Source of the DNA: Glaciihabitans sp. INWT7
GTDB lineage: Bacteria; Actinomycetota; Actinomycetes; Actinomycetales; Microbacteriaceae
Assembly: GCF_014217685.1 (NCBI RefSeq)
Contig: NZ_CP043653.1
Location: 2,050,419-2,114,418 of the forward strand
Reading direction: 5' to 3'
Length of the DNA: 64,000 nucleotides
Shown: positions 1 to 64,000 of the stretch, one piece after another
Layout: each line of letters begins with the position of its first letter
Numbering within the stretch: the first letter of the stretch is position 1
Made by a program: the position numbers and the translations under genes
Notes under the pieces: generated by a model
What the model was told of the DNA's origin: nothing
Database searches by the model: none
The model's input: the letters and a program-made list of their open reading frames with translations, nothing else

Positions 1-1
1 C

Positions 2-1087
2 GTGGTATTCCATCTGAAGGCAGCATTCGGACCCTTCCTCACCAACCTCGCAACGAATGGCGAGATCGTGAACAAGAAGGCGATCGAAAGCTCCGACCCT
101 GCTCGCAACCCCGTCGGGACCGGGCCATTCGAATTCGTCGAATGGGTGCAGGGAGACCACATCACGCTGAAGAAGAACCCCAACTACTTCAAAAAGGGGC
201 TTCCTCACCTCGATTCGATCACCTTCAAATTCCTTCCAGTAGACCAGAGCCGCATCGACGCTCTGTCATCCGGTGAGATCGATTGGGCCGACGCCGTTCC
301 CCTCCAGCAGGTGCCCGCCCTCAAGAAGGACCCGCGTTTCACCCTCGTGACGAGCCCGGTTGCGGGCATTCCGGATTACCTTGCTCTCAACACGACGAAA
401 GCGCCGTTCAACGACCCGAAGGTGCGCCAGGCGATCGCCCTGGCGATCGACCGTTCTGCGATTCGAGATGTCGCGTACCTCGGTACCGGCGAACTCGGGC
501 TCGAGGAGGTTCCCACCGGATCATCCTGGTATAACGAATCAGGCATCTTCGGTGCGAAGCAGGATATCGCCAAGGCGAAGAAACTGATGAGCGAGGCAGG
601 CTATGGGAGCGGACTGAAGGTCGAGTACCTCGGCCTGTCCCAGTATCCAGAGCTGCTCAAGACCGGGCAGGTGGTTCGAGACGAACTGAAGAAGATCGGC
701 ATCGACATGTCGATCAAAGCGGTCGATGTGTCCGTCTGGTACGACGCTTTCAGCAGCGGTGACTACCAGATCACCAGCGCATACCAGGAGCGCACCATCG
801 ATCCGGACAACTTCTATTCCCTGGTCATCAAGGCGGGCGGGCCCATCAACACCACCGGATACTCGAACCCGCAAGTCGACGCGCTCATCGACCAGGCCGC
901 GGCGAGCAGCGACACAAAGGAGCGAGAGTCCCTCTACGAGAAGATTCGTACCCAGATGACAACGGATGCCCCGCTCATCTTCACGCACTACGAAACGCTG
1001 AACTACCTCATGAACAAGAAGGTGGTCGGATCGGCGATCACCCCGACTCTGAGCCTCAACATGGCGAAGATCGGTTTCAGCAAGTAG
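2..1087 (+). CDS. ABC transporter substrate-binding protein, SBP_bac_5 family (5' partial)
   Basis: This is the C-terminal ~360 residues of an extracellular solute-binding protein of the DppA/OppA type, which captures peptides or similar ligands for an ABC importer. The frame is open at the window edge, so the lipoprotein signal and true start lie outside. Family landmarks are GTGPFEFVEW near residue 39 of the visible part and LNTTKAPFNDPKVRQAI near 129. Both are standard in this family. No permease or ATPase follows, and a perfect 14-bp hairpin sits 16 bases after the stop, so this is probably the last gene of its operon. The ligand cannot be deduced. Confidence 0.9.
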   Translation: MVFHLKAAFGPFLTNLATNGEIVNKKAIESSDPARNPVGTGPFEFVEWVQGDHITLKKNPNYFKKGLPHLDSITFKFLPVDQSRIDALSSGEIDWADAVPLQQVPALKKDPRFTLVTSPVAGIPDYLALNTTKAPFNDPKVRQAIALAIDRSAIRDVAYLGTGELGLEEVPTGSSWYNESGIFGAKQDIAKAKKLMSEAGYGSGLKVEYLGLSQYPELLKTGQVVRDELKKIGIDMSIKAVDVSVWYDAFSSGDYQITSAYQERTIDPDNFYSLVIKAGGPINTTGYSNPQVDALIDQAAASSDTKERESLYEKIRTQMTTDAPLIFTHYETLNYLMNKKVVGSAITPTLSLNMAKIGFSK

Positions 1088-1102
1088 CTCAGATCAGCCG
1101 GG

Positions 1103-1137
1103 CCGGGCGGGAAGCGAACACCACGCTTCCCGCCCGG
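1103..1137 (+). terminator. Strong hairpin terminator after the substrate-binding protein
   Basis: A perfect 14-bp inverted repeat (1103-1116 with 1124-1137) encloses a 7-base loop. There is no T tract, as is common for actinobacterial terminators. It separates the transporter gene from the PAP2 gene. Confidence 0.75.
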
Positions 1138-1256
1138 TGTCACGCTTGAGCAGAGCCACGGTCCCGGTCGCAAAAGCTCGCGGCCTCGGGATTGAGCGGC
1201 ACGTGATGCACGGCTGCCCCAGCCAGGCGGAAAACTGCTCGGGAAACTCACGAACC

Positions 1257-1274
1257 TTGCGAGATTCTTAGAGC
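1257..1274 (+). promoter_or_regulatory. TTCTTAGA box upstream of PAP2 gene
   Basis: TTCTTAGAG lies at 1265-1273, 21 bases before the GTG start. A weaker half-site, TTGCGA, lies 11 bp upstream (1257-1262). GGCAAGGTTGG follows at 1280. The same arrangement precedes other units in the first 11 kb and fits an OmpR-type direct-repeat site. Confidence 0.5.
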
Positions 1275-1294
1275 GTCGAGGCAAGGTTGGGCAC

Positions 1295-2011
1295 GTGAGC
1301 ATCCCCCCGACACCCCCGGTACGCCCGACCGTCAACGACAACTCCCCGTCACTACTCGGTCGACGGCTACCCTCACTCGCAGCCACCGCCGTGGTCGGGG
1401 TGGTTTTCGTCGCCGTCCTCGGGCTCGGAGTCACCAGATTCGGTCTGCTCTCCGGCTTCGACCGGGGTGCGTCCCAGGCACTCAATACCCTGCATTCGGG
1501 CGGTCTCGGCGTCATCACGTCCGGCCTCTATGCGGTGCTGAGCCCGATCCCGGCCGTGATCATCACTGCCGCCATCAGCATTGTCATCGTGGCGATCACG
1601 CGCCGGTTCCGCGTGGCCCTCAGCTTCGCCGTCGTCGTGGCCGTCACATGGTTGCCGAGCGCAGTCCTGAAATTGCTCATCCACAGGCCACGGCCGGATG
1701 CCACGGCACTGTCACATCCCTTCGCACATCAGCCGGTCGATGCCTCGTTCCCCAGCGGTCACCTCGTGTTCGTCGTCGCAGTGGTCGTCGCGGCCGTGTT
1801 CCTCGCTCGGCCCGGCGCCTGGCGCGCGTTCGCCCTCACAGCAGGCACGATCTTCACCCTCATTGTCGCGTTCGCCCTGATGGTGGACGGGGTGCACTAC
1901 CCCACGGATGTCTTCGCTTCGATGCTGTGGTCGGTCTCGGTCGGCCCGCTCGTGTGTGCGCTGTGCGCCCGCGTCATCCTGCACCGTTCGCAGCCGGTGG
2001 CCGCGCACTAG
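1295..2011 (+). CDS. PAP2 superfamily membrane phosphatase
   Basis: An integral membrane lipid phosphatase-type protein of 238 residues with about six hydrophobic segments. The family's phosphatase motifs are present: K126-x6-R133-P134 and PSGH at 153-156, plus H201-x3-D205. The conserved Arg six residues before the catalytic His in motif 3 is Leu195 here, and the preceding Ser is Ala194, so catalysis may be altered. Relatives dephosphorylate undecaprenyl pyrophosphate or phosphatidate. The start is GTG at 1295. The gene stands alone behind a TTCTTAGA box, which suggests control by the nearby two-component system. Confidence 0.85.
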   Translation: MSIPPTPPVRPTVNDNSPSLLGRRLPSLAATAVVGVVFVAVLGLGVTRFGLLSGFDRGASQALNTLHSGGLGVITSGLYAVLSPIPAVIITAAISIVIVAITRRFRVALSFAVVVAVTWLPSAVLKLLIHRPRPDATALSHPFAHQPVDASFPSGHLVFVVAVVVAAVFLARPGAWRAFALTAGTIFTLIVAFALMVDGVHYPTDVFASMLWSVSVGPLVCALCARVILHRSQPVAAH

Positions 2012-2177
2012 CCGCCGAGCCGCTGCCGCTTCCTGCTCCGGTCGGCCGCACAACGGGACCAAAGACTCTGCCCGGTGATCACCCGCCTGCGAGGCTCGTC
2101 GACGGCGGAGCGCACCGGTGCTCTCGTCGATCGAGGCGGACCTCTCCGCTCAGACAGTTCGGGAAGCAGACAAGCTC

Positions 2178-2759
2178 ATGAGTACTGAAACAGCATCCGC
2201 CACGATCGCCGGCACTCCGATGACCACTCACCAGACCCCCCGGGAGTCAGGCGCGCAGGCCTCCGCCGCACGGTGGAGCCTCGCCGTGCTCCGGCTCGCC
2301 ACCGGGTTCATCTTCCTCTGGGCCTTTCTCGACAAGACCTTCGGCTTGGGTTTCTCCACGCCGGCCGCGCGGTCGTGGCTCAACGGCGGCACTCCGAGCC
2401 AGGGCTTTCTCAACAGCCCGGCCGTCGTCGGTCCGTTCAAACCGTTCTTCGCCGCGATCGCCAGCCCGACGACCGACGTACTGTTCATGCTCGGCATGCT
2501 CGCGATCGGTCTCGCGGTCATGCTCGGGATCGGACTGCGCATCAGCGCCGTCGCCGGCACCGTCATCATGATCTTCATGTACCTGGCCGAGTGGTCCTTC
2601 GGCGCCAATGCTGCCTCCACCAACCCGGTTGTCGACTACCACATCATCTACGCGCTCTCCCTCATTGTGATCGCCACCCTCTCGGCGGGTGACACCCTCG
2701 GTTTCGGCCGTGCCTGGAAGAAGCTCCCCCTCGTGAGCGCCCACCGCTGGCTCCTCTAG
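2178..2759 (+). CDS. DoxX/DoxD-like membrane protein
   Basis: A 193-residue membrane protein with an N-terminal ~30-residue soluble stretch and four hydrophobic segments. The LAVLRLATGFIFLWAFLDK segment near residue 37 is typical of the DoxX family. Members are thought to associate with respiratory or thiosulfate-oxidising complexes, or to support redox stress resistance, but the function here is not established. ATG at 2178 is chosen because homology begins soon after it. An earlier in-frame ATG at 2118 would add 20 low-complexity residues. The gene lies alone between the PAP2 gene and the helicase. Confidence 0.75.
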   Translation: MSTETASATIAGTPMTTHQTPRESGAQASAARWSLAVLRLATGFIFLWAFLDKTFGLGFSTPAARSWLNGGTPSQGFLNSPAVVGPFKPFFAAIASPTTDVLFMLGMLAIGLAVMLGIGLRISAVAGTVIMIFMYLAEWSFGANAASTNPVVDYHIIYALSLIVIATLSAGDTLGFGRAWKKLPLVSAHRWLL

Positions 2760-2838
2760 CGCACGATGGTGGGGCCGGAAAGGGGAATCGACCACCACAG
2801 CGCGGCACTGGGGCCTGGCGAACGTCTACCGTTAGACC

Positions 2839-4620
2839 ATGACGCCAGCTGACACCACCACGACCAGCGAGGCAACCGCTGCCCCCGCCACGCTCACTTT
2901 CTCCGAACTCGGACTCACCGACGCCGTGCTCAAGGCACTCAAGGATGTCGGGTACGAGACCCCCTCGGCCATCCAGGCTGCGACCATCCCTCCCTTGCTC
3001 GCCGGACGCGATGTCGTGGGACTCGCTCAGACCGGCACGGGAAAGACCGCCGCATTCGCCCTGCCCATCCTCTCCCGCCTCGATCTCGCCCAGAAGAACC
3101 CGCAGGCGCTCGTGCTCGCCCCCACTCGCGAGCTCGCCCTCCAGGTCTGCGAGGCCTTCGAGCAGTACGCCTCCGGAATGCGCGGCGTCCACGTGCTCCC
3201 GGTCTACGGCGGGCAGGCCTACGGGGTGCAGCTCTCCGCCCTCCGGCGGGGCGTGCACATCGTGGTCGGCACTCCCGGACGCATCATGGATCACCTCGCC
3301 AAGGGCACGCTCGACCTCTCGGAGCTCAAGTACCTGGTGCTCGACGAGGCAGACGAGATGCTCAAGATGGGCTTCGCCGAGGATGTCGAGACGATCCTCG
3401 CCGACACTCCGGACGACAAGCAGGTGGCGCTGTTCTCGGCAACCATGCCCCCGCAGATCCGCCGGATCTCGAAGAAGTACCTTCACGACCCGCAAGAGAT
3501 CACCGTCGAGAACAAGACCACGACTTCGGCCAATACGACGCAGCGATACCTCATGGTGTCGTATCCGCAGAAGGTCGACGCGCTCACGCGCATCCTCGAG
3601 GTCGAGAACTTCGAGGGGATGATCGTCTTCGTGCGCACCAAGAACGAGACCGAGACCCTTGCCGAGAAACTGCGAGCACGCGGTTACTCCGCCGCAGCCA
3701 TCAGCGGCGACGTCGCCCAGGCCCAGCGCGAACGCACGGTGAACCAGTTGAAGTCGGGCAAGCTCGACATCCTGGTGGCCACGGATGTCGCGGCGCGCGG
3801 CCTCGACGTCGAGCGCATCAGCCACGTGGTCAACTACGACATCCCCATCGACACGGAGTCCTACGTCCACCGCATCGGACGCACCGGTCGTGCGGGTCGC
3901 AGCGGTGCCGCGATCAGCTTCGTCACCCCGCGCGAACGTCGGCTGCTCGACGCCATCGAGCGCGCGACGCGCCAGCCGCTCACGCAGATGCAGCTGCCGA
4001 GCGTGGAAGACGTCAACGTCACCCGCCTGACCCGCTTCGACGACGCCATCACCGAGGCCCTCGGCCAGGGCGATCGCATCGCCGGGTTCCGCGACATCAT
4101 CAGCCACTACATCGCGCACCACGACGTGCCGGAGGTGGATGTCGCCGCCGCGCTCGCGATCGTCGCCCAGGGCGAGACCCCGCTGCTGCTCTCCCCCGAG
4201 CGCACGCAGCGCCACGACCGCGCCGAGCGTGCCGACTGGGGCGATCGCCCGGACCGGGGCGACCGCCCCGAGCGGGCGGACCGCACCGAGCGACGCGCGC
4301 GGCCCAACGCCGGCCCGATGTCGACCTACCGCATCGAGGTGGGCAAACGACACAAGGTGGAACCGCGCCAGATCGTCGGCGCGATCGCCAACGAGGGTGG
4401 ACTCAGCCGCGAAGACTTCGGTCACATCAAAATCCTTCCCGACTTCTCGCTCGTCGACCTGCCGGCGAACCTGCCGGGCGATGTGCTCGACAAGCTCAAG
4501 GGCACCCGCATCAGCGGCAAGCTCATCGAGATCCGCGCCGACCGTGGCGGGGCGCGCAAAGACGCAGCCCGCGGCGACGACCGGGGCGACCGACCCCCGC
4601 GCAAGTCCTACCGGGACTAG
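2839..4620 (+). CDS. deaD: DEAD-box ATP-dependent RNA helicase
   Basis: A 593-residue cold-shock/ribosome-assembly type RNA helicase. It has the F-Q motif (F21 to Q46), Walker A AQTGTGKT at 63-70, DEAD at 169-172, SAT in SATMPPQI near 200, and HRIGRTGRAGR near 341. After the two RecA domains comes an Asp/Arg-rich linker with RGDRPERADR-like repeats, then a DbpA-type RNA-binding domain around residues 495-570 (the YRIEVGKRHKVEPRQIVGAI segment). A basic tail follows. This architecture matches DeaD/CsdA, which unwinds structured mRNA and rRNA. It is monocistronic. A long opposing frame across it is a composition shadow. Confidence 0.93.
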   Translation: MTPADTTTTSEATAAPATLTFSELGLTDAVLKALKDVGYETPSAIQAATIPPLLAGRDVVGLAQTGTGKTAAFALPILSRLDLAQKNPQALVLAPTRELALQVCEAFEQYASGMRGVHVLPVYGGQAYGVQLSALRRGVHIVVGTPGRIMDHLAKGTLDLSELKYLVLDEADEMLKMGFAEDVETILADTPDDKQVALFSATMPPQIRRISKKYLHDPQEITVENKTTTSANTTQRYLMVSYPQKVDALTRILEVENFEGMIVFVRTKNETETLAEKLRARGYSAAAISGDVAQAQRERTVNQLKSGKLDILVATDVAARGLDVERISHVVNYDIPIDTESYVHRIGRTGRAGRSGAAISFVTPRERRLLDAIERATRQPLTQMQLPSVEDVNVTRLTRFDDAITEALGQGDRIAGFRDIISHYIAHHDVPEVDVAAALAIVAQGETPLLLSPERTQRHDRAERADWGDRPDRGDRPERADRTERRARPNAGPMSTYRIEVGKRHKVEPRQIVGAIANEGGLSREDFGHIKILPDFSLVDLPANLPGDVLDKLKGTRISGKLIEIRADRGGARKDAARGDDRGDRPPRKSYRD

Positions 4621-4678
4621 CGCGCAACGTCCCCGGCGCCCGAGCAATGGATTCGGGTCGGTGTGCGCCAGAGTCTTC

Positions 4679-4697
4679 TTTAGAGAATTCTTAGAGG
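4679..4697 (+). promoter_or_regulatory. Doubled TTAGAG box upstream of the two-component system
   Basis: TTAGAG occurs at 4680-4685 and again at 4691-4696. The exact 11-bp period is typical of OmpR/PhoB-family response regulators. This is the best-preserved copy of the box and sits before the regulator gene, which suggests autoregulation. Confidence 0.6.
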
Positions 4698-4702
4698 GAA
4701 AT

Positions 4703-4747
4703 GGGCAGAGTGGGCAGATGACCTCGATTGGGCAGACGACCTCGACT
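4703..4747 (+). repeat. 18-bp tandem duplication in the leader of the response regulator gene
   Basis: Unit 1 is 4712-4729 and unit 2 is 4730-4747, with two mismatches. The first bases of the unit also appear at 4703. The repeat lies between the regulatory box and the GTG start. Confidence 0.7.
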
Positions 4748-4764
4748 GAGCACCCGAGCGTGCC

Positions 4765-5430
4765 GTGACCGACGCGCGGCCCCGCTTGCTGCTCATCGAG
4801 GACGACCCCCAACTCGGTCCCCTCATGCGCGAAGTGCTCGACGAGGTGTACTCCGTCACCCTCGTGGCCGACGGCACCACCGGAGTCGCCGTGGCGCTCG
4901 ACGGAACGTTCGAGGTGATGATCGTCGATCGTCGCCTTCCGGGACTGGACGGCCTCGGAGTGATCGAGACCCTCCGCCGCAAGCGCGTCACCACCCCCAT
5001 GCTGATCCTCACGGCGCTCGGCACCATCCAGGACAAGGTTCGCGGTCTGGATGCCGGTGCGAACGACTACCTGGTCAAGCCATTCGAGTTCGACGAGCTG
5101 TTCGCCCGGTTGCGGTCGATCCGGAGGGTCTACACGGGCGAGGGGCCGTTCGTGCGCATCGGGCTGTGGGAGTTCTACCCGGAGAGCCGCACCGTCTACT
5201 CGCCCTATGACGGCCGCACCATCCTCACTGAGCGGGAGAACGAACTGCTGCGGTTGTTCGCGGAGAATCCGCATCGCACCTACACGCGCGAACAGATCCT
5301 GGACCAGGTCTTCGGCTCGACCGATCAGCCCGGCACCGTGGACACCTACGTGCACTACGTGCGCCGCAAGACCGACTCAGACCTCATCACCACCGTCCGC
5401 GGCCAGGGCTACCGCCTGGGGGCACCGTGA
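4765..5430 (+). CDS. OmpR-family response regulator
   Basis: A 221-residue transcription regulator. The receiver domain carries the acidic pair D14/D15, phospho-acceptor D55 (VDRRLPGLDG) and Lys105 (VKPFEF). The C-terminal winged helix ends in VRGQGYRLGAP, a standard ending. The GTG start at 4765 precedes the receiver by only a few residues. Its stop overlaps the kinase start by 4 bases (GTGA), so the two are translationally coupled. I infer it binds the TTAGAG direct repeat found upstream of itself and of the PAP2, COG4705, DedA and wall-polymer genes, in the manner of PmrA/BasR. Confidence 0.93.
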   Translation: MTDARPRLLLIEDDPQLGPLMREVLDEVYSVTLVADGTTGVAVALDGTFEVMIVDRRLPGLDGLGVIETLRRKRVTTPMLILTALGTIQDKVRGLDAGANDYLVKPFEFDELFARLRSIRRVYTGEGPFVRIGLWEFYPESRTVYSPYDGRTILTERENELLRLFAENPHRTYTREQILDQVFGSTDQPGTVDTYVHYVRRKTDSDLITTVRGQGYRLGAP

Positions 5431-6458
5431 GCAGGCGCGGCATCACGCGCAAACCGGATGACTCCGACGCTCGCGCGATTCGCCGGGCATCGCGCTCCGT
5501 CGGCCTCCAGATCACCATCACCTCGACCGCGCTCGTGCTGGTCGTGCTGATAGCCGCCTTCACCTTCGTCTTCGCACACATCAAGCCCGGCCGTCTCTTC
5601 CCCCAGGGAGGATCCCACGAGACGACCATCGATGTCGGCGGCCTGGAGATCCTGGTCGGCGGACTCGTGATCGGCACGGTCGCCATCATCCTGGCCGGCA
5701 CGATGAGCTTCTTCGCCACCCGTCGGGCCGTTCGGCCCCTCGGCGACGCGCTGCGGCTGCAGCGGGCATTCGTCGCCGATGCCAGCCATGAGCTTCGCAC
5801 CCCGCTGACCGTGCTCGACGCGCGCCTCCAACTGCTCCAACGCGGCCTGGCCCCGGACGACCCCTCGGCTCCCACGGTGAACGATCTGCGCCGCGACACC
5901 AGGACCCTGATCGGTATCGTCAACGATCTGCTCTCGCTCGCGGAGCTCGAGCGCTCCCCCGGACCCGGCGAGTCCATCGCGGTGCCGCCCATCGCCCGGC
6001 GAGCCATCGACTCGATGTCCATCCTGGCCACGGAACGCTCGATCTCGATCCTCCTCGAGGCGGCGGAGGGGTGCGCCACCGCGGTACCGGCCACCGGCAT
6101 CCACCGCTGTGTTTTGGCGCTCCTGGACAACGCCATCGATTTCTCCCCCGCGGGATCGACCATCACCGTGACGGTCGAAGAGATCAAGAACACCGTGGTG
6201 ATCCGCGTGCGAGACCAGGGTCCGGGGATCACGGGGATAGAGCCGGGCCGCATCTTCGACCGTTTCGCGCGCGCGGGAGCGGCCGTCGGCGGGGGCGGGA
6301 CCACCCATACCGGGTTCGGCATCGGACTGTCGCTCGTGCGCGACACCGTCGAACGCTTCGGCGGCACGGCGAACGTCCTGGAGACGTCGCCGGCAGGCAC
6401 CACCATCGAACTGCGCATTCCCCAGGCTCGGCAACCGCACCCCGCGGCTGCGTCGTAG
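5427..6458 (+). CDS. Sensor histidine kinase partnered with the OmpR-type regulator
   Basis: A 343-residue membrane kinase. TM1 is at about 28-50, followed by an external loop of only ~22 residues and TM2 at about 74-97. There is almost no room for a HAMP domain before the dimerisation helix. The phospho-acceptor is H121 in SHELRTPLT. The ATPase domain shows LLDNAIDFSP, RDQGPGI, a FDRFARAG segment and the glycine-rich GFGIGLSLV. The tiny external loop suggests that it senses the membrane or a partner protein rather than a large ligand. It follows the regulator with a 4-base overlap and converges on the COG4705 gene. Confidence 0.92.
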   Translation: MSRRGITRKPDDSDARAIRRASRSVGLQITITSTALVLVVLIAAFTFVFAHIKPGRLFPQGGSHETTIDVGGLEILVGGLVIGTVAIILAGTMSFFATRRAVRPLGDALRLQRAFVADASHELRTPLTVLDARLQLLQRGLAPDDPSAPTVNDLRRDTRTLIGIVNDLLSLAELERSPGPGESIAVPPIARRAIDSMSILATERSISILLEAAEGCATAVPATGIHRCVLALLDNAIDFSPAGSTITVTVEEIKNTVVIRVRDQGPGITGIEPGRIFDRFARAGAAVGGGGTTHTGFGIGLSLVRDTVERFGGTANVLETSPAGTTIELRIPQARQPHPAAAS

Positions 6459-6530
6459 GGTCGATCGCCAGGGCATCGACGGCACGAGCCACCAGGACCC
6501 GAGACGGCGCTGACCGGGGTGTCGCGTGGC

Positions 6531-7325
6531 CTAGGAATCGATCATTGCGAGTCGCCGGCGACGTTCGGTGGCGGCGATGACCGCCACCCCGACGGCGATG
6601 AGGACCGCAAGCACGACGCTCACCGGGCCGGTTCCCCATTGCAGCCCGCCGCGCGCGTGGGAGACGCCCATCCAGTCGGCAAAGGATGCTCCGAGCGGTC
6701 GGGTTGCCACGTAGGCGAACCAGAACGCGAACACCGGGCCGAACCGACGCAACCGGAATGCCACGGCCGGGATCGCGATCACCACGGCGAACAGCAGGCC
6801 GGAGACGAGGTATCCGAGATGCAGCGTCGTCGCTGTCAGGTCTCCCACCGCTGTTCCGAGCGCGAAGGTGACGATCACGGCGGCCCAATAGAAGATCTCG
6901 CGACGGTGCGAGGTGATGCTGTGGATCGACAGGGTGCCCTCGCTTCGGCGCCAGACGAAAAAGACCAGTGCGAGCGCAGCCCCGAAGACGATGCTCGAGA
7001 CCAGATACGGCACACCAAGCACGATGTGGGTGACATCCGCCGCCATCGTGCCGAAGACGCTGACCGCGACGACGGTGAGCCAGTAGACCCACGGCCGGTA
7101 GCGACTCGCGAGGAGCTGAATGGTCAACGCCAGCGCGAAAAGAGCGGCTCCGATCCCGACCGCGACGACCGGGTCGATGGAACGCACCAGGAAGTCCGAA
7201 GTCGTCTCTCCCATTCCGGTCGTCAGCACTTTGACAACCCAGAAGAGCACGGTCACTTCGGGCACTTTGCTCGCGGTGGTGGTCGCGAGACGCGTGCTCC
7301 GCGGGGGTGAAGGACGAACGGTCAC
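6531..7325 (-). CDS. COG4705-type membrane protein with fourfold internal repeat
   Basis: A 264-residue integral membrane protein of an uncharacterised family, recognised by the N-terminal KVPEVTVLFWVVKVLTTGMG block. The same short pattern of Gly-acidic/Thr-x3-Asp recurs in four places: GMGETTSD, FGTMAADVTH, LGTAVGDLTA and RPLGASFADW. Each is followed by hydrophobic helices, so the protein looks built from four related hairpins. Acidic residues repeated inside membrane segments hint at transport, but no function is known to me. The GTG start at 7325 lies 22 bases downstream of a TTCTTAGG box, in a promoter region shared with dedA. Confidence 0.75.
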   Translation of the reverse strand: MTVRPSPPRSTRLATTTASKVPEVTVLFWVVKVLTTGMGETTSDFLVRSIDPVVAVGIGAALFALALTIQLLASRYRPWVYWLTVVAVSVFGTMAADVTHIVLGVPYLVSSIVFGAALALVFFVWRRSEGTLSIHSITSHRREIFYWAAVIVTFALGTAVGDLTATTLHLGYLVSGLLFAVVIAIPAVAFRLRRFGPVFAFWFAYVATRPLGASFADWMGVSHARGGLQWGTGPVSVVLAVLIAVGVAVIAATERRRRLAMIDS

Positions 7326-7347
7326 GATGGCAACCCTCCACGCGACA

Positions 7348-7367
7348 CCCTAAGAAGCGTCTGAGAT
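7348..7367 (-). promoter_or_regulatory. TTCTTAGG box for the COG4705 gene
   Basis: Read on the minus strand, TCTCAGA and TCTTAGG are spaced exactly 11 bp apart and end 22 bases before the GTG at 7325. This is the mirror-image partner of the dedA box in the same divergent promoter region. Confidence 0.5.
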
Positions 7368-7376
7368 TTGCGCAGC

Positions 7377-7393
7377 TTGGAGCTTTCTTAGAC
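7377..7393 (+). promoter_or_regulatory. TTCTTAGA box for dedA
   Basis: TTGGAG at 7377-7382 and TTAGAC at 7388-7393 form an 11-bp direct repeat within GCTTTCTTAGAC. GGCAGACTGG follows at 7402. The ATG of dedA is at 7418. Confidence 0.5.
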
Positions 7394-7417
7394 CTGCGTT
7401 CGGCAGACTGGGAGACC

Positions 7418-8086
7418 ATGATCTCCTCCTCCTTCGTCTCTCTCGGGATCCTCGACCCCCAGTCCCTCATCACCGGTGCCGGAATATGGGGACTCGCGAT
7501 CGTCTGCGCGGCCGTGTTCGCCGAGACCGGCCTCCTCGTCGGATTCTTCCTCCCCGGCGACACCCTGCTGTTCTTCACCGGCGTGCTCACCCTCAGCGGA
7601 GCCATCCGCCAACCCCTGTGGCTCGTCGTGCTGGTCGTCGCTGTCTCAGCCGCGCTCGGCGACCAACTCGGCTACACGATCGGCCGGCGCACGGGGCCGA
7701 GGGTATTCGAACGCCGCGAGTCGGGGATCTTCAGCAAGAAGAGTGTGGCTCGCACGGAAGCCTTCTTCACCCGCTTCGGCCCGGTCGCGGTGACCATCGC
7801 CCGGTTCGTGCCCGTGGTGCGCACCTTCGCTCCCGTCGCCGCCGGTGTGGGACGCATGTCGCGTCGACTCTTCACATTCTTCAACCTCGCGGGGGCCGCT
7901 CTCTGGTCGGGATTGGTCATCCTGCTCGGCTTCGGACTCGCCCACGTGCCCGGGGTCGCCGATTTCGTCTCGCAGTACATCGACATCGTGCTGGTGGGTA
8001 TCGTGGTGATCTCGGTCGTGCCGATTCTGGTTCGCACGATCATGGTCCGTCGACGCAACTCGACAGCATCACCCGAGTCGGACTGA
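7418..8086 (+). CDS. DedA family membrane protein
   Basis: A 222-residue SNARE-associated/DedA (DUF4) membrane protein. Family marks are the ETGLLVGFFLPGDTLLFFTG segment near residue 36, a GDQLGYTIGRRTG stretch near 85, and the FTRFGPVAVTIARFVPVVRT region near 116. DedA proteins recycle undecaprenyl phosphate or move phospholipids across the membrane and support envelope homeostasis. That fits the neighbouring phosphatase and wall-polymer genes. ATG at 7418 with GGGAG just upstream is preferred. The frame stays open upstream into the regulatory region, but those residues have no family match. It converges on the glycerophosphotransferase gene at 8128. Confidence 0.9.
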   Translation: MISSSFVSLGILDPQSLITGAGIWGLAIVCAAVFAETGLLVGFFLPGDTLLFFTGVLTLSGAIRQPLWLVVLVVAVSAALGDQLGYTIGRRTGPRVFERRESGIFSKKSVARTEAFFTRFGPVAVTIARFVPVVRTFAPVAAGVGRMSRRLFTFFNLAGAALWSGLVILLGFGLAHVPGVADFVSQYIDIVLVGIVVISVVPILVRTIMVRRRNSTASPESD

Positions 8087-8106
8087 TCCCACCCGCGACT
8101 CCAAGT

Positions 8107-8125
8107 CGCCCGTAACCGGCGGGCG
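8107..8125. terminator. Short GC hairpin between convergent genes
   Basis: A 6-bp inverted repeat (8107-8112 with 8120-8125) with a 7-base loop lies between the dedA stop and the stop of the wall-polymer gene. It may serve both strands. It is weak evidence on its own. Confidence 0.35.
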
Positions 8126-8127
8126 GG

Positions 8128-10740
8128 CTAGATCGTGATCCGCTGCGCCTTGGGGTGCGGGCTCGCCACCGCGCAGAATTCCGCCAGCGCTGAACGGTTG
8201 TATGCGACCCCGTCGAGCACGGCCGCGCCCACCTCGCCCCGGAGGAACGCCCGCATGCCGTCCGCGAGACCGCTGTCGCTCTGGGGAACGATTCGGATCG
8301 GGGAATCCGGCAGTGCATCGCGAGCGGAATCGAACTCCACGGAGACGATCGGAAGCCCCGCGAGTGCGGCTTCGAGAAGCACCATCGGTTGGCCCTCGTA
8401 GTCGCTGGACAGCACGAAGCAGTCCGCCGCGGCGAGTACGGGGAAGGGGTTGGCGAATGGCCCGACGATGAACGCGACCGCGGAGAGACCGTGGCTGTCG
8501 ATGAGCTGCTTCAGGTGGTCGCGCAGCGGTCCATGACCGACGACGACGAGCCGCGCGGCGGGGGTATCCCGAGAGATCTCCGAGAAGGCGCGGATGAGTC
8601 GTGCCTGGTTCTTCTCCGGCGAGAAGCGACCGACGGTGACGAACCAGATGGCACCGTCGTCCCGCTGCATCCTGTCGATCCAGTCTGCGTCAATCCAGTC
8701 TCCGTCGATCCAGTCTCCGTCGAGCGAGGCCCGCCCACGACCCTGCGTCGCCGCCTCGTCCGTGTCGAACTCTTCGATCGACGACAGCGGGGCACGAAGC
8801 CCCTCGAGCACATGGGCTTCGTCCACGAGATTTCTCGCGAAGACGAATGCCTCGTCCGACAGTGAGTAGCGCGTGCCGAGGGCGTCGCGGTTGATGCGGT
8901 TCAGACTCTCCGACACCGAGACCAGGGCGTCGAAGTCCCGGTACACGCTGAACACCGCGGGTAGCGAACGCTTCATACGGCGACGACTGCCCACGAATCG
9001 CCGGGTCTCGAGCGACAGGTCGTTGTGCAGCCAGATGGAGCGGAAGGCCTGCGGGGAATGCAGGAGCAGAGAGGCCCAGAACGCGGTGTAGCCGCTGAAC
9101 TCGACGACGGAATCGAACTGCGTGTCGCCGAAGCAGCGTGCCCACTCTGTGCGCCACATCCGCTGCTCTACCGCGGTCTCCGGCCTGCGTCGCAGCTGGG
9201 GGTAGTGCTCCTGCAACCGACGAAACAGGTGCGTGACCTTGCTGCCGTTCATCCCGCCTTGGCGGTGGAATTGCCTCACCTGATGCGGGATGCGCTGCTG
9301 GTTCGACAGTTGCTGGGCGCGGCGCGGCCGGTTGAAGATCACCGACACGTCGTAGGCATCGTGGTCGATCGCCGCAAGCAGATTGAGGGCGGAGTTGGTG
9401 ATGCCATTCGACCGCATCCCTCCGATGCTCAGCAGTATCGACGTACGAGGGTCCTCTGCGAGAGACCGAGTTCGAGCGCGATCCGTCATCCCCCGGAAGA
9501 CGATGTCGACGACACGACGCGCGGCTCCCCCGTCGTCTTCCGGTGAGAAACGCTCTCTCCACTCGGCAGAGCGGGTGGCCGGTCCAGACGCGGCATCCGG
9601 GTCTTTCGAGTTGTTCGGGGCTTCCGAGTCTGTCGCGGTGAGGCAGGAGCGAATGGCTTCGCCGAGCTCCGAGAGCTGTGTCACCACCGGGCCCGGAAGC
9701 TCGTCGAGCGGAAAGTAGAGCCCGCGCGATGCGGAGTAGTCCAGATCGTCCGGGGTGAAGAACACGATGGGGCGCTCGAGCGGGAGGAAATCGAAGAAGA
9801 TCGACGAGTAGTCGGTGATGAGAATGTCGGTGATGCCCAGCATCAGGTTCGTCGGCAGGTCGTTCGAGACGAGGATCTCGCGGAATTCCGGGCGATCCCT
9901 CGCGAACCGGTGGACCACCTGGTGGGTCTTGAGCAGCACCAGGAATTCGGGTCCCACCTGGGCCTGGATCTCCTTCGCCTGTTCGAACAGCTCGTTCGCG
10001 TCGTCCGCCGGCGAACTGAAATCCGTTCCCTTCCAGGTGGGGGCGAACAGGATCACCGACCGATCGCCCAGCCTGATTCCATCGGCCTCTAGCCGGGATC
10101 GCACCACGATCGATTCCTCGGCGCGGAGGAACTGGCGGTCGACGCGAGGGTATCCCTCTTCGATGACCAGCCCGCGGAAGGCACCGCGCAAGCGATAGGC
10201 CTTCTCGTACATGCGCTCGGTCATGAACGGGTTCTGGGACAGCAGGAAGTCGGCGGCCACGAAGTTGCGCAGTGTGTTCGCGGAGTCGAGAGCGCCGTTG
10301 GGCATGTCGTAGCCCATGCGTTTGAGCGGCGTGCCGTGCCAGGTGTTGAGGTAGACCTGCCCGGGCCGCTTGCTGAACTCCGCGGGGAAAGTGGCGTTGT
10401 TCACCAGATAGCCGCTCGTCGCGAGGGCTCGAACATAGGCGAGAGAGCGTCGCCTGACAAAGCGCACCCTCCGATCGCCGGCGAATTCCGCCTGCACCGC
10501 CCGGTGTTCCCTCAGGCTGTCGAGCGCCCACACATGGTGGAGGTGGGCGAGGTCGGGAGATCGCAGGGCCTCCCGAAAGATGGCCTCGGGATTGCACAGC
10601 ACACCGTTTCCGGCGAAGGACTCGTACAAGACGACGTCTGCCCGCACGGCCCCGCGTCTCGCGAGAGCCTGGAGTTCGGCCCGGCTCGCTCCGCCTACGA
10701 GCCTGAGCAACTGGCGGATCAGACGGATGACTCGCGGCAT
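8128..10740 (-). CDS. Fused CDP-glycerol glycerophosphotransferase / GT4 glycosyltransferase
   Basis: A 870-residue cytoplasmic enzyme for a teichoic-acid-like polymer. Residues ~35-390 are a TagF/TarF-like (Glyphos_transf) domain with NTWHGTPLKRMGYD (H135) and LITDYSSIFFDF. Residues ~480-860 are a second, GT-B half ending in an intact GT4 domain. That domain carries GRFSPEKN with its Arg and Lys for NDP binding, VVGHGPLRDHL, and the E-x7-E motif in YEGQPMVLLEAA. ATG at 10740 has GAAAGAGAG upstream. Between the halves lies a tandem DWIDG repeat. The gene is divergent from the small ORF/GT-C unit and paralogous to 12666-15158. Confidence 0.87.
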   Translation of the reverse strand: MPRVIRLIRQLLRLVGGASRAELQALARRGAVRADVVLYESFAGNGVLCNPEAIFREALRSPDLAHLHHVWALDSLREHRAVQAEFAGDRRVRFVRRRSLAYVRALATSGYLVNNATFPAEFSKRPGQVYLNTWHGTPLKRMGYDMPNGALDSANTLRNFVAADFLLSQNPFMTERMYEKAYRLRGAFRGLVIEEGYPRVDRQFLRAEESIVVRSRLEADGIRLGDRSVILFAPTWKGTDFSSPADDANELFEQAKEIQAQVGPEFLVLLKTHQVVHRFARDRPEFREILVSNDLPTNLMLGITDILITDYSSIFFDFLPLERPIVFFTPDDLDYSASRGLYFPLDELPGPVVTQLSELGEAIRSCLTATDSEAPNNSKDPDAASGPATRSAEWRERFSPEDDGGAARRVVDIVFRGMTDRARTRSLAEDPRTSILLSIGGMRSNGITNSALNLLAAIDHDAYDVSVIFNRPRRAQQLSNQQRIPHQVRQFHRQGGMNGSKVTHLFRRLQEHYPQLRRRPETAVEQRMWRTEWARCFGDTQFDSVVEFSGYTAFWASLLLHSPQAFRSIWLHNDLSLETRRFVGSRRRMKRSLPAVFSVYRDFDALVSVSESLNRINRDALGTRYSLSDEAFVFARNLVDEAHVLEGLRAPLSSIEEFDTDEAATQGRGRASLDGDWIDGDWIDADWIDRMQRDDGAIWFVTVGRFSPEKNQARLIRAFSEISRDTPAARLVVVGHGPLRDHLKQLIDSHGLSAVAFIVGPFANPFPVLAAADCFVLSSDYEGQPMVLLEAALAGLPIVSVEFDSARDALPDSPIRIVPQSDSGLADGMRAFLRGEVGAAVLDGVAYNRSALAEFCAVASPHPKAQRITI
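8674..8722 (-). repeat. 15-bp in-frame tandem repeat in the glycerophosphotransferase gene
   Basis: Three 15-bp units (8674-8688, 8689-8703, 8704-8718) differ by only a few bases and encode repeated DWIDG/DWIDA in a loop just before the GT4 donor-binding domain. Length variation would keep the frame. Confidence 0.8.
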
Positions 10741-10811
10741 GGAGCTCTCTCTTTCGAACCGGCCGTTCAGCACAGCACACGGGAGAAGCGTGCTCGGCGG
10801 CCCCCCAGAAA

Positions 10812-10822
10812 GGTCTAAGAAT
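10812..10822 (-). promoter_or_regulatory. TTCTTAGA box for the glycerophosphotransferase gene
   Basis: Minus-strand ATTCTTAGACC lies ~73 bases before the ATG at 10740. No clean second half-site is visible at 11 bp. It faces another copy at 10856 serving the divergent unit. Confidence 0.4.
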
Positions 10823-10855
10823 GAGCCGCAATCTCCCGCTGCGGGGCGAGATGCA

Positions 10856-10865
10856 GTCTTAGAGC
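10856..10865 (+). promoter_or_regulatory. TCTTAGAG box for the small membrane ORF / GT-C unit
   Basis: GTCTTAGAGC lies at 10856-10865, about 62 bases before the GTG at 10927. GGCAGGCTGG follows at 10883, resembling the element downstream of the box at the PAP2, regulator and dedA genes. Confidence 0.4.
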
Positions 10866-10926
10866 CATCTGGGAGAGTGCTTGGCAGGCTGGCCCCCGAC
10901 AGGTTCGAGATCCCGGGAGGCGCTCT

Positions 10927-11133
10927 GTGGTGTGGCTGATATTCGGCGGTGTCGGCGTGCTGGTCATCGTTGCGGCGGTGTGCGTCTGGACCGTCGTCGC
11001 ACTGCTCGCAGAGGTCGGGGATGAACAGAGCGACGATCAGGACGCGGCGACAAGCGATCCCCTCGGTGTCGACGACCGTTCCGACAGCTCCTCCGAACGA
11101 AGGCGGGTTCACCACCGTGTCGCTCGCTACTGA
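10927..11133 (+). CDS. Small single-pass membrane protein upstream of GT-C enzyme
   Basis: A 68-residue predicted protein. Residues 2-28 form one strongly hydrophobic helix. The rest is a hydrophilic tail rich in Asp, Ser and Glu that ends in Arg/His. CGGGAGG stands just before the GTG at 10927, with a second GTG immediately after. Its end overlaps the GT-C start by 17 bases, so the two would be translationally coupled. The split composition of a helix plus a charged tail is what a real small membrane protein looks like and unlike a chance frame. I recognise no family. It could be an accessory or anchoring subunit for the glycosyltransferase. Confidence 0.55.
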   Translation: MVWLIFGGVGVLVIVAAVCVWTVVALLAEVGDEQSDDQDAATSDPLGVDDRSDSSSERRRVHHRVARY

Positions 11134-12679
11134 ACTCTCCGACAGCACCCCGTCGGCCCTCTCCCGAATGTGGGGATGGCGGCCGTCGTTTCGGTCTGGC
11201 CTGGCAGTCTTCCTCGGCGCCGTGGCCACCGCAATCTCCGCCTCCGGATCCTCGATTCCGTCGCTGTGGGGCGATGAGGCGGCAAGCGTCCTGTCCGCCG
11301 AGCGGTCGATCCCCTCCCTGTTCCGCATGCTCGGCAGCGTGGACGCCGTCCATGGCACCTACTACCTCTTCCTGCACTTCTGGGTTCAGGCGTTCGGCGC
11401 CTCGCCCTTCTCCGTGCGGTTCCCCAGCGCCATCGCTGTCGGCATCGCCGTGGCGGGCGTCGTCGTGCTCGGCTCGCGCCTCGGGGGAATCCGGGTCGCG
11501 GCCTTCGCCGGCATCATCGCCGTGATGCTGCCGCGCATCACCTACATGGGCGAAGAGGCTCGCGGGTATGCCATGAGCACGGCCGCCGTCGTCTGGCTGA
11601 CGATCCTGCTGCTTCACATCGTCGCCCGCGATCGGCCGGAAAGACGACTCTGGGCGGCCTATGCCGTCGGACTCGCCGCGTGCGGGTACCTGTTTCTCTT
11701 CAGCCTCCTGATCGTCGTCGCCCATGCGGTGGTGGCGCTGTCCCAGCGCCGCCCAGCCATCCTGCGCGGCTGGGCCCGCGCGACGCTCGGCGGCATACTG
11801 ATCGCCGGGCCGGTGATCGGTTTCGGCATCGGCGAGAGCGGACAGATCGCGTTCCTGGCGAACCGCGACTCCACCAACATCCGCACACTGGTCGTGACGC
11901 AGTGGTTCGGCAACAATCTGCTGGCGACCCTCGCCTGGATCCTCATCGCTGCCGCGATCATCGCCTGGGCCGTGGGCTCGCGCCGAAACCGCAGCTGGTT
12001 CGATGGCGCGGATCCCGATCCCGTCTCCGGTGCCCGGACTCCGGCCCTCGTGCCTCTTGCGGCGACCTGGCTGCTCGGCCCGCCGGCCATCTTGCTCGCG
12101 GTCAACTCCGTGCACGCGGTCTACTCCTCTCGCTACCTCTCCTTCGCGGTGCCCGCTGCGGCCCTCCTCATCGCATGGCTCGCGGCACGAATCCGCCCGC
12201 GCATCCTGGGGATCGGCCTTCTCGTCGCCGTCGTCAGCGCCTCCTCGATCAGTTATCTCAGCGAACGCACTCCCTTCGCCAAGAACAACAGTGACTGGGC
12301 GCAGGTCGCGCAGACCATCCAGGCGCACGCGCGGCCCGGTCAGGGCATGCTCTTCGACGAGGGGAGCCGCCCGTCCCGCGCCACCCGGCTGGCGATGCGC
12401 ACCTACCCGGCATCATTCGAGGGGCTGACGGATGTTGCGCTCAAGACCCCCTGGTACGACACGAGCAACTGGCACGATGCGGTGGTGCCGACGACGACTG
12501 TCGCGTCGAGACTCGACTCGCTGTATCGCTCCACCAAGACGGTCTGGTTGGTCGAGTACCGCCTGCCTGGCGCGGAGGCCGACACCTACGATAGATCGAT
12601 GCTGGCAGCGCAGGGATTCGTTGTGGTGGCGGAGTACCCGCAGCACACGAGTGTCGTGCTGGAACTCACTCGTCCGTGA
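11117..12679 (+). CDS. GT-C (GT39/PMT-like) membrane glycosyltransferase
   Basis: A 520-residue polytopic protein with about ten or more hydrophobic helices and a C-terminal external domain. The acidic pair in SLWGDEAAS (D53, E54) in the first external loop, followed by YYLFLHFW, is the hallmark of polyprenyl-phosphate-sugar-dependent GT-C transferases such as mannosyltransferases and ArnT-like enzymes. It would add a sugar to a wall polymer, lipid or protein on the outer face of the membrane. GTG at 11117, preceded by AAGGCGGG, is chosen over upstream starts because those add non-homologous sequence. Its 3' end overlaps the convergent paralogous gene by 14 bases. Confidence 0.8.
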   Translation: MSLATELSDSTPSALSRMWGWRPSFRSGLAVFLGAVATAISASGSSIPSLWGDEAASVLSAERSIPSLFRMLGSVDAVHGTYYLFLHFWVQAFGASPFSVRFPSAIAVGIAVAGVVVLGSRLGGIRVAAFAGIIAVMLPRITYMGEEARGYAMSTAAVVWLTILLLHIVARDRPERRLWAAYAVGLAACGYLFLFSLLIVVAHAVVALSQRRPAILRGWARATLGGILIAGPVIGFGIGESGQIAFLANRDSTNIRTLVVTQWFGNNLLATLAWILIAAAIIAWAVGSRRNRSWFDGADPDPVSGARTPALVPLAATWLLGPPAILLAVNSVHAVYSSRYLSFAVPAAALLIAWLAARIRPRILGIGLLVAVVSASSISYLSERTPFAKNNSDWAQVAQTIQAHARPGQGMLFDEGSRPSRATRLAMRTYPASFEGLTDVALKTPWYDTSNWHDAVVPTTTVASRLDSLYRSTKTVWLVEYRLPGAEADTYDRSMLAAQGFVVVAEYPQHTSVVLELTRP

Positions 12680-15158
12680 TCGCACCGATCGCCCGATAGA
12701 ACATCCCGATCGCCCGATCGTCGTGCGCGATCCAATCGATCGACGATGTGCCGACCCGGCCGGCGAGGAACTCGAGCATTCCCTCGGCCAACGCCCGGTC
12801 GTCCGCCGGCACCTCGAGGATCCCCGAGAGCGGCGCGACGCCGGGCTCCGGGCCGATCACCCGCACGACGGGCAATCCGAGCACCCGCGCTTCCCCGAGC
12901 ACCCTCGCAGTTCGGGCACCGCCGGCGGCGAAGACGACGCAGTCTGCCTGAGCCAGGAGGGCGAAGGGATTGGTTCGGTAGCCCACGAGGGCGACGACCT
13001 CGGTGAGGCCGAGTGCGACCAGCTCCGCGCCGAGGATCGAAGCGAGCGGACCATCCCCCACCACCAGCAGTCGCGAAGCCGGTACAGCGGCGTGAACCAC
13101 AGCAAAGGCGCGGACCAGTCGTACCGGGTCGTTCTCCACGGTGAGCCGGCCCAGCGACACGAAGATCCGGTCCACCGCTGTCGCGGCTCCGGAGCCCTCG
13201 TCACCCAGCCAGTCGGGCAGCGCAGCATCTCCGTCGTGTTGCTCTGTCGGCAGTGCCGCGCGGGCGAGGATGCTCGCGCCACCGATCACCGGCTCCGCCA
13301 CGGCCACGGGCCGAAGGGAGGGATGCTGCGGAGGTGAGGGCGAGACCAGACGATCGTAGGCGTCGTAGAGGACATCTCTCTCCGTGTCGCCGACCCCCGG
13401 CCGATCAGAGGAGGCGTCCTCCGCCACCGCCGCGACGGGGTCATCCCTCAGCCAGATCGAGCGTTCCGAGTCGGGCGACTGCAGCATCAGGGTCGCCCAG
13501 AACGGGCTGGTACCGGCGAAGTCGAGCGTGAAGTCGAAGGCGGCAGAGCCGAAGCATCGATCCCACTCGTCCCGCCACAGGTCTCCTGACCGGAGAGGCG
13601 TCCGAGGGCGAGCACCCGAGCGGACTGATGCCGCGCCCGTCGACCGCAACCGGGCAAGGGCGAGTTTCGATCCGTTCATACCGCCGACCCGAGCGAACTG
13701 ACGCACCCGCGGATGCAGCAACCGCTGCTGGTCGAGCACCGGCCGGGAGCGGAGGGGCGGGAAGATCACCGACACATCGAACCGCGAGTGGTCGATCTTC
13801 TCGAGCAGCGCGATGAGTTCCGCGGTGATCGCCCCCGGCCTCATGTTTCCGGCGGCGATGAGAATTCTCCGCCGCCCATCGCCGGGCAGCGGCGCGACCG
13901 CATAGCCCTCGGGCTTGCCGCGAAAGACGATGTCGAGGATGCGCTGCGTGGCGCTTCCGTCTTCGCGCGCGACGAACCGCGCCTGCATTTCCCGATAGTT
14001 CGACGCGACCCGGTCGTCGACGCCTCCGTGGTCGAAGTCGTTGATGGCACCGGCCAGTTGCGTGACGTTCGGCACCACGGGGCCCGGCCAGAGCTCCGGC
14101 TCGATATAGAGACCGCGGTAGCCGCTGTAGTCCGCGAGATCCGGGGTGAGGAAGAAGATCGGCCGGCCGGTGGCGAGGAAGTCGAAGAAGATGCTCGAAT
14201 AATCGGTGACAAGCACGTCGGTGACGCCAAGGATGACGTTCGACGGGATCTCGTTGGGAACCACGCGATCGCGCAGCCCCGGGATGTCCGCCGCGAAGCG
14301 GTGCACCACCTGGTGCGTCTTCAGCAGCACCACGTACTTCGTCGTGTCGATCTGCGACTCGAGCTGGTCGATCCGTGACACCAGCTCGCTGATGTCGTAT
14401 TCCGGCCGGGAGAACGAGGTCCCCTTCCAGGTGGGCGCGTAGAGGATGATCCGGCGTCCGTGCAGAGCCAATCCCCCGGCTTCGAGGCCGGCTCGCGCCG
14501 CGGCCACGGAGGGTTCATCCATGAATTGGCGATCGATCCGGGGGTAGCCCTCCTCGATGATCCGCCCGGGATAGATGTTGCCAAGGCGGTGGGCATCCTC
14601 GTACAGATGCTCGGTCATGAACGGGCTGGCCGAGAGGAGGAAGTCGGCCGAGAGGAGGTTGCGGATGACGTTGGCCACGCGGGTGGCCGGATCCCCGATG
14701 TCGAAGCCCATGCGCTTGAGCGGCGTGCCGTGCCAGGTATTCAGGTAGACCTGGCCGCCGCGTTTGCCGAACTCTGTCGGGAATGTCGCGTTGTTGACAA
14801 GAAAACCCGCGGTGGCGAGTGCCCGAAAGTAGCCGAAGGTACCGGGGCGGACGAACCGTACGGAGTGCGATCCCGAGAACTCCCGCGCGACAGCCGGGTT
14901 CTCCCGTCGACTCGTGAGCACCCAGACATGGGTTAGATCGCCGAACTCCGGGTCGGCGAGAAGGGCCCGGAAGATGGCCTCCGGATTGCAGAGCATCCCG
15001 TTTCCGGCGAATGACTCGTAGAGGACCATCCTTGGACGCACCGCTCGGCGTCGCCAGAACGCGTAGACCTCGGTCTTGGCCGCCTGCCGAAGACGGCGGG
15101 CAAGGGCGAGGAGACGGCGACGGATGCCGGTGAGGCCGGGCACCTCCGTCAGACTCAT
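12666..15158 (-). CDS. Second glycerophosphotransferase / degenerate GT4 fusion
   Basis: A 830-residue paralogue of 8128-10740. The N-terminal TagF-like domain is intact: YLNTWHGTPLKRMGFDIGD and LVTDYSSIFFDFL are both present. The C-terminal GT4 half is eroded. The donor-binding GRFSPEKN of the paralogue reads GRLTVEND here, and the Glu that starts the E-x7-E motif is Ala in FAAGGARTARVLGEA. The GT half is therefore probably catalytically dead or structural, while glycerol-phosphate transfer may persist. ATG at 15158 has AGGTGG in front. The frame continues 10 codons upstream without homology. It lies 63 bases downstream of the heliorhodopsin gene on the same strand. Confidence 0.83.
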   Translation of the reverse strand: MSLTEVPGLTGIRRRLLALARRLRQAAKTEVYAFWRRRAVRPRMVLYESFAGNGMLCNPEAIFRALLADPEFGDLTHVWVLTSRRENPAVAREFSGSHSVRFVRPGTFGYFRALATAGFLVNNATFPTEFGKRGGQVYLNTWHGTPLKRMGFDIGDPATRVANVIRNLLSADFLLSASPFMTEHLYEDAHRLGNIYPGRIIEEGYPRIDRQFMDEPSVAAARAGLEAGGLALHGRRIILYAPTWKGTSFSRPEYDISELVSRIDQLESQIDTTKYVVLLKTHQVVHRFAADIPGLRDRVVPNEIPSNVILGVTDVLVTDYSSIFFDFLATGRPIFFLTPDLADYSGYRGLYIEPELWPGPVVPNVTQLAGAINDFDHGGVDDRVASNYREMQARFVAREDGSATQRILDIVFRGKPEGYAVAPLPGDGRRRILIAAGNMRPGAITAELIALLEKIDHSRFDVSVIFPPLRSRPVLDQQRLLHPRVRQFARVGGMNGSKLALARLRSTGAASVRSGARPRTPLRSGDLWRDEWDRCFGSAAFDFTLDFAGTSPFWATLMLQSPDSERSIWLRDDPVAAVAEDASSDRPGVGDTERDVLYDAYDRLVSPSPPQHPSLRPVAVAEPVIGGASILARAALPTEQHDGDAALPDWLGDEGSGAATAVDRIFVSLGRLTVENDPVRLVRAFAVVHAAVPASRLLVVGDGPLASILGAELVALGLTEVVALVGYRTNPFALLAQADCVVFAAGGARTARVLGEARVLGLPVVRVIGPEPGVAPLSGILEVPADDRALAEGMLEFLAGRVGTSSIDWIAHDDRAIGMFYRAIGAITDE

Positions 15159-15221
15159 CACCACCTCACTATAAAGTCCGCCGCGCACCGCGCCGTCTGG
15201 GGTGAGCGGAACTCCCCGGCG

Positions 15222-16058
15222 CTAGAGCTGCCCGCTCACGACGCCCACCACGACCAGCCAGGCGAAGACGGAGGTGCTCGCCAGACTGAGCACGATGTGC
15301 ACGACCTCTCCCGACGACGACGACCGGGCCGAATCGATCCGCTGCTGCTCTTGCCGGTTCTCGGGCAGGAGACGGTTCTCGGGCAGGAGACGGTTCTCGG
15401 GCTGGAGACGGTTCTCGGGCGATAACCGGTGCTCAAGCAATAACCAGTGCACGAGGAAGAAGGCGAACGAGAACGCGAGCATCACCAGGGTGATGACGCG
15501 ACCGAGACCGGATGGTGACTGTGCCACGAGCAATCCGGCGATCTGGTGGAAGGCGATCACGCCCCACGGAACGATTCCGATCGCCGCGCCGAACCAGAGG
15601 GGAAGCATCCGCTCGGTCGCCGCTCGTTCGGTGCGCTCTTCGAGCACGAAGAACAGGGTCATCGCGCTCGTCGCGGCATAGGACAGCACGAGGGCACCGA
15701 TGTCGCTGATGCCGTTCAGTTGGGCGACGAGAAACACGACGATCGACGAGCTGAAGGCGAACTCGATCCAGCGTGCGGGGTGGCGACCGCCGGCCACCTG
15801 GGCGGAATAGACCGGGAAGATTCCCGGGGTGATGGCGAGCAGGCGAGCCACCCCCACGAGCAGGCAGAGCGCGACGACGCCGAATCCGAGGTCGAGGCGA
15901 ACGAGCACGACGGGATGTGGGCCTGCGGCGAGGTCGAGAGCGATCGGCAGGAACACGCGCGAGGGAGCCGACGCGAGCACGATCCACAGCGCGATCGCCT
16001 CGATCACGAGCAGCGCCCCGGACAAGCCGGAGATTCGCCGAAGGTGGGCGCTCCTCAC
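15222..16058 (-). CDS. Heliorhodopsin-family protein lacking the retinal-binding lysine
   Basis: A 278-residue seven-helix protein that matches heliorhodopsins. ARWIEFAFSSSIVVFLVAQL (residues 95-114) carries the counter-ion Glu99. NGISDIGALV and LPLWFGAAIGIVPWG follow, then VLSLASTSVFAW in TM7. In heliorhodopsins the TM7 motif is SLVAKS, with Lys binding retinal. Here it reads SLASTS, with Thr262 (ACC) at that position. The whole protein contains no lysine, so a Schiff base cannot form. The TM6-TM7 linker holds hexapeptide repeats of the RLLPEN type. GTG at 16058 overlaps the stop of the preceding gene by 4 bases, so the two are coupled. The role is unknown. Confidence 0.85.
   Translation of the reverse strand: MRSAHLRRISGLSGALLVIEAIALWIVLASAPSRVFLPIALDLAAGPHPVVLVRLDLGFGVVALCLLVGVARLLAITPGIFPVYSAQVAGGRHPARWIEFAFSSSIVVFLVAQLNGISDIGALVLSYAATSAMTLFFVLEERTERAATERMLPLWFGAAIGIVPWGVIAFHQIAGLLVAQSPSGLGRVITLVMLAFSFAFFLVHWLLLEHRLSPENRLQPENRLLPENRLLPENRQEQQRIDSARSSSSGEVVHIVLSLASTSVFAWLVVVGVVSGQL
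15355..15444 (-). repeat. 18-bp in-frame repeat in the heliorhodopsin TM6-TM7 linker
   Basis: Units at 15355, 15373 and 15391 are nearly identical. Units at 15409 and 15427 are more diverged. They encode hexapeptides RLLPEN/RLQPEN/RLSPEN, which extend a loop that should be cytoplasmic given the inverted heliorhodopsin topology. Confidence 0.85.
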
Positions 16059-16339
16059 CGGCGGCCCACCCGCCAGCCGAGACAGAAGACCAGCGCGGCG
16101 ATGCCGACACCGATCAGGATCGCGCCCGCCGCATGCAACGTCGAGGAGAACCATGGCGTCGGCACGAAGGTGGTGCTGCTGAGCGGCACAAAGGCGAACC
16201 ATCCGAAACTCGCGGGCGGATCCGGCCTGAGCAGGAGGATCAACCCGGTGATGGCCAGCACCCCGGCGATGAGCGGCAGGACGACGCCGAGCAGCAGTTG
16301 GCCGCGCTGGCGTGGGGAACCTGCGGGCCGTCCGGACAT
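16055..16339 (-). CDS. Small two-TM membrane protein coupled to heliorhodopsin
   Basis: A 94-residue protein with a basic N-terminus, TM1 at about 15-37, an external loop of ~30 residues containing FVPTPWFSS, and TM2 at about 66-88 ending in RVGRR. I recognise no family. Its stop codon overlaps the heliorhodopsin start (GTGA), so the two proteins are made together and may form a complex. ATG at 16339 has a weak AGG upstream. No TTCTTAGA box is seen upstream of this unit. Confidence 0.65.
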   Translation of the reverse strand: MSGRPAGSPRQRGQLLLGVVLPLIAGVLAITGLILLLRPDPPASFGWFAFVPLSSTTFVPTPWFSSTLHAAGAILIGVGIAALVFCLGWRVGRR

Positions 16340-16424
16340 GAGAGCAGCCTAGTTCTCGTGCCTCCGCCCGCGCGGTCGGCGCTAACGGCGACAGCGAGTG
16401 AAGGGAGCAGAGCGCCGCGCTCCG

Positions 16425-17207
16425 TCAGTGCGGAGCTCGCGGCGCCCAGGTGAACTCGGGGGCCTGCTTCGCGGCGAAGGCGGCCGCACCGATTGCCGGG
16501 TCGTCGCTGCCGGCGACCTCGACCTGCCACCGCTGATTCACGTCCGCGGTATCCGCACCCGATGCGATGGCATCGACGATCTGCTTCATCGCGTGGATCG
16601 AGAGTTGCGACCGCGCTGCCAGGCGGTTGGCGAGACCGTCGGCTTCACTCCACAGGTCGTGCGCCTCCACCACCGAGGTCACCATGCCCCAGCGTTCTGC
16701 CGTGGCCGCGTCCACCAGATCCCCGCTGAAGAGCAGGTATTTCGCGACGGCGACTCCCGCGACGCTGACCAGCCGCTCGATGCCGGACAGCGGGTAGACG
16801 ATCCCGATGCGCGACGGGGTCACCCCGAAGGTGGCCCGGCTCGAGGCGATGCGGATGTCGCACGCGGCCGCGAGCTGCCAGCCGCCGCCGACGCAGTATC
16901 CGTCGATCGCCGCGATAGTCGGCTGAGGGAACCCAGCCAGCGCATTCTCGGCTTCGGTGAGATAGCCGCCGTCCTGACCCGTTGGGGCATTCAGGATCCC
17001 GTCGAGCTCGCGGATGTCCGCACCGGCCGAGAAGTCCTCACCGGCTCCGCGCACGATCAGCACCTTCACGCTGTCGTCGCCCGCGAGCCGGGAGAGAAGC
17101 GGCGGCAACTGCTGCCACATCTCCGCCGAGAGCGCGTTGCGTCTGAGGGCGTTCTCGATCACCAGCGTCGCGACGACTCCGGCGCGGTGCACCGACAGTC
17201 CTGCCAT
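16425..17207 (-). CDS. Crotonase-fold protein (enoyl-CoA hydratase/isomerase family) without catalytic Glu pair
   Basis: A 260-residue crotonase-superfamily protein. The CoA-binding oxyanion segments are recognisable (DFSAGADIRELDG near 58, and GYCVGGGWQLAAACD near 103). At the two positions where hydratases have catalytic glutamates it carries Gln111 (GGWQL, where the neighbouring hydratase has GGCEL) and no Glu in FGVTPSRIG (FGQPEIKLG in the neighbour). A simple hydratase reaction is therefore doubtful. It may be an isomerase, lyase or hydrolase variant. It is the last gene on the minus strand after the CoA-transferase, 49 bases away across a tandem repeat, and is probably cotranscribed. 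Confidence 0.8.
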   Translation of the reverse strand: MAGLSVHRAGVVATLVIENALRRNALSAEMWQQLPPLLSRLAGDDSVKVLIVRGAGEDFSAGADIRELDGILNAPTGQDGGYLTEAENALAGFPQPTIAAIDGYCVGGGWQLAAACDIRIASSRATFGVTPSRIGIVYPLSGIERLVSVAGVAVAKYLLFSGDLVDAATAERWGMVTSVVEAHDLWSEADGLANRLAARSQLSIHAMKQIVDAIASGADTADVNQRWQVEVAGSDDPAIGAAAFAAKQAPEFTWAPRAPH

Positions 17208-17222
17208 GTCAGGAGGCTGCCA

Positions 17223-17269
17223 TGTTATGAGACTGCACTGTTATGAGACTGCACTGTTATGAGACCGTC
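17223..17269. repeat. 16-bp tandem repeat between CoA-transferase and crotonase genes
   Basis: Two perfect units (17223-17238, 17239-17254) and a partial third (17255-17269). The repeat overlaps the stop codon of the CoA-transferase gene, so each unit supplies further stops. Confidence 0.85.
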
Positions 17270-18474
17270 TGCGTGGCTGCGGTCTTCACGATGCCCGAGG
17301 CGAGCAGTCCCGCGACCTGTTCAGCGGTGAGACCGAGCGCGGTGAGCACCGCTTCGGTGTCTTCTCCGAGCGCGGGCGGGGCCTTGCGGATGGGGAGCGC
17401 CTGCCCATCCACCGAGATCGGACCGCGGAGCAGCGGGAGGTCGGTGCCGTCGGCCCGGGTCACGTGTTGCACCATGTCGAGGTGCTTCACCTGCGGGTCT
17501 TCGAAAACCTGCTGGTAGTTGTAGATCGGGCCGGTGGGGATGCGTGCCTTGCGCAGCGCCTCGACCCATTCGAGTCCGGGGCGCGCCGCAAGGGCGAGTT
17601 CGAGCCGGGCGGTGAGGACGTCCCGGTGACTGAGCCGCAGCGAACCCGTGGCGAAGTCGGCCTCTGATGAGAGCTGCGGGTCACCCACGAGTGCGCACAG
17701 GTCAACCCACTGCTTGTCGTTGCCCACCGCGATGATGATCGGGATGTCTGCCGTGGCGAACATGCCGTAGGGCGCGAGCACGGGATGGTTGTTGCCCTGA
17801 GGCTCGGGCACCACCCCAGTGCTGAGGTACCGCTGGCCCTGGAAGGCGGAGATCGCGATCGCCGCCTCGAGGAGGGAGGTCGACACCTCACGACCGCCTC
17901 CGCTGCGCTCCCGGCCCACGAGGGCGGCGACGATACCGAAGGCCGTGAAGACACCGGCATAGATATCGATGATCGGGATGCCGACGCGGTACAGCTCGCT
18001 CGCGTTCTTGCCGGTCACCGACATGAGCCCCGACATCGCTTGCGCCACCTGGTCGAGTCCCGCCGTCTGGCTGAGCGGTCCGGTGCTACCGAAGCCGCTC
18101 ACCGAGGCGATGACGATCGAGGGCTTCTCGGCGCGGAGCCCCGCGGCATCCAGCCCCAGATCGGCCATGACACCGGGGCGGAAGTTCTCGATGACCACGT
18201 CGGAAGCGAGGGCCAGACGGCGCAGGAGCGCCTTGCCCTGGGGAGTGTAGAAATCGAGGGCGATCGAGGACTTGCCACGGTTGACCGAGTCGAAGTAGAG
18301 GCTGTGTTCGTTCTCGAACGGTGGCCACCCGCGCGTCGAATCCCCACCCTTCATGCTCTCGACCTTGGTGATCGTGGCCCCCATGTCCGCGAGGAGGGCG
18401 GTCGCGTATGGGCCGGCGAGCGCGCGAGTGAGGTCGAGCACCGTGATGCCCTCGAGGGGCAGTGGGGCGCTCAT
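17257..18474 (-). CDS. CaiB/BaiF family CoA-transferase (class III)
   Basis: A 405-residue class III CoA-transferase that moves CoA between acyl donors and carboxylic acids through a glutamyl/aspartyl-CoA intermediate. Catalytic Asp170 lies in RVGIPIIDIYAGVF. The N-terminal LDLTRALAGPYATALLADMG and VIENFRPGVM segments are typical. ATG at 18474 overlaps the aldehyde dehydrogenase stop by 4 bases (ATGA), so it is embedded in the valine-type operon. Within that operon it could activate the acid made by the hydrolytic aldehyde dehydrogenase, for example methylmalonate. This is inference. Confidence 0.85.
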   Translation of the reverse strand: MSAPLPLEGITVLDLTRALAGPYATALLADMGATITKVESMKGGDSTRGWPPFENEHSLYFDSVNRGKSSIALDFYTPQGKALLRRLALASDVVIENFRPGVMADLGLDAAGLRAEKPSIVIASVSGFGSTGPLSQTAGLDQVAQAMSGLMSVTGKNASELYRVGIPIIDIYAGVFTAFGIVAALVGRERSGGGREVSTSLLEAAIAISAFQGQRYLSTGVVPEPQGNNHPVLAPYGMFATADIPIIIAVGNDKQWVDLCALVGDPQLSSEADFATGSLRLSHRDVLTARLELALAARPGLEWVEALRKARIPTGPIYNYQQVFEDPQVKHLDMVQHVTRADGTDLPLLRGPISVDGQALPIRKAPPALGEDTEAVLTALGLTAEQVAGLLASGIVKTAATQTVS

Positions 18475-19994
18475 CCCCGGAGCCGCACGTTGATCTGCTT
18501 CGTCTGGGTGAATCCGGCGAGCATGCCCTCGAGCGACACCTCGCGCCCGATTCCGCTCTGCTTGTAGCCGCCATAGGACTGGCCGACCACCTGGCCGCCG
18601 CCCTGGTTCACCTGCACCCACCCGGCCTCCACCCGATGGGCCGTACTCAGCGCCGCATCGAGATTGTGGCTCCAGACGAAGGCGGCGAGCCCGTAGTGAG
18701 AGTCGTTGGCCATGGCCACCACGTCGTCGACCTCGCGCCACGGGATGGCGACGAGCACCGGTCCGAAGATCTCCTCCTGGGCGAGACGGAAGTCGTTGCG
18801 AGCACCGGCGAAGACTGTCGGCAGGTGGTAGAAACCCTCGGTGAGCGCACCTTCCGTCGGCGCTGAACCGCCGAGCGCCACCGTCATCGCGCTGTTCGCC
18901 CGACCCTCTGCGAGATACTCGTCGATCGAGGCATGCTGCTTGCCGTTGATGATCGCGCCCATATCGGATGCCTCGTCGAGGGGATCCCCCACCGTCAGGG
19001 CACCGAGGCGGCCGACGAGACGATCGAGAACCTCGTCGTAGATGTCTTCGTGCAGGAAGAGGCGGGATCCGGCCGTGCAGCTCTGTCCCTGGCGGGTGAA
19101 GCGGGAGGCGAGAAGCAGTCCGTCGATGAGTTCGTCGGTGTCCTGCGGCGTCGCGGTGGCGTCCGGGAACACGATCGAGGGGTTCTTGCCCCCCAATTCG
19201 AGCGAGACATGCGCGAGGCGCTCCCCCGCCTGTCGACCAACACCGCGGCCGACCTCGGTGGAGCCGGTGAAGGACACCTTGTCGACGCCGCGATGCGTCG
19301 CGAGAGCCGAGCCGATGAGGCTGCCGCGACCCGTGAGCGCGTTGACCACACCGGCGGGGAGGTGGCGGTTGCAGACCTCGGCGAGCAACAGGATCGTGAG
19401 CGGTGCGTCATCCGCAGCCTTCAGGATCACCGTGTTGCCCGCGGCGAGCGCCGCCGGAACCTTGAAGCCCGCGATCATGAGGGGCGAATTCCAGGGCAGG
19501 ATGCATGCCACCACCCCGAGCGGCTCGAGTCGGGTGTACTGCAGCTGGTTGTCTCCGGCGGGCAACGTCGTGCCCTTCACCTCTCCGGCGATTCCCGAGA
19601 AGTAGCGGAAGAGCGCGACGAGGGTGGTCACCTCGGGGCGGGCCTGCGTGCGCAGCGCATTGCCGGTGTCGAGGGCGGTGAGGCGGGCGAAGTCCTCCGC
19701 CCGGGCTTCGATCTCGTCCGCGATGAGAGCGAGTGCCCGCGCCCGCTCGGTGAAGTGCCGGGCGCGCCAGGCCGGGAATGCCGCGCGCGCTGCGGCGACC
19801 GCGCGGTCGACGTCTTCGACCCCCGCGGCCGGCACGCGGCAGATCACGCTGCCCCGGTGGGCGGGGTTGGTGACCTCTCGCCACTCGCCGGTGGCGGACT
19901 CGACCTTCTCACCGCCGATCCACATGGGCTGGTCTGGGCCGGGGGTGGTGGCGAAGGTGTCGACTGCGCCGGGAAGGAGGGTGGTGTCGGTCAT
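18471..19994 (-). CDS. NAD(P)-dependent aldehyde dehydrogenase, hydrolytic type
   Basis: A 507-residue ALDH-superfamily enzyme that oxidises an aldehyde to the free acid. Key residues are N169 (PWNS), the general base E266 (LELGGKNPS) and nucleophile C306 (QGQSCTAGS). CoA-acylating methylmalonate-semialdehyde dehydrogenases lack the general-base Glu, so this is not a standard MmsA. The ATG at 19994 is used because upstream sequence in frame has no family match. It lies 10 bases after the enoyl-CoA hydratase and overlaps the CoA-transferase. The likely substrate in context is methylmalonate semialdehyde or another branched-chain intermediate. Confidence 0.87.
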   Translation of the reverse strand: MTDTTLLPGAVDTFATTPGPDQPMWIGGEKVESATGEWREVTNPAHRGSVICRVPAAGVEDVDRAVAAARAAFPAWRARHFTERARALALIADEIEARAEDFARLTALDTGNALRTQARPEVTTLVALFRYFSGIAGEVKGTTLPAGDNQLQYTRLEPLGVVACILPWNSPLMIAGFKVPAALAAGNTVILKAADDAPLTILLLAEVCNRHLPAGVVNALTGRGSLIGSALATHRGVDKVSFTGSTEVGRGVGRQAGERLAHVSLELGGKNPSIVFPDATATPQDTDELIDGLLLASRFTRQGQSCTAGSRLFLHEDIYDEVLDRLVGRLGALTVGDPLDEASDMGAIINGKQHASIDEYLAEGRANSAMTVALGGSAPTEGALTEGFYHLPTVFAGARNDFRLAQEEIFGPVLVAIPWREVDDVVAMANDSHYGLAAFVWSHNLDAALSTAHRVEAGWVQVNQGGGQVVGQSYGGYKQSGIGREVSLEGMLAGFTQTKQINVRLRG

Positions 19995-20004
19995 GCGGAG
20001 CGTC

Positions 20005-20781
20005 CTAGCGGTTGGTGAAGTGCGGGGAGCGCTTCTCGATGAAGGCGCGCATCCCCTCCTTCTGGTCATCGGTGGCGAATACGGAATGGAAGACGCGGCG
20101 CTCGAAGCGGATGCCGGCATCCAGTGTGGTCTCGAAGGCCGCGTTCACGACCTCCTTCGCGAGCATTGCGACCGGAAGGGACATTCCCGCGATCGTCGCC
20201 GCGGTGGTGAGCGCATCATCGAGCAGCGTGTCGGCAGCCACGACCCTGGCGACGAGACCGGCCCGCTCCGCCTCACTTGCGTCGATGGTGCGCCCGGTGA
20301 GGATGAGTTCCATGGCCTTGGCCTTGCCGACCGCCCGGGCGAGCCGCTGGGAGCCGCCGATGCCGGGGATCACGCCGAGCTTGATCTCCGGCTGGCCGAA
20401 CTTGGCGGTGTCGGCGGCGATGATAAAGTCGCACATCATGGCAAGCTCGCACCCGCCGCCGAGCGCGTGACCGGAGACGGCGGCGATGAGCGGTGTGCGC
20501 ACGGCCGCGAGCCTGTCCCACCCGGAGAACCAATCGGCGAGGTACATCTCCATGTAGCCCTGCGTCGACATCTCCTTGATGTCCGCTCCGGCGGCGAAGG
20601 CGCGGGCCGATCCGGTGATCACGATGGCTCCGATCCCCGTGTCGGCGTCGAGCTCGGTCGCGGCCGACACGACGTCGTTCATCAGCGCGAGACTCAGCGC
20701 ATTGAGTGACTCTGGCCGGTTGAGGGTGATGAGCCCGACGCGCCCGCGCCGTTCCAGCAGGATGTTCTCGTAGTCGGTCAT
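20005..20781 (-). CDS. Enoyl-CoA hydratase
   Basis: A 258-residue crotonase with both catalytic glutamates: E112 in [12 protein letters not shown] and E132 in [13 protein letters not shown]. It hydrates an enoyl-CoA, here probably methacrylyl-CoA to 3-hydroxyisobutyryl-CoA in valine breakdown. Its start overlaps the 3-hydroxyisobutyrate dehydrogenase stop by 4 bases. It contrasts with the crotonase-like protein at 16425, which lacks both glutamates. Confidence 0.9.
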
Positions 20782-21677
20782 GCTGCCCTGCCCTCGGAAT
20801 TCTCGCGGATGCTGTTAATGATGGCCGAGAAGTCGAGGCCTGCGCCGCCCTCGTCCGCGAATCGCCGGTAGATGGATGCCGCCAGCGGCGCGAGTTGGGC
20901 GGCGGTGCCGGTCGCCTCCAGCGCTCCGAGGGCGAGCCCCAGGTCTTTCGCCATCAGGGAGCCCGCGAACCCGGGCTGGTAGTCGCGATTGGCCGGGCTC
21001 GCCGGCACCGGTCCGGGCACCGGGCAGTTGGTGGTGAGGGCCCAGCACTGGCCCGACGCCGTGGATGCAACGTCGAAGAGCGCCTGGTTCGACAGGCCGA
21101 GTTTCTCGCCGAGCACGAATGCCTCACTCACGGCGATCATCGAGACGCCGAGGATCAGGTTGTTGCAGATCTTCGCGGCCTGGCCGGCGCCCGAGTCGCC
21201 GCAGTGCACGATCCGGCCGCCCATCACGGAGAGGATCGGGTCTGCGGTGGCGAAGTCCGCGGCATCCGCTCCGACCATGAAGGTGAGAGTGCCGGCGGTC
21301 GCTCCCCCGACGCCGCCCGACACCGGCGCATCCATCCCCCGGTGTCCCGCTGCCACGGCGAGCGACCGGGCGGTGCGGGCATCCTCCACGTCGATCGTCG
21401 AGGAGTCGATGAACAGGGTGCCCGGGGCCGCGGCGGCGAGCAGCCCATCGGAGTAGGCATCGATCACGTGCTTTCCGCTGGGGAACATCGTGATGACCAC
21501 CTCGGCGCCGGCGACCGCGGATCCGGAATCTGGCGCGACGGTGACGCCGTTCTGCCTGGCATGGTCGAGCGCGGCAGGCACCGGATCGAAGCCCACCACC
21601 TCGTGGCCGGCCTTCACGAGGTTGGCGGCCATCGGGCCGCCCATGTTGCCGAGCCCGAGGAAAGCGATTCTGGTCAT
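20778..21677 (-). CDS. mmsB: 3-hydroxyisobutyrate dehydrogenase
   Basis: A 299-residue beta-hydroxyacid dehydrogenase. It has the N-terminal Rossmann motif [15 protein letters not shown], the substrate-binding [16 protein letters not shown] near 123, and the catalytic Lys in [13 protein letters not shown] near 170. It oxidises 3-hydroxyisobutyrate to methylmalonate semialdehyde. It overlaps by 4 bases both the upstream hydrolase gene and the downstream hydratase gene, and the placement confirms a valine pathway role. Confidence 0.92.
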
Positions 21678-22789
21678 GGGGTTCTCCTGTCTTGCTCGGC
21701 TGTCATCGATGACAGGCCGAGTTCTCGAAGCGGTGGATCGCTGCCGTCGAGGCCCGCGAAATAGGCCTCGATGGCGCTCCGGCTCACGTCGGCGAGAGCC
21801 GGTGGCGACCAGTGCGGAGTGCGATCCTTATCGATCACCTGGGCGCGTACGCCCTCCACGAGCTCCGTGCCCCGGGCGAAACGCACGGAGACGCGGAACT
21901 CCTGATCGAGCACCTCTTCGAGCGTTCCGAGCGCCCGTGCGCGGCGCAGGGACTCGAGAGTGACGCTGACCGCCGTCGGCGACTTGGCGAGAATCGCGGA
22001 TGCCGCGGCCCTTGCCGCTTCGACCGGTGAGGCCGACAGACGTTCCACGATCTCCGTGGCATCGTCCGAGGCGTAGCAGTCGTCGATCCAGTGCCGCTGC
22101 TCGAGAAGTGCGGATACCGGCGCCGCCGTGGCCACGGCGGCGATCGCCTCCGCGACATCCCGCGTCTCCAGGGCGATCGCGAGGCCGGCGAGCGCCTCGC
22201 TCGGCACGAAATGGTCGGCGAGACCGATCGCGATCGCGTCGGCACCGGTGACCGGGCCGGCGGTGAGTCCGAGGTGGGTGCCGAGCTCTCCGGGCGCGCG
22301 CGAGAGCAGGAAGGTGCCCCCGACATCCGGAACGAACCCGATTCCCGTCTCCGGCATGCCCACCCTGCTGCGTTCGGTGACGACCCGCACCGATCCGTGC
22401 GCGGAGACCCCCACTCCCCCACCGAGAACCACGCCGTCCATCACGGCCACGTAGGGTTTGCTGTAACGGGCGATGTGCGCGTTGAGCGCATACTCGTCGG
22501 CCCAGAATCTCGCAGAGTCGTTGCCGCCGGCTTTCGCATCCGTGTAGATCGCGACGATGTCACCCCCGGCACACAGGCCGCGCTCCCCCGCGCCCGTGAT
22601 CAGCACCGTCGACACGGAGTCGTCGTGCTCCCACCGCTCCAGCGTCGCCGCGATGGTCTTCACCATCCCGTGGGTGAGGGCATTGATCGCCTTCGGGCGG
22701 TTCAGGACGATGTGGCCGAGCCGTCCGCGGCGCTCGACCAGGACGTCCTCGTGGTTCGATGTCTCGGGGCCTATCGTCTCCGGGCCCAT
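21674..22789 (-). CDS. 3-hydroxyisobutyryl-CoA hydrolase
   Basis: A 371-residue crotonase-fold thioesterase. The diagnostic MPETGIGFVPDVGGTFLLSR block near residue 145 has the acidic residues that distinguish HIBYL-CoA hydrolases from hydratases, and the length matches the family. It releases 3-hydroxyisobutyrate from its CoA ester. The N-terminus carries a duplicated GPETIGPET from a 15-bp tandem repeat, ahead of the homologous region. It overlaps neighbours by 1 and 4 bases. Confidence 0.9.
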   Translation of the reverse strand: MGPETIGPETSNHEDVLVERRGRLGHIVLNRPKAINALTHGMVKTIAATLERWEHDDSVSTVLITGAGERGLCAGGDIVAIYTDAKAGGNDSARFWADEYALNAHIARYSKPYVAVMDGVVLGGGVGVSAHGSVRVVTERSRVGMPETGIGFVPDVGGTFLLSRAPGELGTHLGLTAGPVTGADAIAIGLADHFVPSEALAGLAIALETRDVAEAIAAVATAAPVSALLEQRHWIDDCYASDDATEIVERLSASPVEAARAAASAILAKSPTAVSVTLESLRRARALGTLEEVLDQEFRVSVRFARGTELVEGVRAQVIDKDRTPHWSPPALADVSRSAIEAYFAGLDGSDPPLRELGLSSMTAEQDRRTP

Positions 22790-22791
22790 CA
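22762..22791 (-). repeat. 15-bp tandem duplication at the start of the HIBYL-CoA hydrolase gene
   Basis: Units 22762-22776 and 22777-22791 differ at two bases and give GPETIGPET at the protein N-terminus. The second unit contains the start codon. Confidence 0.65.
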
Positions 22792-23925
22792 GGCTTCCGC
22801 CAGGTTTCGGCCGATGATGAGGCGCATGATCTCGTTGGTCCCTTCGAGGATCTGGTGCACTCGCAGGTCTCGCACGATGCGTTCCAGTCCGTACTCCGCC
22901 AGATAACCGTAGCCGCCGTGCAACTGGATGGCGGCATTGGCAACGGTGAATCCCGCGTCGGTCGCGACCCGTTTCGCCATCGCGCAGAGCCGAACCTTGT
23001 CCGCATCGCCGCGGTCGAGGGCGTCCGCTGCCCGAGCGAGGAGCGTGCGTGCCGATTCGAGTTCGGTGTCCATGTCGGCGAGCTGGAAGAGCAGCGCCTG
23101 TTGCTCGATCAGTGGGGCTCCGAAGGCCCGGCGATCCTTGAGATACGCGACGCTCTGGTCGAGCGCAGCTTGGCCGCCTCCCAGCGAACAGGCGCCGATG
23201 TTGACCCTTCCGCCATCCAGTCCGCTCATCGCGATGCCGAAGCCGTCACCCTCCTGGCCGAGCCGGTTCGCGATGGGCACCCGCACTCCGTCGAAGAAGA
23301 CCTGCCTCGTCGGCTGGGCATGCCAGCCCATCTTCTTCTCCAGCGGTCCGAAGCTGAGCCCGGGAGTGCCGTCCGGCACCACGATGGCACTGATGCCGTG
23401 GCTGCCGGTGTCGGCGGTGCGTGCCATCACGATGTAGAACGCCGAAGTCCCCGCCCCGGAGATGAACTGCTTCACGCCGTCGATCACATAGTCGCCGCCG
23501 TCGCGCACCGCCCGCGTGCTGAGGGCGGCGGCATCCGACCCGACTCCCGGCTCGGTGAGGCAGTAGCTGCCGAGGGCCTCCATCGAGGCGAGCTGCGGCA
23601 CCCATTCCGCGCACTGCTCGTCCGTGCCGAAGCTGTCGATCATCCAGGTGACCATGTTGTGGATCGAGATATAGGCCGCGATCGTGGTGTCGCCCTTGGC
23701 CAGTTCCTCGAAGATGAGCACCGAGTCGGCTCGGCTGAGACCGGATCCGCCGAATTGTTCCCGGGAGTAGATGCCTCCCATTCCCAGCTCGCCCGCCTGG
23801 CGCAACACGTCGACGGGAAAGTGGTGGGTCTCGTCCCACTCGGCCGCGTGCGGCGCGAGCGATTCGGTGGCGAATTGGCGCACCATCTGAACGATCGCGG
23901 CCTGGTCTTCGGTTACTCCGTACAT
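22789..23925 (-). CDS. Acyl-CoA dehydrogenase, probable isobutyryl-CoA dehydrogenase
   Basis: A 378-residue FAD enzyme that introduces the 2,3 double bond into an acyl-CoA. Family marks are YCLTEPGVGSDAAAL near 126, QFISGAGTSAFYIV near 155, and the C-terminal GGYGYLAEYGLERIVRDLR and ILEGTNEIMR, where the Glu of LEGT is the usual catalytic base. It is the first gene of the valine operon, which points to isobutyryl-CoA as substrate. ATG at 23925 follows directly on the double operator at 23936-23975. Confidence 0.9.
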   Translation of the reverse strand: MYGVTEDQAAIVQMVRQFATESLAPHAAEWDETHHFPVDVLRQAGELGMGGIYSREQFGGSGLSRADSVLIFEELAKGDTTIAAYISIHNMVTWMIDSFGTDEQCAEWVPQLASMEALGSYCLTEPGVGSDAAALSTRAVRDGGDYVIDGVKQFISGAGTSAFYIVMARTADTGSHGISAIVVPDGTPGLSFGPLEKKMGWHAQPTRQVFFDGVRVPIANRLGQEGDGFGIAMSGLDGGRVNIGACSLGGGQAALDQSVAYLKDRRAFGAPLIEQQALLFQLADMDTELESARTLLARAADALDRGDADKVRLCAMAKRVATDAGFTVANAAIQLHGGYGYLAEYGLERIVRDLRVHQILEGTNEIMRLIIGRNLAEA

Positions 23926-23935
23926 CTTTCCAATT

Positions 23936-23975
23936 TACTAGGACTTCCGAGTATTTTTACGAGGACTTCCGAGTA
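23936..23975 (-). promoter_or_regulatory. Double palindromic operator of the valine-type operon
   Basis: Two copies of an 18-bp site lie 22 bp apart (23936-23953, 23958-23975). Copy 1 fits the palindrome TACTNGGANNTCCNAGTA exactly. Copy 2 differs at one arm base. The 22-bp spacing puts both on the same face of DNA, as for a TetR/GntR-type repressor acting on the acyl-CoA dehydrogenase promoter and possibly also on the divergent MOSC gene. No regulator gene is adjacent. Confidence 0.65.
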
Positions 23976-24028
23976 CTTGCAGAAAACTGTGAATTGGCGA
24001 GACCCTCGTCGGTTGCGAGAATGACGGT

Positions 24029-24574
24029 ATGCGCATCCCCTCCGTGGTCTCGGTCAGCCGGGATGACCGCCACCGCTTCAGCAAACCCGTGGTGGACCGG
24101 ATAGTGCTCCTTGGCGGGCTCGGAATCGAGGGCGATGCGCACTGCGGTGCGACGACGCAGCACCGGTATCTCGTGAAGAAAGACCCGATGCGGGCCAATC
24201 TCTGCCAGGTTCACCTGATCGGCGTCGAGCTCTATGACGACCTCGCGACTGCCGGCTGGCAGATCGCACCCGGGCAGCTCGGCGAGAACGTGACGACGCG
24301 CGGGATCGACCTGATGGGGCTGCCGACCGGAAGCATCCTGCACCTGGGCGGCGAAGCGAGCATAGAGATCACCGGAAAGCGAAGCCCCTGCAGCCAGATC
24401 AACGGCTTCCAGGCCGGACTGGTGAAGGCGGTGTTCGGAGTGGATGAGTCCGGCCGCACGCAGTCGAGGGCGGGAATCATGGGCATCGTGCTCACCGGAG
24501 GGGTGGTGCGCCCGGGGGATTCCCTGCGGGTCACCCTGCCCGCTGAGCCCTTCCGTGCACTGATCGCGGTCTGA
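24029..24574 (+). CDS. MOSC domain protein
   Basis: A 181-residue protein with the MOSC (molybdenum cofactor sulfurase C-terminal) fold. GGLGIEGDAHCGATT near 29, QVHLIGVELYD near 59, and PGQLGENVTTRGIDL with the conserved Cys in SPCSQINGF near 115 are all present. MOSC domains bind sulfur-carrier or molybdenum-cofactor sulfur. The physiological substrate of stand-alone proteins is generally unknown, and some detoxify thiol-reactive compounds. The gene is divergent from the valine operon and convergent with the pentapeptide-like gene. Confidence 0.85.
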   Translation: MRIPSVVSVSRDDRHRFSKPVVDRIVLLGGLGIEGDAHCGATTQHRYLVKKDPMRANLCQVHLIGVELYDDLATAGWQIAPGQLGENVTTRGIDLMGLPTGSILHLGGEASIEITGKRSPCSQINGFQAGLVKAVFGVDESGRTQSRAGIMGIVLTGGVVRPGDSLRVTLPAEPFRALIAV

Positions 24575-24600
24575 TCCCCGAGCCTCGCCGGTGGCGGAGA

Positions 24601-25254
24601 TCAGTCGACGACGACACCGAGGTGGGAGGCGAAGAGCGGCGCGAACAGGGAGAGCTGGTAGTCGTCGATGGTGACGCCCCGCAACCCCTCGAGACCGTTC
24701 ACGGTCGCGAGGCTCGTCGATCTGAGGTCGACGTCTGCCAGTGTCGCTCTGGTGACATCCAGGGTGTCAACCCGGCAGTTGCGCAGGGCGATTCGCGTGC
24801 CTCGGCAGCCTCCGAGATCGATGTCGGTGATCGTGCAGTCTTCGATCAGCAGGTCGGTGATGGTGGATGTGCGCAGGTTGAGGTAGTCGATCTTGCCGCC
24901 GCGCAGATGAACTGAGGTGATGTCCGCCTCGAAGAGTTCCGCAGAACCCCACCGTGGATTGACGATCACGCCCTCGCGCCAGGTTGTACGCGCGGCCAGC
25001 AGTGAGGGGGCGAAGGAGTCCGAGATGAGGCACTCGACGAAGCGCGCACCCCGCAACTGTGTGCCGTCCAGGGTCACCGCCGAGAAGTCGCACTCGGTGA
25101 AGAGGCTGCCGGTGAGGTCGTAGCCGGTGAGGTCGCTCTCCCGATAGTGCTCGCGTTCCCTCTCGTCATTGCGGGCGAGCAGGGTGCCGTCGGTCTGGTC
25201 GAGCGGCGGGAGGGATACGAGCGGCATCCGGGGGGCTTTGGTGGGAGCGGTCAC
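24601..25254 (-). CDS. Pentapeptide-repeat-like beta-helix protein
   Basis: A 217-residue cytoplasmic protein with degenerate pentapeptide repeats: LTGYDLTGSLFTECDFS, then LDGTQLRGARFVEC, and a C-terminal series of DCTITDIDLGGC-type turns. This predicts a right-handed quadrilateral beta-helix. The family is widespread in Micrococcales with no assigned role. Some members mimic DNA, but nothing here supports that specifically. GTG at 25254 with GGAAGG upstream is chosen, since the longer frame adds unrelated residues. Confidence 0.7.
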   Translation of the reverse strand: MTAPTKAPRMPLVSLPPLDQTDGTLLARNDEREREHYRESDLTGYDLTGSLFTECDFSAVTLDGTQLRGARFVECLISDSFAPSLLAARTTWREGVIVNPRWGSAELFEADITSVHLRGGKIDYLNLRTSTITDLLIEDCTITDIDLGGCRGTRIALRNCRVDTLDVTRATLADVDLRSTSLATVNGLEGLRGVTIDDYQLSLFAPLFASHLGVVVD

Positions 25255-25374
25255 GCCTTCCACTCTTCCACCTCGGCTCGCGCCATCCGTTTCTCCACCG
25301 ACCCGCGAGCTGATTGATCCTCGCACTCGTCAGCCGCTAACCTGAGCGGACGGCGTTCGAGGGGGAACCGGAAC

Positions 25375-28300
25375 ATGGCCGAGACAGATCCACCGAGCGC
25401 GCGCGAGGCCGGCATGAGCGCGCCGACCGGGCTCGATTTTCGCCGCTTCGCCGGCCGCGTGCTGTTCCCGCGCACTCCCGCCGACCTCACCGACACCGCG
25501 CGCTGCCCCGCCTGTTTCTCACCACTGGTCGACGGAACCTGCCAGGACTGCCGACTGGACCTCTCCCATTCCGCAGCCGCCGAGCTCGTCACCCTCTCCC
25601 AGCAGAGTGCGGACTTGCTCGACCGGCGCCTCGAAGTCATCGGCAGGATCCGCTACGACACGGGGCAGGCCATTCTCGCGCTCGAGGCGCAGAGGCAGGC
25701 GAACGGGCGGGTGCGGGATGACGTCCCCGCGTTCTCGACCGTCGCCACGGACGCCTTCACCGCCCTCATTTCGACACCGCAGCGCCCAGCGGCCGGTGCG
25801 GGCGGCGCCCCGGCTGGTATCCACGAGACGGCTCGACCGGATACGAGTCTCCCCGGCGGGCCCATTCCCGAGACCGCCGTCGCCGGAGCGACGCCTCCCC
25901 GACGCTCGAGCGTGCAGGTGATTCTGCTCATCGTCGGCATCTCGCTGCTCTCGGTGGCCGCAGTCTTCTTCCTCGTCTATGCCTTCATCAATTTCGGGAT
26001 CCTCGGCCGATCGCTCGTCATCGCCGGCGTCACGATCGCCTCGTTCGTCGTCGCCTCGACGCTGCGCCGCCGCTCTCTTGCCGCGACCGCCGAGGGCATC
26101 GCGGTGCTCGCGGTGGTCCTCGTCTATCTCGACGCCTTCGCCGTCCGCGCGAACGACTTCTTCTCGCTGGGGTCGACAGACATCGCTGCGTTCTGGGGAG
26201 CGACCCTGCTCGTGACCGCAGCGGGCTTCCTGGTCTGGCACCGCCTCTCCGGTCTTCGCACCGCCCACCTGGTCGGATTCGTGGCCGTGGTCCCGGCGAC
26301 CGCCCTGCTGGTCGGCGGACTGGCCGAGCGCGCGGATGACGGCACCCGGGTCTTCGTCGCATTCGCCGCTGCGGCGTTGGTAGGAGTCGCGCACCGCTTC
26401 ACCGGACGCCCGGCGACCGCCACGCGAGCGGCCGTCTCCGGTCGCGCCGAACGCGTGATCGTGCTCGGCCTCACCGGCGGCGCCCTGATCGGAGCGCTCG
26501 TCGCGGCCACCACCCTTGCCCCGGGCTACCCCTGGGCGTCGACACCGGCGTTGCTGGTGGTGGCGGCGATCGCTGCCCTGCAGGCCCGGCTCGTGGGCTC
26601 AGACCCCCACCTTCCCGCTGGGCTCTCCACCGCCGTCTTCGTCGGTGTCTTCGTCGGTGTCTTCGCTGCTGTCAGTGGAGTGGGCGCCGCCGTGGCGGTG
26701 GGCGCGGGAGCGCTCCGAAACGGCGACCTCACCGCGGTCGTGATCCTCGCCCCGGTCTGGGCAGTGCTGGTCAGCCTCGCGGGGGAATGGCTCTGGCGGC
26801 GATCGCGACACTCCCCGAGCGCGGCGACCGCGCCTCGCCGCGGCCTCGTGGTCGCCACGATCTCGGCAGCAACCGTGGCGGCCATCGCGCTGCTCTACCC
26901 CCTGGGGGTGACCATCTCGTCCGTCGTGGGCACCGTCTCCCGGAGCCTCTCCTCGGCCTGGACCCTGGAGCCGGACGAGGCGGTGTTTCGCGCGACCAGC
27001 CTCGACGCCCTCGCGGTCATGGCGCTGGCGGCCTGTGCGCTGATGGCGGCGGTGGCGTGGACGGCCGGTGGTTCGCTGCGGTCTCGCGACCGCATCCTGG
27101 GCTGGTTCGCCGCCTTCGTCGTGGTCGTCGCCGTTCCGCTCGTGCTCACCGTTGCACTGGTCGTGACCGCATGGCTCGGGATCGCCACGCTGACGCTCAC
27201 CGGGCTGCTGCTCTCCCACCGATACCGGAGCGGCTCCCGGCTTCGAGCGCCCGCGATGCTGCTTCTGGCCGTCTCCGGGCTGCTGGGCTATCTGGCCTCC
27301 TGGGGCAGCACCGCCACCTGGTTGATCGGTTCGCTCGTCGCGGTCGCGTTGCTCCTCACCTCACGGCGCCTCCCCGGCAGTCCGCTCGGACGAGCCACGG
27401 CGGCCGGTACCGCCGCGATCGTCGTGCTCATCGGGTCGGCCGCGGCGGCCCGTCAACTAGCCATCCCCCTTCAGCCGGATTTCCTGGCCGATTCCTCCAA
27501 CGTCCTGCGCTTCGTCGGCTGCGCCGCGATCGCGCTGATCGGTGTCTCCGCGTTCCGCCTGACCGCGGGTTTCTCACGGCTCGATCGGCTGGTGGTTTTC
27601 TGGGTCAGCCTCGCCGCAGCCTCGACGTCCTTCGCCGTGCTCACCGTGTCGCTCTGGACCCTGTCAGCGAGCGAGCGGATAACGCTGCTGCTGCCCGAAC
27701 CGGGCACGAGCCTCGCGGCGAGCGCCGCCCTCCTCGCTGCACTACTCCTCGTGGCCTCACGGTCGCCGGGCAGGGGACTGCCCGGCTCGGAATCGGCCGT
27801 TTCGGGGCCCTCCGTCGAACGGCTCGTCGCTTCGATCGCGCTCTCCCCTGTGCTCTCGCTGGTGCTGGACTCCTTCGCCCGGGTGATCGGGCTGCCGGAA
27901 CTCGTGCGATCGGTCGGACCGATCACCGCCGCCCTTCTCGCCGCGGTGGGAATACTCGTCATCGCGGCTCGTCGTTCCCGGCCAAGCACGGTCACAGCAG
28001 GGAAGGTGCCGCCAGAACTCACCCACACGGCGGCGGACAGAGACGGCCGGCTCGATCGACGAGGAACGCGGGAACTCGGTGTGCTTCTCGTCGCCGTTCC
28101 GAGCCTCGTCGTGGGAGTCGGCCGCCAGGACTCGGCGACCTGGCTCGTGCTCGTCGTCTCCGCGCTTGTTGCCCTGGTGCTGGCGACGAGTCCCGACGGG
28201 TTGGTTGGCTCTGTTTCCCCGAGACGCTATCTCGGCTGGGTGTCCCTCGCACTGGCGACGGCCGGCCTCTGGTGGCAGCTCGTGAGCGCTGGGATCACGA

Positions 28301-29451
28301 ATCTCGAACCCTACGTCTTGCCTCTGTCGGGAGTGCTCCTGCTCGTAGCGCTCTCGGTCTGGCGCGCGACTCCCGTCACTACCGCCTCCGGCCCGAGTCT
28401 CGTCGCGCCGGCGATCACCCTCGTCGCTCTGCTCGGGTCGATTCTCCCGCTCGCGGCGAGCGGCGCGAGCGGGCCACCGCTGCGCGCCACGCTGACCGGA
28501 GCGGTGTCCGCGACACTGCTTCTCATGGGCAGCATTCCCCGCGGCACCGCCGCCTCCCGCCCCTATCTCGACTCGATCGCACTCGCCGGCGCACTCGGGG
28601 TGGTCACCGTTGAGGTCGGTCGCAGTGCCACTCTCATCACGCAGGCCGGCGCACCCGACATCCGTCTCGATGCAATGCTGGCGACGGGTCTGATCCTGCT
28701 GCTCGTGGCCGGGATCGGTCAGGCTCGGGATCGCGGAGAGCGGGATCGCGGAGAGTATGGCGCAGCCGGCCGCTCGGTGGCGAGCCAGCTGCTCGCGGTG
28801 CTCGGGCTCGTGATCCTCCTCGCCTTCGAACTCACGGCGATCGATGCGACATCTCTCGGCGGCATCCGGGCGGTCGGGGTCATATTGCTCCTCTGTGCCG
28901 TGCACGTGATCGCCTTCCTCCTGCGCCGCGCGCCCTTCACGCACGCGGTCGCCTGGATAGCGATCGCCGGAGCTGCGGTTGCGGGCATCGGTGCCCTGGT
29001 CACGGGAGCTGTCGACGTCGTCGAAGTCACGTCCGTGCCGGTGGCCATTGCGCTGATCCTCACCGGCGCGATCACCCTCTCGCGGGTGCCTTCGGCCCGC
29101 ACCTGGCCGTGGCTCGCACCGGGAGTGGCCCTCTTGCTCCTCCCCTCTCTCATCGCGACCGCCGGCCAACCGCCCCTCTTCAGGCTCGTGGGGCTCGGGG
29201 TGGTGGCTGTGGCCATCGTCGTCGTGAGCGCGATCCTGCGCCTGCAGGCGCCATTCCTGATCGCCGTCGTCGTCGGGCTGGTGCATGCAGGCGCGACCTT
29301 CGCACCGCAGATCCGGGTGATCTACGAATCTGTCGAGTGGTGGCTCTGGTTCGTGCCCGTCGGCATCGCGGTCGTGGTGTTCGCGGCCCGATTCGAGCAG
29401 AGCGTCGTGGGGATGAAGAGCGTCGCGATGCGCATCCGCGCCCTCCGCTGA
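25375..29451 (+). CDS. Giant SCO7613-type multi-pass membrane protein with N-terminal zinc ribbon
   Basis: A 1358-residue protein. The first ~45 residues carry a degenerate zinc ribbon (CPACFSPLVDGTCQDC near 42). A soluble ~100-residue region with a helical LVTLSQQSADLLDRRLEVI stretch follows, then an uninterrupted series of some 35-40 hydrophobic segments from about residue 180 to the end. It resembles SCO7613 C-terminal domain-containing proteins, whose function is unknown. GAGGGGGAAC precedes the ATG. It stands alone. Two short duplications (a VGVFVGVF stretch near 420, and a 15-bp DNA repeat at 28726) show slippage. Confidence 0.8.
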   Translation: MAETDPPSAREAGMSAPTGLDFRRFAGRVLFPRTPADLTDTARCPACFSPLVDGTCQDCRLDLSHSAAAELVTLSQQSADLLDRRLEVIGRIRYDTGQAILALEAQRQANGRVRDDVPAFSTVATDAFTALISTPQRPAAGAGGAPAGIHETARPDTSLPGGPIPETAVAGATPPRRSSVQVILLIVGISLLSVAAVFFLVYAFINFGILGRSLVIAGVTIASFVVASTLRRRSLAATAEGIAVLAVVLVYLDAFAVRANDFFSLGSTDIAAFWGATLLVTAAGFLVWHRLSGLRTAHLVGFVAVVPATALLVGGLAERADDGTRVFVAFAAAALVGVAHRFTGRPATATRAAVSGRAERVIVLGLTGGALIGALVAATTLAPGYPWASTPALLVVAAIAALQARLVGSDPHLPAGLSTAVFVGVFVGVFAAVSGVGAAVAVGAGALRNGDLTAVVILAPVWAVLVSLAGEWLWRRSRHSPSAATAPRRGLVVATISAATVAAIALLYPLGVTISSVVGTVSRSLSSAWTLEPDEAVFRATSLDALAVMALAACALMAAVAWTAGGSLRSRDRILGWFAAFVVVVAVPLVLTVALVVTAWLGIATLTLTGLLLSHRYRSGSRLRAPAMLLLAVSGLLGYLASWGSTATWLIGSLVAVALLLTSRRLPGSPLGRATAAGTAAIVVLIGSAAAARQLAIPLQPDFLADSSNVLRFVGCAAIALIGVSAFRLTAGFSRLDRLVVFWVSLAAASTSFAVLTVSLWTLSASERITLLLPEPGTSLAASAALLAALLLVASRSPGRGLPGSESAVSGPSVERLVASIALSPVLSLVLDSFARVIGLPELVRSVGPITAALLAAVGILVIAARRSRPSTVTAGKVPPELTHTAADRDGRLDRRGTRELGVLLVAVPSLVVGVGRQDSATWLVLVVSALVALVLATSPDGLVGSVSPRRYLGWVSLALATAGLWWQLVSAGITNLEPYVLPLSGVLLLVALSVWRATPVTTASGPSLVAPAITLVALLGSILPLAASGASGPPLRATLTGAVSATLLLMGSIPRGTAASRPYLDSIALAGALGVVTVEVGRSATLITQAGAPDIRLDAMLATGLILLLVAGIGQARDRGERDRGEYGAAGRSVASQLLAVLGLVILLAFELTAIDATSLGGIRAVGVILLLCAVHVIAFLLRRAPFTHAVAWIAIAGAAVAGIGALVTGAVDVVEVTSVPVAIALILTGAITLSRVPSARTWPWLAPGVALLLLPSLIATAGQPPLFRLVGLGVVAVAIVVVSAILRLQAPFLIAVVVGLVHAGATFAPQIRVIYESVEWWLWFVPVGIAVVVFAARFEQSVVGMKSVAMRIRALR
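28726..28755 (+). repeat. Perfect 15-bp tandem duplication in the giant membrane protein gene
   Basis: Units 28726-28740 and 28741-28755 are identical and encode RDRGE twice in a hydrophilic loop between membrane segments. Confidence 0.85.
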
Positions 29452-29488
29452 GAGCCCCTGTCGCCTCTCGAACCGAGGATTTCCCACA

Positions 29489-29529
29489 CCCCCCATTCGG
29501 GGGTCTGTGCTGTCCCCCCTAAGGGGGAC
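29489..29529. promoter_or_regulatory. Paired C5/G5 palindromes upstream of the DUF2510 gene
   Basis: CCCCCCATTCGGGGG (29489-29503) and an 18-bp near-perfect palindrome GTCCCCCCTAAGGGGGAC (29512-29529) stand 66 bp or more before the DUF2510 start. Related CCCTAGGGGG and GGGGGCTAACCCC elements flank the adjacent LuxR-type two-component genes. They are probable binding sites of that regulator. Confidence 0.5.
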
Positions 29530-29594
29530 TATCGTGAGCACACCGCACCCGAAAAGCCCTTTGCGGTAGGGCAAATCCCCACAGGAGCTCCCCG

Positions 29595-29771
29595 ATGCCT
29601 TCAGTGAACAATTCCCCTGTACCCGCCGGCTGGTACCGCGACCCGCTCGGCCTGCCCCAGCTGCGCTGGTGGAACGGCCTCAGCTGGACGAACCGGATCG
29701 AAGAACACCGACCGGAGATCCAGATGGCGACGCCCGACGCCGAGGAGTCGAACCTGGTGGCCGCACGCTGA
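29595..29771 (+). CDS. Small DUF2510 domain protein
   Basis: A 58-residue protein made almost entirely of one DUF2510 domain: AGWYRDPLGLPQLRWWNGL followed by SWT. DUF2510 is a Trp-rich actinobacterial module usually found at the N-terminus of membrane proteins. Here no membrane segment follows, so it is a free domain. AGGAG at 29583-29587 gives proper spacing to the ATG. It lies immediately downstream of the paired palindromes and converges on the LuxR-type regulator, which suggests that it is a target of that system. Confidence 0.7.
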   Translation: MPSVNNSPVPAGWYRDPLGLPQLRWWNGLSWTNRIEEHRPEIQMATPDAEESNLVAAR

Positions 29772-29798
29772 ATGACGCATCACCCGCAGCCCGAGCAA

Positions 29799-30467
29799 TC
29801 AGCGCTGCAGCCAGGCCAGTACCGCAAGCACTCGCCGGTGGTCGTTGCCCGAATCGTCCAGCCCCAGCTTCTGGAAGATCGACGTGACGTTCTTCTCCAC
29901 CGCCCCAGTACCGACGACCATGGCAGCCGCGATCGCCGCATTCGTGCGACCTTCGGCCATGTGCGTCAAGACTTCACGTTCCCTGGGCGTGAGCGAGCCG
30001 AGCGGGTCGTGTCGGCGCCCGAGTAACTGTGCAACGACTTCGGGGTCGAGCACAGTTCCGCCCGACGCGATCCGTTCGATCGCTTCTTCGAGCTCCGCAA
30101 GCGACGCGACTCGATCCTTCAGCAGGTACCCGATCCCGCCGGTGCCAGAGGACAGCAGTTCCTGCGCGTAGGCGATCTCTACATACTGGGACAGCAACAG
30201 GATGCCGAGCCTCGGCATCAGTTGCCGGGCCCGGATGGCGGCGCGAACCCCTTCGTCCCGGAAGCTGGGCGGCATCCGCACATCGAGCACTATCAGGTCG
30301 GGGTTCTTCGACTCGAGGTCCGACAGCAGCGAATCGGCATCCGCATACGAGCCCGCGACCTCGAGTCCGGCCTCGACGAGCACGCGTACCAGTCCCTCTC
30401 GCAGCAGGACAGAGTCATCCGCCACGAGCACTCGGAGGGCTGCGGAGGCTTCGGTCGTAACGGTCAC
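29799..30467 (-). CDS. NarL/LuxR-family response regulator
   Basis: A 222-residue regulator. The receiver has the acidic pair near D17/D18 and phospho-acceptor D62 (IVLDVRMPP). YLLKDRV follows near 113, and a LuxR helix-turn-helix starts with LTPREREVLTHMAEGRTNAA near 158. The HTH contains an atypical VVGTGAVEKNVTSIFQKLGL recognition region. The GTG start at 30467 is 59 bases after the kinase gene, in a gap that holds a CCCTAGGGGG palindrome. It acts with the kinase at 30527. Confidence 0.92.
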   Translation of the reverse strand: MTVTTEASAALRVLVADDSVLLREGLVRVLVEAGLEVAGSYADADSLLSDLESKNPDLIVLDVRMPPSFRDEGVRAAIRARQLMPRLGILLLSQYVEIAYAQELLSSGTGGIGYLLKDRVASLAELEEAIERIASGGTVLDPEVVAQLLGRRHDPLGSLTPREREVLTHMAEGRTNAAIAAAMVVGTGAVEKNVTSIFQKLGLDDSGNDHRRVLAVLAWLQR

Positions 30468-30471
30468 GCCA

Positions 30472-30491
30472 CCACCCTAGGGGGCGGGTGG
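30472..30491. promoter_or_regulatory. CCACCC-TAGGGGGC-GGGTGG palindrome between kinase and regulator genes
   Basis: The inverted repeat CCACCC/GGGTGG encloses CCCTAGGGGG (30475-30484), 8 bases before the regulator GTG on the minus strand. It shares the C-run/TA/G-run core with the sites at 29489-29529, which suggests an internal autoregulated promoter. Confidence 0.4.
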
Positions 30492-30526
30492 CCTCGTCAT
30501 TCAGGAGCGTGGCCGAGGAGCTGTGC

Positions 30527-31876
30527 TCAAGAGAGCGGCAGAAGTGCGGAGATCTCGGTCGGCCCGCCCTCGGGACTCTCGATCACCAGCCGGCCCCCGA
30601 GTCCGCGAAGGCGTTCCTCGAGACCGGCCAACCCGTGCGCGGCCACCACTGTCGCGCCGCCCCTGCCGTCGTCCGTCACCGAGATCTGCAGCTCGCCTGC
30701 CTCGACGAGTTCGACCCGAAGGGCGATCGAGGTCGCCGAGGCGTGCTTTGCCACGTTGGTGAGCAGCTCGCTCGCCACGAAATACGCGTTGCGCTCGATC
30801 TCCTGCGGCAACAGCACCGGCGACGGAAGCGCGTTCACCAGCGTCACCGGCACGGGGCTGCGCACGGCAAGGGATTCGAGCGCGGCGATCAGGCCACGGT
30901 CGAGCAGGATGGGAGGCGCGAAGCCGCGGGAGAGCGCCCGAAGCTCCTCGAGCGCTTCACGGGACTGGTCCCTGGCCTCGGAGATGAGGGTGCGCGCGGC
31001 ATCCGGGTTCGAGGCGAGCTGTCGTTCGGCCGCAGCCAGATCCATCTGCAGTCGCACGAGCCGCTGCTGTGGCCCATCGTGGATGTCGCGCTCGAGGCGG
31101 CGGAGCGCGGTGCCCTCGGCCGAGACCGCGGCCGTCCGGGACGCGGAGAGATCGGCGACCTCGCCCTGCAACTCGGCGATGCGGAACCGGCCCAGCATCC
31201 CGACCGCGACCAGGTAGTGCAGCATGGTCATTCCGCGGGTGATGAACGGCAGTGTCAGCGCGAAGATCACCCCGATGCCGAGAGCGATGAGGTCGTCGGC
31301 GAGCACGGTATCCGGGGTCCAGCCCGGGGCGAAGGTGCGGGTGATCCAATCGGAGAGATGCCAGTCACCGCGCCCGGTGGGAATGAACCGGGAGTAGAAC
31401 CAGTAGGTGAGGCCCGACATCGCGACGATGGTCCAGGTGAAGGACAGGATCCAGGTGAACAGTCCGACCGCGAAGTTGACGACGAGGCCGTGCAACAGGT
31501 GGAGCCAGTAGTGCGGGTTGAGCAGGGTGCCGAAGAGCCTCGCCCAGAACCCTGTCGCTGCCGGTTTCGTCCAGTCCGGGCCCGGGATGGCCGGACGACC
31601 CGCCCAGCGGAGGCGCAGGAGTTCGAGCATCCCGAACCCCCGCGCCGCCCAGAGCGAGCCGATGATCAGGAAGATGCCGAAGAACGTGACCAGAGTGCTG
31701 AAGCCGGTGGAAATGCCGGTGACCAGCACGGTGAACGACACGATGACCACGGGAAGAGTGAGCAGCAGGAACCCGAGCTCCCGCGGCACCGCGCGCCACA
31801 GACTCCCGTACAGGGATCGCGGGCGAGGGACTGTCGTGGTCACAGGGTCCAGAGTGGCAGAGTCGGTGAAGGTCAT
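30527..31876 (-). CDS. Sensor histidine kinase with N-terminal 'putative sensor' membrane domain
   Basis: A 449-residue kinase. Residues ~30-235 form a PF13796-like membrane sensor domain with four hydrophobic segments and an aromatic-rich loop (FGTLLNPHYWLHLLHGL). A HisKA_3 dimerisation helix follows with the phospho-acceptor His in RRLERDIHDGPQQRL near 276. The ATPase domain holds ELLTNVAKHA and VTDDGRGGA. ATG at 31876 with GAGG upstream is preferred. It pairs with the LuxR-type regulator downstream. Systems of this type in actinobacteria respond to envelope stress, but the signal here is unknown. Confidence 0.9.
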   Translation of the reverse strand: MTFTDSATLDPVTTTVPRPRSLYGSLWRAVPRELGFLLLTLPVVIVSFTVLVTGISTGFSTLVTFFGIFLIIGSLWAARGFGMLELLRLRWAGRPAIPGPDWTKPAATGFWARLFGTLLNPHYWLHLLHGLVVNFAVGLFTWILSFTWTIVAMSGLTYWFYSRFIPTGRGDWHLSDWITRTFAPGWTPDTVLADDLIALGIGVIFALTLPFITRGMTMLHYLVAVGMLGRFRIAELQGEVADLSASRTAAVSAEGTALRRLERDIHDGPQQRLVRLQMDLAAAERQLASNPDAARTLISEARDQSREALEELRALSRGFAPPILLDRGLIAALESLAVRSPVPVTLVNALPSPVLLPQEIERNAYFVASELLTNVAKHASATSIALRVELVEAGELQISVTDDGRGGATVVAAHGLAGLEERLRGLGGRLVIESPEGGPTEISALLPLS

Positions 31877-31920
31877 GGAGCAAGCCTCGCGAATGGCGGT
31901 GCCGGGCGACATCCGGTGAC

Positions 31921-31955
31921 CACACCGGTGCGGAGTGGGGTTAGCCCCCGGTGTG
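31921..31955 (-). terminator. Inverted repeat between XRE-cupin gene and kinase gene
   Basis: CACACCGG (31921-31928) pairs with CCGGTGTG (31948-31955), with an inner GGGG/CCCC stem around TTAG. Downstream of the XRE-cupin stop it could end that operon. Its GGGGTTAGCCCCC core also resembles the LuxR-type sites nearby, so a regulatory role is possible. Confidence 0.45.
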
Positions 31956-31969
31956 CGCGGCGCCTCGCT

Positions 31970-32554
31970 CTAGGAGGACCCGCTCCAGGCCGCCGGGACG
32001 ATGGTCCAGATCAGCTCGGTCTCGCCGTCGGATTCGTTGTCCCACGAGTGCGGTTCGCGTCCCGCGAAGGTCATGGTGTCCCCCTCCGCGAGATCGACCC
32101 GACCGCTGACCAACCGCACCCGGAGACTGCCCCGCACGACGTGAAGCACCTCGACGTCGCAGTTGATCGTGTAGAGCTCCTCCCCTCCGGATGCGCCGGG
32201 CGCGAGCACCGACCGCAGCAGCTGCACCCGGGCCTCGCTGCGCGGAGTGAGCAGCTTCTCCACCGCGCCGATGCCGCCCATATTGATGCGCGGCGCGTCG
32301 GCGAGCGCCACGACCTCGTGCTCCGGCGGCTCGAACAGCGACCCGAGCTTCAGCGACAGCACCTGGCACAGCGTGACGAGGGTCGACACGCTGGGTGAGG
32401 TCTCATCGCGCTCCACCCGACTGATGAAGCCGGTGCTCAGTCCGCTCGCCGTGGCGACGTCCGCCATGGTGAGGGACTGCGCCAGTCTCGTCGCGCGCAG
32501 CTTTGCGCCGATGGCGAGCGGGGATCCCGAGGGCGCGGGGTGGACTGCTCGCAT
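31970..32554 (-). CDS. XRE-family regulator with C-terminal cupin domain
   Basis: A 194-residue one-component regulator. The N-terminal helix-turn-helix spans about residues 14-70 (LTMADVATASGLSTGFISRV). The C-terminal cupin spans about 115-190 (LHVVRGSLRVRLVSGRVDLA and the GREPHSWDN metal-site region). Regulators with this build control amine, polyamine and amino-acid catabolism by sensing small ligands in the cupin. It is the last gene of the cyclase-ureohydrolase-regulator unit and probably controls that unit and the divergent permease. Confidence 0.88.
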   Translation of the reverse strand: MRAVHPAPSGSPLAIGAKLRATRLAQSLTMADVATASGLSTGFISRVERDETSPSVSTLVTLCQVLSLKLGSLFEPPEHEVVALADAPRINMGGIGAVEKLLTPRSEARVQLLRSVLAPGASGGEELYTINCDVEVLHVVRGSLRVRLVSGRVDLAEGDTMTFAGREPHSWDNESDGETELIWTIVPAAWSGSS

Positions 32555-32573
32555 GTACGGTTCTCCGGTCGGA

Positions 32574-33512
32574 TCAGCGGGGTGTCATCGCTGAAAGGAT
32601 CTCATACGCGACGTGGGAGGCGGCAACAGCGGTCACCTGCGCGTGATCGTAGGCCGGGGCGACCTCCACGACGTCGGCTCCGACGATGGTGAGCGGGCTG
32701 AGGGCGCGGATGATCGCGAGCAGCTCGCGACTCGTCAGGCCACCGGCCTCCGGCGTACCCGTCCCCGGGGCGTGAGACGGGTCGAGCACATCGATGTCGA
32801 CCGAGATGTACACCGGACGGTCACCGAGCCGGGCGAGCATCCGCTCGATGACCCGCGCCAGGCCGTCCGTCTCGAACTCGTGGGCGGCGATGACCGCGAA
32901 CCCGAGGCGGGCATCGTCAGTGAGGTCCTGCCGGCTGTAGAGGGGACCGCGGATGCCGATATGCAGGCTCGCCTCGAGGTCGATGAGGCCCTCCTCCGAG
33001 GCACGACGAAATGGCGTTCCGTGGGTCACCGGGGCGCCGAAATAGGTGTCCCAGGTGTCGAGGTGAGCGTCGAAGTGGAGCACGGCCACCGGGCCGGTGC
33101 GCTTGGTGACGGCCCGGAGCAGAGGCAGGGCGATGGTGTGGTCGCCGCCGATCGTGAGAAGGCGGGTGCCATCGGCGCCGAGGCGCGTTGCCGCCTCCTC
33201 GATCTGGGCGACGGCCTCCTCGATGTTGAACGGGTTCGCCGCGATGTCTCCCGCGTCGACGATCTGCTGGGTCGAGAATGGCTCCACATCCTGCACCGGG
33301 TTGTACGGTCGCAGCAGGCGGGATGCCTCGCGAACGTGCGCGGGCCCGAATCGGGCGCCCGGGCGGTAGCTCACTCCGCTGTCGAATGGCACCCCGACGA
33401 CCGCGATGTCGGCGCGGGGCACGTCTTCGATCCGCGGGAGACGGGCGAAGGTGGCGATGCCGGCGTAGCGGGGCGAGATGCTCGCATCCGACGGCCCGAG
33501 GGGTGTTGTCAT
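32574..33512 (-). CDS. Ureohydrolase (agmatinase/guanidinobutyrase family)
   Basis: A 312-residue binuclear metal hydrolase that removes urea from a guanidino compound. All metal-ligand motifs are intact: [11 protein letters not shown] near 122, the two-metal [10 protein letters not shown] near 145, and [19 protein letters not shown] near 230. The length fits agmatinase (SpeB). The N-terminal [20 protein letters not shown] is typical. The substrate is not readable from sequence. Agmatine, 4-guanidinobutyrate and guanidine are all possible. It sits between the cyclase-family hydrolase and the XRE-cupin regulator. Confidence 0.88.
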
Positions 33513-33550
33513 GGGGTTCTTCCTGTTGGAGGGTTCGTGCGGCGGAGAGG

Positions 33551-34219
33551 TCAGTCGGTCATCTGAAGCGCGACAGCGCGCACGGGGGCGCCGTCGGCTG
33601 CTTCGAAGGCGATGGGCAGCAGCGAGATGAGCGGATCCGCGAAGTCGATCGACTGAAGGTTAGTGAGATTCTCGCTGATCACGCCGGCGACATCGGCGAT
33701 GAGGTGATGAACGGGGAATCCTTCGCCGGGGTGGTCGTCATCGGGGGTCTCATCGATATTGATCGCGTCGATCCCGAAGGTGCGGATCCCGAGCGCGATG
33801 AGGCGCGCACAGGCGTCCGCGTCGAGGAAAGGATTCGCGAAGTACTCCTCGGTGCCGTAGTGGGCGCTCCAGCCGGTGTGGAGCAGCACGATGGTGCCGG
33901 CCACCAGCAGATGTTCGAGGCCGGCGAAGTAGTCCCACGTGATGCGCCCGCGTGCCCCGGCTCTGCGGGCGTCGACCACCACACCCGGACCGACGAATCG
34001 GTCGAGGGGCAGTTCATCGAGTTTGGGCGCGGCGGCATCGAAGTGGAACGGCGCATCGACGTGGGTGCCCGTCTGCGATCCCATCGAGACGCTGAGCAGG
34101 TTGAATCCGTCGTGCTCGATCGTGGAGTGGGGGCGGAATAGCGGCACGGGATCACCCGGGTAGACCTGCGTCGTGGCGTTGACCACCAGCGAGAGATCGA
34201 CGACCGCTTTTAGCTTCAT
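33551..34219 (-). CDS. Cyclase-family (kynurenine formamidase-like) metal hydrolase
   Basis: A 222-residue amidase of the cyclase/KynB family. The core motif reads [14 protein letters not shown] near 46, where Gln replaces the first His of the usual HxGTHxDxPxHF, so metal binding may differ. Members hydrolyse N-formylkynurenine, isatin or other cyclic or formyl amides. ATG at 34219 is preferred over a TTG two codons upstream. It is the first gene of the leftward unit, divergent from the NCS1 permease across 97 bases, and its product may be the amide handled after import. Confidence 0.8.
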
Positions 34220-34225
34220 AGTCAA

Positions 34226-34252
34226 AAACTATTGCACATGGAACAACACCCC
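34226..34252. promoter_or_regulatory. Possible operator between cyclase gene and NCS1 permease
   Basis: The A/T-rich segment AACTATTGCACATGGAACAA (34227-34246) stands out in a GC-rich intergenic region and has weak dyad character (TTGxxC and GxxCAA). It lies where an XRE-cupin operator serving both directions would be expected. The call is tentative. Confidence 0.3.
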
Positions 34253-34316
34253 GCTAGTGTCGGGCCAACCCTCGGAGCCCTCGCCGGGCCCGTTCGCTTC
34301 GTCGAAAGCACTTCAC

Positions 34317-35891
34317 ATGACCACACGCCCCGATGTCCGCTCCGACTCCCCCACCGAGGTGCTGAACAAGCGCCCCAAGATCACCGAGGTGGAGGTGCAC
34401 GGGGTCGACACGATCCCCGACGCCGACCGCACCTCCACCTGGCTCGACCTGCTGCGAATCCAGTTCGGTGGCGCCAACACCTTCGCCACCGTTCTGCTCG
34501 GCACCTTCCCCATCGTGCTCGGACTCTCGTTCTGGCAGGCGGTGCTCGCCACGGTCTCCGGAGTGCTTCTCGGCACCATCTTCCTCATGCCGATGGGGTT
34601 GTTCGGCCCGAAGACGGGAACCAACAACGCTGTCTCGTCCGCCGCCTTCTTCGGCGTGCGCGGTCGGATCGTCGGCTCGTTCCTCTCGCTCCTCACGGCT
34701 GTCGCGTTCTACTCGATCTCGGTCTGGGTGAGCGGCGACGCACTCGTCGGTGCGCTGACCCGGCTCGGCGGCATCCCCGATTCGCTCGGGCTGCGCACCC
34801 TCGTCTACGGCATCATCGGCGTGATAGTGATCGTGGTGGTGGTCTTCGGGTTCCAGTTCATGCTGCTCGTGAACAAGACCGCGGTGATCGCCAACACCAT
34901 CCTGATACTGCTCGCGATCGTCGCCTTCAGCGGCACTTTCGACAGTTCCTACGACCCCGGACCGAAAGGCTTCGCCCTCGGCGGATTCTGGGCGACCTTC
35001 GTCGCCGCGGCCCTCATCGTGGCATCGAACCCCATCTCGTTCGGCGCATTCCTCGGAGACTGGGCCCGCTACATCCCGCGCAACACGCCTCCCCGCAAGC
35101 TCCTCGCCGCGACGCTGTTCGGGCAGTTGCTCACCCTCATCCCCTTCCTCTTCGGAGTGGCGACCGCCACGATCGTCGCCGGCAAGAGCGACTACGTCGT
35201 CGCTCTGATCCAGGCTTCGCCCATCTGGTACGCCGTGCTGCTCATGGTCGTCGCCTTCATCGGCGGCCTTTCCACCGGCACCACCTCGCTCTATGGCACC
35301 GGGCTCGACTTCTCCTCGGTGTTCCCGAAGTTCAGCAGGGTGCAGGCCACCATCGGCATCGGGGTCGTGGCGTTCCTGTTCATCCTCACCGGCCGGATCT
35401 TCTTCGACCTGCTGGGCGCCGTCAACGCCTTCGTCGGCGCGATCATCGTCACCACGACTCCGTGGATGGTCATCATGGCGATCGGATACATCGTGAGGCG
35501 CGGAAGTTTCCGTCCCCGTGACCTCCAGGTCTTCAACCGCGGCGAGATCGGCGGCAGCTACTGGTTCCGCAACGGGGTGAACTGGCGGGGCATGGTGGCG
35601 TGGCTCGGAGCGGCGGCCCTCGGCCTGCTCTTCGCGAACTATCCGCCGATCATCATCGGACCGTTCATCAACGTCGGCGGCGGCATCGACCTCAGCCTGG
35701 CTGTCGCGGTGGTATCCGGTGCGGTGCTGTACCTCGGCGCTCTCTGGCTGTTCCCCGAACCGCGCTATGTCTTCGGAGACGATGGCCCGCGGGGAGTGCG
35801 CAGCCTGCCGGGAGAACCCCGCCCGATCGAGACCGACCACACCTCCACCGCAGCCAGGATCGCCGCCCGTCGAACGGAAGCGGCGTCATGA
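34317..35891 (+). CDS. NCS1-family nucleobase/cation symporter (cytosine permease-like)
   Basis: A 524-residue permease with about twelve membrane segments after a ~45-residue cytoplasmic N-terminus. NCS1 signatures include RIQFGGANTFATVLLGTFP near 43, FGPKTGTNNAVSSAAFFGVR near 95 and FGAFLGDWARYIPRNT near 240. The family imports cytosine, allantoin, hydantoins or related compounds with a cation. ATG at 34317 with GAAAG upstream is chosen, since homology begins just after it. It is coupled to a SnoaL-like gene by ATGA and divergent from the hydrolase/ureohydrolase genes, so it probably imports their substrate. Confidence 0.88.
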   Translation: MTTRPDVRSDSPTEVLNKRPKITEVEVHGVDTIPDADRTSTWLDLLRIQFGGANTFATVLLGTFPIVLGLSFWQAVLATVSGVLLGTIFLMPMGLFGPKTGTNNAVSSAAFFGVRGRIVGSFLSLLTAVAFYSISVWVSGDALVGALTRLGGIPDSLGLRTLVYGIIGVIVIVVVVFGFQFMLLVNKTAVIANTILILLAIVAFSGTFDSSYDPGPKGFALGGFWATFVAAALIVASNPISFGAFLGDWARYIPRNTPPRKLLAATLFGQLLTLIPFLFGVATATIVAGKSDYVVALIQASPIWYAVLLMVVAFIGGLSTGTTSLYGTGLDFSSVFPKFSRVQATIGIGVVAFLFILTGRIFFDLLGAVNAFVGAIIVTTTPWMVIMAIGYIVRRGSFRPRDLQVFNRGEIGGSYWFRNGVNWRGMVAWLGAAALGLLFANYPPIIIGPFINVGGGIDLSLAVAVVSGAVLYLGALWLFPEPRYVFGDDGPRGVRSLPGEPRPIETDHTSTAARIAARRTEAAS

Positions 35892-36286
35892 TCGAGGCAC
35901 CGGTACCGACCGAGGCGGATGCCCTCGCCGCCGCCGACCGCATCATCGACGACTTCGCCCACCACCGTCGGGATGCCTATTTCGCCGGGTTCTCCCCCGA
36001 GGCCACGTTCCTGTTCCACAACGTCGACCACCGCCTCGAAGCCCGGAAAGCCTACGAGGAGCTGTGGGCGCAGTGGGAGGCCGAGGGTTTCCGGGTGCGG
36101 GGGTGCAGATCGTCGAACCGTCGCATCCAACTGCTCGGCACGGTGGCGGTGTTCAGCCACGATGTCGACACCGACTCGGAGGTCGCGGGGGTCGCCGAAA
36201 CCTCGCACGAGCGCGAGACGATTGTGCTTGCCTTCGCCGACGGGGGTTGGCTCGGGGTGCACGAGCATCTCTCCCAGCGGGAGTAG
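35888..36286 (+). CDS. SnoaL/NTF2-like protein
   Basis: A 132-residue protein with an NTF2-like fold: an N-terminal helical DALAAADRIIDDFAHHRRDA, then FHNVDHRLEARKAYEELW and a C-terminal ETIVLAFADGGWLGVHEHLS. Such proteins act as small isomerases, hydrolases or binding modules. Its ATG overlaps the permease stop (ATGA), so it is made with the transporter and may process the imported compound. It converges on the amidohydrolase gene. Confidence 0.75.
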   Translation: MIEAPVPTEADALAAADRIIDDFAHHRRDAYFAGFSPEATFLFHNVDHRLEARKAYEELWAQWEAEGFRVRGCRSSNRRIQLLGTVAVFSHDVDTDSEVAGVAETSHERETIVLAFADGGWLGVHEHLSQRE

Positions 36287-36303
36287 CGCCGCTCGACGTG
36301 CCG

Positions 36304-37773
36304 CTAAGCGCCGAGCGTGTCGTGGGTGAACGTGCCGGCGATCAGTGTCGCTGAGACCGGCATCGCGCGCAGCTCGTCGCCGCCGGCTGTGAGAGGGTCG
36401 ATGTCGACGACGCACAGGTCGGCGATATCTCCCGCAATGACGCGACGGCGGCCGTGTGCCGATGCCCCGACGGCCTCAGCCGCGGTGATCGACTGCTCCG
36501 GATGCCAGGGGGCGCGCCCGTCGCGTGCGCGTGCGACCGCCGCGGCGATCGTGATCCACGGATCGAGCGGGGCGACCGGCGCATCCGATCCAAGCACCAC
36601 TGTCGCCCCCGCGTCGAAGAGGCTCCGCAGCGGGAAGGCGCGTGAGGTGCGGCCCGACCAGTAGCGGTCGGCGACATCGCGGTCGTCCATGGCCTGTTCG
36701 GGCTGCACGCTCGCGGTGATCCCGAGGGCGGCGAACCTCGGAAGATCCGCGTTGCGCAGCAGCTGCGCGTGCTCGATGCGACCGTGGCATCCCACCGCCT
36801 CGAATGCATCGAGCGCGATGCGATTCGCGTCATCACCGATCGCGTGCACAGCGGGAAGGAGCCCCGCGGCCGAGACCCGCCGCAACAGCGGCAACAAGTC
36901 CTCTGGAGCAACGGTGAGCATGCCGTGGGAGTGCTGATGCCCCTCGAGTCCCGGGTATTCGTCGACGCAGAAGGCCGTCCGGGTGTTGAGGGACCCGTCG
37001 ATGAGGATCTTGAACGGCCCGACCGCGAGGAGCTCGCCGGTGTCGGGTACGACCTGTCCGGTGCGATGGCCGGCGGTGATCGCCGCGTCGAGATGCTCGG
37101 TGTAGATCCCGGCGGAAATACGCAGGGCACGCGACCCTGCGGCCATCCGGCGGCGCCACACGGCGAGGTTGTCGGCCATCTCGAAGTCGACGACCCCGAC
37201 AACTCCCCGGGAAGCCGCGGTCTGGGCGGCTTCGGCCACCCACCCGTCGAGCACGCCGTCCGGCACGTCCTGCAACGAATCTGTCACCCCGAAGGCGTCG
37301 TCTTCGCGCAGGAGGCCGGTCGCGTGACCGCCGAAGCCGAACCGGTCGAGCGCCGCACTGTTCAGCCAGCAGCAGTGGAGGTCCCCACTCACGAGCACGG
37401 TCGGCAACGAGCCGGTGGCCTCGTCGAGCACCGCTGCGGTCGGGAGGTCCGGCCAGAGTCCATCGCGGAAGCCGAACCCGACAAGGGGCACTCCCGGCTC
37501 GGGGGGTCGCACAATGGCAGCGGCCGCCATGATCGCGGCGGCCTCCGCCGCGGAACCGGCCGCCGACACATCCACCCGTCGCCGGGCGAGGGCATGCTGG
37601 CTGAGATGCACGTGGTCGTCCCAGAGTCCGGGCACGACATGACGGCCCTCGAGGTCGATCGACCGGTCGGCGGTGAGACCGGCGCCGATCCGGCTGACCA
37701 GTCCGTTCTCGAGGAGCAGATCGACAGGCTCGGCCCCCTCGATCCGGCCGTTGCGCAGGACGAGCCCGGTCAC
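36304..37773 (-). CDS. Amidohydrolase family protein (YtcJ/NfdA-like)
   Basis: A 489-residue metal-dependent hydrolase of the amidohydrolase superfamily. It shows DDHVHLSQH near 54 (metal His pair), VGPFKILIDGSLNTRTAF near 250 with the bridging-Lys region, HAIGDDANR near 304, IEHAQLL near 325 and the catalytic Asp in VLGSDAPVAPLDPW near 395. YtcJ-like enzymes cleave formamides or other amide bonds, but the substrate is not inferable. The GTG start overlaps the PaiB-like stop (GTGA). Confidence 0.85.
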   Translation of the reverse strand: MTGLVLRNGRIEGAEPVDLLLENGLVSRIGAGLTADRSIDLEGRHVVPGLWDDHVHLSQHALARRRVDVSAAGSAAEAAAIMAAAAIVRPPEPGVPLVGFGFRDGLWPDLPTAAVLDEATGSLPTVLVSGDLHCCWLNSAALDRFGFGGHATGLLREDDAFGVTDSLQDVPDGVLDGWVAEAAQTAASRGVVGVVDFEMADNLAVWRRRMAAGSRALRISAGIYTEHLDAAITAGHRTGQVVPDTGELLAVGPFKILIDGSLNTRTAFCVDEYPGLEGHQHSHGMLTVAPEDLLPLLRRVSAAGLLPAVHAIGDDANRIALDAFEAVGCHGRIEHAQLLRNADLPRFAALGITASVQPEQAMDDRDVADRYWSGRTSRAFPLRSLFDAGATVVLGSDAPVAPLDPWITIAAAVARARDGRAPWHPEQSITAAEAVGASAHGRRRVIAGDIADLCVVDIDPLTAGGDELRAMPVSATLIAGTFTHDTLGA

Positions 37774-38390
37774 GACGCGACCTCGTTCGCGCGACGCATT
37801 TCCGCAGCGAGCGGCGCGCTCGAGTAGGCCCCGTCACCCTCGAGCTGGTTCACGATTCGCTCGACTACGGCGTGCTCCTTGTTCTGGCTCAACTTGAGCC
37901 GGGCATCGAATCGCGTGACGCGCAACCGCAGCCCGACGGTGCCGGTGGCGATGTGGCGGGCGGCGGACTCGTCGATCTGAAGCGACATCGGCTCGGGCAT
38001 CCGCTGTTCGAAATGATCGACGAGCCGGCCGAGCACCGCGAAGTTCTCCTCTTCTGACAGGAGCTCCGGGGTTCCGTAGAGGTGGGCGGTGACGTGATTC
38101 CAGGTGGGTACGAAGTCCTCGGACTCGTACCACCCGGGCGAGATGTACCCGTGCGGGCCCTGGATGATCACCAGCACCTCGTGCTGGCCCAGTTCGTGGA
38201 GCCTCTCGTCCGGTCTGCCGACGTGACTGACGATGCTGATGCCGTCGGCGTCTTCCTCGAGCAACACCGGGTAGTGCGAGGCGACCATCCCCGACGCGGG
38301 GCTGGAGACGATCGTCGCCCAGGGGTTCTCGCGGATGAGCCACTTCACCTCATCCGGGTCCGTGAGCAGGTAGTCGGGAGTGAAGCGCAT
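37770..38390 (-). CDS. PaiB-like FMN-binding protein
   Basis: A 206-residue split-barrel flavin-binding protein annotated in relatives as 'FMN-binding negative transcriptional regulator'. Typical segments are ENPWATIVSS near 21, ASHYPVLLEED near 37, SHVGRPDERL near 55, and GPHGYISPGWYES with VPTWNHVTAHLYG near 78-105. The real function in most bacteria is unproven. It lies between the Nei glycosylase and the amidohydrolase on the same strand, coupled to the latter. Confidence 0.85.
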   Translation of the reverse strand: MRFTPDYLLTDPDEVKWLIRENPWATIVSSPASGMVASHYPVLLEEDADGISIVSHVGRPDERLHELGQHEVLVIIQGPHGYISPGWYESEDFVPTWNHVTAHLYGTPELLSEEENFAVLGRLVDHFEQRMPEPMSLQIDESAARHIATGTVGLRLRVTRFDARLKLSQNKEHAVVERIVNQLEGDGAYSSAPLAAEMRRANEVAS

Positions 38391-38414
38391 GGTCCCATTC
38401 TGGCGTAGAGAAAC

Positions 38415-39392
38415 TCAGGCCTGATCGGTGGGGCACCAGTAGAGTTTGCGGCCGCCGAGCTCCTCCAACGCGATATTCGTGCCGCAGACCCGGCAGGGCA
38501 GGCCGGCGCGGTGATAGACCCAGTGCCGGTCATCCCGGTGCGCGAGAGCCTTGCGTCGAGCCGCTGGCGTGAGTCCGTCCATCGTGAGCATCTGGCCGGT
38601 CTTCACACCGATGGCGAGCAGCCGACACCAGTCCCGCCACAGGGCACGCAGGGTCTCCTCCGGCACCATCTTGCCGGGGGTGTGCGGGTTGAGCCTGGCG
38701 CGGAACAGCAGTTCGGCGCGATAGACATTGCCGATGCCGCTCACGACGGACTGGTCCATGAGCAGCAGCGCGATCGGGGTCGGCTTCTTCTGGATGACGC
38801 TCACGAACCGCTCCTCCCCCGCCTTCTGGTCGTCGACCAGGGGATCCGGGCCGAGTTTCGCGATCGAGGCCTCTACCTGCTCCGGCGTCTGCACCTCGCA
38901 GGCCGTCGGTCCGCGCAGATCGGCGACGGTGTCGTGGGTGAGCAGGCGAACGCGCACCGCGCCGACCGGATCGGGCGGGAAGGGGGTGTCCGCGTCGCGC
39001 AGCACCTCCTGCTCCGACATCCGCAGCCGGGTGCGCCGCGGGGCGCCGATGCTCGAGAGCGAGTCCTCGGCCGCATCCCGATCAAGGACCGTGCCGCGCT
39101 GATTGGTCTGGCCCATGCGTCCGTTGGCGGATGCGACGGTGGCATCCGCGGTGAAGTCGCCGGCGAAATCCCAGGCTCCGTAGAGCCCGAGATGCACCCG
39201 GAGCCACAGGTGGTTGTCGAACTCGAGGAACATCTGCTTGCCGACGGCGCGCGCGTCGATCATGCTGTGCCCGTCGAGGAGTGCTGCCCCCTCGGCGAAG
39301 CGGCCCTGCGGAGAAGACACGGCGGTCTGCTTGCCCACGAAATGTCGGGCGAACTGGCGGGCGATGCGGTGGACGGAATGGCCTTCTGGCAC
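38415..39392 (-). CDS. Fpg/Nei family DNA glycosylase (Nei2-like)
   Basis: A 325-residue endonuclease VIII-type base-excision repair enzyme. It begins MPEGHSVHR, so the catalytic Pro and Glu follow the processed Met. The helix-two-turn-helix region includes VVSGIGNVYRAELLF near 215. The C-terminal zinc finger reads CRVCG then LYWCPTDQ, so Asp stands where the fourth Cys ligand is usual. The GTG start at 39392 lies 2 bases after rpiB, so the two are cotranscribed. Confidence 0.9.
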   Translation of the reverse strand: MPEGHSVHRIARQFARHFVGKQTAVSSPQGRFAEGAALLDGHSMIDARAVGKQMFLEFDNHLWLRVHLGLYGAWDFAGDFTADATVASANGRMGQTNQRGTVLDRDAAEDSLSSIGAPRRTRLRMSEQEVLRDADTPFPPDPVGAVRVRLLTHDTVADLRGPTACEVQTPEQVEASIAKLGPDPLVDDQKAGEERFVSVIQKKPTPIALLLMDQSVVSGIGNVYRAELLFRARLNPHTPGKMVPEETLRALWRDWCRLLAIGVKTGQMLTMDGLTPAARRKALAHRDDRHWVYHRAGLPCRVCGTNIALEELGGRKLYWCPTDQA

Positions 39393-39394
39393 TG

Positions 39395-39880
39395 TCAGTC
39401 GATCTCGTGGCCGGCGATCGCGCCCGTCGCCTCGTACTCGGAGAGCTGGGCGATGCGGCGCGCGTGCCGCTCCTCACCCGAGAATGGTTCGGAGATGAAA
39501 GTGTCGATGAAGAGCTTCGCCTCGTCGACGCTGTGCTGCCGCGCGCCGATGGCGATGAGGTTCGCATCGTTGTGCTGGCGGGCCAACAGCGCGGTCGACA
39601 CGTTCCAGACCAGGGCGGCCCGGGCGCCGAGCACCTTGTTGGCCGCCATCTGCTCGCCGTTCCCCGAGCCGCCGAATACGATCCCGAGCGCCTCGACGCC
39701 GGCCTCCTGGTCTGCGACGGTGCCACGCGCCGCATTGATGCAGAAGCTCGGGTAGTCATCCACCGCGTCGTAGACCTTCGGGCCGTGGTCGACGACCTCG
39801 TGGCCGGCGGCACGGAGGTGCTGCTGCAGATCCTCGCTGAATTCGAGCCCGGCGTGGTCGGTGGCGATATGGATGCGCAT
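39395..39880 (-). CDS. rpiB: Ribose-5-phosphate isomerase B
   Basis: A 161-residue LacAB/RpiB-family sugar isomerase interconverting ribose-5-phosphate and ribulose-5-phosphate. It has the N-terminal RIHIATDHAG with the active-site Asp-His, a GGSGNGEQMAANK phosphate loop near 70, and HNDANLIAIGARQHS near 102. The ATG at 39880 gives the normal family length. Upstream codons in frame are unrelated. It directly precedes nei. Confidence 0.93.
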   Translation of the reverse strand: MRIHIATDHAGLEFSEDLQQHLRAAGHEVVDHGPKVYDAVDDYPSFCINAARGTVADQEAGVEALGIVFGGSGNGEQMAANKVLGARAALVWNVSTALLARQHNDANLIAIGARQHSVDEAKLFIDTFISEPFSGEERHARRIAQLSEYEATGAIAGHEID

Positions 39881-39918
39881 GATCTCCAATTTAGGCGATG
39901 CGCTCGGGCGATACGCGC

Positions 39919-40314
39919 CTAGGCGAGGTAGACCTTGCGAATCGTCTCGGTCACCGTCCACACCGTGCGTTCGCCGGCGGAGAGTCGAGCTACCGATCCC
40001 GCGGAGAGGTGCATGACCCTGCCATCGGCGTCGAAGCTGACCGTTGCGCGACCGGCGATCACGACGAAGACCTCGTCGGTCTCGACATCGCGCATCGATC
40101 CGACCGTCATCTCCCACACCCCGACCTCCCGGTCGCCGAGAGTGGTGATGGTCGTGAAGCCGGTGCTCGGCGCCCCGCTCACGACCTGCTCGAGCGCAAC
40201 CCGCTCCAGAACGATCTCCACCTCACCGGCGGCGACCGCGACGTCTTTGGGGCCCGCCCCGCAACCCGGCACCGTCTCGGAACCCGGCACCGTCACGGAA
40301 CCCGGCACCGTCAT
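39919..40314 (-). CDS. Small cupin (DUF861-like) protein
   Basis: A 131-residue protein with one cupin barrel (VGVWEMTVGSMRDVETDEVF, then VIAGRATVSFDADGRVMHLS, then RTVWTVTETIRKVYLA). This matches the Cupin_3/DUF861 type, sometimes involved in ureidoglycolate or amine metabolism. Its first ~18 residues are a repeated TVPGSV/TVPGSE motif created by an 18-bp tandem DNA repeat, so the true N-terminus may begin later. It overlaps the TIGR03086 gene by 4 bases. Confidence 0.75.
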   Translation of the reverse strand: MTVPGSVTVPGSETVPGCGAGPKDVAVAAGEVEIVLERVALEQVVSGAPSTGFTTITTLGDREVGVWEMTVGSMRDVETDEVFVVIAGRATVSFDADGRVMHLSAGSVARLSAGERTVWTVTETIRKVYLA

Positions 40315-40321
40315 GGAACCC
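40261..40321 (-). repeat. 18-bp tandem repeat at the TIGR03086/cupin gene junction
   Basis: Three units (40261, 40279, 40297) and part of a fourth, with few differences. It spans the stop of the upstream gene and the start of the cupin gene, and encodes the TVPGSx hexapeptides. Confidence 0.85.
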
Positions 40322-40892
40322 AGTATCCGACGCGGGCGAGAAGCCTGGTCTCGGCGTCCGCGTCAGCGGGCACCGTGATCTCGGGCGGGAAGACCCCCAT
40401 CGCCCGGAAGCCATCGATCTGCGGCCCCACGATCTCCCAGAGGCCGTCGACGAGCGGATCGGGCAGCGAGTAGTCGAGACCGATGAACTTCGCGATCGAC
40501 CAGGCCTGGAATGCGCGATAGGTGCTCGTGTGGACGAGGTAGTCGCCGAGGGGGAAGTCGCCGTAACTCAGGTGGACCGTGCGCGCGAGGTCGAGATCGC
40601 CGGTGACGGCCTCGGTCGCCGCGTCGTTGATCTCGCCGTAGTTGCCGATCGGGTCGTCGCCGAGCAGGTCGCCGTCGTGTCGAGCGCCCACCTCCTCCGT
40701 GGTGCGCCCGGCCAGCACGTCCGGCACCCAGGCCTCATCGAAGGCGTGGTACGCGAGGATGTCGCGCAGCGTCGGGTTCGGCTTTCGGGACCAGTCGGTC
40801 GGAGCGGCGAGGGACAGCTGGTCGGCATCGACCATATCGATGACCTCCCGCAGGGCGGCGTCGGACATGAGGAAGAGATCCTGTTGGTTCAT
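40311..40892 (-). CDS. TIGR03086 family (DinB/MDMPI-like) protein
   Basis: A 193-residue helical-bundle protein of the mycothiol-dependent maleylpyruvate isomerase N-terminal type. It carries LTIDYA-like helices reading TLRDILAYHAFDEAWVPDVL near 42 and YGDFPLGDYLVHTSTYRAFQ near 110, with His residues suited to metal binding. These proteins use or bind mycothiol-type thiols, and the substrate is unknown. The ATG at 40892 is preferred over a GTG two codons earlier. Confidence 0.75.
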   Translation of the reverse strand: MNQQDLFLMSDAALREVIDMVDADQLSLAAPTDWSRKPNPTLRDILAYHAFDEAWVPDVLAGRTTEEVGARHDGDLLGDDPIGNYGEINDAATEAVTGDLDLARTVHLSYGDFPLGDYLVHTSTYRAFQAWSIAKFIGLDYSLPDPLVDGLWEIVGPQIDGFRAMGVFPPEITVPADADAETRLLARVGYWVP

Positions 40893-40946
40893 GCCCACAC
40901 GCTACTGCCGGCCGCCGACGCCCGGAAGATGCCGACGCCCGGAAGA

Positions 40947-42371
40947 TCAGGAGTCGAAACCGAGCCCTGCCGCATCCAGAGCCTTCAGAAACAGGTTGCG
41001 GCGGCCGCCGTCGTGGTCGGCCCGGTCGAGCGCCCACTTGGTGGCCTGCACGCCCGCATAGGTCGCCGGCTCCGGCGGGAACGGCAGGGGCGTCGAGCGC
41101 ACCATCTCTAGCTCTGTGCGCTCGGTCGGCTCCCCCGCCAGGTGATCGAGCATGACATTGGCGGCGAAACGGCTCGCTCCGACACCGAGCCCGGTGAAGC
41201 CTGCGGCGTAGGCCACCCGACCGCGGCGGGCGAGTCCGAAGAAGGCGCAGAATCTCGTGCTGGTGTCGATCACTCCGGCCCAGCGGTGGCTGAACTTCAC
41301 CCCTTCGAGCTGGGGGAAGGTCGTGAAGAAGTGGCTGGCGAGTCTCTGGAACGACTGCGGCCGGTCGTCATAGCCCGCACGGATGCGTCCGCCGTAGTGG
41401 TAGATCGCGTCGTAGCCGCCCCAGAGGATGCGGTTGTCGGCGCTCAGGCGGTAGTAGTGGAACTGGTTGGCGAGATCGGCGATGCCCTGCCTGCCCTCCC
41501 ACCCGATAGAGGCGAGCTGGGCATCCGTCAACGGCTCGGTCATGAGCACGTAGTCGTACACCGGCACGGTGTGCAGCCGGTACCGCTTGAGCAGCGACGG
41601 GAAGGCGTTCGTGGCGAGGGCCACCCGCTCGGCGCTGACGAAGCCGCCATCGGTGGTGAGCGTCACGGCGCCGGTGGGCAGCTCGCTGTCGATGCCCCGC
41701 ACCGGTGAGTTCTCGCGGATGTCCACTCCTGCCTCCACACAGGCCCGGGCGAGTTCCGCGGCGAGTTTCGCCGGGTGCACGAGCGCCGTCGCGTGCCGGC
41801 TCCACAGTCCGCCCTGGTAGGTGGGCGAATCGACGAGGGAGCGGATGCCCGCGGCGTCGTAGTACAGCTCGCCATCGCCGTCGTGGGCGGCCCCGAGCTC
41901 GGGAAGCTGGTAGCTCTCGGTGGCGACGGCGAGCGAGCCGGTCCGCTCGAAGTCGCAGTCGAGACCGAGCCTGGCGACGGTCGCCTGGATCTCGTCCAGG
42001 TTCTCCGCGCCGAGCCTGTCCAGCTGCGCCAGCTCCTGGGGAAAGCGGGCGAGTCCGTTGGACTCCCCGTGGGTGAGGGATGCCTCGCAGAAACCTCCGT
42101 TGCGCCCGGAGGCGGCCCAGCCGATGGTCTTCGCCTCGAGCACGATCACACGCGTGCCGGGATCCCGCTCGATCGCCTGCAGCGCCGTCCACAGCCCCGT
42201 GTAGCCGCCGCCGACCACGGCGAGGTCGTAGTGCACGGTGCCGGAGTGGCGCGGGTGTGTCGACCGCCGGCCGAGGTCGTCGAGCCAGAACGGGGCGAGC
42301 CGGGCATCCGCCAGCGAGTCTGTGATGATGCGGGCGTCGGGTGCGGATCGTTCGAAAACCGTGCGTGCCAT
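40947..42371 (-). CDS. FAD-dependent amine/amino-acid oxidoreductase (DAO family)
   Basis: A 474-residue flavoprotein. The dinucleotide-binding motif DLAVVGGGYTGLWTALQAIE lies near 50, with the GRNGGFCEASLTHG segment near 92 and a C-terminal AAGFTGLGVGASRFAAN block that closes the FAD site near 390. It resembles PuuB-type gamma-glutamylputrescine oxidoreductases and related amine oxidases. With the ureohydrolase and cupin regulators in this part of the window, an amine substrate is plausible but unproven. Confidence 0.87.
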   Translation of the reverse strand: MARTVFERSAPDARIITDSLADARLAPFWLDDLGRRSTHPRHSGTVHYDLAVVGGGYTGLWTALQAIERDPGTRVIVLEAKTIGWAASGRNGGFCEASLTHGESNGLARFPQELAQLDRLGAENLDEIQATVARLGLDCDFERTGSLAVATESYQLPELGAAHDGDGELYYDAAGIRSLVDSPTYQGGLWSRHATALVHPAKLAAELARACVEAGVDIRENSPVRGIDSELPTGAVTLTTDGGFVSAERVALATNAFPSLLKRYRLHTVPVYDYVLMTEPLTDAQLASIGWEGRQGIADLANQFHYYRLSADNRILWGGYDAIYHYGGRIRAGYDDRPQSFQRLASHFFTTFPQLEGVKFSHRWAGVIDTSTRFCAFFGLARRGRVAYAAGFTGLGVGASRFAANVMLDHLAGEPTERTELEMVRSTPLPFPPEPATYAGVQATKWALDRADHDGGRRNLFLKALDAAGLGFDS

Positions 42372-42404
42372 GGCCCAACCCTACGGTCGCCGGGCGGGCA
42401 GCGC

Positions 42405-43028
42405 TCAGTCGAAGATCGGGCCGCGCGTGCGGGACCGCTTGATCTCGAAGAATCCGTCGTAACTTGCCAGCGCGACGACGCCGTCCCACAGCGTCGCGGC
42501 CTGCTCGCCCTTCGGAGCCGGAGAGAGCACGGGACCGAAGAAGGCGTAGCCGCCGACCGCGATCACCGGGGTGCCGACATCCTGGCCGACCCTCTCGATC
42601 CCGTCGAAATGGGATGCCCGCATCTGCGGGTCGTATTCGTCGGAGTCGGCGAAGGACGCGAGCGAAGCGGGGAGCCCCGCCTCGGCGAGAGCCTCGGTGA
42701 TGATGGCATCGGAGTCGGAGCGGGCACCGGGATGGATGCGCGTCCCGAGCGCGTCGTACAGGGGCTTCACCGCGGATTGGCCGTGCAGTTCGGTGACGGC
42801 CGCGACAAGGCGCGTGTACCGCAGCGCCCGCGGCAGGAATTCGCGATACTGCTCGGACAGGTCGGTGGCGTCCTCGTTGAGCACGGCGAGGCTCATCACA
42901 TGCCAGGTCACCTCGAGGTCGCGGAGCACCGCCACCTCGTCGAGCCAGCGGCTCGTCATCCAGGCCCAAGGGCAGGAGGGGTCGAACCAGAAGTCGACAG
43001 CGGTCGGGGCAGGGGGAGAAACGGTCAT
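42405..43028 (-). CDS. DsbA-like mycothiol-dependent nitroreductase, Rv2466c family
   Basis: A 207-residue thioredoxin-fold protein very similar in layout to Mycobacterium Rv2466c: DFWFDPSCPWAWMTSRWLDE near 12, VMSLAVLNEDATDLSEQYRE near 44, DVGTPVIAVGGYAFFGPVLS near 150 and a closing FFEIKRSRT. Rv2466c has a CPWC active site, but here it is CPWA, so only the N-terminal Cys remains. That fits a mycothiol mixed-disulfide mechanism without a resolving Cys. ATG at 43028 begins just before the family homology. Confidence 0.87.
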   Translation of the reverse strand: MTVSPPAPTAVDFWFDPSCPWAWMTSRWLDEVAVLRDLEVTWHVMSLAVLNEDATDLSEQYREFLPRALRYTRLVAAVTELHGQSAVKPLYDALGTRIHPGARSDSDAIITEALAEAGLPASLASFADSDEYDPQMRASHFDGIERVGQDVGTPVIAVGGYAFFGPVLSPAPKGEQAATLWDGVVALASYDGFFEIKRSRTRGPIFD

Positions 43029-43136
43029 GGATCGAAAGGTACCCTCTGTCTCCTGAAAATACGGTCGGGGTATGGATTCGCGGGGCCCGAAGGCGCACAC
43101 TGGACTGACAGAATTCGTCAGTCGTGGGAGGCCGTC

Positions 43137-43787
43137 ATGCGCACAACTCCAGACCTGCTTCCGGTGCTGTCCCGAGGCAAACATCGCACGCCGCGGCGCG
43201 GCGCCTGCTTCATGGAGTACGCCTCCTACCTGGCCGGCGAGAGCTGGAGCGACCACCCTGCGTGCACCGATCCGGCGCTCGCCTCCCTCGCGCGAATGGT
43301 GAACGACTGCACCTCTGATGTGGCGCGCGGTCGCCTTGTCACCCTCATCCCCTCGGTCATCGGCCTCACCGGCGCCGGCACGATCACGGGCATCCGTCTC
43401 GCCGCCCGGGCGGCGAGTGCCGCGCTGCCCATCGCGAGCGAGGGACGCCAGCGTGCCCTCGCGGCGGGTCTGCTGCGCTGTGATGAACTCCTGGCCGGTT
43501 TCGGCGAGAGCACCGCGAGCGTGAGCCGCACCCTCATCCGCCGCGCCCTGGATTCCACCCCCGGAGCCTGCTCTTGGGCCGCGGAGTTCCTCGCGGCCGC
43601 GGGAGCGGTCAACCCCCGCTCGATCCCCCTGATGAGTGACGCGATCATCCGCACGGCCGTCGTGGGGATCGCGGACGCGTGCGTACAGGACCCGGACGAC
43701 CGTCTTCGGCAGCTCCTCGGCGAGGCGATCGCGGACTGCACCATCGCGGCCGAAGCGCCGGCCCGGGAGCTTCAGCCGACCACCTGA
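43137..43787 (+). CDS. Conserved actinobacterial protein of unknown function
   Basis: A 216-residue soluble, mostly helical protein. The N-terminal block RRGACFMEYASYLAGESWSD near 20, followed by HPACTDPALASLARMVND, contains conserved-looking Cys and His residues. The rest is Ala/Arg-rich helices. I recognise a recurring family in Micrococcales but no function. ATG at 43137 has GTGGGAGG in front. It is divergent from the Rv2466c-like gene and lies just upstream of aminopeptidase N. Confidence 0.6.
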   Translation: MRTTPDLLPVLSRGKHRTPRRGACFMEYASYLAGESWSDHPACTDPALASLARMVNDCTSDVARGRLVTLIPSVIGLTGAGTITGIRLAARAASAALPIASEGRQRALAAGLLRCDELLAGFGESTASVSRTLIRRALDSTPGACSWAAEFLAAAGAVNPRSIPLMSDAIIRTAVVGIADACVQDPDDRLRQLLGEAIADCTIAAEAPARELQPTT

Positions 43788-43842
43788 CGGGCGCAACTAG
43801 ACTCTTTCGTTGGACACGATCCATTGAGCGAAGGAGCCGCAG

Positions 43843-46380
43843 TTGCCTGGAGAGAACCTCACCCGCGTCGAAGCCCAGGAGCGCAAGTCGCTCGTCTCGG
43901 TCGATCACTATGACGTGACGCTCGACCTCACCACGGGGCCGGAGACCTTCCGCAGCACCACCACCGTCACCTTCTCCGCCACCGCGGGATCGTCGACCTT
44001 CATCGACGCGATCACCCGCACGGTGCACTCCGTCACCCTCAACGGCACCGAGCTCGATGCCGCTGCCGTGAGCGACGGCATCCGGATCCAGCTCGACGGT
44101 CTCGCCGCCGAGAACACCCTCACCGTCATCGCCGACGCCGAGTACACGAACACCGGCGAGGGGCTTCACCGCTTCGTCGACCCGGTCGACAACGAGGTCT
44201 ACCTCTACACGCAGTTCGAGGTGCCGGACTCCCGGCGCGTCTTCGCCGTGTTCGAGCAGCCCGACCTCAAAGCGACGTTCGGATTCACCGTCACCGCGCC
44301 CGCCGCCTGGCAGCTGGTCAGCAATTCGCCCACCCCCGAGCCCGTCGTCGACGGCGATTCCGCAACCTGGGCCTTCGAGCCCACCCCGATCCTCTCCTCC
44401 TACGTGACCGCCCTCGTCGCGGGGCCCTACGAGGTCGTGCGCTCCGAGTTGACGAGCAGCAGCGGACGCGTCATCCCCCTCGGCCTGTTCTCCCGCAAGT
44501 CGCTCAGCCAGTACCTCGATGCCGACTACATCTTCGAGAAGACCCGCCAGGGCTTCGCCTACTACGAAGAGAAGTTCCAGTACCCCTACCCCTTCGCCAA
44601 GTACGACCAGCTCTTCGTGCCGGAATTCAACGCCGGGGCGATGGAGAACGCGGGTGCCGTGACGTTCACCGAGACCTACGTATTCCGCTCGAAGGTGACC
44701 GACGCCATCAAGGAGCGTCGCGTCGTCACGATCCTCCACGAGCTTGCGCACATGTGGTTCGGCGACCTCGTCACCATGAAGTGGTGGAACGACCTCTGGC
44801 TCAACGAGTCCTTCGCGGAGTGGGCGTCCACCATCGCGACAGCCGAAGCCACCGAGTGGACCGAAGCGTGGACCACTTTCCAGGCCATGGAGAAGAGCTG
44901 GGCCTACCGCCAGGACCAGCTGCCATCGACGCATCCCGTCGTCGCGACCATCGAGGACCTCGAGGCCGTGCAGGTGAACTTCGACGGCATCACCTACGCC
45001 AAGGGCGGATCGGTGCTCAAGCAGCTCGTGGCCTGGGTCGGCATCGACGCCTTCTTCGCCGGGGTAGCCGCCTACTTCGCCAAGCACGAGTTCGGCAACA
45101 CCGAGCTCGGAGACCTGCTCGCCGAGCTCGAGATCACGAGCGGACGCGACCTCAGCGGATGGTCCGCACTCTGGCTCGAGACCGCTGGTGTCAACACACT
45201 GACACCAGAGATCGAGACTGACGGCACGGGGGTCATCACCTCGTTCGCGATCGTTCAGACGGCCGCAGCCGACTACCCGACCATCCGTCCGCACCGTCTG
45301 GCCGTCGGCTACTACGACCTCTTCGATGGATCGCTCGTGCGCACCCACCGGGTGGAACTCGACGTCGATGGCGCGCGCACCGAGGTGCCGGAGCTCGTCG
45401 GCACGACCAAGCCGGCGCTCGTGCTGCTCAACGACGACGACCTCGCCTATGCGAAGATCCGCCTTGACCCGGACTCGCTCGCCGTGGCGATCGACCACCT
45501 CGCCCACATCGAGAACCCGCTCGCGCGGGCCATCGTCTGGGGAGCGGCCTGGGATGCGACCCGCGACGGCGAGAGCGCCGCAAGCGACTACGTGCGCCTG
45601 GCCCTCGGCAACATCGCCAGCGAGACCGAATCGACGACCATCCGCACGACGCTCAGCCAGCTCGGCCTCGTAGCCAAGCAGTACGTGGCTCCCGAGAGGC
45701 GCGCCGAGACGCTCACTCGCGTCGGCGACACCCTGTGGACTCTCGCGACGGAGGCGACCCCCGGCTCCGATGCGCAGTTCCAGTTCGTCAAGTTCTTCGC
45801 CGCCTACGCTTCGACTCCGCAGCACGCCGCGGCCCTCGCCGGGCTGCGGGACGGCTCCGCTCCTCTCGAGGGCCTGGAGATCGACACCGACCTCGGGTGG
45901 GAGATCCTCGAGGGGCTCGTGCTGCTCGGTGCCGCGGGACAGTCGGAGATCGACGCGGCACTCGCCGCCGACAACACCTCGAACGGCCAGCAGGCCGCGG
46001 CGCGGGCATCCGCCACGATCCCGACCGCCGAGGCCAAGCGGGCCGCTTTCGACTCCCTGGTCGACAGCGATGCGCTGCCCAACTCCATTGTGCGCAACGT
46101 GACCATGGGCTACTTGCACGTGAACGATCCCTCGGTGCTCGAATCGCTGATCGAGCCGTACTTCGCCGCGATCGCGGATATCTGGGCCACCCGCTCCTAC
46201 AAGATCGCGGAATACATCGTCTTCGGTCTCTACCCCTCCCCGCTGGCATCCGTCGCCCTCGTCGACGCGACGACGGCGTGGCTTGGGGCCAACCCGGACA
46301 TCCCGGCTCTGCGTCGACTCGTCACGGAGAACCTGGCCGGGGTCGAGCGAGCCCTGGCCGTGCAGTCGAAGGACGCGTAG
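43843..46380 (+). CDS. pepN: Aminopeptidase N (M1 family zinc metallopeptidase)
   Basis: An 845-residue cytosolic aminopeptidase. GAMENAGAVTF near 266 recognises the substrate N-terminus. The zinc site is HELAHMWFGD (299-308) with the third ligand Glu in WLNESFAEW near 321. The C-terminal ~400 residues are the helical ERAP1-like domain. The start is TTG at 43843, with AAGGAG seven bases ahead and the PGENLTRVEAQER beginning typical of actinobacterial PepN. It is monocistronic, followed by a long inverted repeat. A 929-codon opposing frame is a shadow. Confidence 0.95.
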   Translation: MPGENLTRVEAQERKSLVSVDHYDVTLDLTTGPETFRSTTTVTFSATAGSSTFIDAITRTVHSVTLNGTELDAAAVSDGIRIQLDGLAAENTLTVIADAEYTNTGEGLHRFVDPVDNEVYLYTQFEVPDSRRVFAVFEQPDLKATFGFTVTAPAAWQLVSNSPTPEPVVDGDSATWAFEPTPILSSYVTALVAGPYEVVRSELTSSSGRVIPLGLFSRKSLSQYLDADYIFEKTRQGFAYYEEKFQYPYPFAKYDQLFVPEFNAGAMENAGAVTFTETYVFRSKVTDAIKERRVVTILHELAHMWFGDLVTMKWWNDLWLNESFAEWASTIATAEATEWTEAWTTFQAMEKSWAYRQDQLPSTHPVVATIEDLEAVQVNFDGITYAKGGSVLKQLVAWVGIDAFFAGVAAYFAKHEFGNTELGDLLAELEITSGRDLSGWSALWLETAGVNTLTPEIETDGTGVITSFAIVQTAAADYPTIRPHRLAVGYYDLFDGSLVRTHRVELDVDGARTEVPELVGTTKPALVLLNDDDLAYAKIRLDPDSLAVAIDHLAHIENPLARAIVWGAAWDATRDGESAASDYVRLALGNIASETESTTIRTTLSQLGLVAKQYVAPERRAETLTRVGDTLWTLATEATPGSDAQFQFVKFFAAYASTPQHAAALAGLRDGSAPLEGLEIDTDLGWEILEGLVLLGAAGQSEIDAALAADNTSNGQQAAARASATIPTAEAKRAAFDSLVDSDALPNSIVRNVTMGYLHVNDPSVLESLIEPYFAAIADIWATRSYKIAEYIVFGLYPSPLASVALVDATTAWLGANPDIPALRRLVTENLAGVERALAVQSKDA

Positions 46381-46404
46381 CCCGCTCCGCACTCGCCGTC
46401 GTTG

Positions 46405-46462
46405 CGGGCGTGTGCGGTCATCCCGGGTTGGCACGACCGCCCGGATTGACCGCGCACGCCCG
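46405..46462. repeat. Long inverted repeat downstream of pepN
   Basis: A 16-bp arm (46405-46420) pairs with 46447-46462 at 15 of 16 positions, the exception being a G-T wobble. The 26-base loop has further GC dyad character. There is no T tract. It is probably the pepN terminator, or a palindromic intergenic element. Confidence 0.55.
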
Positions 46463-46546
46463 TCTCGTTGCTGTGGGGAATATCCCCCGGAGGGATGATT
46501 CGCCCGGGAAACGGCCTCGCTAGGCTTGAATCATGAGGATGAATTC

Positions 46547-47461
46547 ATGATCGAAGCGATCGGCCTGACCAAGCGATACGGCACGAAGACCGCCGTGGAC
46601 GATGTGACCTTCTCGGTGAGACCCGGGCTGGTGACGGGCTTCCTCGGACCGAACGGAGCGGGGAAGTCGACGACCATGAGACTCGTCGTCGGCCTCGACC
46701 GCCCGTTCGGCGGATCCGTCACGGTCAACGGAAAGCGCTACAGCGACCTGAAGGCGCCGCTTCGCGAGGTCGGCGTGTTGCTCGACGCCAAGGCCGTGCA
46801 CACCGGCCGCTCGGCGATCAACCACCTCCGCGCCCTCGCCGCCACGCACAGCATCGGGCGTGCGCGCGTCGACGAGGTGATCGGCCTCACCGGGCTCGAT
46901 TCGGTCGCCCGCAAACGCGTCGGCGGCTTCTCGCTGGGCATGGGGCAGCGGCTCGGCATCGCCGCGGCCCTGCTCGGCGACCCGGCGACCCTCATCCTCG
47001 ACGAGCCGGTCAACGGCCTCGACCCGGAGGGAGTGATCTGGGTGCGCAACCTCGCCCGGTTCCTGGCCTCGGAGGGACGCACGATCTTCCTCTCCTCGCA
47101 CCTCATGAGCGAGATGGCGCAGACCGCCGACCACATCATCGTCCTTGGGCGCGGACGGATCATCGCGGATGCGCCGGTGGGAGAGATCCTCGCGCTCGCC
47201 ACCGGAACCGCTGTGCTGGTGCGCACCCCGGAGGCGGAGCGTTTCGGCGCTATCCTCTCGGCCCCCGACATCTCGATCACCCACCGCGAACCACAGCTCA
47301 TGCAGGTGACGGGGCTCTCCTCCGCGCAGATCGGCGAGCTCGCCGCCAAGAACGGCGTCGTGCTGCACGAACTCTCACCGCAGGCCGGTTCGCTCGAAGA
47401 CGCCTATCTCGCCCTCACCAAGGACGAGGTCGAATACCACGCCGGAGGAACCACACGATGA
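46547..47461 (+). CDS. ABC transporter ATP-binding protein
   Basis: A 304-residue ATPase of an exporter of the DrrA/Nod type. Walker A is GPNGAGKST near 36, the signature is GFSLGMGQRLGIAAAL near 127, and Walker B/D-loop is LILDEPVNGLDPEG near 150, with the H-loop in LSSHLM near 184. A C-terminal ~80-residue extension follows. ATG at 46547 has AGGA seven bases upstream. A TTG at 46526 is possible but less likely. It is coupled to its permease by a 4-base overlap. Confidence 0.92.
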   Translation: MIEAIGLTKRYGTKTAVDDVTFSVRPGLVTGFLGPNGAGKSTTMRLVVGLDRPFGGSVTVNGKRYSDLKAPLREVGVLLDAKAVHTGRSAINHLRALAATHSIGRARVDEVIGLTGLDSVARKRVGGFSLGMGQRLGIAAALLGDPATLILDEPVNGLDPEGVIWVRNLARFLASEGRTIFLSSHLMSEMAQTADHIIVLGRGRIIADAPVGEILALATGTAVLVRTPEAERFGAILSAPDISITHREPQLMQVTGLSSAQIGELAAKNGVVLHELSPQAGSLEDAYLALTKDEVEYHAGGTTR

Positions 47462-48297
47462 CCACCACCCAGGCCTACGTCGCGCACGGATCGGGACTCA
47501 GCTTTCGCGGACTTCTGCTCTCGGAGTGGATCAAACTCTCCTCTTTGCGCTCCACGATGTGGTGCTACGGCATCATCATCCTCATCAATATCGGCCTCGG
47601 AGTGCTTCTGGCGGTCTCGTTCCAGCCGCAGGGCGCGTCGACAGCGGCGATCGACCAGGGCTACTGGGTGCAGTTCTCCACGATCGGCATCGCGTTCAGC
47701 CAGCTCGTCGTCTCCGTTCTCGGGGCGCTCGTCATCACCGGTGAGTACGGAACCGGGATGATCCGCTCCACCCTCACCGCCGTTCCGAAGCGGATTCCCG
47801 CGCTCATCTCCAAGGCCATCGTGTTCTCGATGGTGAGCTTCGTGATCTCCCTCGTGAGCATCGTGGTGGCGGCGCTCCTCGCACAGGGGCTGCTCACGGG
47901 CAAGGGAATGACCCTCGACCTGTCCGACGGCAAGGCCTGGGGTGCGATCGTCGGAGGGGCGGCATTCCTCGCTCTCATCGGACTCGTCGCCCTGTTCCTC
48001 GGTGCGATCGTGCGCAACAGCGCTGCAGGGATCTCGGCCGCGCTCGGCCTGATCTTCGTGGCGCCGATCATCTTGCAGATCTTCGCCGCCGTGACCCGGG
48101 CGGTCTGGGTGCAGAACCTCTTCGAATTCCTGCCCAGTAGCGCCGGGGCACGGATGTACAGCTACACGGTCACGCCGGCACCGAAGGTGCCCGATGTGAT
48201 TGTGCTCGATCCCACCCAGGGTCTCCTGGTGCTGGTGGCCTGGGTCGTGCTGTTCGGCATCATCGCCAGCGCGCTGCTCAAGCGGCGGGACGCCTGA
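47458..48297 (+). CDS. ABC transporter permease
   Basis: A 279-residue ABC-2-type membrane subunit with six hydrophobic segments. An initial LLLSEWIKLSSLRSTMW near 19 is typical of actinobacterial lantibiotic/drug-type ABC-2 permeases, and LVITGEYGTGMIRSTLTAVP near 91 is the conserved cytoplasmic loop that meets the ATPase. It is translated with the preceding ATPase. The exported substrate is unknown. Confidence 0.9.
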   Translation: MTTTQAYVAHGSGLSFRGLLLSEWIKLSSLRSTMWCYGIIILINIGLGVLLAVSFQPQGASTAAIDQGYWVQFSTIGIAFSQLVVSVLGALVITGEYGTGMIRSTLTAVPKRIPALISKAIVFSMVSFVISLVSIVVAALLAQGLLTGKGMTLDLSDGKAWGAIVGGAAFLALIGLVALFLGAIVRNSAAGISAALGLIFVAPIILQIFAAVTRAVWVQNLFEFLPSSAGARMYSYTVTPAPKVPDVIVLDPTQGLLVLVAWVVLFGIIASALLKRRDA

Positions 48298-48346
48298 CCC
48301 GTCCACGGAGGGAGCGCACAACCGGCCGCCGCTAAACTCGGTGACC

Positions 48347-49369
48347 ATGGTGACTGCGGTGGCGATCGACGGATGGACTGCCTTCTGGGCGACCATTCGA
48401 GGCATCTACGAGATGAAACTCGTGCAGGTCATCGTGATCATCGTGGTCGCCGTGGTTCTGCGGATCGTGTTGCGGTTCGTGATCGACCGGGTCGTCAAGC
48501 GCATCGTCAACGGCGTGAAGAAACGCCAGGGCGTGCAGGACACCCAGGCGCTGAGCACCTCGCCCCTGAGTGCGGTGAGGGTCGTGCAGCGCACCCGCAC
48601 CCTCGGAAGCGTGCTCAACAACATCGTGGCCGTCTTGCTCGTGATCGTGGCGAGCCTCTCGGTCATCACCACCATCAACCCCACCATCCTCGGCTCGTTC
48701 GCTCTCATCACCGCGGCGCTCGGCGCCGGCCTCGGCTTCGGCGCGCAGAACATCGTGAAAGACGTTCTCAACGGACTGTTCATGGTCGCGGAAGACCAGC
48801 TCGGCGTCGGTGACATCGTCGATCTCGGGTTGGCGAGTGGCGTCGTCGAATCGGTCGGCATCCGCATCACGCAGATCCGCGACGTCAACGGCACAGTCTG
48901 GTTCGTGCGCAACGGCGAGATCGTTCGCGTCGGCAACATGTCGCAGGGCTGGTCGCGCGTGATCATCGACCTGCCTGTGCCCTACGACACCGACGTGGCC
49001 GCGGTGCGAGCGCTGATGCTCGACGTCGCCACCGACATGGCCGCCGATCCGCAGTGGCGCAGCCGCATCCTCGAGCGCCCGGAGATCTGGGGAATCGAAT
49101 CGATCTCGGCCGAGGCCATCGTGATCCGCCTCGTGATGAAGACCCGACCGGGCGCCCAGTACGACGTGGCCCGCGAGCTGCGGTCACGGCTCAAGGCCGG
49201 ACTCGACGCCACGGGCGTGCGCCTTCCCGCGCTCAACGGCCTCGTCGTCGCGTTCGCGGGGGCTGAGGGTGCCAAGGACGACGTACCGCTCACGGAACCG
49301 GACCCGGTCGCTTCCACCGCCGGACCGGGCGCCGCCGAACCGAAGTCGCCGAGGAAACCGCGCTCATGA
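48347..49369 (+). CDS. Small-conductance mechanosensitive channel (MscS family)
   Basis: A 340-residue channel protein. TM1 spans about 23-45 and TM2 about 88-108. The pore helix TM3 is rich in Gly/Ala (ALGAGLGFGAQNIVKDVLNG near 125). The MscS beta domain follows (DQLGVGDIVDLGLASG near 152, VWFVRNGEIVRVGNMSQGW near 183), and then a cytoplasmic alpha/beta domain. It opens under membrane tension to release solutes on osmotic downshock. ATG at 48347 follows a good spacer. The stop overlaps the haemoglobin gene start (ATGA). Confidence 0.92.
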   Translation: MVTAVAIDGWTAFWATIRGIYEMKLVQVIVIIVVAVVLRIVLRFVIDRVVKRIVNGVKKRQGVQDTQALSTSPLSAVRVVQRTRTLGSVLNNIVAVLLVIVASLSVITTINPTILGSFALITAALGAGLGFGAQNIVKDVLNGLFMVAEDQLGVGDIVDLGLASGVVESVGIRITQIRDVNGTVWFVRNGEIVRVGNMSQGWSRVIIDLPVPYDTDVAAVRALMLDVATDMAADPQWRSRILERPEIWGIESISAEAIVIRLVMKTRPGAQYDVARELRSRLKAGLDATGVRLPALNGLVVAFAGAEGAKDDVPLTEPDPVASTAGPGAAEPKSPRKPRS

Positions 49370-49818
49370 GTACCGATATCCCCGGTGGGCAGGTCAACCC
49401 GGTGACGCTTCGCGTGAGCGAGCACGGCGAATCCGTGATGGGCAGCTTCTACGAGAAGATCGGCGGGCGGGCCGCATTCGAACAGCTCGTGCGCGCCTTC
49501 TACGACGGCATCCGTACCGACGAGGTGCTGATGCCGATGTATCCGGAGCAGCCGGAGCTCGAAGGCGCGATCCAGCGCCTCACCGGGTTCCTCGAGCAGT
49601 ACTGGGGTGGCCCGGGCACGTATTCCGAGCAGCGCGGGCACCCACGCCTGCGTGCGCGGCACATGCCGTTCAAGGTGAATCCGGATGCCCGCGACCGCTG
49701 GCTGCACCACATGCGCGCCGCCGTCGACGGGCTGCACCTCTCCCCGCTCGATGACGCCACGCTCTGGGGCTATCTCGACCGGGCTGCTCATGCGATGGTC
49801 AACACCTTCGAGGAGTGA
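49366..49818 (+). CDS. glbO: Truncated haemoglobin, group II (trHbO)
   Basis: A 150-residue 2-on-2 globin. Group II marks are FYEKIGGRAAFEQLVRAFYD near 28, VLMPMYPE near 54, LEQYWGGPGTYSEQRGHPRL near 75, proximal His in RARHMPF near 96 and Trp in ARDRWLHHM near 109. It binds haem and oxygen or NO and supports redox or respiratory functions. The first ~25 residues precede the globin homology. It is translationally coupled to the MscS gene, an unusual pairing. Confidence 0.93.
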   Translation: MSTDIPGGQVNPVTLRVSEHGESVMGSFYEKIGGRAAFEQLVRAFYDGIRTDEVLMPMYPEQPELEGAIQRLTGFLEQYWGGPGTYSEQRGHPRLRARHMPFKVNPDARDRWLHHMRAAVDGLHLSPLDDATLWGYLDRAAHAMVNTFEE

Positions 49819-50013
49819 CCTCCGCCGACCGTCCGCGATCCGCGCTCTTCCCGCGCAATCGCTCGACCAGCACCGAAGCCTGACCGGCGACTGGGAGTCC
49901 GCTCCGGACATCCCGCCTGCATTGCGGTCGGTTCCGAACTACCCGTTACCGTGGATGCAGGTTGCCTTGGATCCCGGTCGCCCCACCGACCACACACCAG
50001 AGCGAGGCTCCGC

Positions 50014-51114
50014 ATGAGCGCGACCACCAGCAGTCCCGTCGTCACCTTCACCAAGACGAAGCCGCGCGGCGATCGTTCGAATCCGACGACCGAGTACTCG
50101 GCCCTCCTCCGAACCGTTCGGGATGCCGGCCTCCTTCAGCGCAGCCGGGGCTTCTACTACGGAATGTTCGCCGCTCTGCTCGGGGCACTCGCTGCCACGG
50201 TCACCGGAATGGTCCTGCTCGGCGAATCCTGGTTCCAGCTGCTGCTCGCGGCGGCCCTCGGGCTGATCCTCACCCAGTTCGCCTTTCTCGCGCACGAGGC
50301 ATCCCATCGCCAGGTCTTCGAGTCGGGCAGGGCCAACGACCTCGCCGGACGCCTGATCGCCAACCTCTTCGTCGGCATCAGCTACTCGTGGTGGATGACC
50401 AAGCACAGCCGCCACCACGCGAACCCCAACATCATCGGCAAGGATCCCGACATCGAGCGGGACTTCGTCTCGTTCGTGCCAGAGGATGCCGCGAAGGCCG
50501 GCGGACTCTATGCCTGGTTCACCCGCCGCCAGGGCTACCTGTTCTTTCCGATTCTCATCTTCGAGGGTGTGAACCTGCACATCGCCGGTTTCCGCACGGT
50601 GTTCGGTCGCGCGAAGGTCGATCGTCGGGCGCTCGAGATCTCCATGCTCGTTCCCCGTATCGCCCTCTACCTCGCGGCCGTCTTCCTGTTGCTTCCGCCC
50701 GGTATGGCCTTCGCCTTCATCGGCGTGCAGCTGGCCGTCTTCGGCGTGTACATGGGCGCATCCTTCGCACCCAACCACAAGGGCATGCCCGTGCTCCCCC
50801 ACGATTCGACTGTCGACTTCCTGCGGCGCCAGGTGCTCACCTCGCGCAACATCCGCGGCAACTGGGCGATGGACACCTTCATGGGCGGTCTCAACCACCA
50901 GGTCGAGCACCACCTGTTCCCCAACATGCCACGCCCGCACCTCAAAAAGGCCCGCGAGATCGCCCGCGAATACTGCGAAGCGCACGCGATCCCCTATACG
51001 GAGACGTCGCTCCGCGCGTCCTACGCCATCGTGGTGCGCTACCTCAACCGCGTCGGCCTGGCGGCCGGCGGCGACCCCTTCGACTGCCCGGCCGCGACCG
51101 CCTTCGGCCGCTAG
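50014..51114 (+). CDS. Membrane fatty-acid desaturase
   Basis: A 366-residue di-iron acyl desaturase. The three His boxes are HEASH near 94, HSRHHANPN near 130 and NHQVEHH near 297, in the spacing of acyl-lipid/linoleoyl-CoA-type desaturases. Hydrophobic pairs flank them (near 50-90 and 210-250). It inserts a double bond into membrane fatty acids with oxygen and reduced cofactor, which helps keep membranes fluid in the cold. ATG at 50014 has GAGG upstream. It converges with a 4-base overlap on the CitE-like gene. Confidence 0.92.
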   Translation: MSATTSSPVVTFTKTKPRGDRSNPTTEYSALLRTVRDAGLLQRSRGFYYGMFAALLGALAATVTGMVLLGESWFQLLLAAALGLILTQFAFLAHEASHRQVFESGRANDLAGRLIANLFVGISYSWWMTKHSRHHANPNIIGKDPDIERDFVSFVPEDAAKAGGLYAWFTRRQGYLFFPILIFEGVNLHIAGFRTVFGRAKVDRRALEISMLVPRIALYLAAVFLLLPPGMAFAFIGVQLAVFGVYMGASFAPNHKGMPVLPHDSTVDFLRRQVLTSRNIRGNWAMDTFMGGLNHQVEHHLFPNMPRPHLKKAREIAREYCEAHAIPYTETSLRASYAIVVRYLNRVGLAAGGDPFDCPAATAFGR

Positions 51115-51923
51115 GGCCGTCGGGTCGCCCGCGCCAGCAGCGATCGCGCGTGGCGCAACACCGGCTCGTCGACCATGCGTCCGTCGAAGCGGAACACGCC
51201 GCGCTCCCCCTCGGCCGCCGCGAGCATCGCGGTCGCGGAGGCGATTTCTTCCGCCGACGGGAGGTAGGCGCTGCGGATCGCCGGCACCTGGCTCGGATGG
51301 ATGCAGGCAGTGGCCGAGAATCCACTCGCCCGCGCATCCCGCGCCTCCCGCTCGAGCCCGGGCAGGTCGGGGATGTCGACGTACACCGAGTCGATCGCGA
51401 CCTTTCCCGCGGCACCTGCCGCCAGAAGCATGCTCGAGCGGGCATGCACGGCGACGGCGCGGTACCGCCCCATTTCATCGCGACTCGAGGTGCCCCCGAG
51501 TGAGGCCACGAGGTCTTCCGCACCCCACATCAGGGCCACCACCGCGGGAACGGCCGCAATCGACGCGACATTCACGATGCCGGTCGCCGTCTCGCACAGG
51601 GCGACGACCTCGAAGCCGTCGAGCCGACTGACCTGGGCGACCGACTCGGTCTTGGCGAGCATCACCCGGCGGTAGTCGGTGCGGGCCAGCGCGGCGAGAT
51701 CGTCTTCGAATAATCCGGAGTCGACCGAGTTCACGCGAACGATAGTGGATGCCGCATCGAGCGGATGAGCCACGAGCGCCTCGCGGGCGGCCGCTTTGTC
51801 GCCGGCAGCCACGGCATCCTCGAGGTCGAGGATCACGGCATCCGCCCGCTCCGCCGCCTTGTCGAAGCGATCGGGACGGTCGGCCGGGCAGAACAGCAGT
51901 GCGGGACCGAGGTCGAAGCTCAC
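51111..51923 (-). CDS. CitE-like CoA ester lyase (HpcH/HpaI family)
   Basis: A 270-residue TIM-barrel lyase. It has LLFCPADRPDRFDKA near 8, the metal-binding Glu in ILDLEDAV near 31, RVNSVDSG near 62, ALCETATGIVNV near 107, a WGAEDLVASLGG block near 132, and CIHPSQVPAI near 207. The protein class cleaves or forms C-C bonds of acyl-CoA esters such as citramalyl- or hydroxyacyl-CoA. GTG at 51923 overlaps the MaoC-type stop by 4 bases. With its two upstream neighbours it matches the Rv2498c-Rv2500c set of mycobacterial leucine metabolism. Confidence 0.88.
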   Translation of the reverse strand: MSFDLGPALLFCPADRPDRFDKAAERADAVILDLEDAVAAGDKAAAREALVAHPLDAASTIVRVNSVDSGLFEDDLAALARTDYRRVMLAKTESVAQVSRLDGFEVVALCETATGIVNVASIAAVPAVVALMWGAEDLVASLGGTSSRDEMGRYRAVAVHARSSMLLAAGAAGKVAIDSVYVDIPDLPGLEREARDARASGFSATACIHPSQVPAIRSAYLPSAEEIASATAMLAAAEGERGVFRFDGRMVDEPVLRHARSLLARATRRP

Positions 51924-52402
51924 GCCGCCCCCTCGCACCAGACCAGCGTCGTGCGCACCGCCGTCGCCACGACCACATCGTCCTGGTTCCGGCCGCTGTG
52001 ACGAAGCACCACGATGCCCTGGCCCTGCCGGGATTTCGACAGCCTCTTCTCCTCCACCACCGTGGAGCTGTACAGGGTGTCCCCGAGAAACAGTGGCGCC
52101 GGAAAGGTGATGTCGCTGAACCCGAGGTTCGCCACCAGTGTGCCCTGGGTGAGTTGAGCCACGGAACTGCCCACCATCGTCGAGAGGGTGAACATCGAGT
52201 TGACCAGTCGTTGCCCGAAGGGTTGCGTCGCCGCGAACGCCGCGTCGAGGTGCAGGGCCTGAGTGTTCATGGTGAGCGTCGTGAAAAGCACGTTGTCGGC
52301 TTCGCTGACGGTGCGCCCCGGGCGGTGAAGGTAGCGGGCGCCGAGTTCGAACTCCTCGAACCAGAGCCCGCGCTGCAGGATATCCCGGTGCACGTCATCC
52401 AT
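51920..52402 (-). CDS. MaoC-family enoyl-CoA hydratase
   Basis: A 160-residue hot-dog-fold hydratase, similar in layout to Rv2499c: WFEEFELGARYLHRPGRTVS near 10, the catalytic region EADNVLFTTLTMNTQALHLD near 31, and FGQRLVNSMFTLSTMVG near 62. It hydrates a trans-enoyl-CoA. It overlaps the acyl-CoA dehydrogenase stop by one base and the CitE-like gene by four, so the three act in sequence. Confidence 0.87.
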   Translation of the reverse strand: MDDVHRDILQRGLWFEEFELGARYLHRPGRTVSEADNVLFTTLTMNTQALHLDAAFAATQPFGQRLVNSMFTLSTMVGSSVAQLTQGTLVANLGFSDITFPAPLFLGDTLYSSTVVEEKRLSKSRQGQGIVVLRHSGRNQDDVVVATAVRTTLVWCEGAA

Positions 52403-53568
52403 CAGTCGGAGAACCCGAGGTCCCGCGCGATCACCATGAGCTGCACTTCGGTGGTCCCTTCGCCGATTTCGAGGATCTTCGAGTCACGGTACTGCCTCGC
52501 GACCGGATTCTCGTTGAGGAACCCGTATCCGCCGAAGATCTGGGTGGCGTCCCGCGCGTTGTCCATCGCCGCTTCCCCCGCCACCATCTTCGCGATCGAG
52601 GCCTGCGCTTTGAATGGCACCCCTGCGAGCATGCGGCGCGCGGCGTCGTAATACGCGAGACGGGCCGTGTGTGCCCGCGCCTGCATCCGCGCGATCTTGA
52701 ACGAGATGGACTGGTTCGAGCCGATGCTGCGCCCGAAGACATTGCGCGACTTGGCGTAGCGCACCGATTCGTCGAGGCAGCCCTGCGCGGCGCCGGTCGC
52801 GAGAGCGGCCACGACGATGCGCCCCTCGTCGAGGGTCTGCACGAAGTTGGCGAAACCGCGGCCCCGCTCACCGAGCAGGTTCGCTTCTGGCACGCGCACG
52901 TCGCGGAGGGTGAGCGGATGCGTGTCGCTCGCGTGCCATCCCACCTTGTCGTAGCCCGGCTCGACGGTGAATCCGGCGATCGGTGTCGGCACGAGGATCG
53001 CGGAGAGCTCCTTCTTGATCGACCCGTCCTCGCGGGTGGATTCACCGGTCACCGCGGTGATCGTCACCAGCCGGGTGATGTCTGTGCCGGAGTTGGTGAT
53101 GAACTGCTTCGTGCCGTTGATCACCCATTCGCCGTCGACGAGTTCGGCGGTGGTCTTGGTGCCCGCGGCGTCCGATCCGGCGTCTGCTTCGGTGAGTCCG
53201 AAACCGGCGAGCGCTCGGCCACTGGCGAGCTGGGGCATCCACTCTTCCCGCTGCGCGTCGGTGCCACGGCGGAACACCGGCATCGCACCGAGCCCCACGC
53301 CGGCCTCCAGCGTGACCCCGACGCTCTGGTCGACCCGGCCCAGTTGTTCGACAGCAAGGCAGAGGCTGAAGTAGTCCTTGCCCTGGCCGCCGAGCTCGGT
53401 GGGGAATGGCAGACCGAAGAGCCCGAGTTCGGCCATCTGGGAGACGACCTCGTAGGGAAAGCTGTGTTCGGCGTCGTGCTTGGCGGCCACCGGAGCAACC
53501 ACCCGGTCGGCGAAGTCACGAACGAGCTCGCTCACTCGCTGTTGGTCATCGGTGAGGTCGTAGTGCAT
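52402..53568 (-). CDS. Acyl-CoA dehydrogenase (FadE19-like)
   Basis: A 388-residue FAD-dependent dehydrogenase. It shows GFGLTEADAGSDAAGTKTT near 122, QFITNSGTDITRLVTI near 153, KVGWHASDTHPLTLRDV near 201, GGYGFLNENPVARQYRDSK near 346, and the catalytic Glu in EIGEGTTEVQ near 369. In mycobacteria the FadE19/MaoC/CitE trio belongs to the leucine operon, and isovaleryl- or 2-methylbutyryl-CoA is therefore a plausible substrate. The carboxylase genes that accompany the trio there are absent here. The promoter holds a perfect palindrome next to the divergent TetR gene. Confidence 0.9.
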   Translation of the reverse strand: MHYDLTDDQQRVSELVRDFADRVVAPVAAKHDAEHSFPYEVVSQMAELGLFGLPFPTELGGQGKDYFSLCLAVEQLGRVDQSVGVTLEAGVGLGAMPVFRRGTDAQREEWMPQLASGRALAGFGLTEADAGSDAAGTKTTAELVDGEWVINGTKQFITNSGTDITRLVTITAVTGESTREDGSIKKELSAILVPTPIAGFTVEPGYDKVGWHASDTHPLTLRDVRVPEANLLGERGRGFANFVQTLDEGRIVVAALATGAAQGCLDESVRYAKSRNVFGRSIGSNQSISFKIARMQARAHTARLAYYDAARRMLAGVPFKAQASIAKMVAGEAAMDNARDATQIFGGYGFLNENPVARQYRDSKILEIGEGTTEVQLMVIARDLGFSD

Positions 53569-53626
53569 GGTGTCTCCGTCGACAGTTCGGCCGCGCGTCT
53601 CAGTAAGTCTTGACTAACTCAATTAG

Positions 53627-53665
53627 GTTAGTGATCACTAACTGGATTGTCCACACTAGAGTGTG
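53627..53665. promoter_or_regulatory. Operators in the FadE/TetR divergent promoter
   Basis: GTTAGTGATCACTAAC (53627-53642) is a perfect 16-bp palindrome. CACACTAGAGTGTG (53652-53665) is a second dyad with a two-base non-matching centre. TTGACTAACTC just to the left resembles one arm of the first site. The position between divergent acyl-CoA dehydrogenase and TetR genes fits autoregulated repression relieved by an acyl-CoA. Confidence 0.7.
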
Positions 53666-53689
53666 AATCCACACGATCGGAGGGCTCGG

Positions 53690-54277
53690 ATGGCTGTCGA
53701 AACCGACTCTCGCGAGACCCCGCGGGCCCGCGCGAAAGCCGATCGCCGCACGGCCCTGCTCGACTCCGCCGCCCGGCTGTTCGCCGAGCGTGGATTCGAC
53801 CGAGTCTCGATGGAGGACCTGGGTTCCGCCGCCGGAGTCAGCGGGCCCGCCGTCTACCGGCACTTCCCTGGCAAGCAGTCCGTGCTGGCCGCGCTGCTCA
53901 CCGACGTGAGCCAGGGGCTCTTCGACGGCGGCACGATCGTGGTCGAGCGCGGATCGGATGCCACGGCCACCCTTCACGAGCTCATCGCGTTCCACGTCAC
54001 TTTCGCGCTGGCGAACGCCGATGTCATCCGCGTGCAGGACCGCGACCTTGAGAGCCTCGCCCCCGCCGACCAGCACCAGGTTCGCGCCCTTCAGCGCAAC
54101 TACGTCGAGCTCTGGGTCGGAGTGCTCGCGCGACTCGACCCCGACACACCCGCCGCCGCCCTGCGCGTGAAGGCGCATGCCACCTTCGGGCTGATCAACT
54201 CGACCCCGCACAGCGGTCATTCGGCCGGCACCGGTCAGATCCTCGAGGCTATGGCCCGGGCGGGGCTCCGGGCCTGA
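53690..54277 (+). CDS. TetR-family repressor of the acyl-CoA operon
   Basis: A 195-residue one-component regulator. The N-terminal HTH reads ALLDSAARLFAERGFDRVSM then DLGSAAGVSGPAVYRHFPGK (residues ~22-65). A helical ligand domain follows, ending near ATFGLINSTPHSG. GGAGG seven bases upstream selects the ATG at 53690. It is divergent from the FadE/MaoC/CitE genes across a palindromic operator, so it very probably represses them and itself. Confidence 0.9.
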   Translation: MAVETDSRETPRARAKADRRTALLDSAARLFAERGFDRVSMEDLGSAAGVSGPAVYRHFPGKQSVLAALLTDVSQGLFDGGTIVVERGSDATATLHELIAFHVTFALANADVIRVQDRDLESLAPADQHQVRALQRNYVELWVGVLARLDPDTPAAALRVKAHATFGLINSTPHSGHSAGTGQILEAMARAGLRA

Positions 54278-54434
54278 CGACCTGCCCATCCGTCGCCGCG
54301 GTGACCGCCTCACCTTGTCGGGCGAGCGCGCTCGGCGGACGCTCGACGGCCCAGATTCTGGCTCGACGTCGTGACAACAGCGGTGAAGCAGCCGAACTGA
54401 TCTCGGGTACCGGTAGCGTTGCACCACCCGCACC

Positions 54435-54466
54435 GCGAGAACACCGTGCTGCGAGAACACCGTGAC
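54435..54466 (+). repeat. 16-bp tandem duplication before the FAD dehydrogenase gene
   Basis: Units 54435-54450 and 54451-54466 differ only at the last bases. They lie 14 bases before the ATG at 54481. A GAAGGAG ribosome site follows the second unit. Confidence 0.75.
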
Positions 54467-54480
54467 GAAGGAGCCACCGG

Positions 54481-56139
54481 ATGCCCGACCCATCCACCAC
54501 TGACGTTCTGATCGTCGGCGCCGGCCTTGCCGGGCTCGTCGCCGCGGCCGAACTCGTCGATGCCGGCAAGCGGGTCACGATTCTCGAGCAGGAGCCGGAG
54601 GCGAGCTTCGGCGGGCAGGCCTGGTGGTCGTTCGGCGGAATCTTTCTCATCGACTCCCCCGAACAACGCCGCCTCGGTGTGCGCGACTCACTCGAACTCG
54701 CGCGGCAGGACTGGATGGCCACGGCCGGATTCGACCGCGACGAAGATGCCTGGCCGCGGAAGTGGGCCGAGGCGTATCTCGACTTCGCCTCCGGAGAGAA
54801 GCGAGCCTGGCTGCGGGCGCAGGGTATGCGCTTCTTCCCGGTGGTGGGCTGGGCAGAGCGCGGTGGATACACGGCCCTCGAACACGGAAACTCGGTGCCG
54901 AGATTCCACATCACCTGGGGCACCGGCCCCGGCGTGCTCGCCCCCTTCGTGCGGCGCGTTCGCGCGGGAGTCGACAGCGGACTGGTCACCCTGGCATTCC
55001 GCCACCGGGTCGACGAACTCCTCGTCGACGACGGGGCCGTCGTCGGGGTGCGCGGCGCCGTGCTCGCCGCGGATGCCGCGGAACGCGGCGCCCCCTCGAA
55101 CCGGGAGGTCGTCGCCGACTTCGAACTGCGCGCCTCTGCCGTCATCGTGACCAGCGGCGGCATCGGCGGCAACCACGACCTCGTGCGCCAGCAGTGGCCG
55201 ACGCGAATGGGTACGCCACCGCGGAAGCTGCTCTCGGGCGTGCCCGCGCACGTGGACGGTCGCATGCTCGCGATCAGCGAGAAGGCCGGTGCGAACCTGA
55301 TCAACGGCGACCGCATGTGGCACTACGTGGAGGGGATCGAGAACTACGCGCCGGTGTGGGCGCGCCATGGCATCCGCATCCTCCCCGGGCCGTCGTCGCT
55401 CTGGCTGGATGCCACCGGCCACCGCCTGCCAGTGCCCCTGTTCCCCGGCTTCGACACCCTCGGCACCCTCGAGCACATCGTCGCTACCGGCCATGACCAC
55501 AGTTGGTTCGTGCTCACCCAGAAGATCATCGAGAAGGAGTTCGCGCTCTCCGGCAGTGAACAGAACCCCGACTTCACCAACAAGGACTATCGCCTTCTCG
55601 CCAAACGCCTGCAGCCGGGAGCGCAGGGACCGGTCGAGGCGTTCAAGCAGAAGGGACCCGACTTCGTGGTGGCGCACACCCTCGACGAGCTGCTGGCCGG
55701 CATGCAGAAGCTCAGCCCGGAGGTGGAGATCGACGCGGAAAGGGTGAGGCAGGAGGTCGAGGGCCGCGACCGTGAACTGGCCAACGACTTCTCCAAGGAT
55801 GCGCAGGTGAATGCCCTGAGGCAGGCGCGTCGCTACCGGGGCGACAAGCTCATCAGGGTGGCCACGCCGCATCGCATTCTCGATCCGAAGGCCGGTCCGC
55901 TCATCGCGGTGAAGCTGCACATCCTCACCCGCAAGAGTCTCGGCGGCATCGAGACGGATCTCGACGGCCGCGCGCTCGCCTCAGACGGCGAGCCGATCCC
56001 GGGCCTGTATGCGGCGGGAGAAGCGAGCGGCTTCGGCGGCGGCGGGATGCACGGCTACCGCTCGCTCGAAGGCACCTTCCTCGGCGGCTGCCTGTTTTCC
56101 GGTCGGGTGGCGGGCCGCGCCGTCTCCCGCGCGCTCTGA
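54481..56139 (+). CDS. FAD-binding dehydrogenase (KsdD/fumarate reductase-like flavoprotein)
   Basis: A 552-residue flavoprotein of the FAD_binding_2 class. The Rossmann motif VLIVGAGLAGLVAAAELVDA is near 10, SFGGQAWWSFGGIF near 41, a TSGGIGGNHDLVR stretch near 224, and the C-terminal FAD loop YAAGEASGFGGGGMHGYRS near 510. Homologues are annotated as FAD-binding dehydrogenases of unknown substrate, related to ketosteroid dehydrogenases. GAAGGAG precedes the ATG. Its last codons run into a 9-bp minisatellite, which contains the stop. Confidence 0.88.
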   Translation: MPDPSTTDVLIVGAGLAGLVAAAELVDAGKRVTILEQEPEASFGGQAWWSFGGIFLIDSPEQRRLGVRDSLELARQDWMATAGFDRDEDAWPRKWAEAYLDFASGEKRAWLRAQGMRFFPVVGWAERGGYTALEHGNSVPRFHITWGTGPGVLAPFVRRVRAGVDSGLVTLAFRHRVDELLVDDGAVVGVRGAVLAADAAERGAPSNREVVADFELRASAVIVTSGGIGGNHDLVRQQWPTRMGTPPRKLLSGVPAHVDGRMLAISEKAGANLINGDRMWHYVEGIENYAPVWARHGIRILPGPSSLWLDATGHRLPVPLFPGFDTLGTLEHIVATGHDHSWFVLTQKIIEKEFALSGSEQNPDFTNKDYRLLAKRLQPGAQGPVEAFKQKGPDFVVAHTLDELLAGMQKLSPEVEIDAERVRQEVEGRDRELANDFSKDAQVNALRQARRYRGDKLIRVATPHRILDPKAGPLIAVKLHILTRKSLGGIETDLDGRALASDGEPIPGLYAAGEASGFGGGGMHGYRSLEGTFLGGCLFSGRVAGRAVSRAL

Positions 56140-56202
56140 GCGCTCTGAGCGCTCTGAGCGCTCTGAGCGCTCTGAGCGCTCTGAGCGCTCTGAGCGCTTT
56201 GA
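56131..56202 (+). repeat. 9-bp minisatellite (8 units) spanning the FAD dehydrogenase stop
   Basis: Seven perfect GCGCTCTGA units (from 56131) and an eighth with one mismatch (56194-56202). The first unit holds the stop codon TGA, and every later unit has one in the same frame. Each unit junction contains the palindrome AGCGCT. The array ends 17 bases before the next start codon. Confidence 0.95.
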
Positions 56203-56219
56203 GCGGGCACAATGGCACC

Positions 56220-56639
56220 ATGACTGATTTCAACGACCGGATCATCGCCGAGTTCCGCGCCAACGACGGGGTCGTCGGAGGACCGTTCACCGGAGCGCAG
56301 CTGCTGCTCCTCACGACGACGGGCGCGAAGTCCGGTGAACGCCGGGTCGCCCCCGTGATGTATTTCGCCGAAGGCGACACGAGCTACGTGATCGCCTCCA
56401 AGGCGGGCTCCCCGACCAATCCGGCCTGGTTCCACAACCTCGTCGCCCACCCGACGGTCTCGGTGGAAGCCGCGACCGATGACGGGATCGAGAGCTACAC
56501 CGCCACGGCAGAGCAGGTCACGGGAGAGCTGCGCGAACGCCTGTATACGAAGTTCAGCAGCACGAACCCCGGGTTCGCCGAATACCAGCGGAAGACGGAT
56601 CGGGTCATTCCGATCGTGGCGCTCACTCGGGCGGGCTGA
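56220..56639 (+). CDS. Deazaflavin (F420)-type nitroreductase family protein
   Basis: A 139-residue split-barrel protein of the Ddn/nitroreductase (TIGR00026-like) type: LLLLTTTGAKSGERRVAPVM near 32, ASKAGSPTNPAWFHNLVAHP near 62, and a closing ERLYTKFSSTNPGFAEYQRK. Relatives use F420 or other flavin-like cofactors to reduce quinones or nitro compounds. No F420 genes are visible here. The ATG at 56220 follows the minisatellite without a clear ribosome site, so array length might affect its translation. Its end overlaps the NUDIX gene by 17 bases. Confidence 0.85.
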   Translation: MTDFNDRIIAEFRANDGVVGGPFTGAQLLLLTTTGAKSGERRVAPVMYFAEGDTSYVIASKAGSPTNPAWFHNLVAHPTVSVEAATDDGIESYTATAEQVTGELRERLYTKFSSTNPGFAEYQRKTDRVIPIVALTRAG

Positions 56640-57300
56640 GCTTCCGCGGCCGACGGAATGGTCCGCTGAGGGCGGCCCACTGCAACAGCATGATGGTCTT
56701 CGCGTCGGCGATCCGGCCATCCGCGATCATGCGCAACGACTCGGCGAAGTCGAGTTCGAGCACGTCGATCTCCTCACCCTCCTCCACCAGACCGCCACCC
56801 GCGCTGGTCCGGGATTCGGGCGAATATGGCGCCGCGAAGAAGTGCACTCGTTCGGTGACCGAACCCGGGCTCATGTAGACGTCGAAGACGTGCTCGATCT
56901 CGCCGAGAGTCACCCCGAGCTCCTCCTCGGCCTCCCTGCGGATGGCGGCCTCCGGCTCGTCGTCGTCGAGAAGCCCGGCGGCGGTCTCGATGAGCAGACC
57001 ATCCGGATGCCCGTTCACGTAGACCGGGTAACGGAACTGCCGCGAGAGCAGCACAGTGGCGCGCACGGCGTCGTAGAGCAGGATCGTCGCTCCGTTGCCG
57101 CGGTCGTAGGTCTCGCGCTGCTCGGTCGTGACGGTGCCGTCCGCGTGGCGATGCTCGAAGGTGGTCTTCCTCAGCACGTGCCAGCCAGAGGCGAGGAGCT
57201 CGACGGCCGTCACCGTGATGTCGGGATTGCCGGCCAGGTCGATCCCGGCGCGATCGAGGCCGGTGCGACCGCGATGATCCGGCTCGTCTACACCGCGCAT
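56623..57300 (-). CDS. NUDIX hydrolase (NudK/ADP-sugar pyrophosphatase-like)
   Basis: A 225-residue pyrophosphohydrolase. The Nudix box begins at AAGLLDDDEPEAAIRREAEE and continues ELGV (near 105-130), containing the REAEEE metal-binding core. The N-terminal strand swap and VLLSRQFRYPVYVNGHPDG resemble GDP-mannose/ADP-ribose pyrophosphatases. ATG at 57300 lies in a 14-bp tandem repeat, each unit of which provides GGAG plus an ATG, so duplicated start modules precede the gene. Confidence 0.88.
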   Translation of the reverse strand: MRGVDEPDHRGRTGLDRAGIDLAGNPDITVTAVELLASGWHVLRKTTFEHRHADGTVTTEQRETYDRGNGATILLYDAVRATVLLSRQFRYPVYVNGHPDGLLIETAAGLLDDDEPEAAIRREAEEELGVTLGEIEHVFDVYMSPGSVTERVHFFAAPYSPESRTSAGGGLVEEGEEIDVLELDFAESLRMIADGRIADAKTIMLLQWAALSGPFRRPRKLSPPE

Positions 57301-57328
57301 GTCACTCCGCGCATGTCACTCCGCCCAT
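57293..57328 (-). repeat. 14-bp tandem repeat carrying ribosome site and start codon of the NUDIX gene
   Basis: Units 57293-57306 and 57307-57320 are identical, with a partial third at 57321. On the minus strand each reads GGAGTGACATGCGCGG, giving a Shine-Dalgarno-like GGAG five bases from an ATG. Confidence 0.8.
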
Positions 57329-57338
57329 GTCGGGCCGA

Positions 57339-58031
57339 TCAGCGCTGGAGGCTCCACGCGCGGCGCTTGACCAGCACGTGACCCCGGTCTGAGGTGAGTC
57401 GGGTCCAGGGACCGGTCTCATAGATCTTCACGGGGGCCGGCCCACTGAGGAAGCCGAGCGAGAGCCCGGCGAATGCCGCACCCGCCGGAACGTATTCGAA
57501 TCCGGGAATCGGGTGACCCCACACCTCGGAGCGCACCCGCTGCACGATCTGCTCGCCGGTGCCCGTCGGAATCGCGGCGGCGACCTCGTCGATGCCCGAC
57601 TTCGCGACGGCCTCGAGCACGGATGTCTCCACCGACTCGAGGGATTTCCAGCCCCCCCGGGGCGGCGAGATCGCGGCCCAGGTGACCGTGTTCACCTGCA
57701 TGGGCAGGTTCACCGTGACGGGAGCGGTCGGGTCGACGATCTCGCTCTGAAGCCGATTGAGTCTCTCGAGCAGCGAACGCACCGGCACCACCGCGTCGAA
57801 GGAGTCCGGCGCCGCATCATCCGCTGCGCTGAGGGCGAAGGTGCGCAGCCCGAGCACCGTCGGGCTCTCGTCGAGCAACCCGGCCGGCACGAGTATCGCG
57901 ACATAGACCGCGAGCACCCCCTGCCCGGCAATCAGGCGCACCGAACCATCCTCCACGCGCTGGGCACGACTGAGGAATACCTGCAGGTCGCCGAGGGAGA
58001 GGGAGTCAACAAGGGAGAATGTCTGGCTCAT
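57339..58031 (-). CDS. Conserved hypothetical protein
   Basis: A 230-residue soluble protein I cannot assign to a family. It starts MSQTFSLVDSLSLGDLQVFL and has an LIAGQGVLAVYVAILVPAGL strand region near 33, a central VTVNLPMQVNTVTWAAISPP near 104, and a C-terminal VKIYETGPWTRLTSDRGHVL. Alternating beta-type segments suggest a compact alpha/beta fold without membrane spans. It is monocistronic and divergent from the TesB-like gene. Confidence 0.7.
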   Translation of the reverse strand: MSQTFSLVDSLSLGDLQVFLSRAQRVEDGSVRLIAGQGVLAVYVAILVPAGLLDESPTVLGLRTFALSAADDAAPDSFDAVVPVRSLLERLNRLQSEIVDPTAPVTVNLPMQVNTVTWAAISPPRGGWKSLESVETSVLEAVAKSGIDEVAAAIPTGTGEQIVQRVRSEVWGHPIPGFEYVPAGAAFAGLSLGFLSGPAPVKIYETGPWTRLTSDRGHVLVKRRAWSLQR

Positions 58032-58100
58032 CTGCTCTCTAAACTATAGGAGCGCCGGGGATCTCGCTGCCCCGTGACCGCCGGACCACGGGAGAAGACC

Positions 58101-58973
58101 ATGACCGACCCACTCGTCGACCTGCTCTCCGCACTCGATCTCACCGATACGCATGCCCGCACGAGCGAGGACATCTTCATCGGCGAGAGCCAGTGGTCTG
58201 CCCTCGGCCGCGTCTTCGGCGGGCAGGTACTCGCCCAGTCGCTGGTGGCCGCGCAGCGCACCCTCGCCGAGGGGCGCACGGTACATTCGCTTCACGGCTA
58301 CTTCCTTCGGCCGGGCAATGTCGAGCTGCCCATCACCTTCTCGGTCGACCGCATCCACGACGGCCGTTCGTTCTCGACGCGACGCACGCAGGCCTACCAG
58401 GGCGGGTTGCCGATCCTCTCGATGATCGCGTCGTTCCAGGATTCCGACGACGGCCTCGAACACCAGGTCGAGATGCCGACAGATCTGCCGCAGCCGGAGG
58501 ACTTGCCGACCGCTGCACAGGTACTCGGCGCCGTCGACCATCCGATCGCCAAGCAGTGGGCAGAGGGCCGCCCGTTCGACATGCGTCACGTGCCCTCCCC
58601 CGTGTTCCTCACCGTCGACGGACCGCATGTGGCCCACCAGGCCGTGTGGCTGAAGGCCACCAGTCGGCTTCCGGACGATCCCGACCTGCACCGTGCCGCT
58701 CTGGCATACGCGAGCGACTATTCGATCCTCGAACCGATCTTCCGTCGGCACGGTGTCGCCTGGTCGACCCCCGGCCTCAAGGCGGCCAGTCTCGACCACG
58801 CGATGTGGTTCCACCGCTTCGGGCGGGTCGACGAGTGGATGCTCTACGCGCAGGAGTCCCCCAACGCCACGGGCGGTCGCGGGCTCTCGCTCGGGCGCAT
58901 CTTCAGTCGCGACGGGATCCTTCTCGCGAGCGTCGCCCAGGAGGGCATGGTGCGGGTGCCGCGTCGCGACTGA
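58101..58973 (+). CDS. tesB: Acyl-CoA thioesterase II
   Basis: A 290-residue double hot-dog thioesterase hydrolysing medium and long acyl-CoAs. VFGGQVLAQSLVAAQRTL near 39, HSLHGYFLRPGN near 62 and the C-terminal SLDHAMWFHRFGRVDEWMLY (near 235, with the catalytic Asp) are family marks. GGGAGAAG precedes the ATG at 58101. The upstream in-frame ATG at 58074 is less likely. It converges on the hypothetical gene at 58980. Confidence 0.92.
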   Translation: MTDPLVDLLSALDLTDTHARTSEDIFIGESQWSALGRVFGGQVLAQSLVAAQRTLAEGRTVHSLHGYFLRPGNVELPITFSVDRIHDGRSFSTRRTQAYQGGLPILSMIASFQDSDDGLEHQVEMPTDLPQPEDLPTAAQVLGAVDHPIAKQWAEGRPFDMRHVPSPVFLTVDGPHVAHQAVWLKATSRLPDDPDLHRAALAYASDYSILEPIFRRHGVAWSTPGLKAASLDHAMWFHRFGRVDEWMLYAQESPNATGGRGLSLGRIFSRDGILLASVAQEGMVRVPRRD

Positions 58974-58979
58974 GGTCTC

Positions 58980-59498
58980 TCAGTCCCCGGCGAGGATGCT
59001 CGTGCGTTCCGCGAGATAGGACTCGAGCTTCGCGAGTCCCTGATCGCCTTCACCGGCCACCCAGCGCACCATGACCGTGTCACCGCGCAGCGACAGCGGT
59101 CCGGTCTCGGCGCGCAAGCTCGCGGCATCCAGGGCGATCTCCGTCACGTCGAAGTTCACGGTGTCGCCGAGCGCGAAACCACCGCGGGTCGCGGCGACCC
59201 GCAATTCCCGCCGATGCAGCGCTTCGGCGTTCATGTACACGGTCTCGTGGGTCAACTCGATGGCGCGCGTGATGCCTCCGACGGCGAACAGCCGGCAGTC
59301 CCGGTCGAGAAGCAGCACGCCGAGCCGCCAGGCGCGCCCGACGCCGTCCATCACCGCCGGCCGCGGGATGAAGCCGATGCGCCGTGCCGGGCGGAGAGTG
59401 GCGATCGCCTCGTCCCCGATACCCATCGCCTCGAGCCGCTCGATCGTCTTCGCGAGCACCGCCCGGAGATCGGAGCTGATCTCATCCGCATCGGTCAT
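58980..59498 (-). CDS. Conserved hypothetical protein
   Basis: A 172-residue soluble protein of unknown function. The N-terminal helix LRAVLAKTIERLEAMGIGDE is followed by LRPARRIGFIPRPAVM and a beta-rich second half (VGGITRAIELTHETVYMNAE, LSLRGDTVMVRWVAGEGDQG). I recognise no catalytic motif. ATG at 59498 begins a plausible N-terminus; the same frame is open further upstream only as noise. It lies downstream of the anti-sigma gene on the same strand. Confidence 0.65.
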   Translation of the reverse strand: MTDADEISSDLRAVLAKTIERLEAMGIGDEAIATLRPARRIGFIPRPAVMDGVGRAWRLGVLLLDRDCRLFAVGGITRAIELTHETVYMNAEALHRRELRVAATRGGFALGDTVNFDVTEIALDAASLRAETGPLSLRGDTVMVRWVAGEGDQGLAKLESYLAERTSILAGD

Positions 59499-59545
59499 GC
59501 TGCCAGTATGCCTCGCCGACCCTGAGCCGGATGTCGATGGCCGCC

Positions 59546-60256
59546 TCAGGGGCTCCCCGAAAGCAGTACCCGCCCATCCGAACCCGATCGGATGTCGACG
59601 GAGCTGATGTCGGCGACCGCGAGGCTCGTGGTGCCAGCGGGTTCGACGGTGCTGCCCGGGGTGGCCGTCCACGTCGCCACCTGCATGGACCGCCCGGATG
59701 CATCCGTCACGAACATCGCATAGCCCGCACCCTCGCCCCTGCTGTACCCGGGAGGGGTGCTCGCCGTGGCGTCGTACCGGCAGTTCAATTCGAGGCGCGT
59801 GCCCCAACCCTCCGGCACCAGTTTCACGTCGGCATACAGCGGACTCGATTCCACCGGCGTGAGCACGACGGATATCGCAGACGCGCTGCCCGTCGAGGTG
59901 ACAGCGGGAGGCGTGGGAAGGATGAGTGGAACCGCGAGGACGATCGCGGCTGCGGTGGCGGCAGCAGCGAGGATGCTGCCGACGACGAGAGCGCGCGATC
60001 GACGACGACGGCGCGCGACGGACCGCACCAACCGCGGAAGAAGCGTCTGCGGAACGGGGAGCGGAGACCTCTCGCTCATCTCGACCTCGCCGACCGGAAC
60101 CTTGGCAAGCAGACCAGGGAGCCCGGCGAGCTCCGCGACAGCGGCGGAGCATTCGGCACAGCCCGCCAGGTGGCGTTCGAACTCGCGCCGGTCGGTTGCG
60201 GCCAGTGCGCCGAGCACATACGCGGCATCCCAGTCGGAGTAGGCATCGGTCGTCAT
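59546..60256 (-). CDS. Anti-sigma factor, RskA-like zinc-finger type
   Basis: A 236-residue single-pass membrane protein. The N-terminal cytoplasmic zinc-type motif H29-x3-C33-x2-C36 (RHLAGCAECSAAV) binds the sigma factor. A basic RRRRRSR stretch precedes the TM segment (about 88-112), and the external ~120 residues form the RskA C-terminal domain. It overlaps the sigma gene by 4 bases. It would hold the ECF sigma inactive until proteolysis releases it. Confidence 0.9.
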   Translation of the reverse strand: MTTDAYSDWDAAYVLGALAATDRREFERHLAGCAECSAAVAELAGLPGLLAKVPVGEVEMSERSPLPVPQTLLPRLVRSVARRRRRSRALVVGSILAAAATAAAIVLAVPLILPTPPAVTSTGSASAISVVLTPVESSPLYADVKLVPEGWGTRLELNCRYDATASTPPGYSRGEGAGYAMFVTDASGRSMQVATWTATPGSTVEPAGTTSLAVADISSVDIRSGSDGRVLLSGSP

Positions 60257-60759
60257 TGGGTCACCCCCCGTTCCTGCAGGGCCAGCCGGAGGGCACGGAG
60301 CGCGTAGTGCAACCGCGACTTGACGGTGCCCTCCGGGATCTCCAACGCCCGGGCTGTCTCCGCGGTCGACTGTCCGAGGTAGTACGCGTGAATCACAACG
60401 AGCCGGTGATCCGTCGACAGGGTTGTCAGGGCATCCGACACCAGCCAGGCATCCAGCAGCGCATCGGTGTCGTCATCGGCCGGGCGTTCGGGGAGCTGTT
60501 CCGAGGCGATCTCGTGCCGCGCGTGGGCGCTTCGCCGGTCGTCGATCACGAGATTGCGCGCCACAGTGAACAGCCACGAGCGCGCCGAGTGATCACTCTG
60601 GTCCAGTACCTGCGGGCGACGCCAGGCCCGCATCAGGGTCTCCTGCACCACGTCTTCGGCGAAGTGTCGGTCACCGGTGAGCCAGACCACATACCGCCAG
60701 AGGGCGGGCGCGTGCTCGTCATGAAGCGTGCGTAGCAGTTGCGCCTGTTCGTCGACCAT
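60253..60759 (-). CDS. ECF RNA polymerase sigma factor (SigK/SigL-like)
   Basis: A 168-residue sigma-70 family factor. Region 2 covers about residues 10-78 (DRHFAEDVVQETLMRAWRRP and RSWLFTVARNLVIDDRR) and region 4 about 112-160 (YYLGQSTAETARALEIPEGT then VKSRLHYALRALR). The AGGAGGG site is spaced correctly for ATG at 60759 rather than the GTG two codons earlier. Its promoter (60779-60806) matches that of the divergent Rieske gene, which implies autoregulation. Confidence 0.92.
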   Translation of the reverse strand: MVDEQAQLLRTLHDEHAPALWRYVVWLTGDRHFAEDVVQETLMRAWRRPQVLDQSDHSARSWLFTVARNLVIDDRRSAHARHEIASEQLPERPADDDTDALLDAWLVSDALTTLSTDHRLVVIHAYYLGQSTAETARALEIPEGTVKSRLHYALRALRLALQERGVTQ

Positions 60760-60778
60760 CGTCACCCTCCTGCTGGTT

Positions 60779-60806
60779 ACAACGTAGTCCGGGGCCTCTC
60801 GGTTCA
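60779..60806 (-). promoter_or_regulatory. ECF-type promoter of the sigma/anti-sigma operon
   Basis: On the minus strand, TGAACC (60801-60806) and CGTTGT (60779-60784) are separated by 16 bases. This is a classic ECF arrangement of GGAAC-like -35 and CGTT-like -10. The ATG lies ~20 bases downstream. Confidence 0.65.
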
Positions 60807-60819
60807 TTCCCAGCCGAAT

Positions 60820-60847
60820 TGAACCGAAACGGGCTCGCATTCGTGCA
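60820..60847 (+). promoter_or_regulatory. ECF-type promoter of the Rieske/DUF2231 operon
   Basis: TGAACC (60820-60825), a 16-base spacer and CGTGCA (60842-60847) mirror the divergent sigma promoter. The ATG at 60904 lies 56 bases downstream of the -10 element. Confidence 0.6.
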
Positions 60848-60903
60848 TTCAGGTGACAGGCTTTCCACGTCGCTCTCCACTCATCCCCCGGAGGAATCAG
60901 CTC

Positions 60904-61353
60904 ATGACTGCATCACCGTCTCTCACCCGTCGCGCCCTGATCAGCGCCGGCAGCGCCACCGTCGTCGGAGCGGGGGCCCTCGCTCTCGCGGCATGCAGTT
61001 CGCCCGCCCCGAGTGGCAGTGGAAGCAGATCCGGCACCTCTACCGGTGCGAAGATCGCCGCGGGGACTGAGGTCGCGAAGGTGGCGGACATCCCGGTCGG
61101 TGGCACGAAATCGGCCAAGATCGGCGATGCACCGGTGCTGCTCTCCCAGATCACTGCAGGCACGGTCATGTGCTTCAGCGCGATCTGCCCTCATCAGGGC
61201 TGCACGGTGGGAGCCGCGGCGAAGGAATTCGACTGCCCCTGCCACGGATCCCAGTTCAATGCGGAGACCGGCGCCGTGCTCAACGGTCCCGCACAGACCG
61301 GCCTCACCGCCATCCCCGTGAAGGTCTCCGGGGATTCGGTGGTCATCGCCTGA
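60904..61353 (+). CDS. Rieske [2Fe-2S] lipoprotein
   Basis: A 149-residue secreted iron-sulfur protein. The N-terminus has twin Arg (R9-R10) before a hydrophobic stretch and a lipobox ALAAC with C31, which suggests export, possibly by Tat, and lipid anchoring. The cluster ligands are C95 and H97 in ICPHQGC, and C111 and H114 in CPCHGSQF. C100 and C113 provide the usual disulfide. It is an electron carrier on the outer membrane face. GGAGGAA precedes the ATG. It is coupled to a DUF2231 membrane protein and shares an ECF promoter motif with the sigma gene. Confidence 0.92.
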   Translation: MTASPSLTRRALISAGSATVVGAGALALAACSSPAPSGSGSRSGTSTGAKIAAGTEVAKVADIPVGGTKSAKIGDAPVLLSQITAGTVMCFSAICPHQGCTVGAAAKEFDCPCHGSQFNAETGAVLNGPAQTGLTAIPVKVSGDSVVIA

Positions 61354-61859
61354 TGGACTACGAATTCAACGGGCTGCCCGTCCATGTGCTGCTGGTGCAC
61401 TTCGTCGTCATCGTCGTGCCCCTTGCGGCGCTCTGCACGGTTCTCGCCGCGTTCTGGCCCGCCGCCCGCCGGCGCCTCGGGGTAGTGACGCCGATCATCG
61501 CTCTCGCGGCGTTGATCTCCGTGCCGATCACCACCGAAGCCGGCGAATGGCTGCAGGAGCGGGTCGGGCGAACCGATCTCGTCGCGGCGCATGCGGCGAT
61601 CGGCAAGACCCTGCTTCCGTGGGCCGCCGCGACCTTCCTCTTCGCCGCGATCCAGTGGTTCTGGTTCCGCTTCGTCACGGCTCCGGATGCGAAGTTCGCC
61701 GCCCGGGTGCCCGGCAAGACCGCGCGACTCGTCATCACCGTCGCGCTCGCGGTGATCGTCGTGGTGCTCGCCGTCGGTTCGGTGGTCACCGTGGTGCAGA
61801 TCGGCGAGTCCGGCGCGCGGGCGATCTGGACGGGTTCGTTCACCCAGAATCCGAAATAG
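61353..61859 (+). CDS. DUF2231 membrane protein
   Basis: A 168-residue protein with four membrane helices. GLPVHVLLVHFVVIVVPLAA near 7 includes the two His residues typical of DUF2231, and AAHAAIGKTLLPWAA near 79 holds another. Paired membrane histidines suggest haem or quinone binding, so it could accept electrons from, or donate to, the Rieske protein, whose stop overlaps its start by one base. Confidence 0.85.
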   Translation: MDYEFNGLPVHVLLVHFVVIVVPLAALCTVLAAFWPAARRRLGVVTPIIALAALISVPITTEAGEWLQERVGRTDLVAAHAAIGKTLLPWAAATFLFAAIQWFWFRFVTAPDAKFAARVPGKTARLVITVALAVIVVVLAVGSVVTVVQIGESGARAIWTGSFTQNPK

Positions 61860-61879
61860 CGCGGCAGCCGCGGTAGACC

Positions 61880-62359
61880 TCAGCGGCGGGTGAAGACCGG
61901 CGGCTCCTCCACATATGGCTTCCACGCGGCGCGCTCCTTCGGGCTCAACCGTCGTGGCTTCATCGTCTGCGAGTCGCAGAGCACCACACGGGTGGCGGCC
62001 CTGGCGTACAGCTCGGCTGGTTCGGCTCCGATCGGCGACCGGATCTCGTAGCAGACGTCGAGATCCGCCCCGCCGAGGCGACCGATCCACACCTGGATGT
62101 CGAGCGGGCTCCGGCGGTAGTCGATGGTCGCGAGGTACTCGATCTCGGTGCGCGCGATGATGCTCAGCGTCGGTGACCCGAGCCGCGCATCCAGCACAGC
62201 GCTCGGCGGCGTGCCCGCGCGCTCAGCCTCGTCATCGGGCATCCACAGCGCCTGAACTCGGGCCTCTTCGAGCAGCCGCAGGATCTCGACGTTGTTCACG
62301 TGCCCGTAGGCATCGAGGTCGCCCCACCGCAGCACCGTCGGGATGTGCAGCCGCGCCAC
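61880..62359 (-). CDS. Acyl-CoA thioesterase, 4HBT family
   Basis: A 159-residue hot-dog thioesterase of the 4-hydroxybenzoyl-CoA/YbgC type. The motif LRWGDLDAYGHVNNVEILRL (near residue 9) contains the catalytic-region Asp and the His-Val-Asn-Asn. RTEIEYLATIDYRRSPLDI near 72 is the second conserved strand. GTG at 62359 lies 5 bases after the ettA stop, so the two are one unit. The substrate is unknown. Confidence 0.85.
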   Translation of the reverse strand: MARLHIPTVLRWGDLDAYGHVNNVEILRLLEEARVQALWMPDDEAERAGTPPSAVLDARLGSPTLSIIARTEIEYLATIDYRRSPLDIQVWIGRLGGADLDVCYEIRSPIGAEPAELYARAATRVVLCDSQTMKPRRLSPKERAAWKPYVEEPPVFTRR

Positions 62360-62364
62360 GAGCG

Positions 62365-64000
62365 TCAGTCCCTGGTGAGTTTGCGGTAGGCAGAGCGGTT
62401 CGGCTTCGCCGCATCCGGTCCGAGTCGCGCGATCTTGTTCTCTTCGTAGGACTCGAAGTTGCCCTCGAACCAGTGCCAGTTGCCCGGGTTCTCTTCCGTG
62501 CCCTCGTAGGCGAGGATGTGGGTCGCGATGCGGTCGAGGAACCACCGATCGTGAGTGATGACCACGGCGCAGCCGGGAAACTCGAGCAGCGCGTTCTCCA
62601 GGCTGCCGAGGGTCTCCACGTCCAGGTCGTTCGTCGGTTCGTCGAGCAGCAGCAGGTTGCCGCCCTGCTTGAGGGTGAGCGCGAGGTTGAGGCGGTTGCG
62701 CTCTCCACCGGAGAGCACCCCCGCCTTCTTCTGCTGGTCTGGACCCTTGAAGCCGAACTGGGAGACGTAGCCGCGGCTCGGGATCTCGGTCTTGCCCACC
62801 TGGATGTAGTCCTGCCCGTCGGACACGACCTCCCAGAGCGTCTTGGTCGGGTCGATGCCGCCACGATCCTGGTCGACGTAGGAGATGTCGACGGTGTCGC
62901 CGATCTTCAGGTCGCCCCCGTCGAGGGACTCGAGCCCCGTGATGGTCTTGAACAGCGTGGTCTTTCCCACCCCGTTCGGGCCGATCACACCGACGATGCC
63001 GTTGCGGGGAAGCGTGAAGCTCAGCCCGTCGATGAGCACCCGGCCGTCGAAGCCCTTCTCCAGTCGCTTCGCGTCGATCACCTGGGCGCCGAGACGCGGA
63101 CCGATCGGGATGACCAGCTCTTCGAAATCGAGCTTGCGGGTCTTCTCGGCCTCACTCGCCATCTCTTCGTAACGCGCGAGGCGTGCCTTCGACTTCACCT
63201 GGCGACCCTTGGCGTTGCTTCGCACCCACTCGAGCTCGCTCGACAGGCGCTTGGCGAGCTTGGCGTCCTTCTTGCCCTGCACTTCGAGGCGCGCGCCCTT
63301 CTTCTCGAGGTAGGTCGAGTAGTTGCCCTCGTAGGGGTAGAGGTGACCGCGGTCGACCTCGGCGATCCATTCGGCAACGTGGTCGAGGAAGTACCGGTCG
63401 TGAGTGACGGCGAGGACGGCGCCGTGATACTGCGCGAGGTGCTGCTCGAGCCACAGGACGCTCTCGGCATCGAGGTGGTTGGTGGGCTCATCGAGCAGCA
63501 ACAGGTCCGGCTTCTGCAACAGAAGCTTGGTGAGCGCGACACGGCGCTTCTCTCCACCGGACAGATTCGCGACGGTGGCGTCTCCGGGCGGCGTGCGCAG
63601 GGCATCCATCGCCTGCTCGAGCTGAGAGTCGAGGTCCCACGCGTCGGCCGCATCGATGGCCTCCTGCAGAACGCCCATCTCGGCGAGCAGCGAGTCGAAG
63701 TCGGCATCCGGATCCGCCATCGCGGCGGAGACCTCGTTGAAGCGGTCGACCTTCGCCTTGATCTCGCCGACACCCTCCTGCACGTTCTCGAGCACTGTCT
63801 TGGTCTCGTCGAGCTCCGGCTCCTGCATCAGGATGCCGACGCTGTAGCCGGGGCTTAGTCGCGCTTCCCCGTTGGACGGGGTGTCGAGTCCCGCCATGAT
63901 CTTGAGGATCGTGGACTTGCCCGCGCCGTTCGGCCCGACCACGCCGATCTTGGCGCCGGGGAAGAACGACATCGTGACGTCGTCGAGGATGAGCTTGTCG
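62365..64000 (-). CDS. ettA: Energy-dependent translational throttle protein EttA (5' partial)
   Basis: An ABC-F ATPase that binds the ribosomal E site and gates translation by energy state. About 540 residues are visible. The start lies beyond the right edge, since the frame stays open past the internal Met at 63972. Two ABC cassettes are present: GPNGAGKST and LSGGEKRRVALTKLLL with LLLLDEPTNHLDAES, then GPNGVGKTT and LSGGERNRLNLALTL with LLLLDEPTNDLDVE. The Arg/Lys-rich P-site interaction linker lies between (ARLARYEEMASEAEKTRKLD). The C-terminus FEGNFESYEENK is standard for EttA. Confidence 0.95.
   Translation of the reverse strand, partial: DKLILDDVTMSFFPGAKIGVVGPNGAGKSTILKIMAGLDTPSNGEARLSPGYSVGILMQEPELDETKTVLENVQEGVGEIKAKVDRFNEVSAAMADPDADFDSLLAEMGVLQEAIDAADAWDLDSQLEQAMDALRTPPGDATVANLSGGEKRRVALTKLLLQKPDLLLLDEPTNHLDAESVLWLEQHLAQYHGAVLAVTHDRYFLDHVAEWIAEVDRGHLYPYEGNYSTYLEKKGARLEVQGKKDAKLAKRLSSELEWVRSNAKGRQVKSKARLARYEEMASEAEKTRKLDFEELVIPIGPRLGAQVIDAKRLEKGFDGRVLIDGLSFTLPRNGIVGVIGPNGVGKTTLFKTITGLESLDGGDLKIGDTVDISYVDQDRGGIDPTKTLWEVVSDGQDYIQVGKTEIPSRGYVSQFGFKGPDQQKKAGVLSGGERNRLNLALTLKQGGNLLLLDEPTNDLDVETLGSLENALLEFPGCAVVITHDRWFLDRIATHILAYEGTEENPGNWHWFEGNFESYEENKIARLGPDAAKPNRSAYRKLTRD

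Follow-up and report, generated by a model that had tools for sequence, protein, structure and literature searches.

Heliorhodopsins (HeRs), such as 48C12 and the archaeal TaHeR, are described by the TM7 lysine that binds retinal, and what they do is still debated. They are captured by the Pfam family PF18761 and the NCBIfam equivalog model NF038020 and form dimers (PMC6951262). In 48C12, the retinal-binding lysine is K241, the counter-ion is E107 and two aromatic residues, Y108 and F206, sandwich retinal (PMC6951262). HeRs also have a membrane fenestration at the ionone ring (PMC9385722), and a canonical HeR modulates an ABC transporter (PMC11109279). Rhodopsins devoid of the retinal lysine are already known among type-1 proteins: Rh-noK, freshwater FArhodopsins and retinal-less haloarchaeal rhodopsins share the seven-helix rhodopsin fold and are often found in genomes with working rhodopsins (PMC10308929). 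In Rh-noK, a lysine has been introduced at the retinal site. Here we describe a clade of lysine-less proteins that belong to the HeRs (type 3), a separate loss. Literature searches found no report of a lysine-less HeR, and none was found in PMC10308929, PMC9601134, PMC8612252, PMC11109279, PMC12227055 and PMC12422013, although this is no proof of absence since most subscription papers lay outside the searches.

A heliorhodopsin homologue without lysine

The starting point was a 64,000-nucleotide stretch of the Glaciihabitans sp. INWT7 chromosome (NZ_CP043653.1, positions 2,050,419 to 2,114,418), hereafter the window; unless otherwise stated, coordinates refer to it. An initial annotation made from the sequence alone had described an intact reading frame at 15222-16058 encoding a 278-residue HeR homologue with the TM3 counter-ion Glu (E99), a threonine (Thr262, ACC) at the retinal-lysine site and no lysine at all. 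This observation was confirmed, with the addition that the gene lies on the minus strand (16058..15222), a point the annotation did not state. The frame has 278 codons, is stop-free, contains no lysine codon and begins with a GTG, a start that agrees with that of its relative at locus L001 (see below). Codon 99 (15764..15762, minus strand) is Glu and codon 262 (15275..15273, minus strand) is ACC.

The protein is a HeR by profile, scoring 111.4 bits against Pfam PF18761 (cut-off 26.7) and 107.4 bits against NF038020 (cut-off 100). The best stretch covers residues 14-206 (Pfam) or 6-206 (NCBIfam), TM7 being found only in a second, weaker stretch; however, phmmer aligns the TM7 segment ivlslastsvfaw to ivlslvaksalaw of 48C12, with Thr262 at K241. 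A phmmer search of the PDB returned only HeRs (6 distinct sequences at E up to 1), and Heliorhodopsin is the only Pfam family found at E up to 1. The protein therefore does not match the type-1 profile that would be expected of an Rh-noK or a FArhodopsin, the two PF01036 hits of the host genome lying elsewhere. The initial annotation had named, as findings that would overturn it, a profile match outside the HeR family or a lysine aligned at the retinal site; neither was obtained.

The AlphaFold2 model of the window protein (pLDDT 87.2, pTM 0.83) displays seven transmembrane helices and, between TM1 and TM2, the two strands of the HeR β-hairpin (residues 36-41 and 50-56). The first ten Foldseek hits, which are the only ones with E below 0.001, are HeRs, the best being HeR crystal structures (best E 4.7e-10, TM-score 0.82 by target). 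The N-terminus and the TM2-3, TM4-5 and TM6-7 loops appear rich in arginine, a charge pattern that resembles, by eye only and without a topology program, that of an N-inside protein.

Lysine-less HeRs form a subfamily in Microbacteriaceae

A scan of contigs yielded four relatives at 47-57% identity, from Frigoribacterium sp. CG_9.8, two Frigoribacterium MAGs and another Microbacteriaceae MAG, none of which has the lysine. We then searched 398 sampled Microbacteriaceae genomes with the Pfam profile and found HeR matches in 79 of them. These matches fall into two kinds by score, with a gap between 132 and 277 bits. All 28 low-scoring places, the window included, were examined; one (locus L049) is a truncated canonical HeR without TM7 and was dropped. 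The other 27, one per genome, all lack the lysine, the site being occupied by T (8), A (5), P (3), V (2), S (2), G (2), F (2), L (2) or R (1). Twenty of them have no lysine at all and seven have a single one, always outside TM7. By contrast, all 66 high-scoring places have the lysine. Ten of the 27 genomes, including that of CG_9.8, hold both kinds. HeR duplication in the family is not limited to the lysine-less clade, since four streamlined genomes (G145, G154, G299 and G394, from genera g14 and g31, 0.9-1.7 Mb) each hold two high-scoring, lysine-bearing HeRs.

A sequencing or frame artefact can be rejected, because three other loci (L001, L002 and L053) share the SLASTS motif exactly, two (L003 and L056) differ by one residue, and 27 of 27 frames are open. 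An alignment artefact at TM7 can be rejected without relying on the alignment, because no member has more than one lysine and none of these lies in TM7. Note that degenerate members of the clade fall below the profile cut-offs (L071 for Pfam; L060, L067 and L071 for NCBIfam). Nevertheless, L067, which lacks the TM3 Glu, gives a model (pLDDT 80.9, pTM 0.77) whose only Foldseek hits with E below 0.001 are again ten HeRs, even though its hairpin is poorly predicted.

No lysine-less relative was found outside Microbacteriaceae. Searches with an alignment of the 27 proteins over 396 genomes of the order, 396 of the phylum and 246 of the class detected HeRs in 26, 107 and 46 genomes, respectively, the window's own genome being included each time and one other Microbacteriaceae in the first. 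Of the 178 matched places outside the family, 173 carry the lysine, and five (L210, L286, L287, L290 and L291) do not show TM7 because of contig ends, breaks or doubtful matches; two matches with an inner stop were read in pieces as they stand. So, in these samples, the loss is confined to Microbacteriaceae. A mobile or viral origin is not indicated either: there was no match in phage records or, with patterns of the clade, in viral contigs, and plasmids gave two HeRs, both with the lysine. One of these, a canonical HeR, lies on a small mobilizable plasmid of Lactococcus petauri (NZ_CP141705.1) between an IS6 transposase and a recombinase.

The lysine-less clade is nested among lysine-bearing HeRs and under purifying selection

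In a tree of 71 rows, the 27 lysine-less and 44 canonical proteins are separated by a single branch (SH-aLRT 100). With TaHeR as outgroup and five long-branch rows left out, the lysine-less clade (22 rows, support 100, stem 1.25) lies inside the lysine-bearing actinobacterial HeRs, although its sister group is not firmly placed (support 89). The lysine was thus most simply lost once.

The fast evolution of the lysine-less proteins, the loss of function-linked residues and their patchy presence (4 of 10 sampled genomes of the window's genus) might suggest decaying remnants of HeRs without function. However, dN/dS ratios computed with YN00 for six closer pairs are 0.25, 0.08, 0.07, 0.13, 0.14 and 0.11; for the seven other pairs of the 13 examined only NG86 values were obtained, and NG86 dN is below dS in all 13 pairs. 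Together with the 27 intact frames and the presence of new clade-wide invariant residues, this makes decay very unlikely.

Remodeling of the retinal site

To determine what else changed, we compared 48 lysine-bearing rows with the 27 lysine-less ones (48C12 numbering). Besides K241 (48 to 0), the clade has lost, in most or all members, F206 (48 to 1) and Y108 (48 to 3), which sandwich retinal, as well as H23 (48 to 3), H80 (48 to 1, with Arg in 21), N138 (47 to 0) and, less completely, S237 (48 to 13). H23, H80, Y108, N138 and F206 are all replaced in the window protein, which has F100 and S197 at the sites of Y108 and F206, F100 being still aromatic. P172 and W173, the TM5 Pro-Trp, are kept in 27 of 27, whereas the counter-ion site is Glu in 20, Asp in 4 and Ala in 3.

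Conversely, new conserved residues appear in the clade. Invariant in 27 of 27 (window numbering, all codons on the minus strand) are N115 (15714..15716, site C123 of 48C12) at the extracellular end of TM3; Y127 (15678..15680, site F135) at the extracellular start of TM4; G166 and A169 (sites 174 and 177); T190 (15489..15491, site I199) in the extracellular half of TM6; and L194 (site 203). G166 and A169 belong, with Q172 (site 180, Gln in 23 and Glu in 4), to a new TM5 motif that follows the Pro-Trp (codons 166-172, 15543..15563). D56 (22 of 27) and D119 (16 Asp, 8 Glu) add to them. By the helices of the model and assuming an N-inside topology, these residues sit in the extracellular half. Site conservation in TM7 falls from 0.63-0.67 to 0.37-0.40 and, relative to the group mean, conservation moves from the cytoplasmic to the extracellular half (p 3e-5). 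Note that this comparison treats sites as independent and uses groups of unequal divergence (37% against 53% mean identity), and that within the clade alone the extracellular half is not significantly more conserved (p 0.07). The TM6-TM7 loop is variable in relatives. In the window it holds four copies of a six-residue repeat, LxPENR (15354..15425, minus strand), derived from an 18-bp tandem repeat (3.7 copies by TRF, 15355-15420), whereas the repeats are STAQ-like in L001 and RRRDQ-like in L002 and L003, as if the loop kept growing by repeat expansion.

Lysine is nearly absent from the whole protein, not only from TM7. Zero lysine in 20 of 27 members compares with 2 of 35 multi-TM proteins encoded around these genes (Fisher 2e-8), a value that overstates the difference since the 27 are related, our choice of start codons affects the N-termini, and the background comprises only proteins near the loci. 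In four genomes with both kinds, the canonical HeR has 4, 6, 6 and 7 lysines and the lysine-less one 0-1. Base composition alone is thus a disfavored explanation, but it does contribute: 3 of 38 canonical HeRs, from loci of 71-76% G+C, have the retinal lysine as their only one. The rest is unexplained.

A putative dark heliorhodopsin

Taken together, these data lead us to favor, with moderate confidence, the view that the gene encodes a member of a derived subfamily of HeRs: an actinobacterial HeR lost the retinal lysine, and the protein was kept and diversified within Microbacteriaceae. It is still predicted to fold as a seven-helix HeR with the extracellular β-hairpin, but it cannot bind retinal as a Schiff base in TM7. 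In this view, the protein most likely works in the dark: a remodeled cavity in the extracellular half of TM3-TM6 would bind another small ligand or ion, or a partner membrane protein, and pass this on through the HeR scaffold. The descent, the loss of the lysine, the selection and the changed pattern of conservation are established by our analysis, whereas the fold is a prediction, and the shape of the pocket, the ligand or partner role and the absence of a light response are inferred. A more specific possibility, which we hold as tentative and somewhat less likely than not, is that the whole subfamily has become a chromophore-free receptor, the retinal cavity having been rebuilt with small and polar residues (G166, A169, Q/E172, T190, N115, Y127, D56) into an extracellular-side binding site for a new ligand or ion, so that a light receptor turned into a dark chemical sensor or binding protein.

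The initial annotation had suggested a repurposed, light-independent or non-covalent sensor, and this interpretation is only partly supported. Repurposing without covalent retinal is well supported by the single clade, the purifying selection and the loss of much more of the retinal site than the lysine; light independence is likely but remains an inference; a sensor role is not shown. The argument from the retained counter-ion is weak, given the variability of this site across the clade. Non-covalent binding of retinal is not excluded but is made less likely by the loss, in most members, of both residues that sandwich retinal in 48C12.

A lysine-less clade kept by selection, in some genomes with no other rhodopsin detected, separates the function of the scaffold from light and gives a natural control for what a HeR does besides absorbing photons. 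It also reveals a blind spot: Bulzu et al. accepted only sequences with a TM7 lysine as rhodopsins (PMC9601134), whereas the NCBIfam 'heliorhodopsin' model scores the window protein above its cut-off, so that such proteins can be either discarded or misnamed.

Co-occurrence with other rhodopsins and retinal synthesis

The host genome carries a homologue of the retinal synthase Blh (a β-carotene dioxygenase, PF15461) next to a lycopene-cyclase-like gene, and two type-1 rhodopsins with lysine, one of which (2197285-2197977 of the host contig, outside the window) is a CryoRhodopsin by sequence (382 bits to 8r0k). Over the 27 genomes with the lysine-less protein, Blh is found in 18 and type-1 rhodopsin in 23, among them G433, whose match is split in two. 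Type-1 rhodopsin is found in 92 of the 371 other genomes (115 genomes in all, 113 over the cut-off; Fisher 4e-10). By genus, counting a genus if any sampled member has one, the figures are 10 of 10 against 18 of 75 (p 4e-6). These tests are not corrected for phylogeny or sampling depth, and co-occurrence is uneven: in genus g8, 1 of 9 type-1-bearing genomes has the lysine-less protein, and a test within genus g1 alone (4 of 4 against 2 of 6) is not significant (p 0.08).

This association speaks against the dark reading insofar as it points to a link with retinal biology, and a light-linked life or role remains possible. In particular, the protein might bind retinal or a carotenoid non-covalently and serve as a carrier, store or helper for the other rhodopsins of the cell, a possibility with which the HeR fenestration is compatible. 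The avoidance of lysine in the whole protein would also fit, we speculate, a protein that meets a reactive aldehyde. We nevertheless consider this main alternative unlikely because of the loss of the sandwich residues and because three genomes that are 98-99% complete (G016, G202 and G328) have the lysine-less protein with neither Blh, type-1 rhodopsin nor canonical HeR detected, as does G362 (81% complete). At least there, the protein seems to work without retinal made in the cell.

Alternatively, the protein might be a dark subunit that forms mixed dimers with canonical HeR or type-1 rhodopsins and modulates them, as speculated for Rh-noK (PMC10308929). In line with this idea, HeRs are dimers and canonical HeR is found in 10 of the 27 genomes with the lysine-less protein against 52 of the 371 without (Fisher p 0.004, not corrected for phylogeny). 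However, 17 of the 27 genomes have no canonical HeR detected, the four genomes listed above have no other rhodopsin detected, and, within up to 6 kb on each side, 0 of 27 loci have a second HeR or a relative of the host's two type-1 rhodopsins. We therefore regard this possibility as unlikely.

Genomic neighborhood

The genes directly beside the lysine-less HeR gene differ between genera, and no conserved operon partner was found. In L001, L002 and L003, the gene lies downstream of an ABC ATPase and an ABC-2 permease gene on the same strand (families tested for L001 only), with a small ORF between in L003. Given the modulation of an ABC transporter by a canonical HeR, the protein could be a regulator or scaffold for membrane transporters, independent of ligand and light, but this is improbable since the window and the other genera lack this arrangement. 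In the window, the gene is instead preceded by a 94-codon ORF (16055..16339, minus strand), whose product has two hydrophobic stretches and no Pfam family and whose stop overlaps the HeR start by four bases (GTGA); among the loci compared, a homologue was found only in L003 (and its copy L016). Downstream, two long similar ORFs (8128-11358 and 12666-15188, minus strand), which cluster together, look by eye like CDP-glycerol glycerophosphotransferase-type genes. Finally, in genus g104 (L055, L060, L061, L063, L065, L067 and L068), the lysine-less HeR gene sits at one conserved place near tRNA-Met, taken here as synteny only, and a gene that looks by eye glycosyltransferase-like, yet its sequence differs greatly between species (about 30% identity between some), so it evolves fast at a fixed locus.
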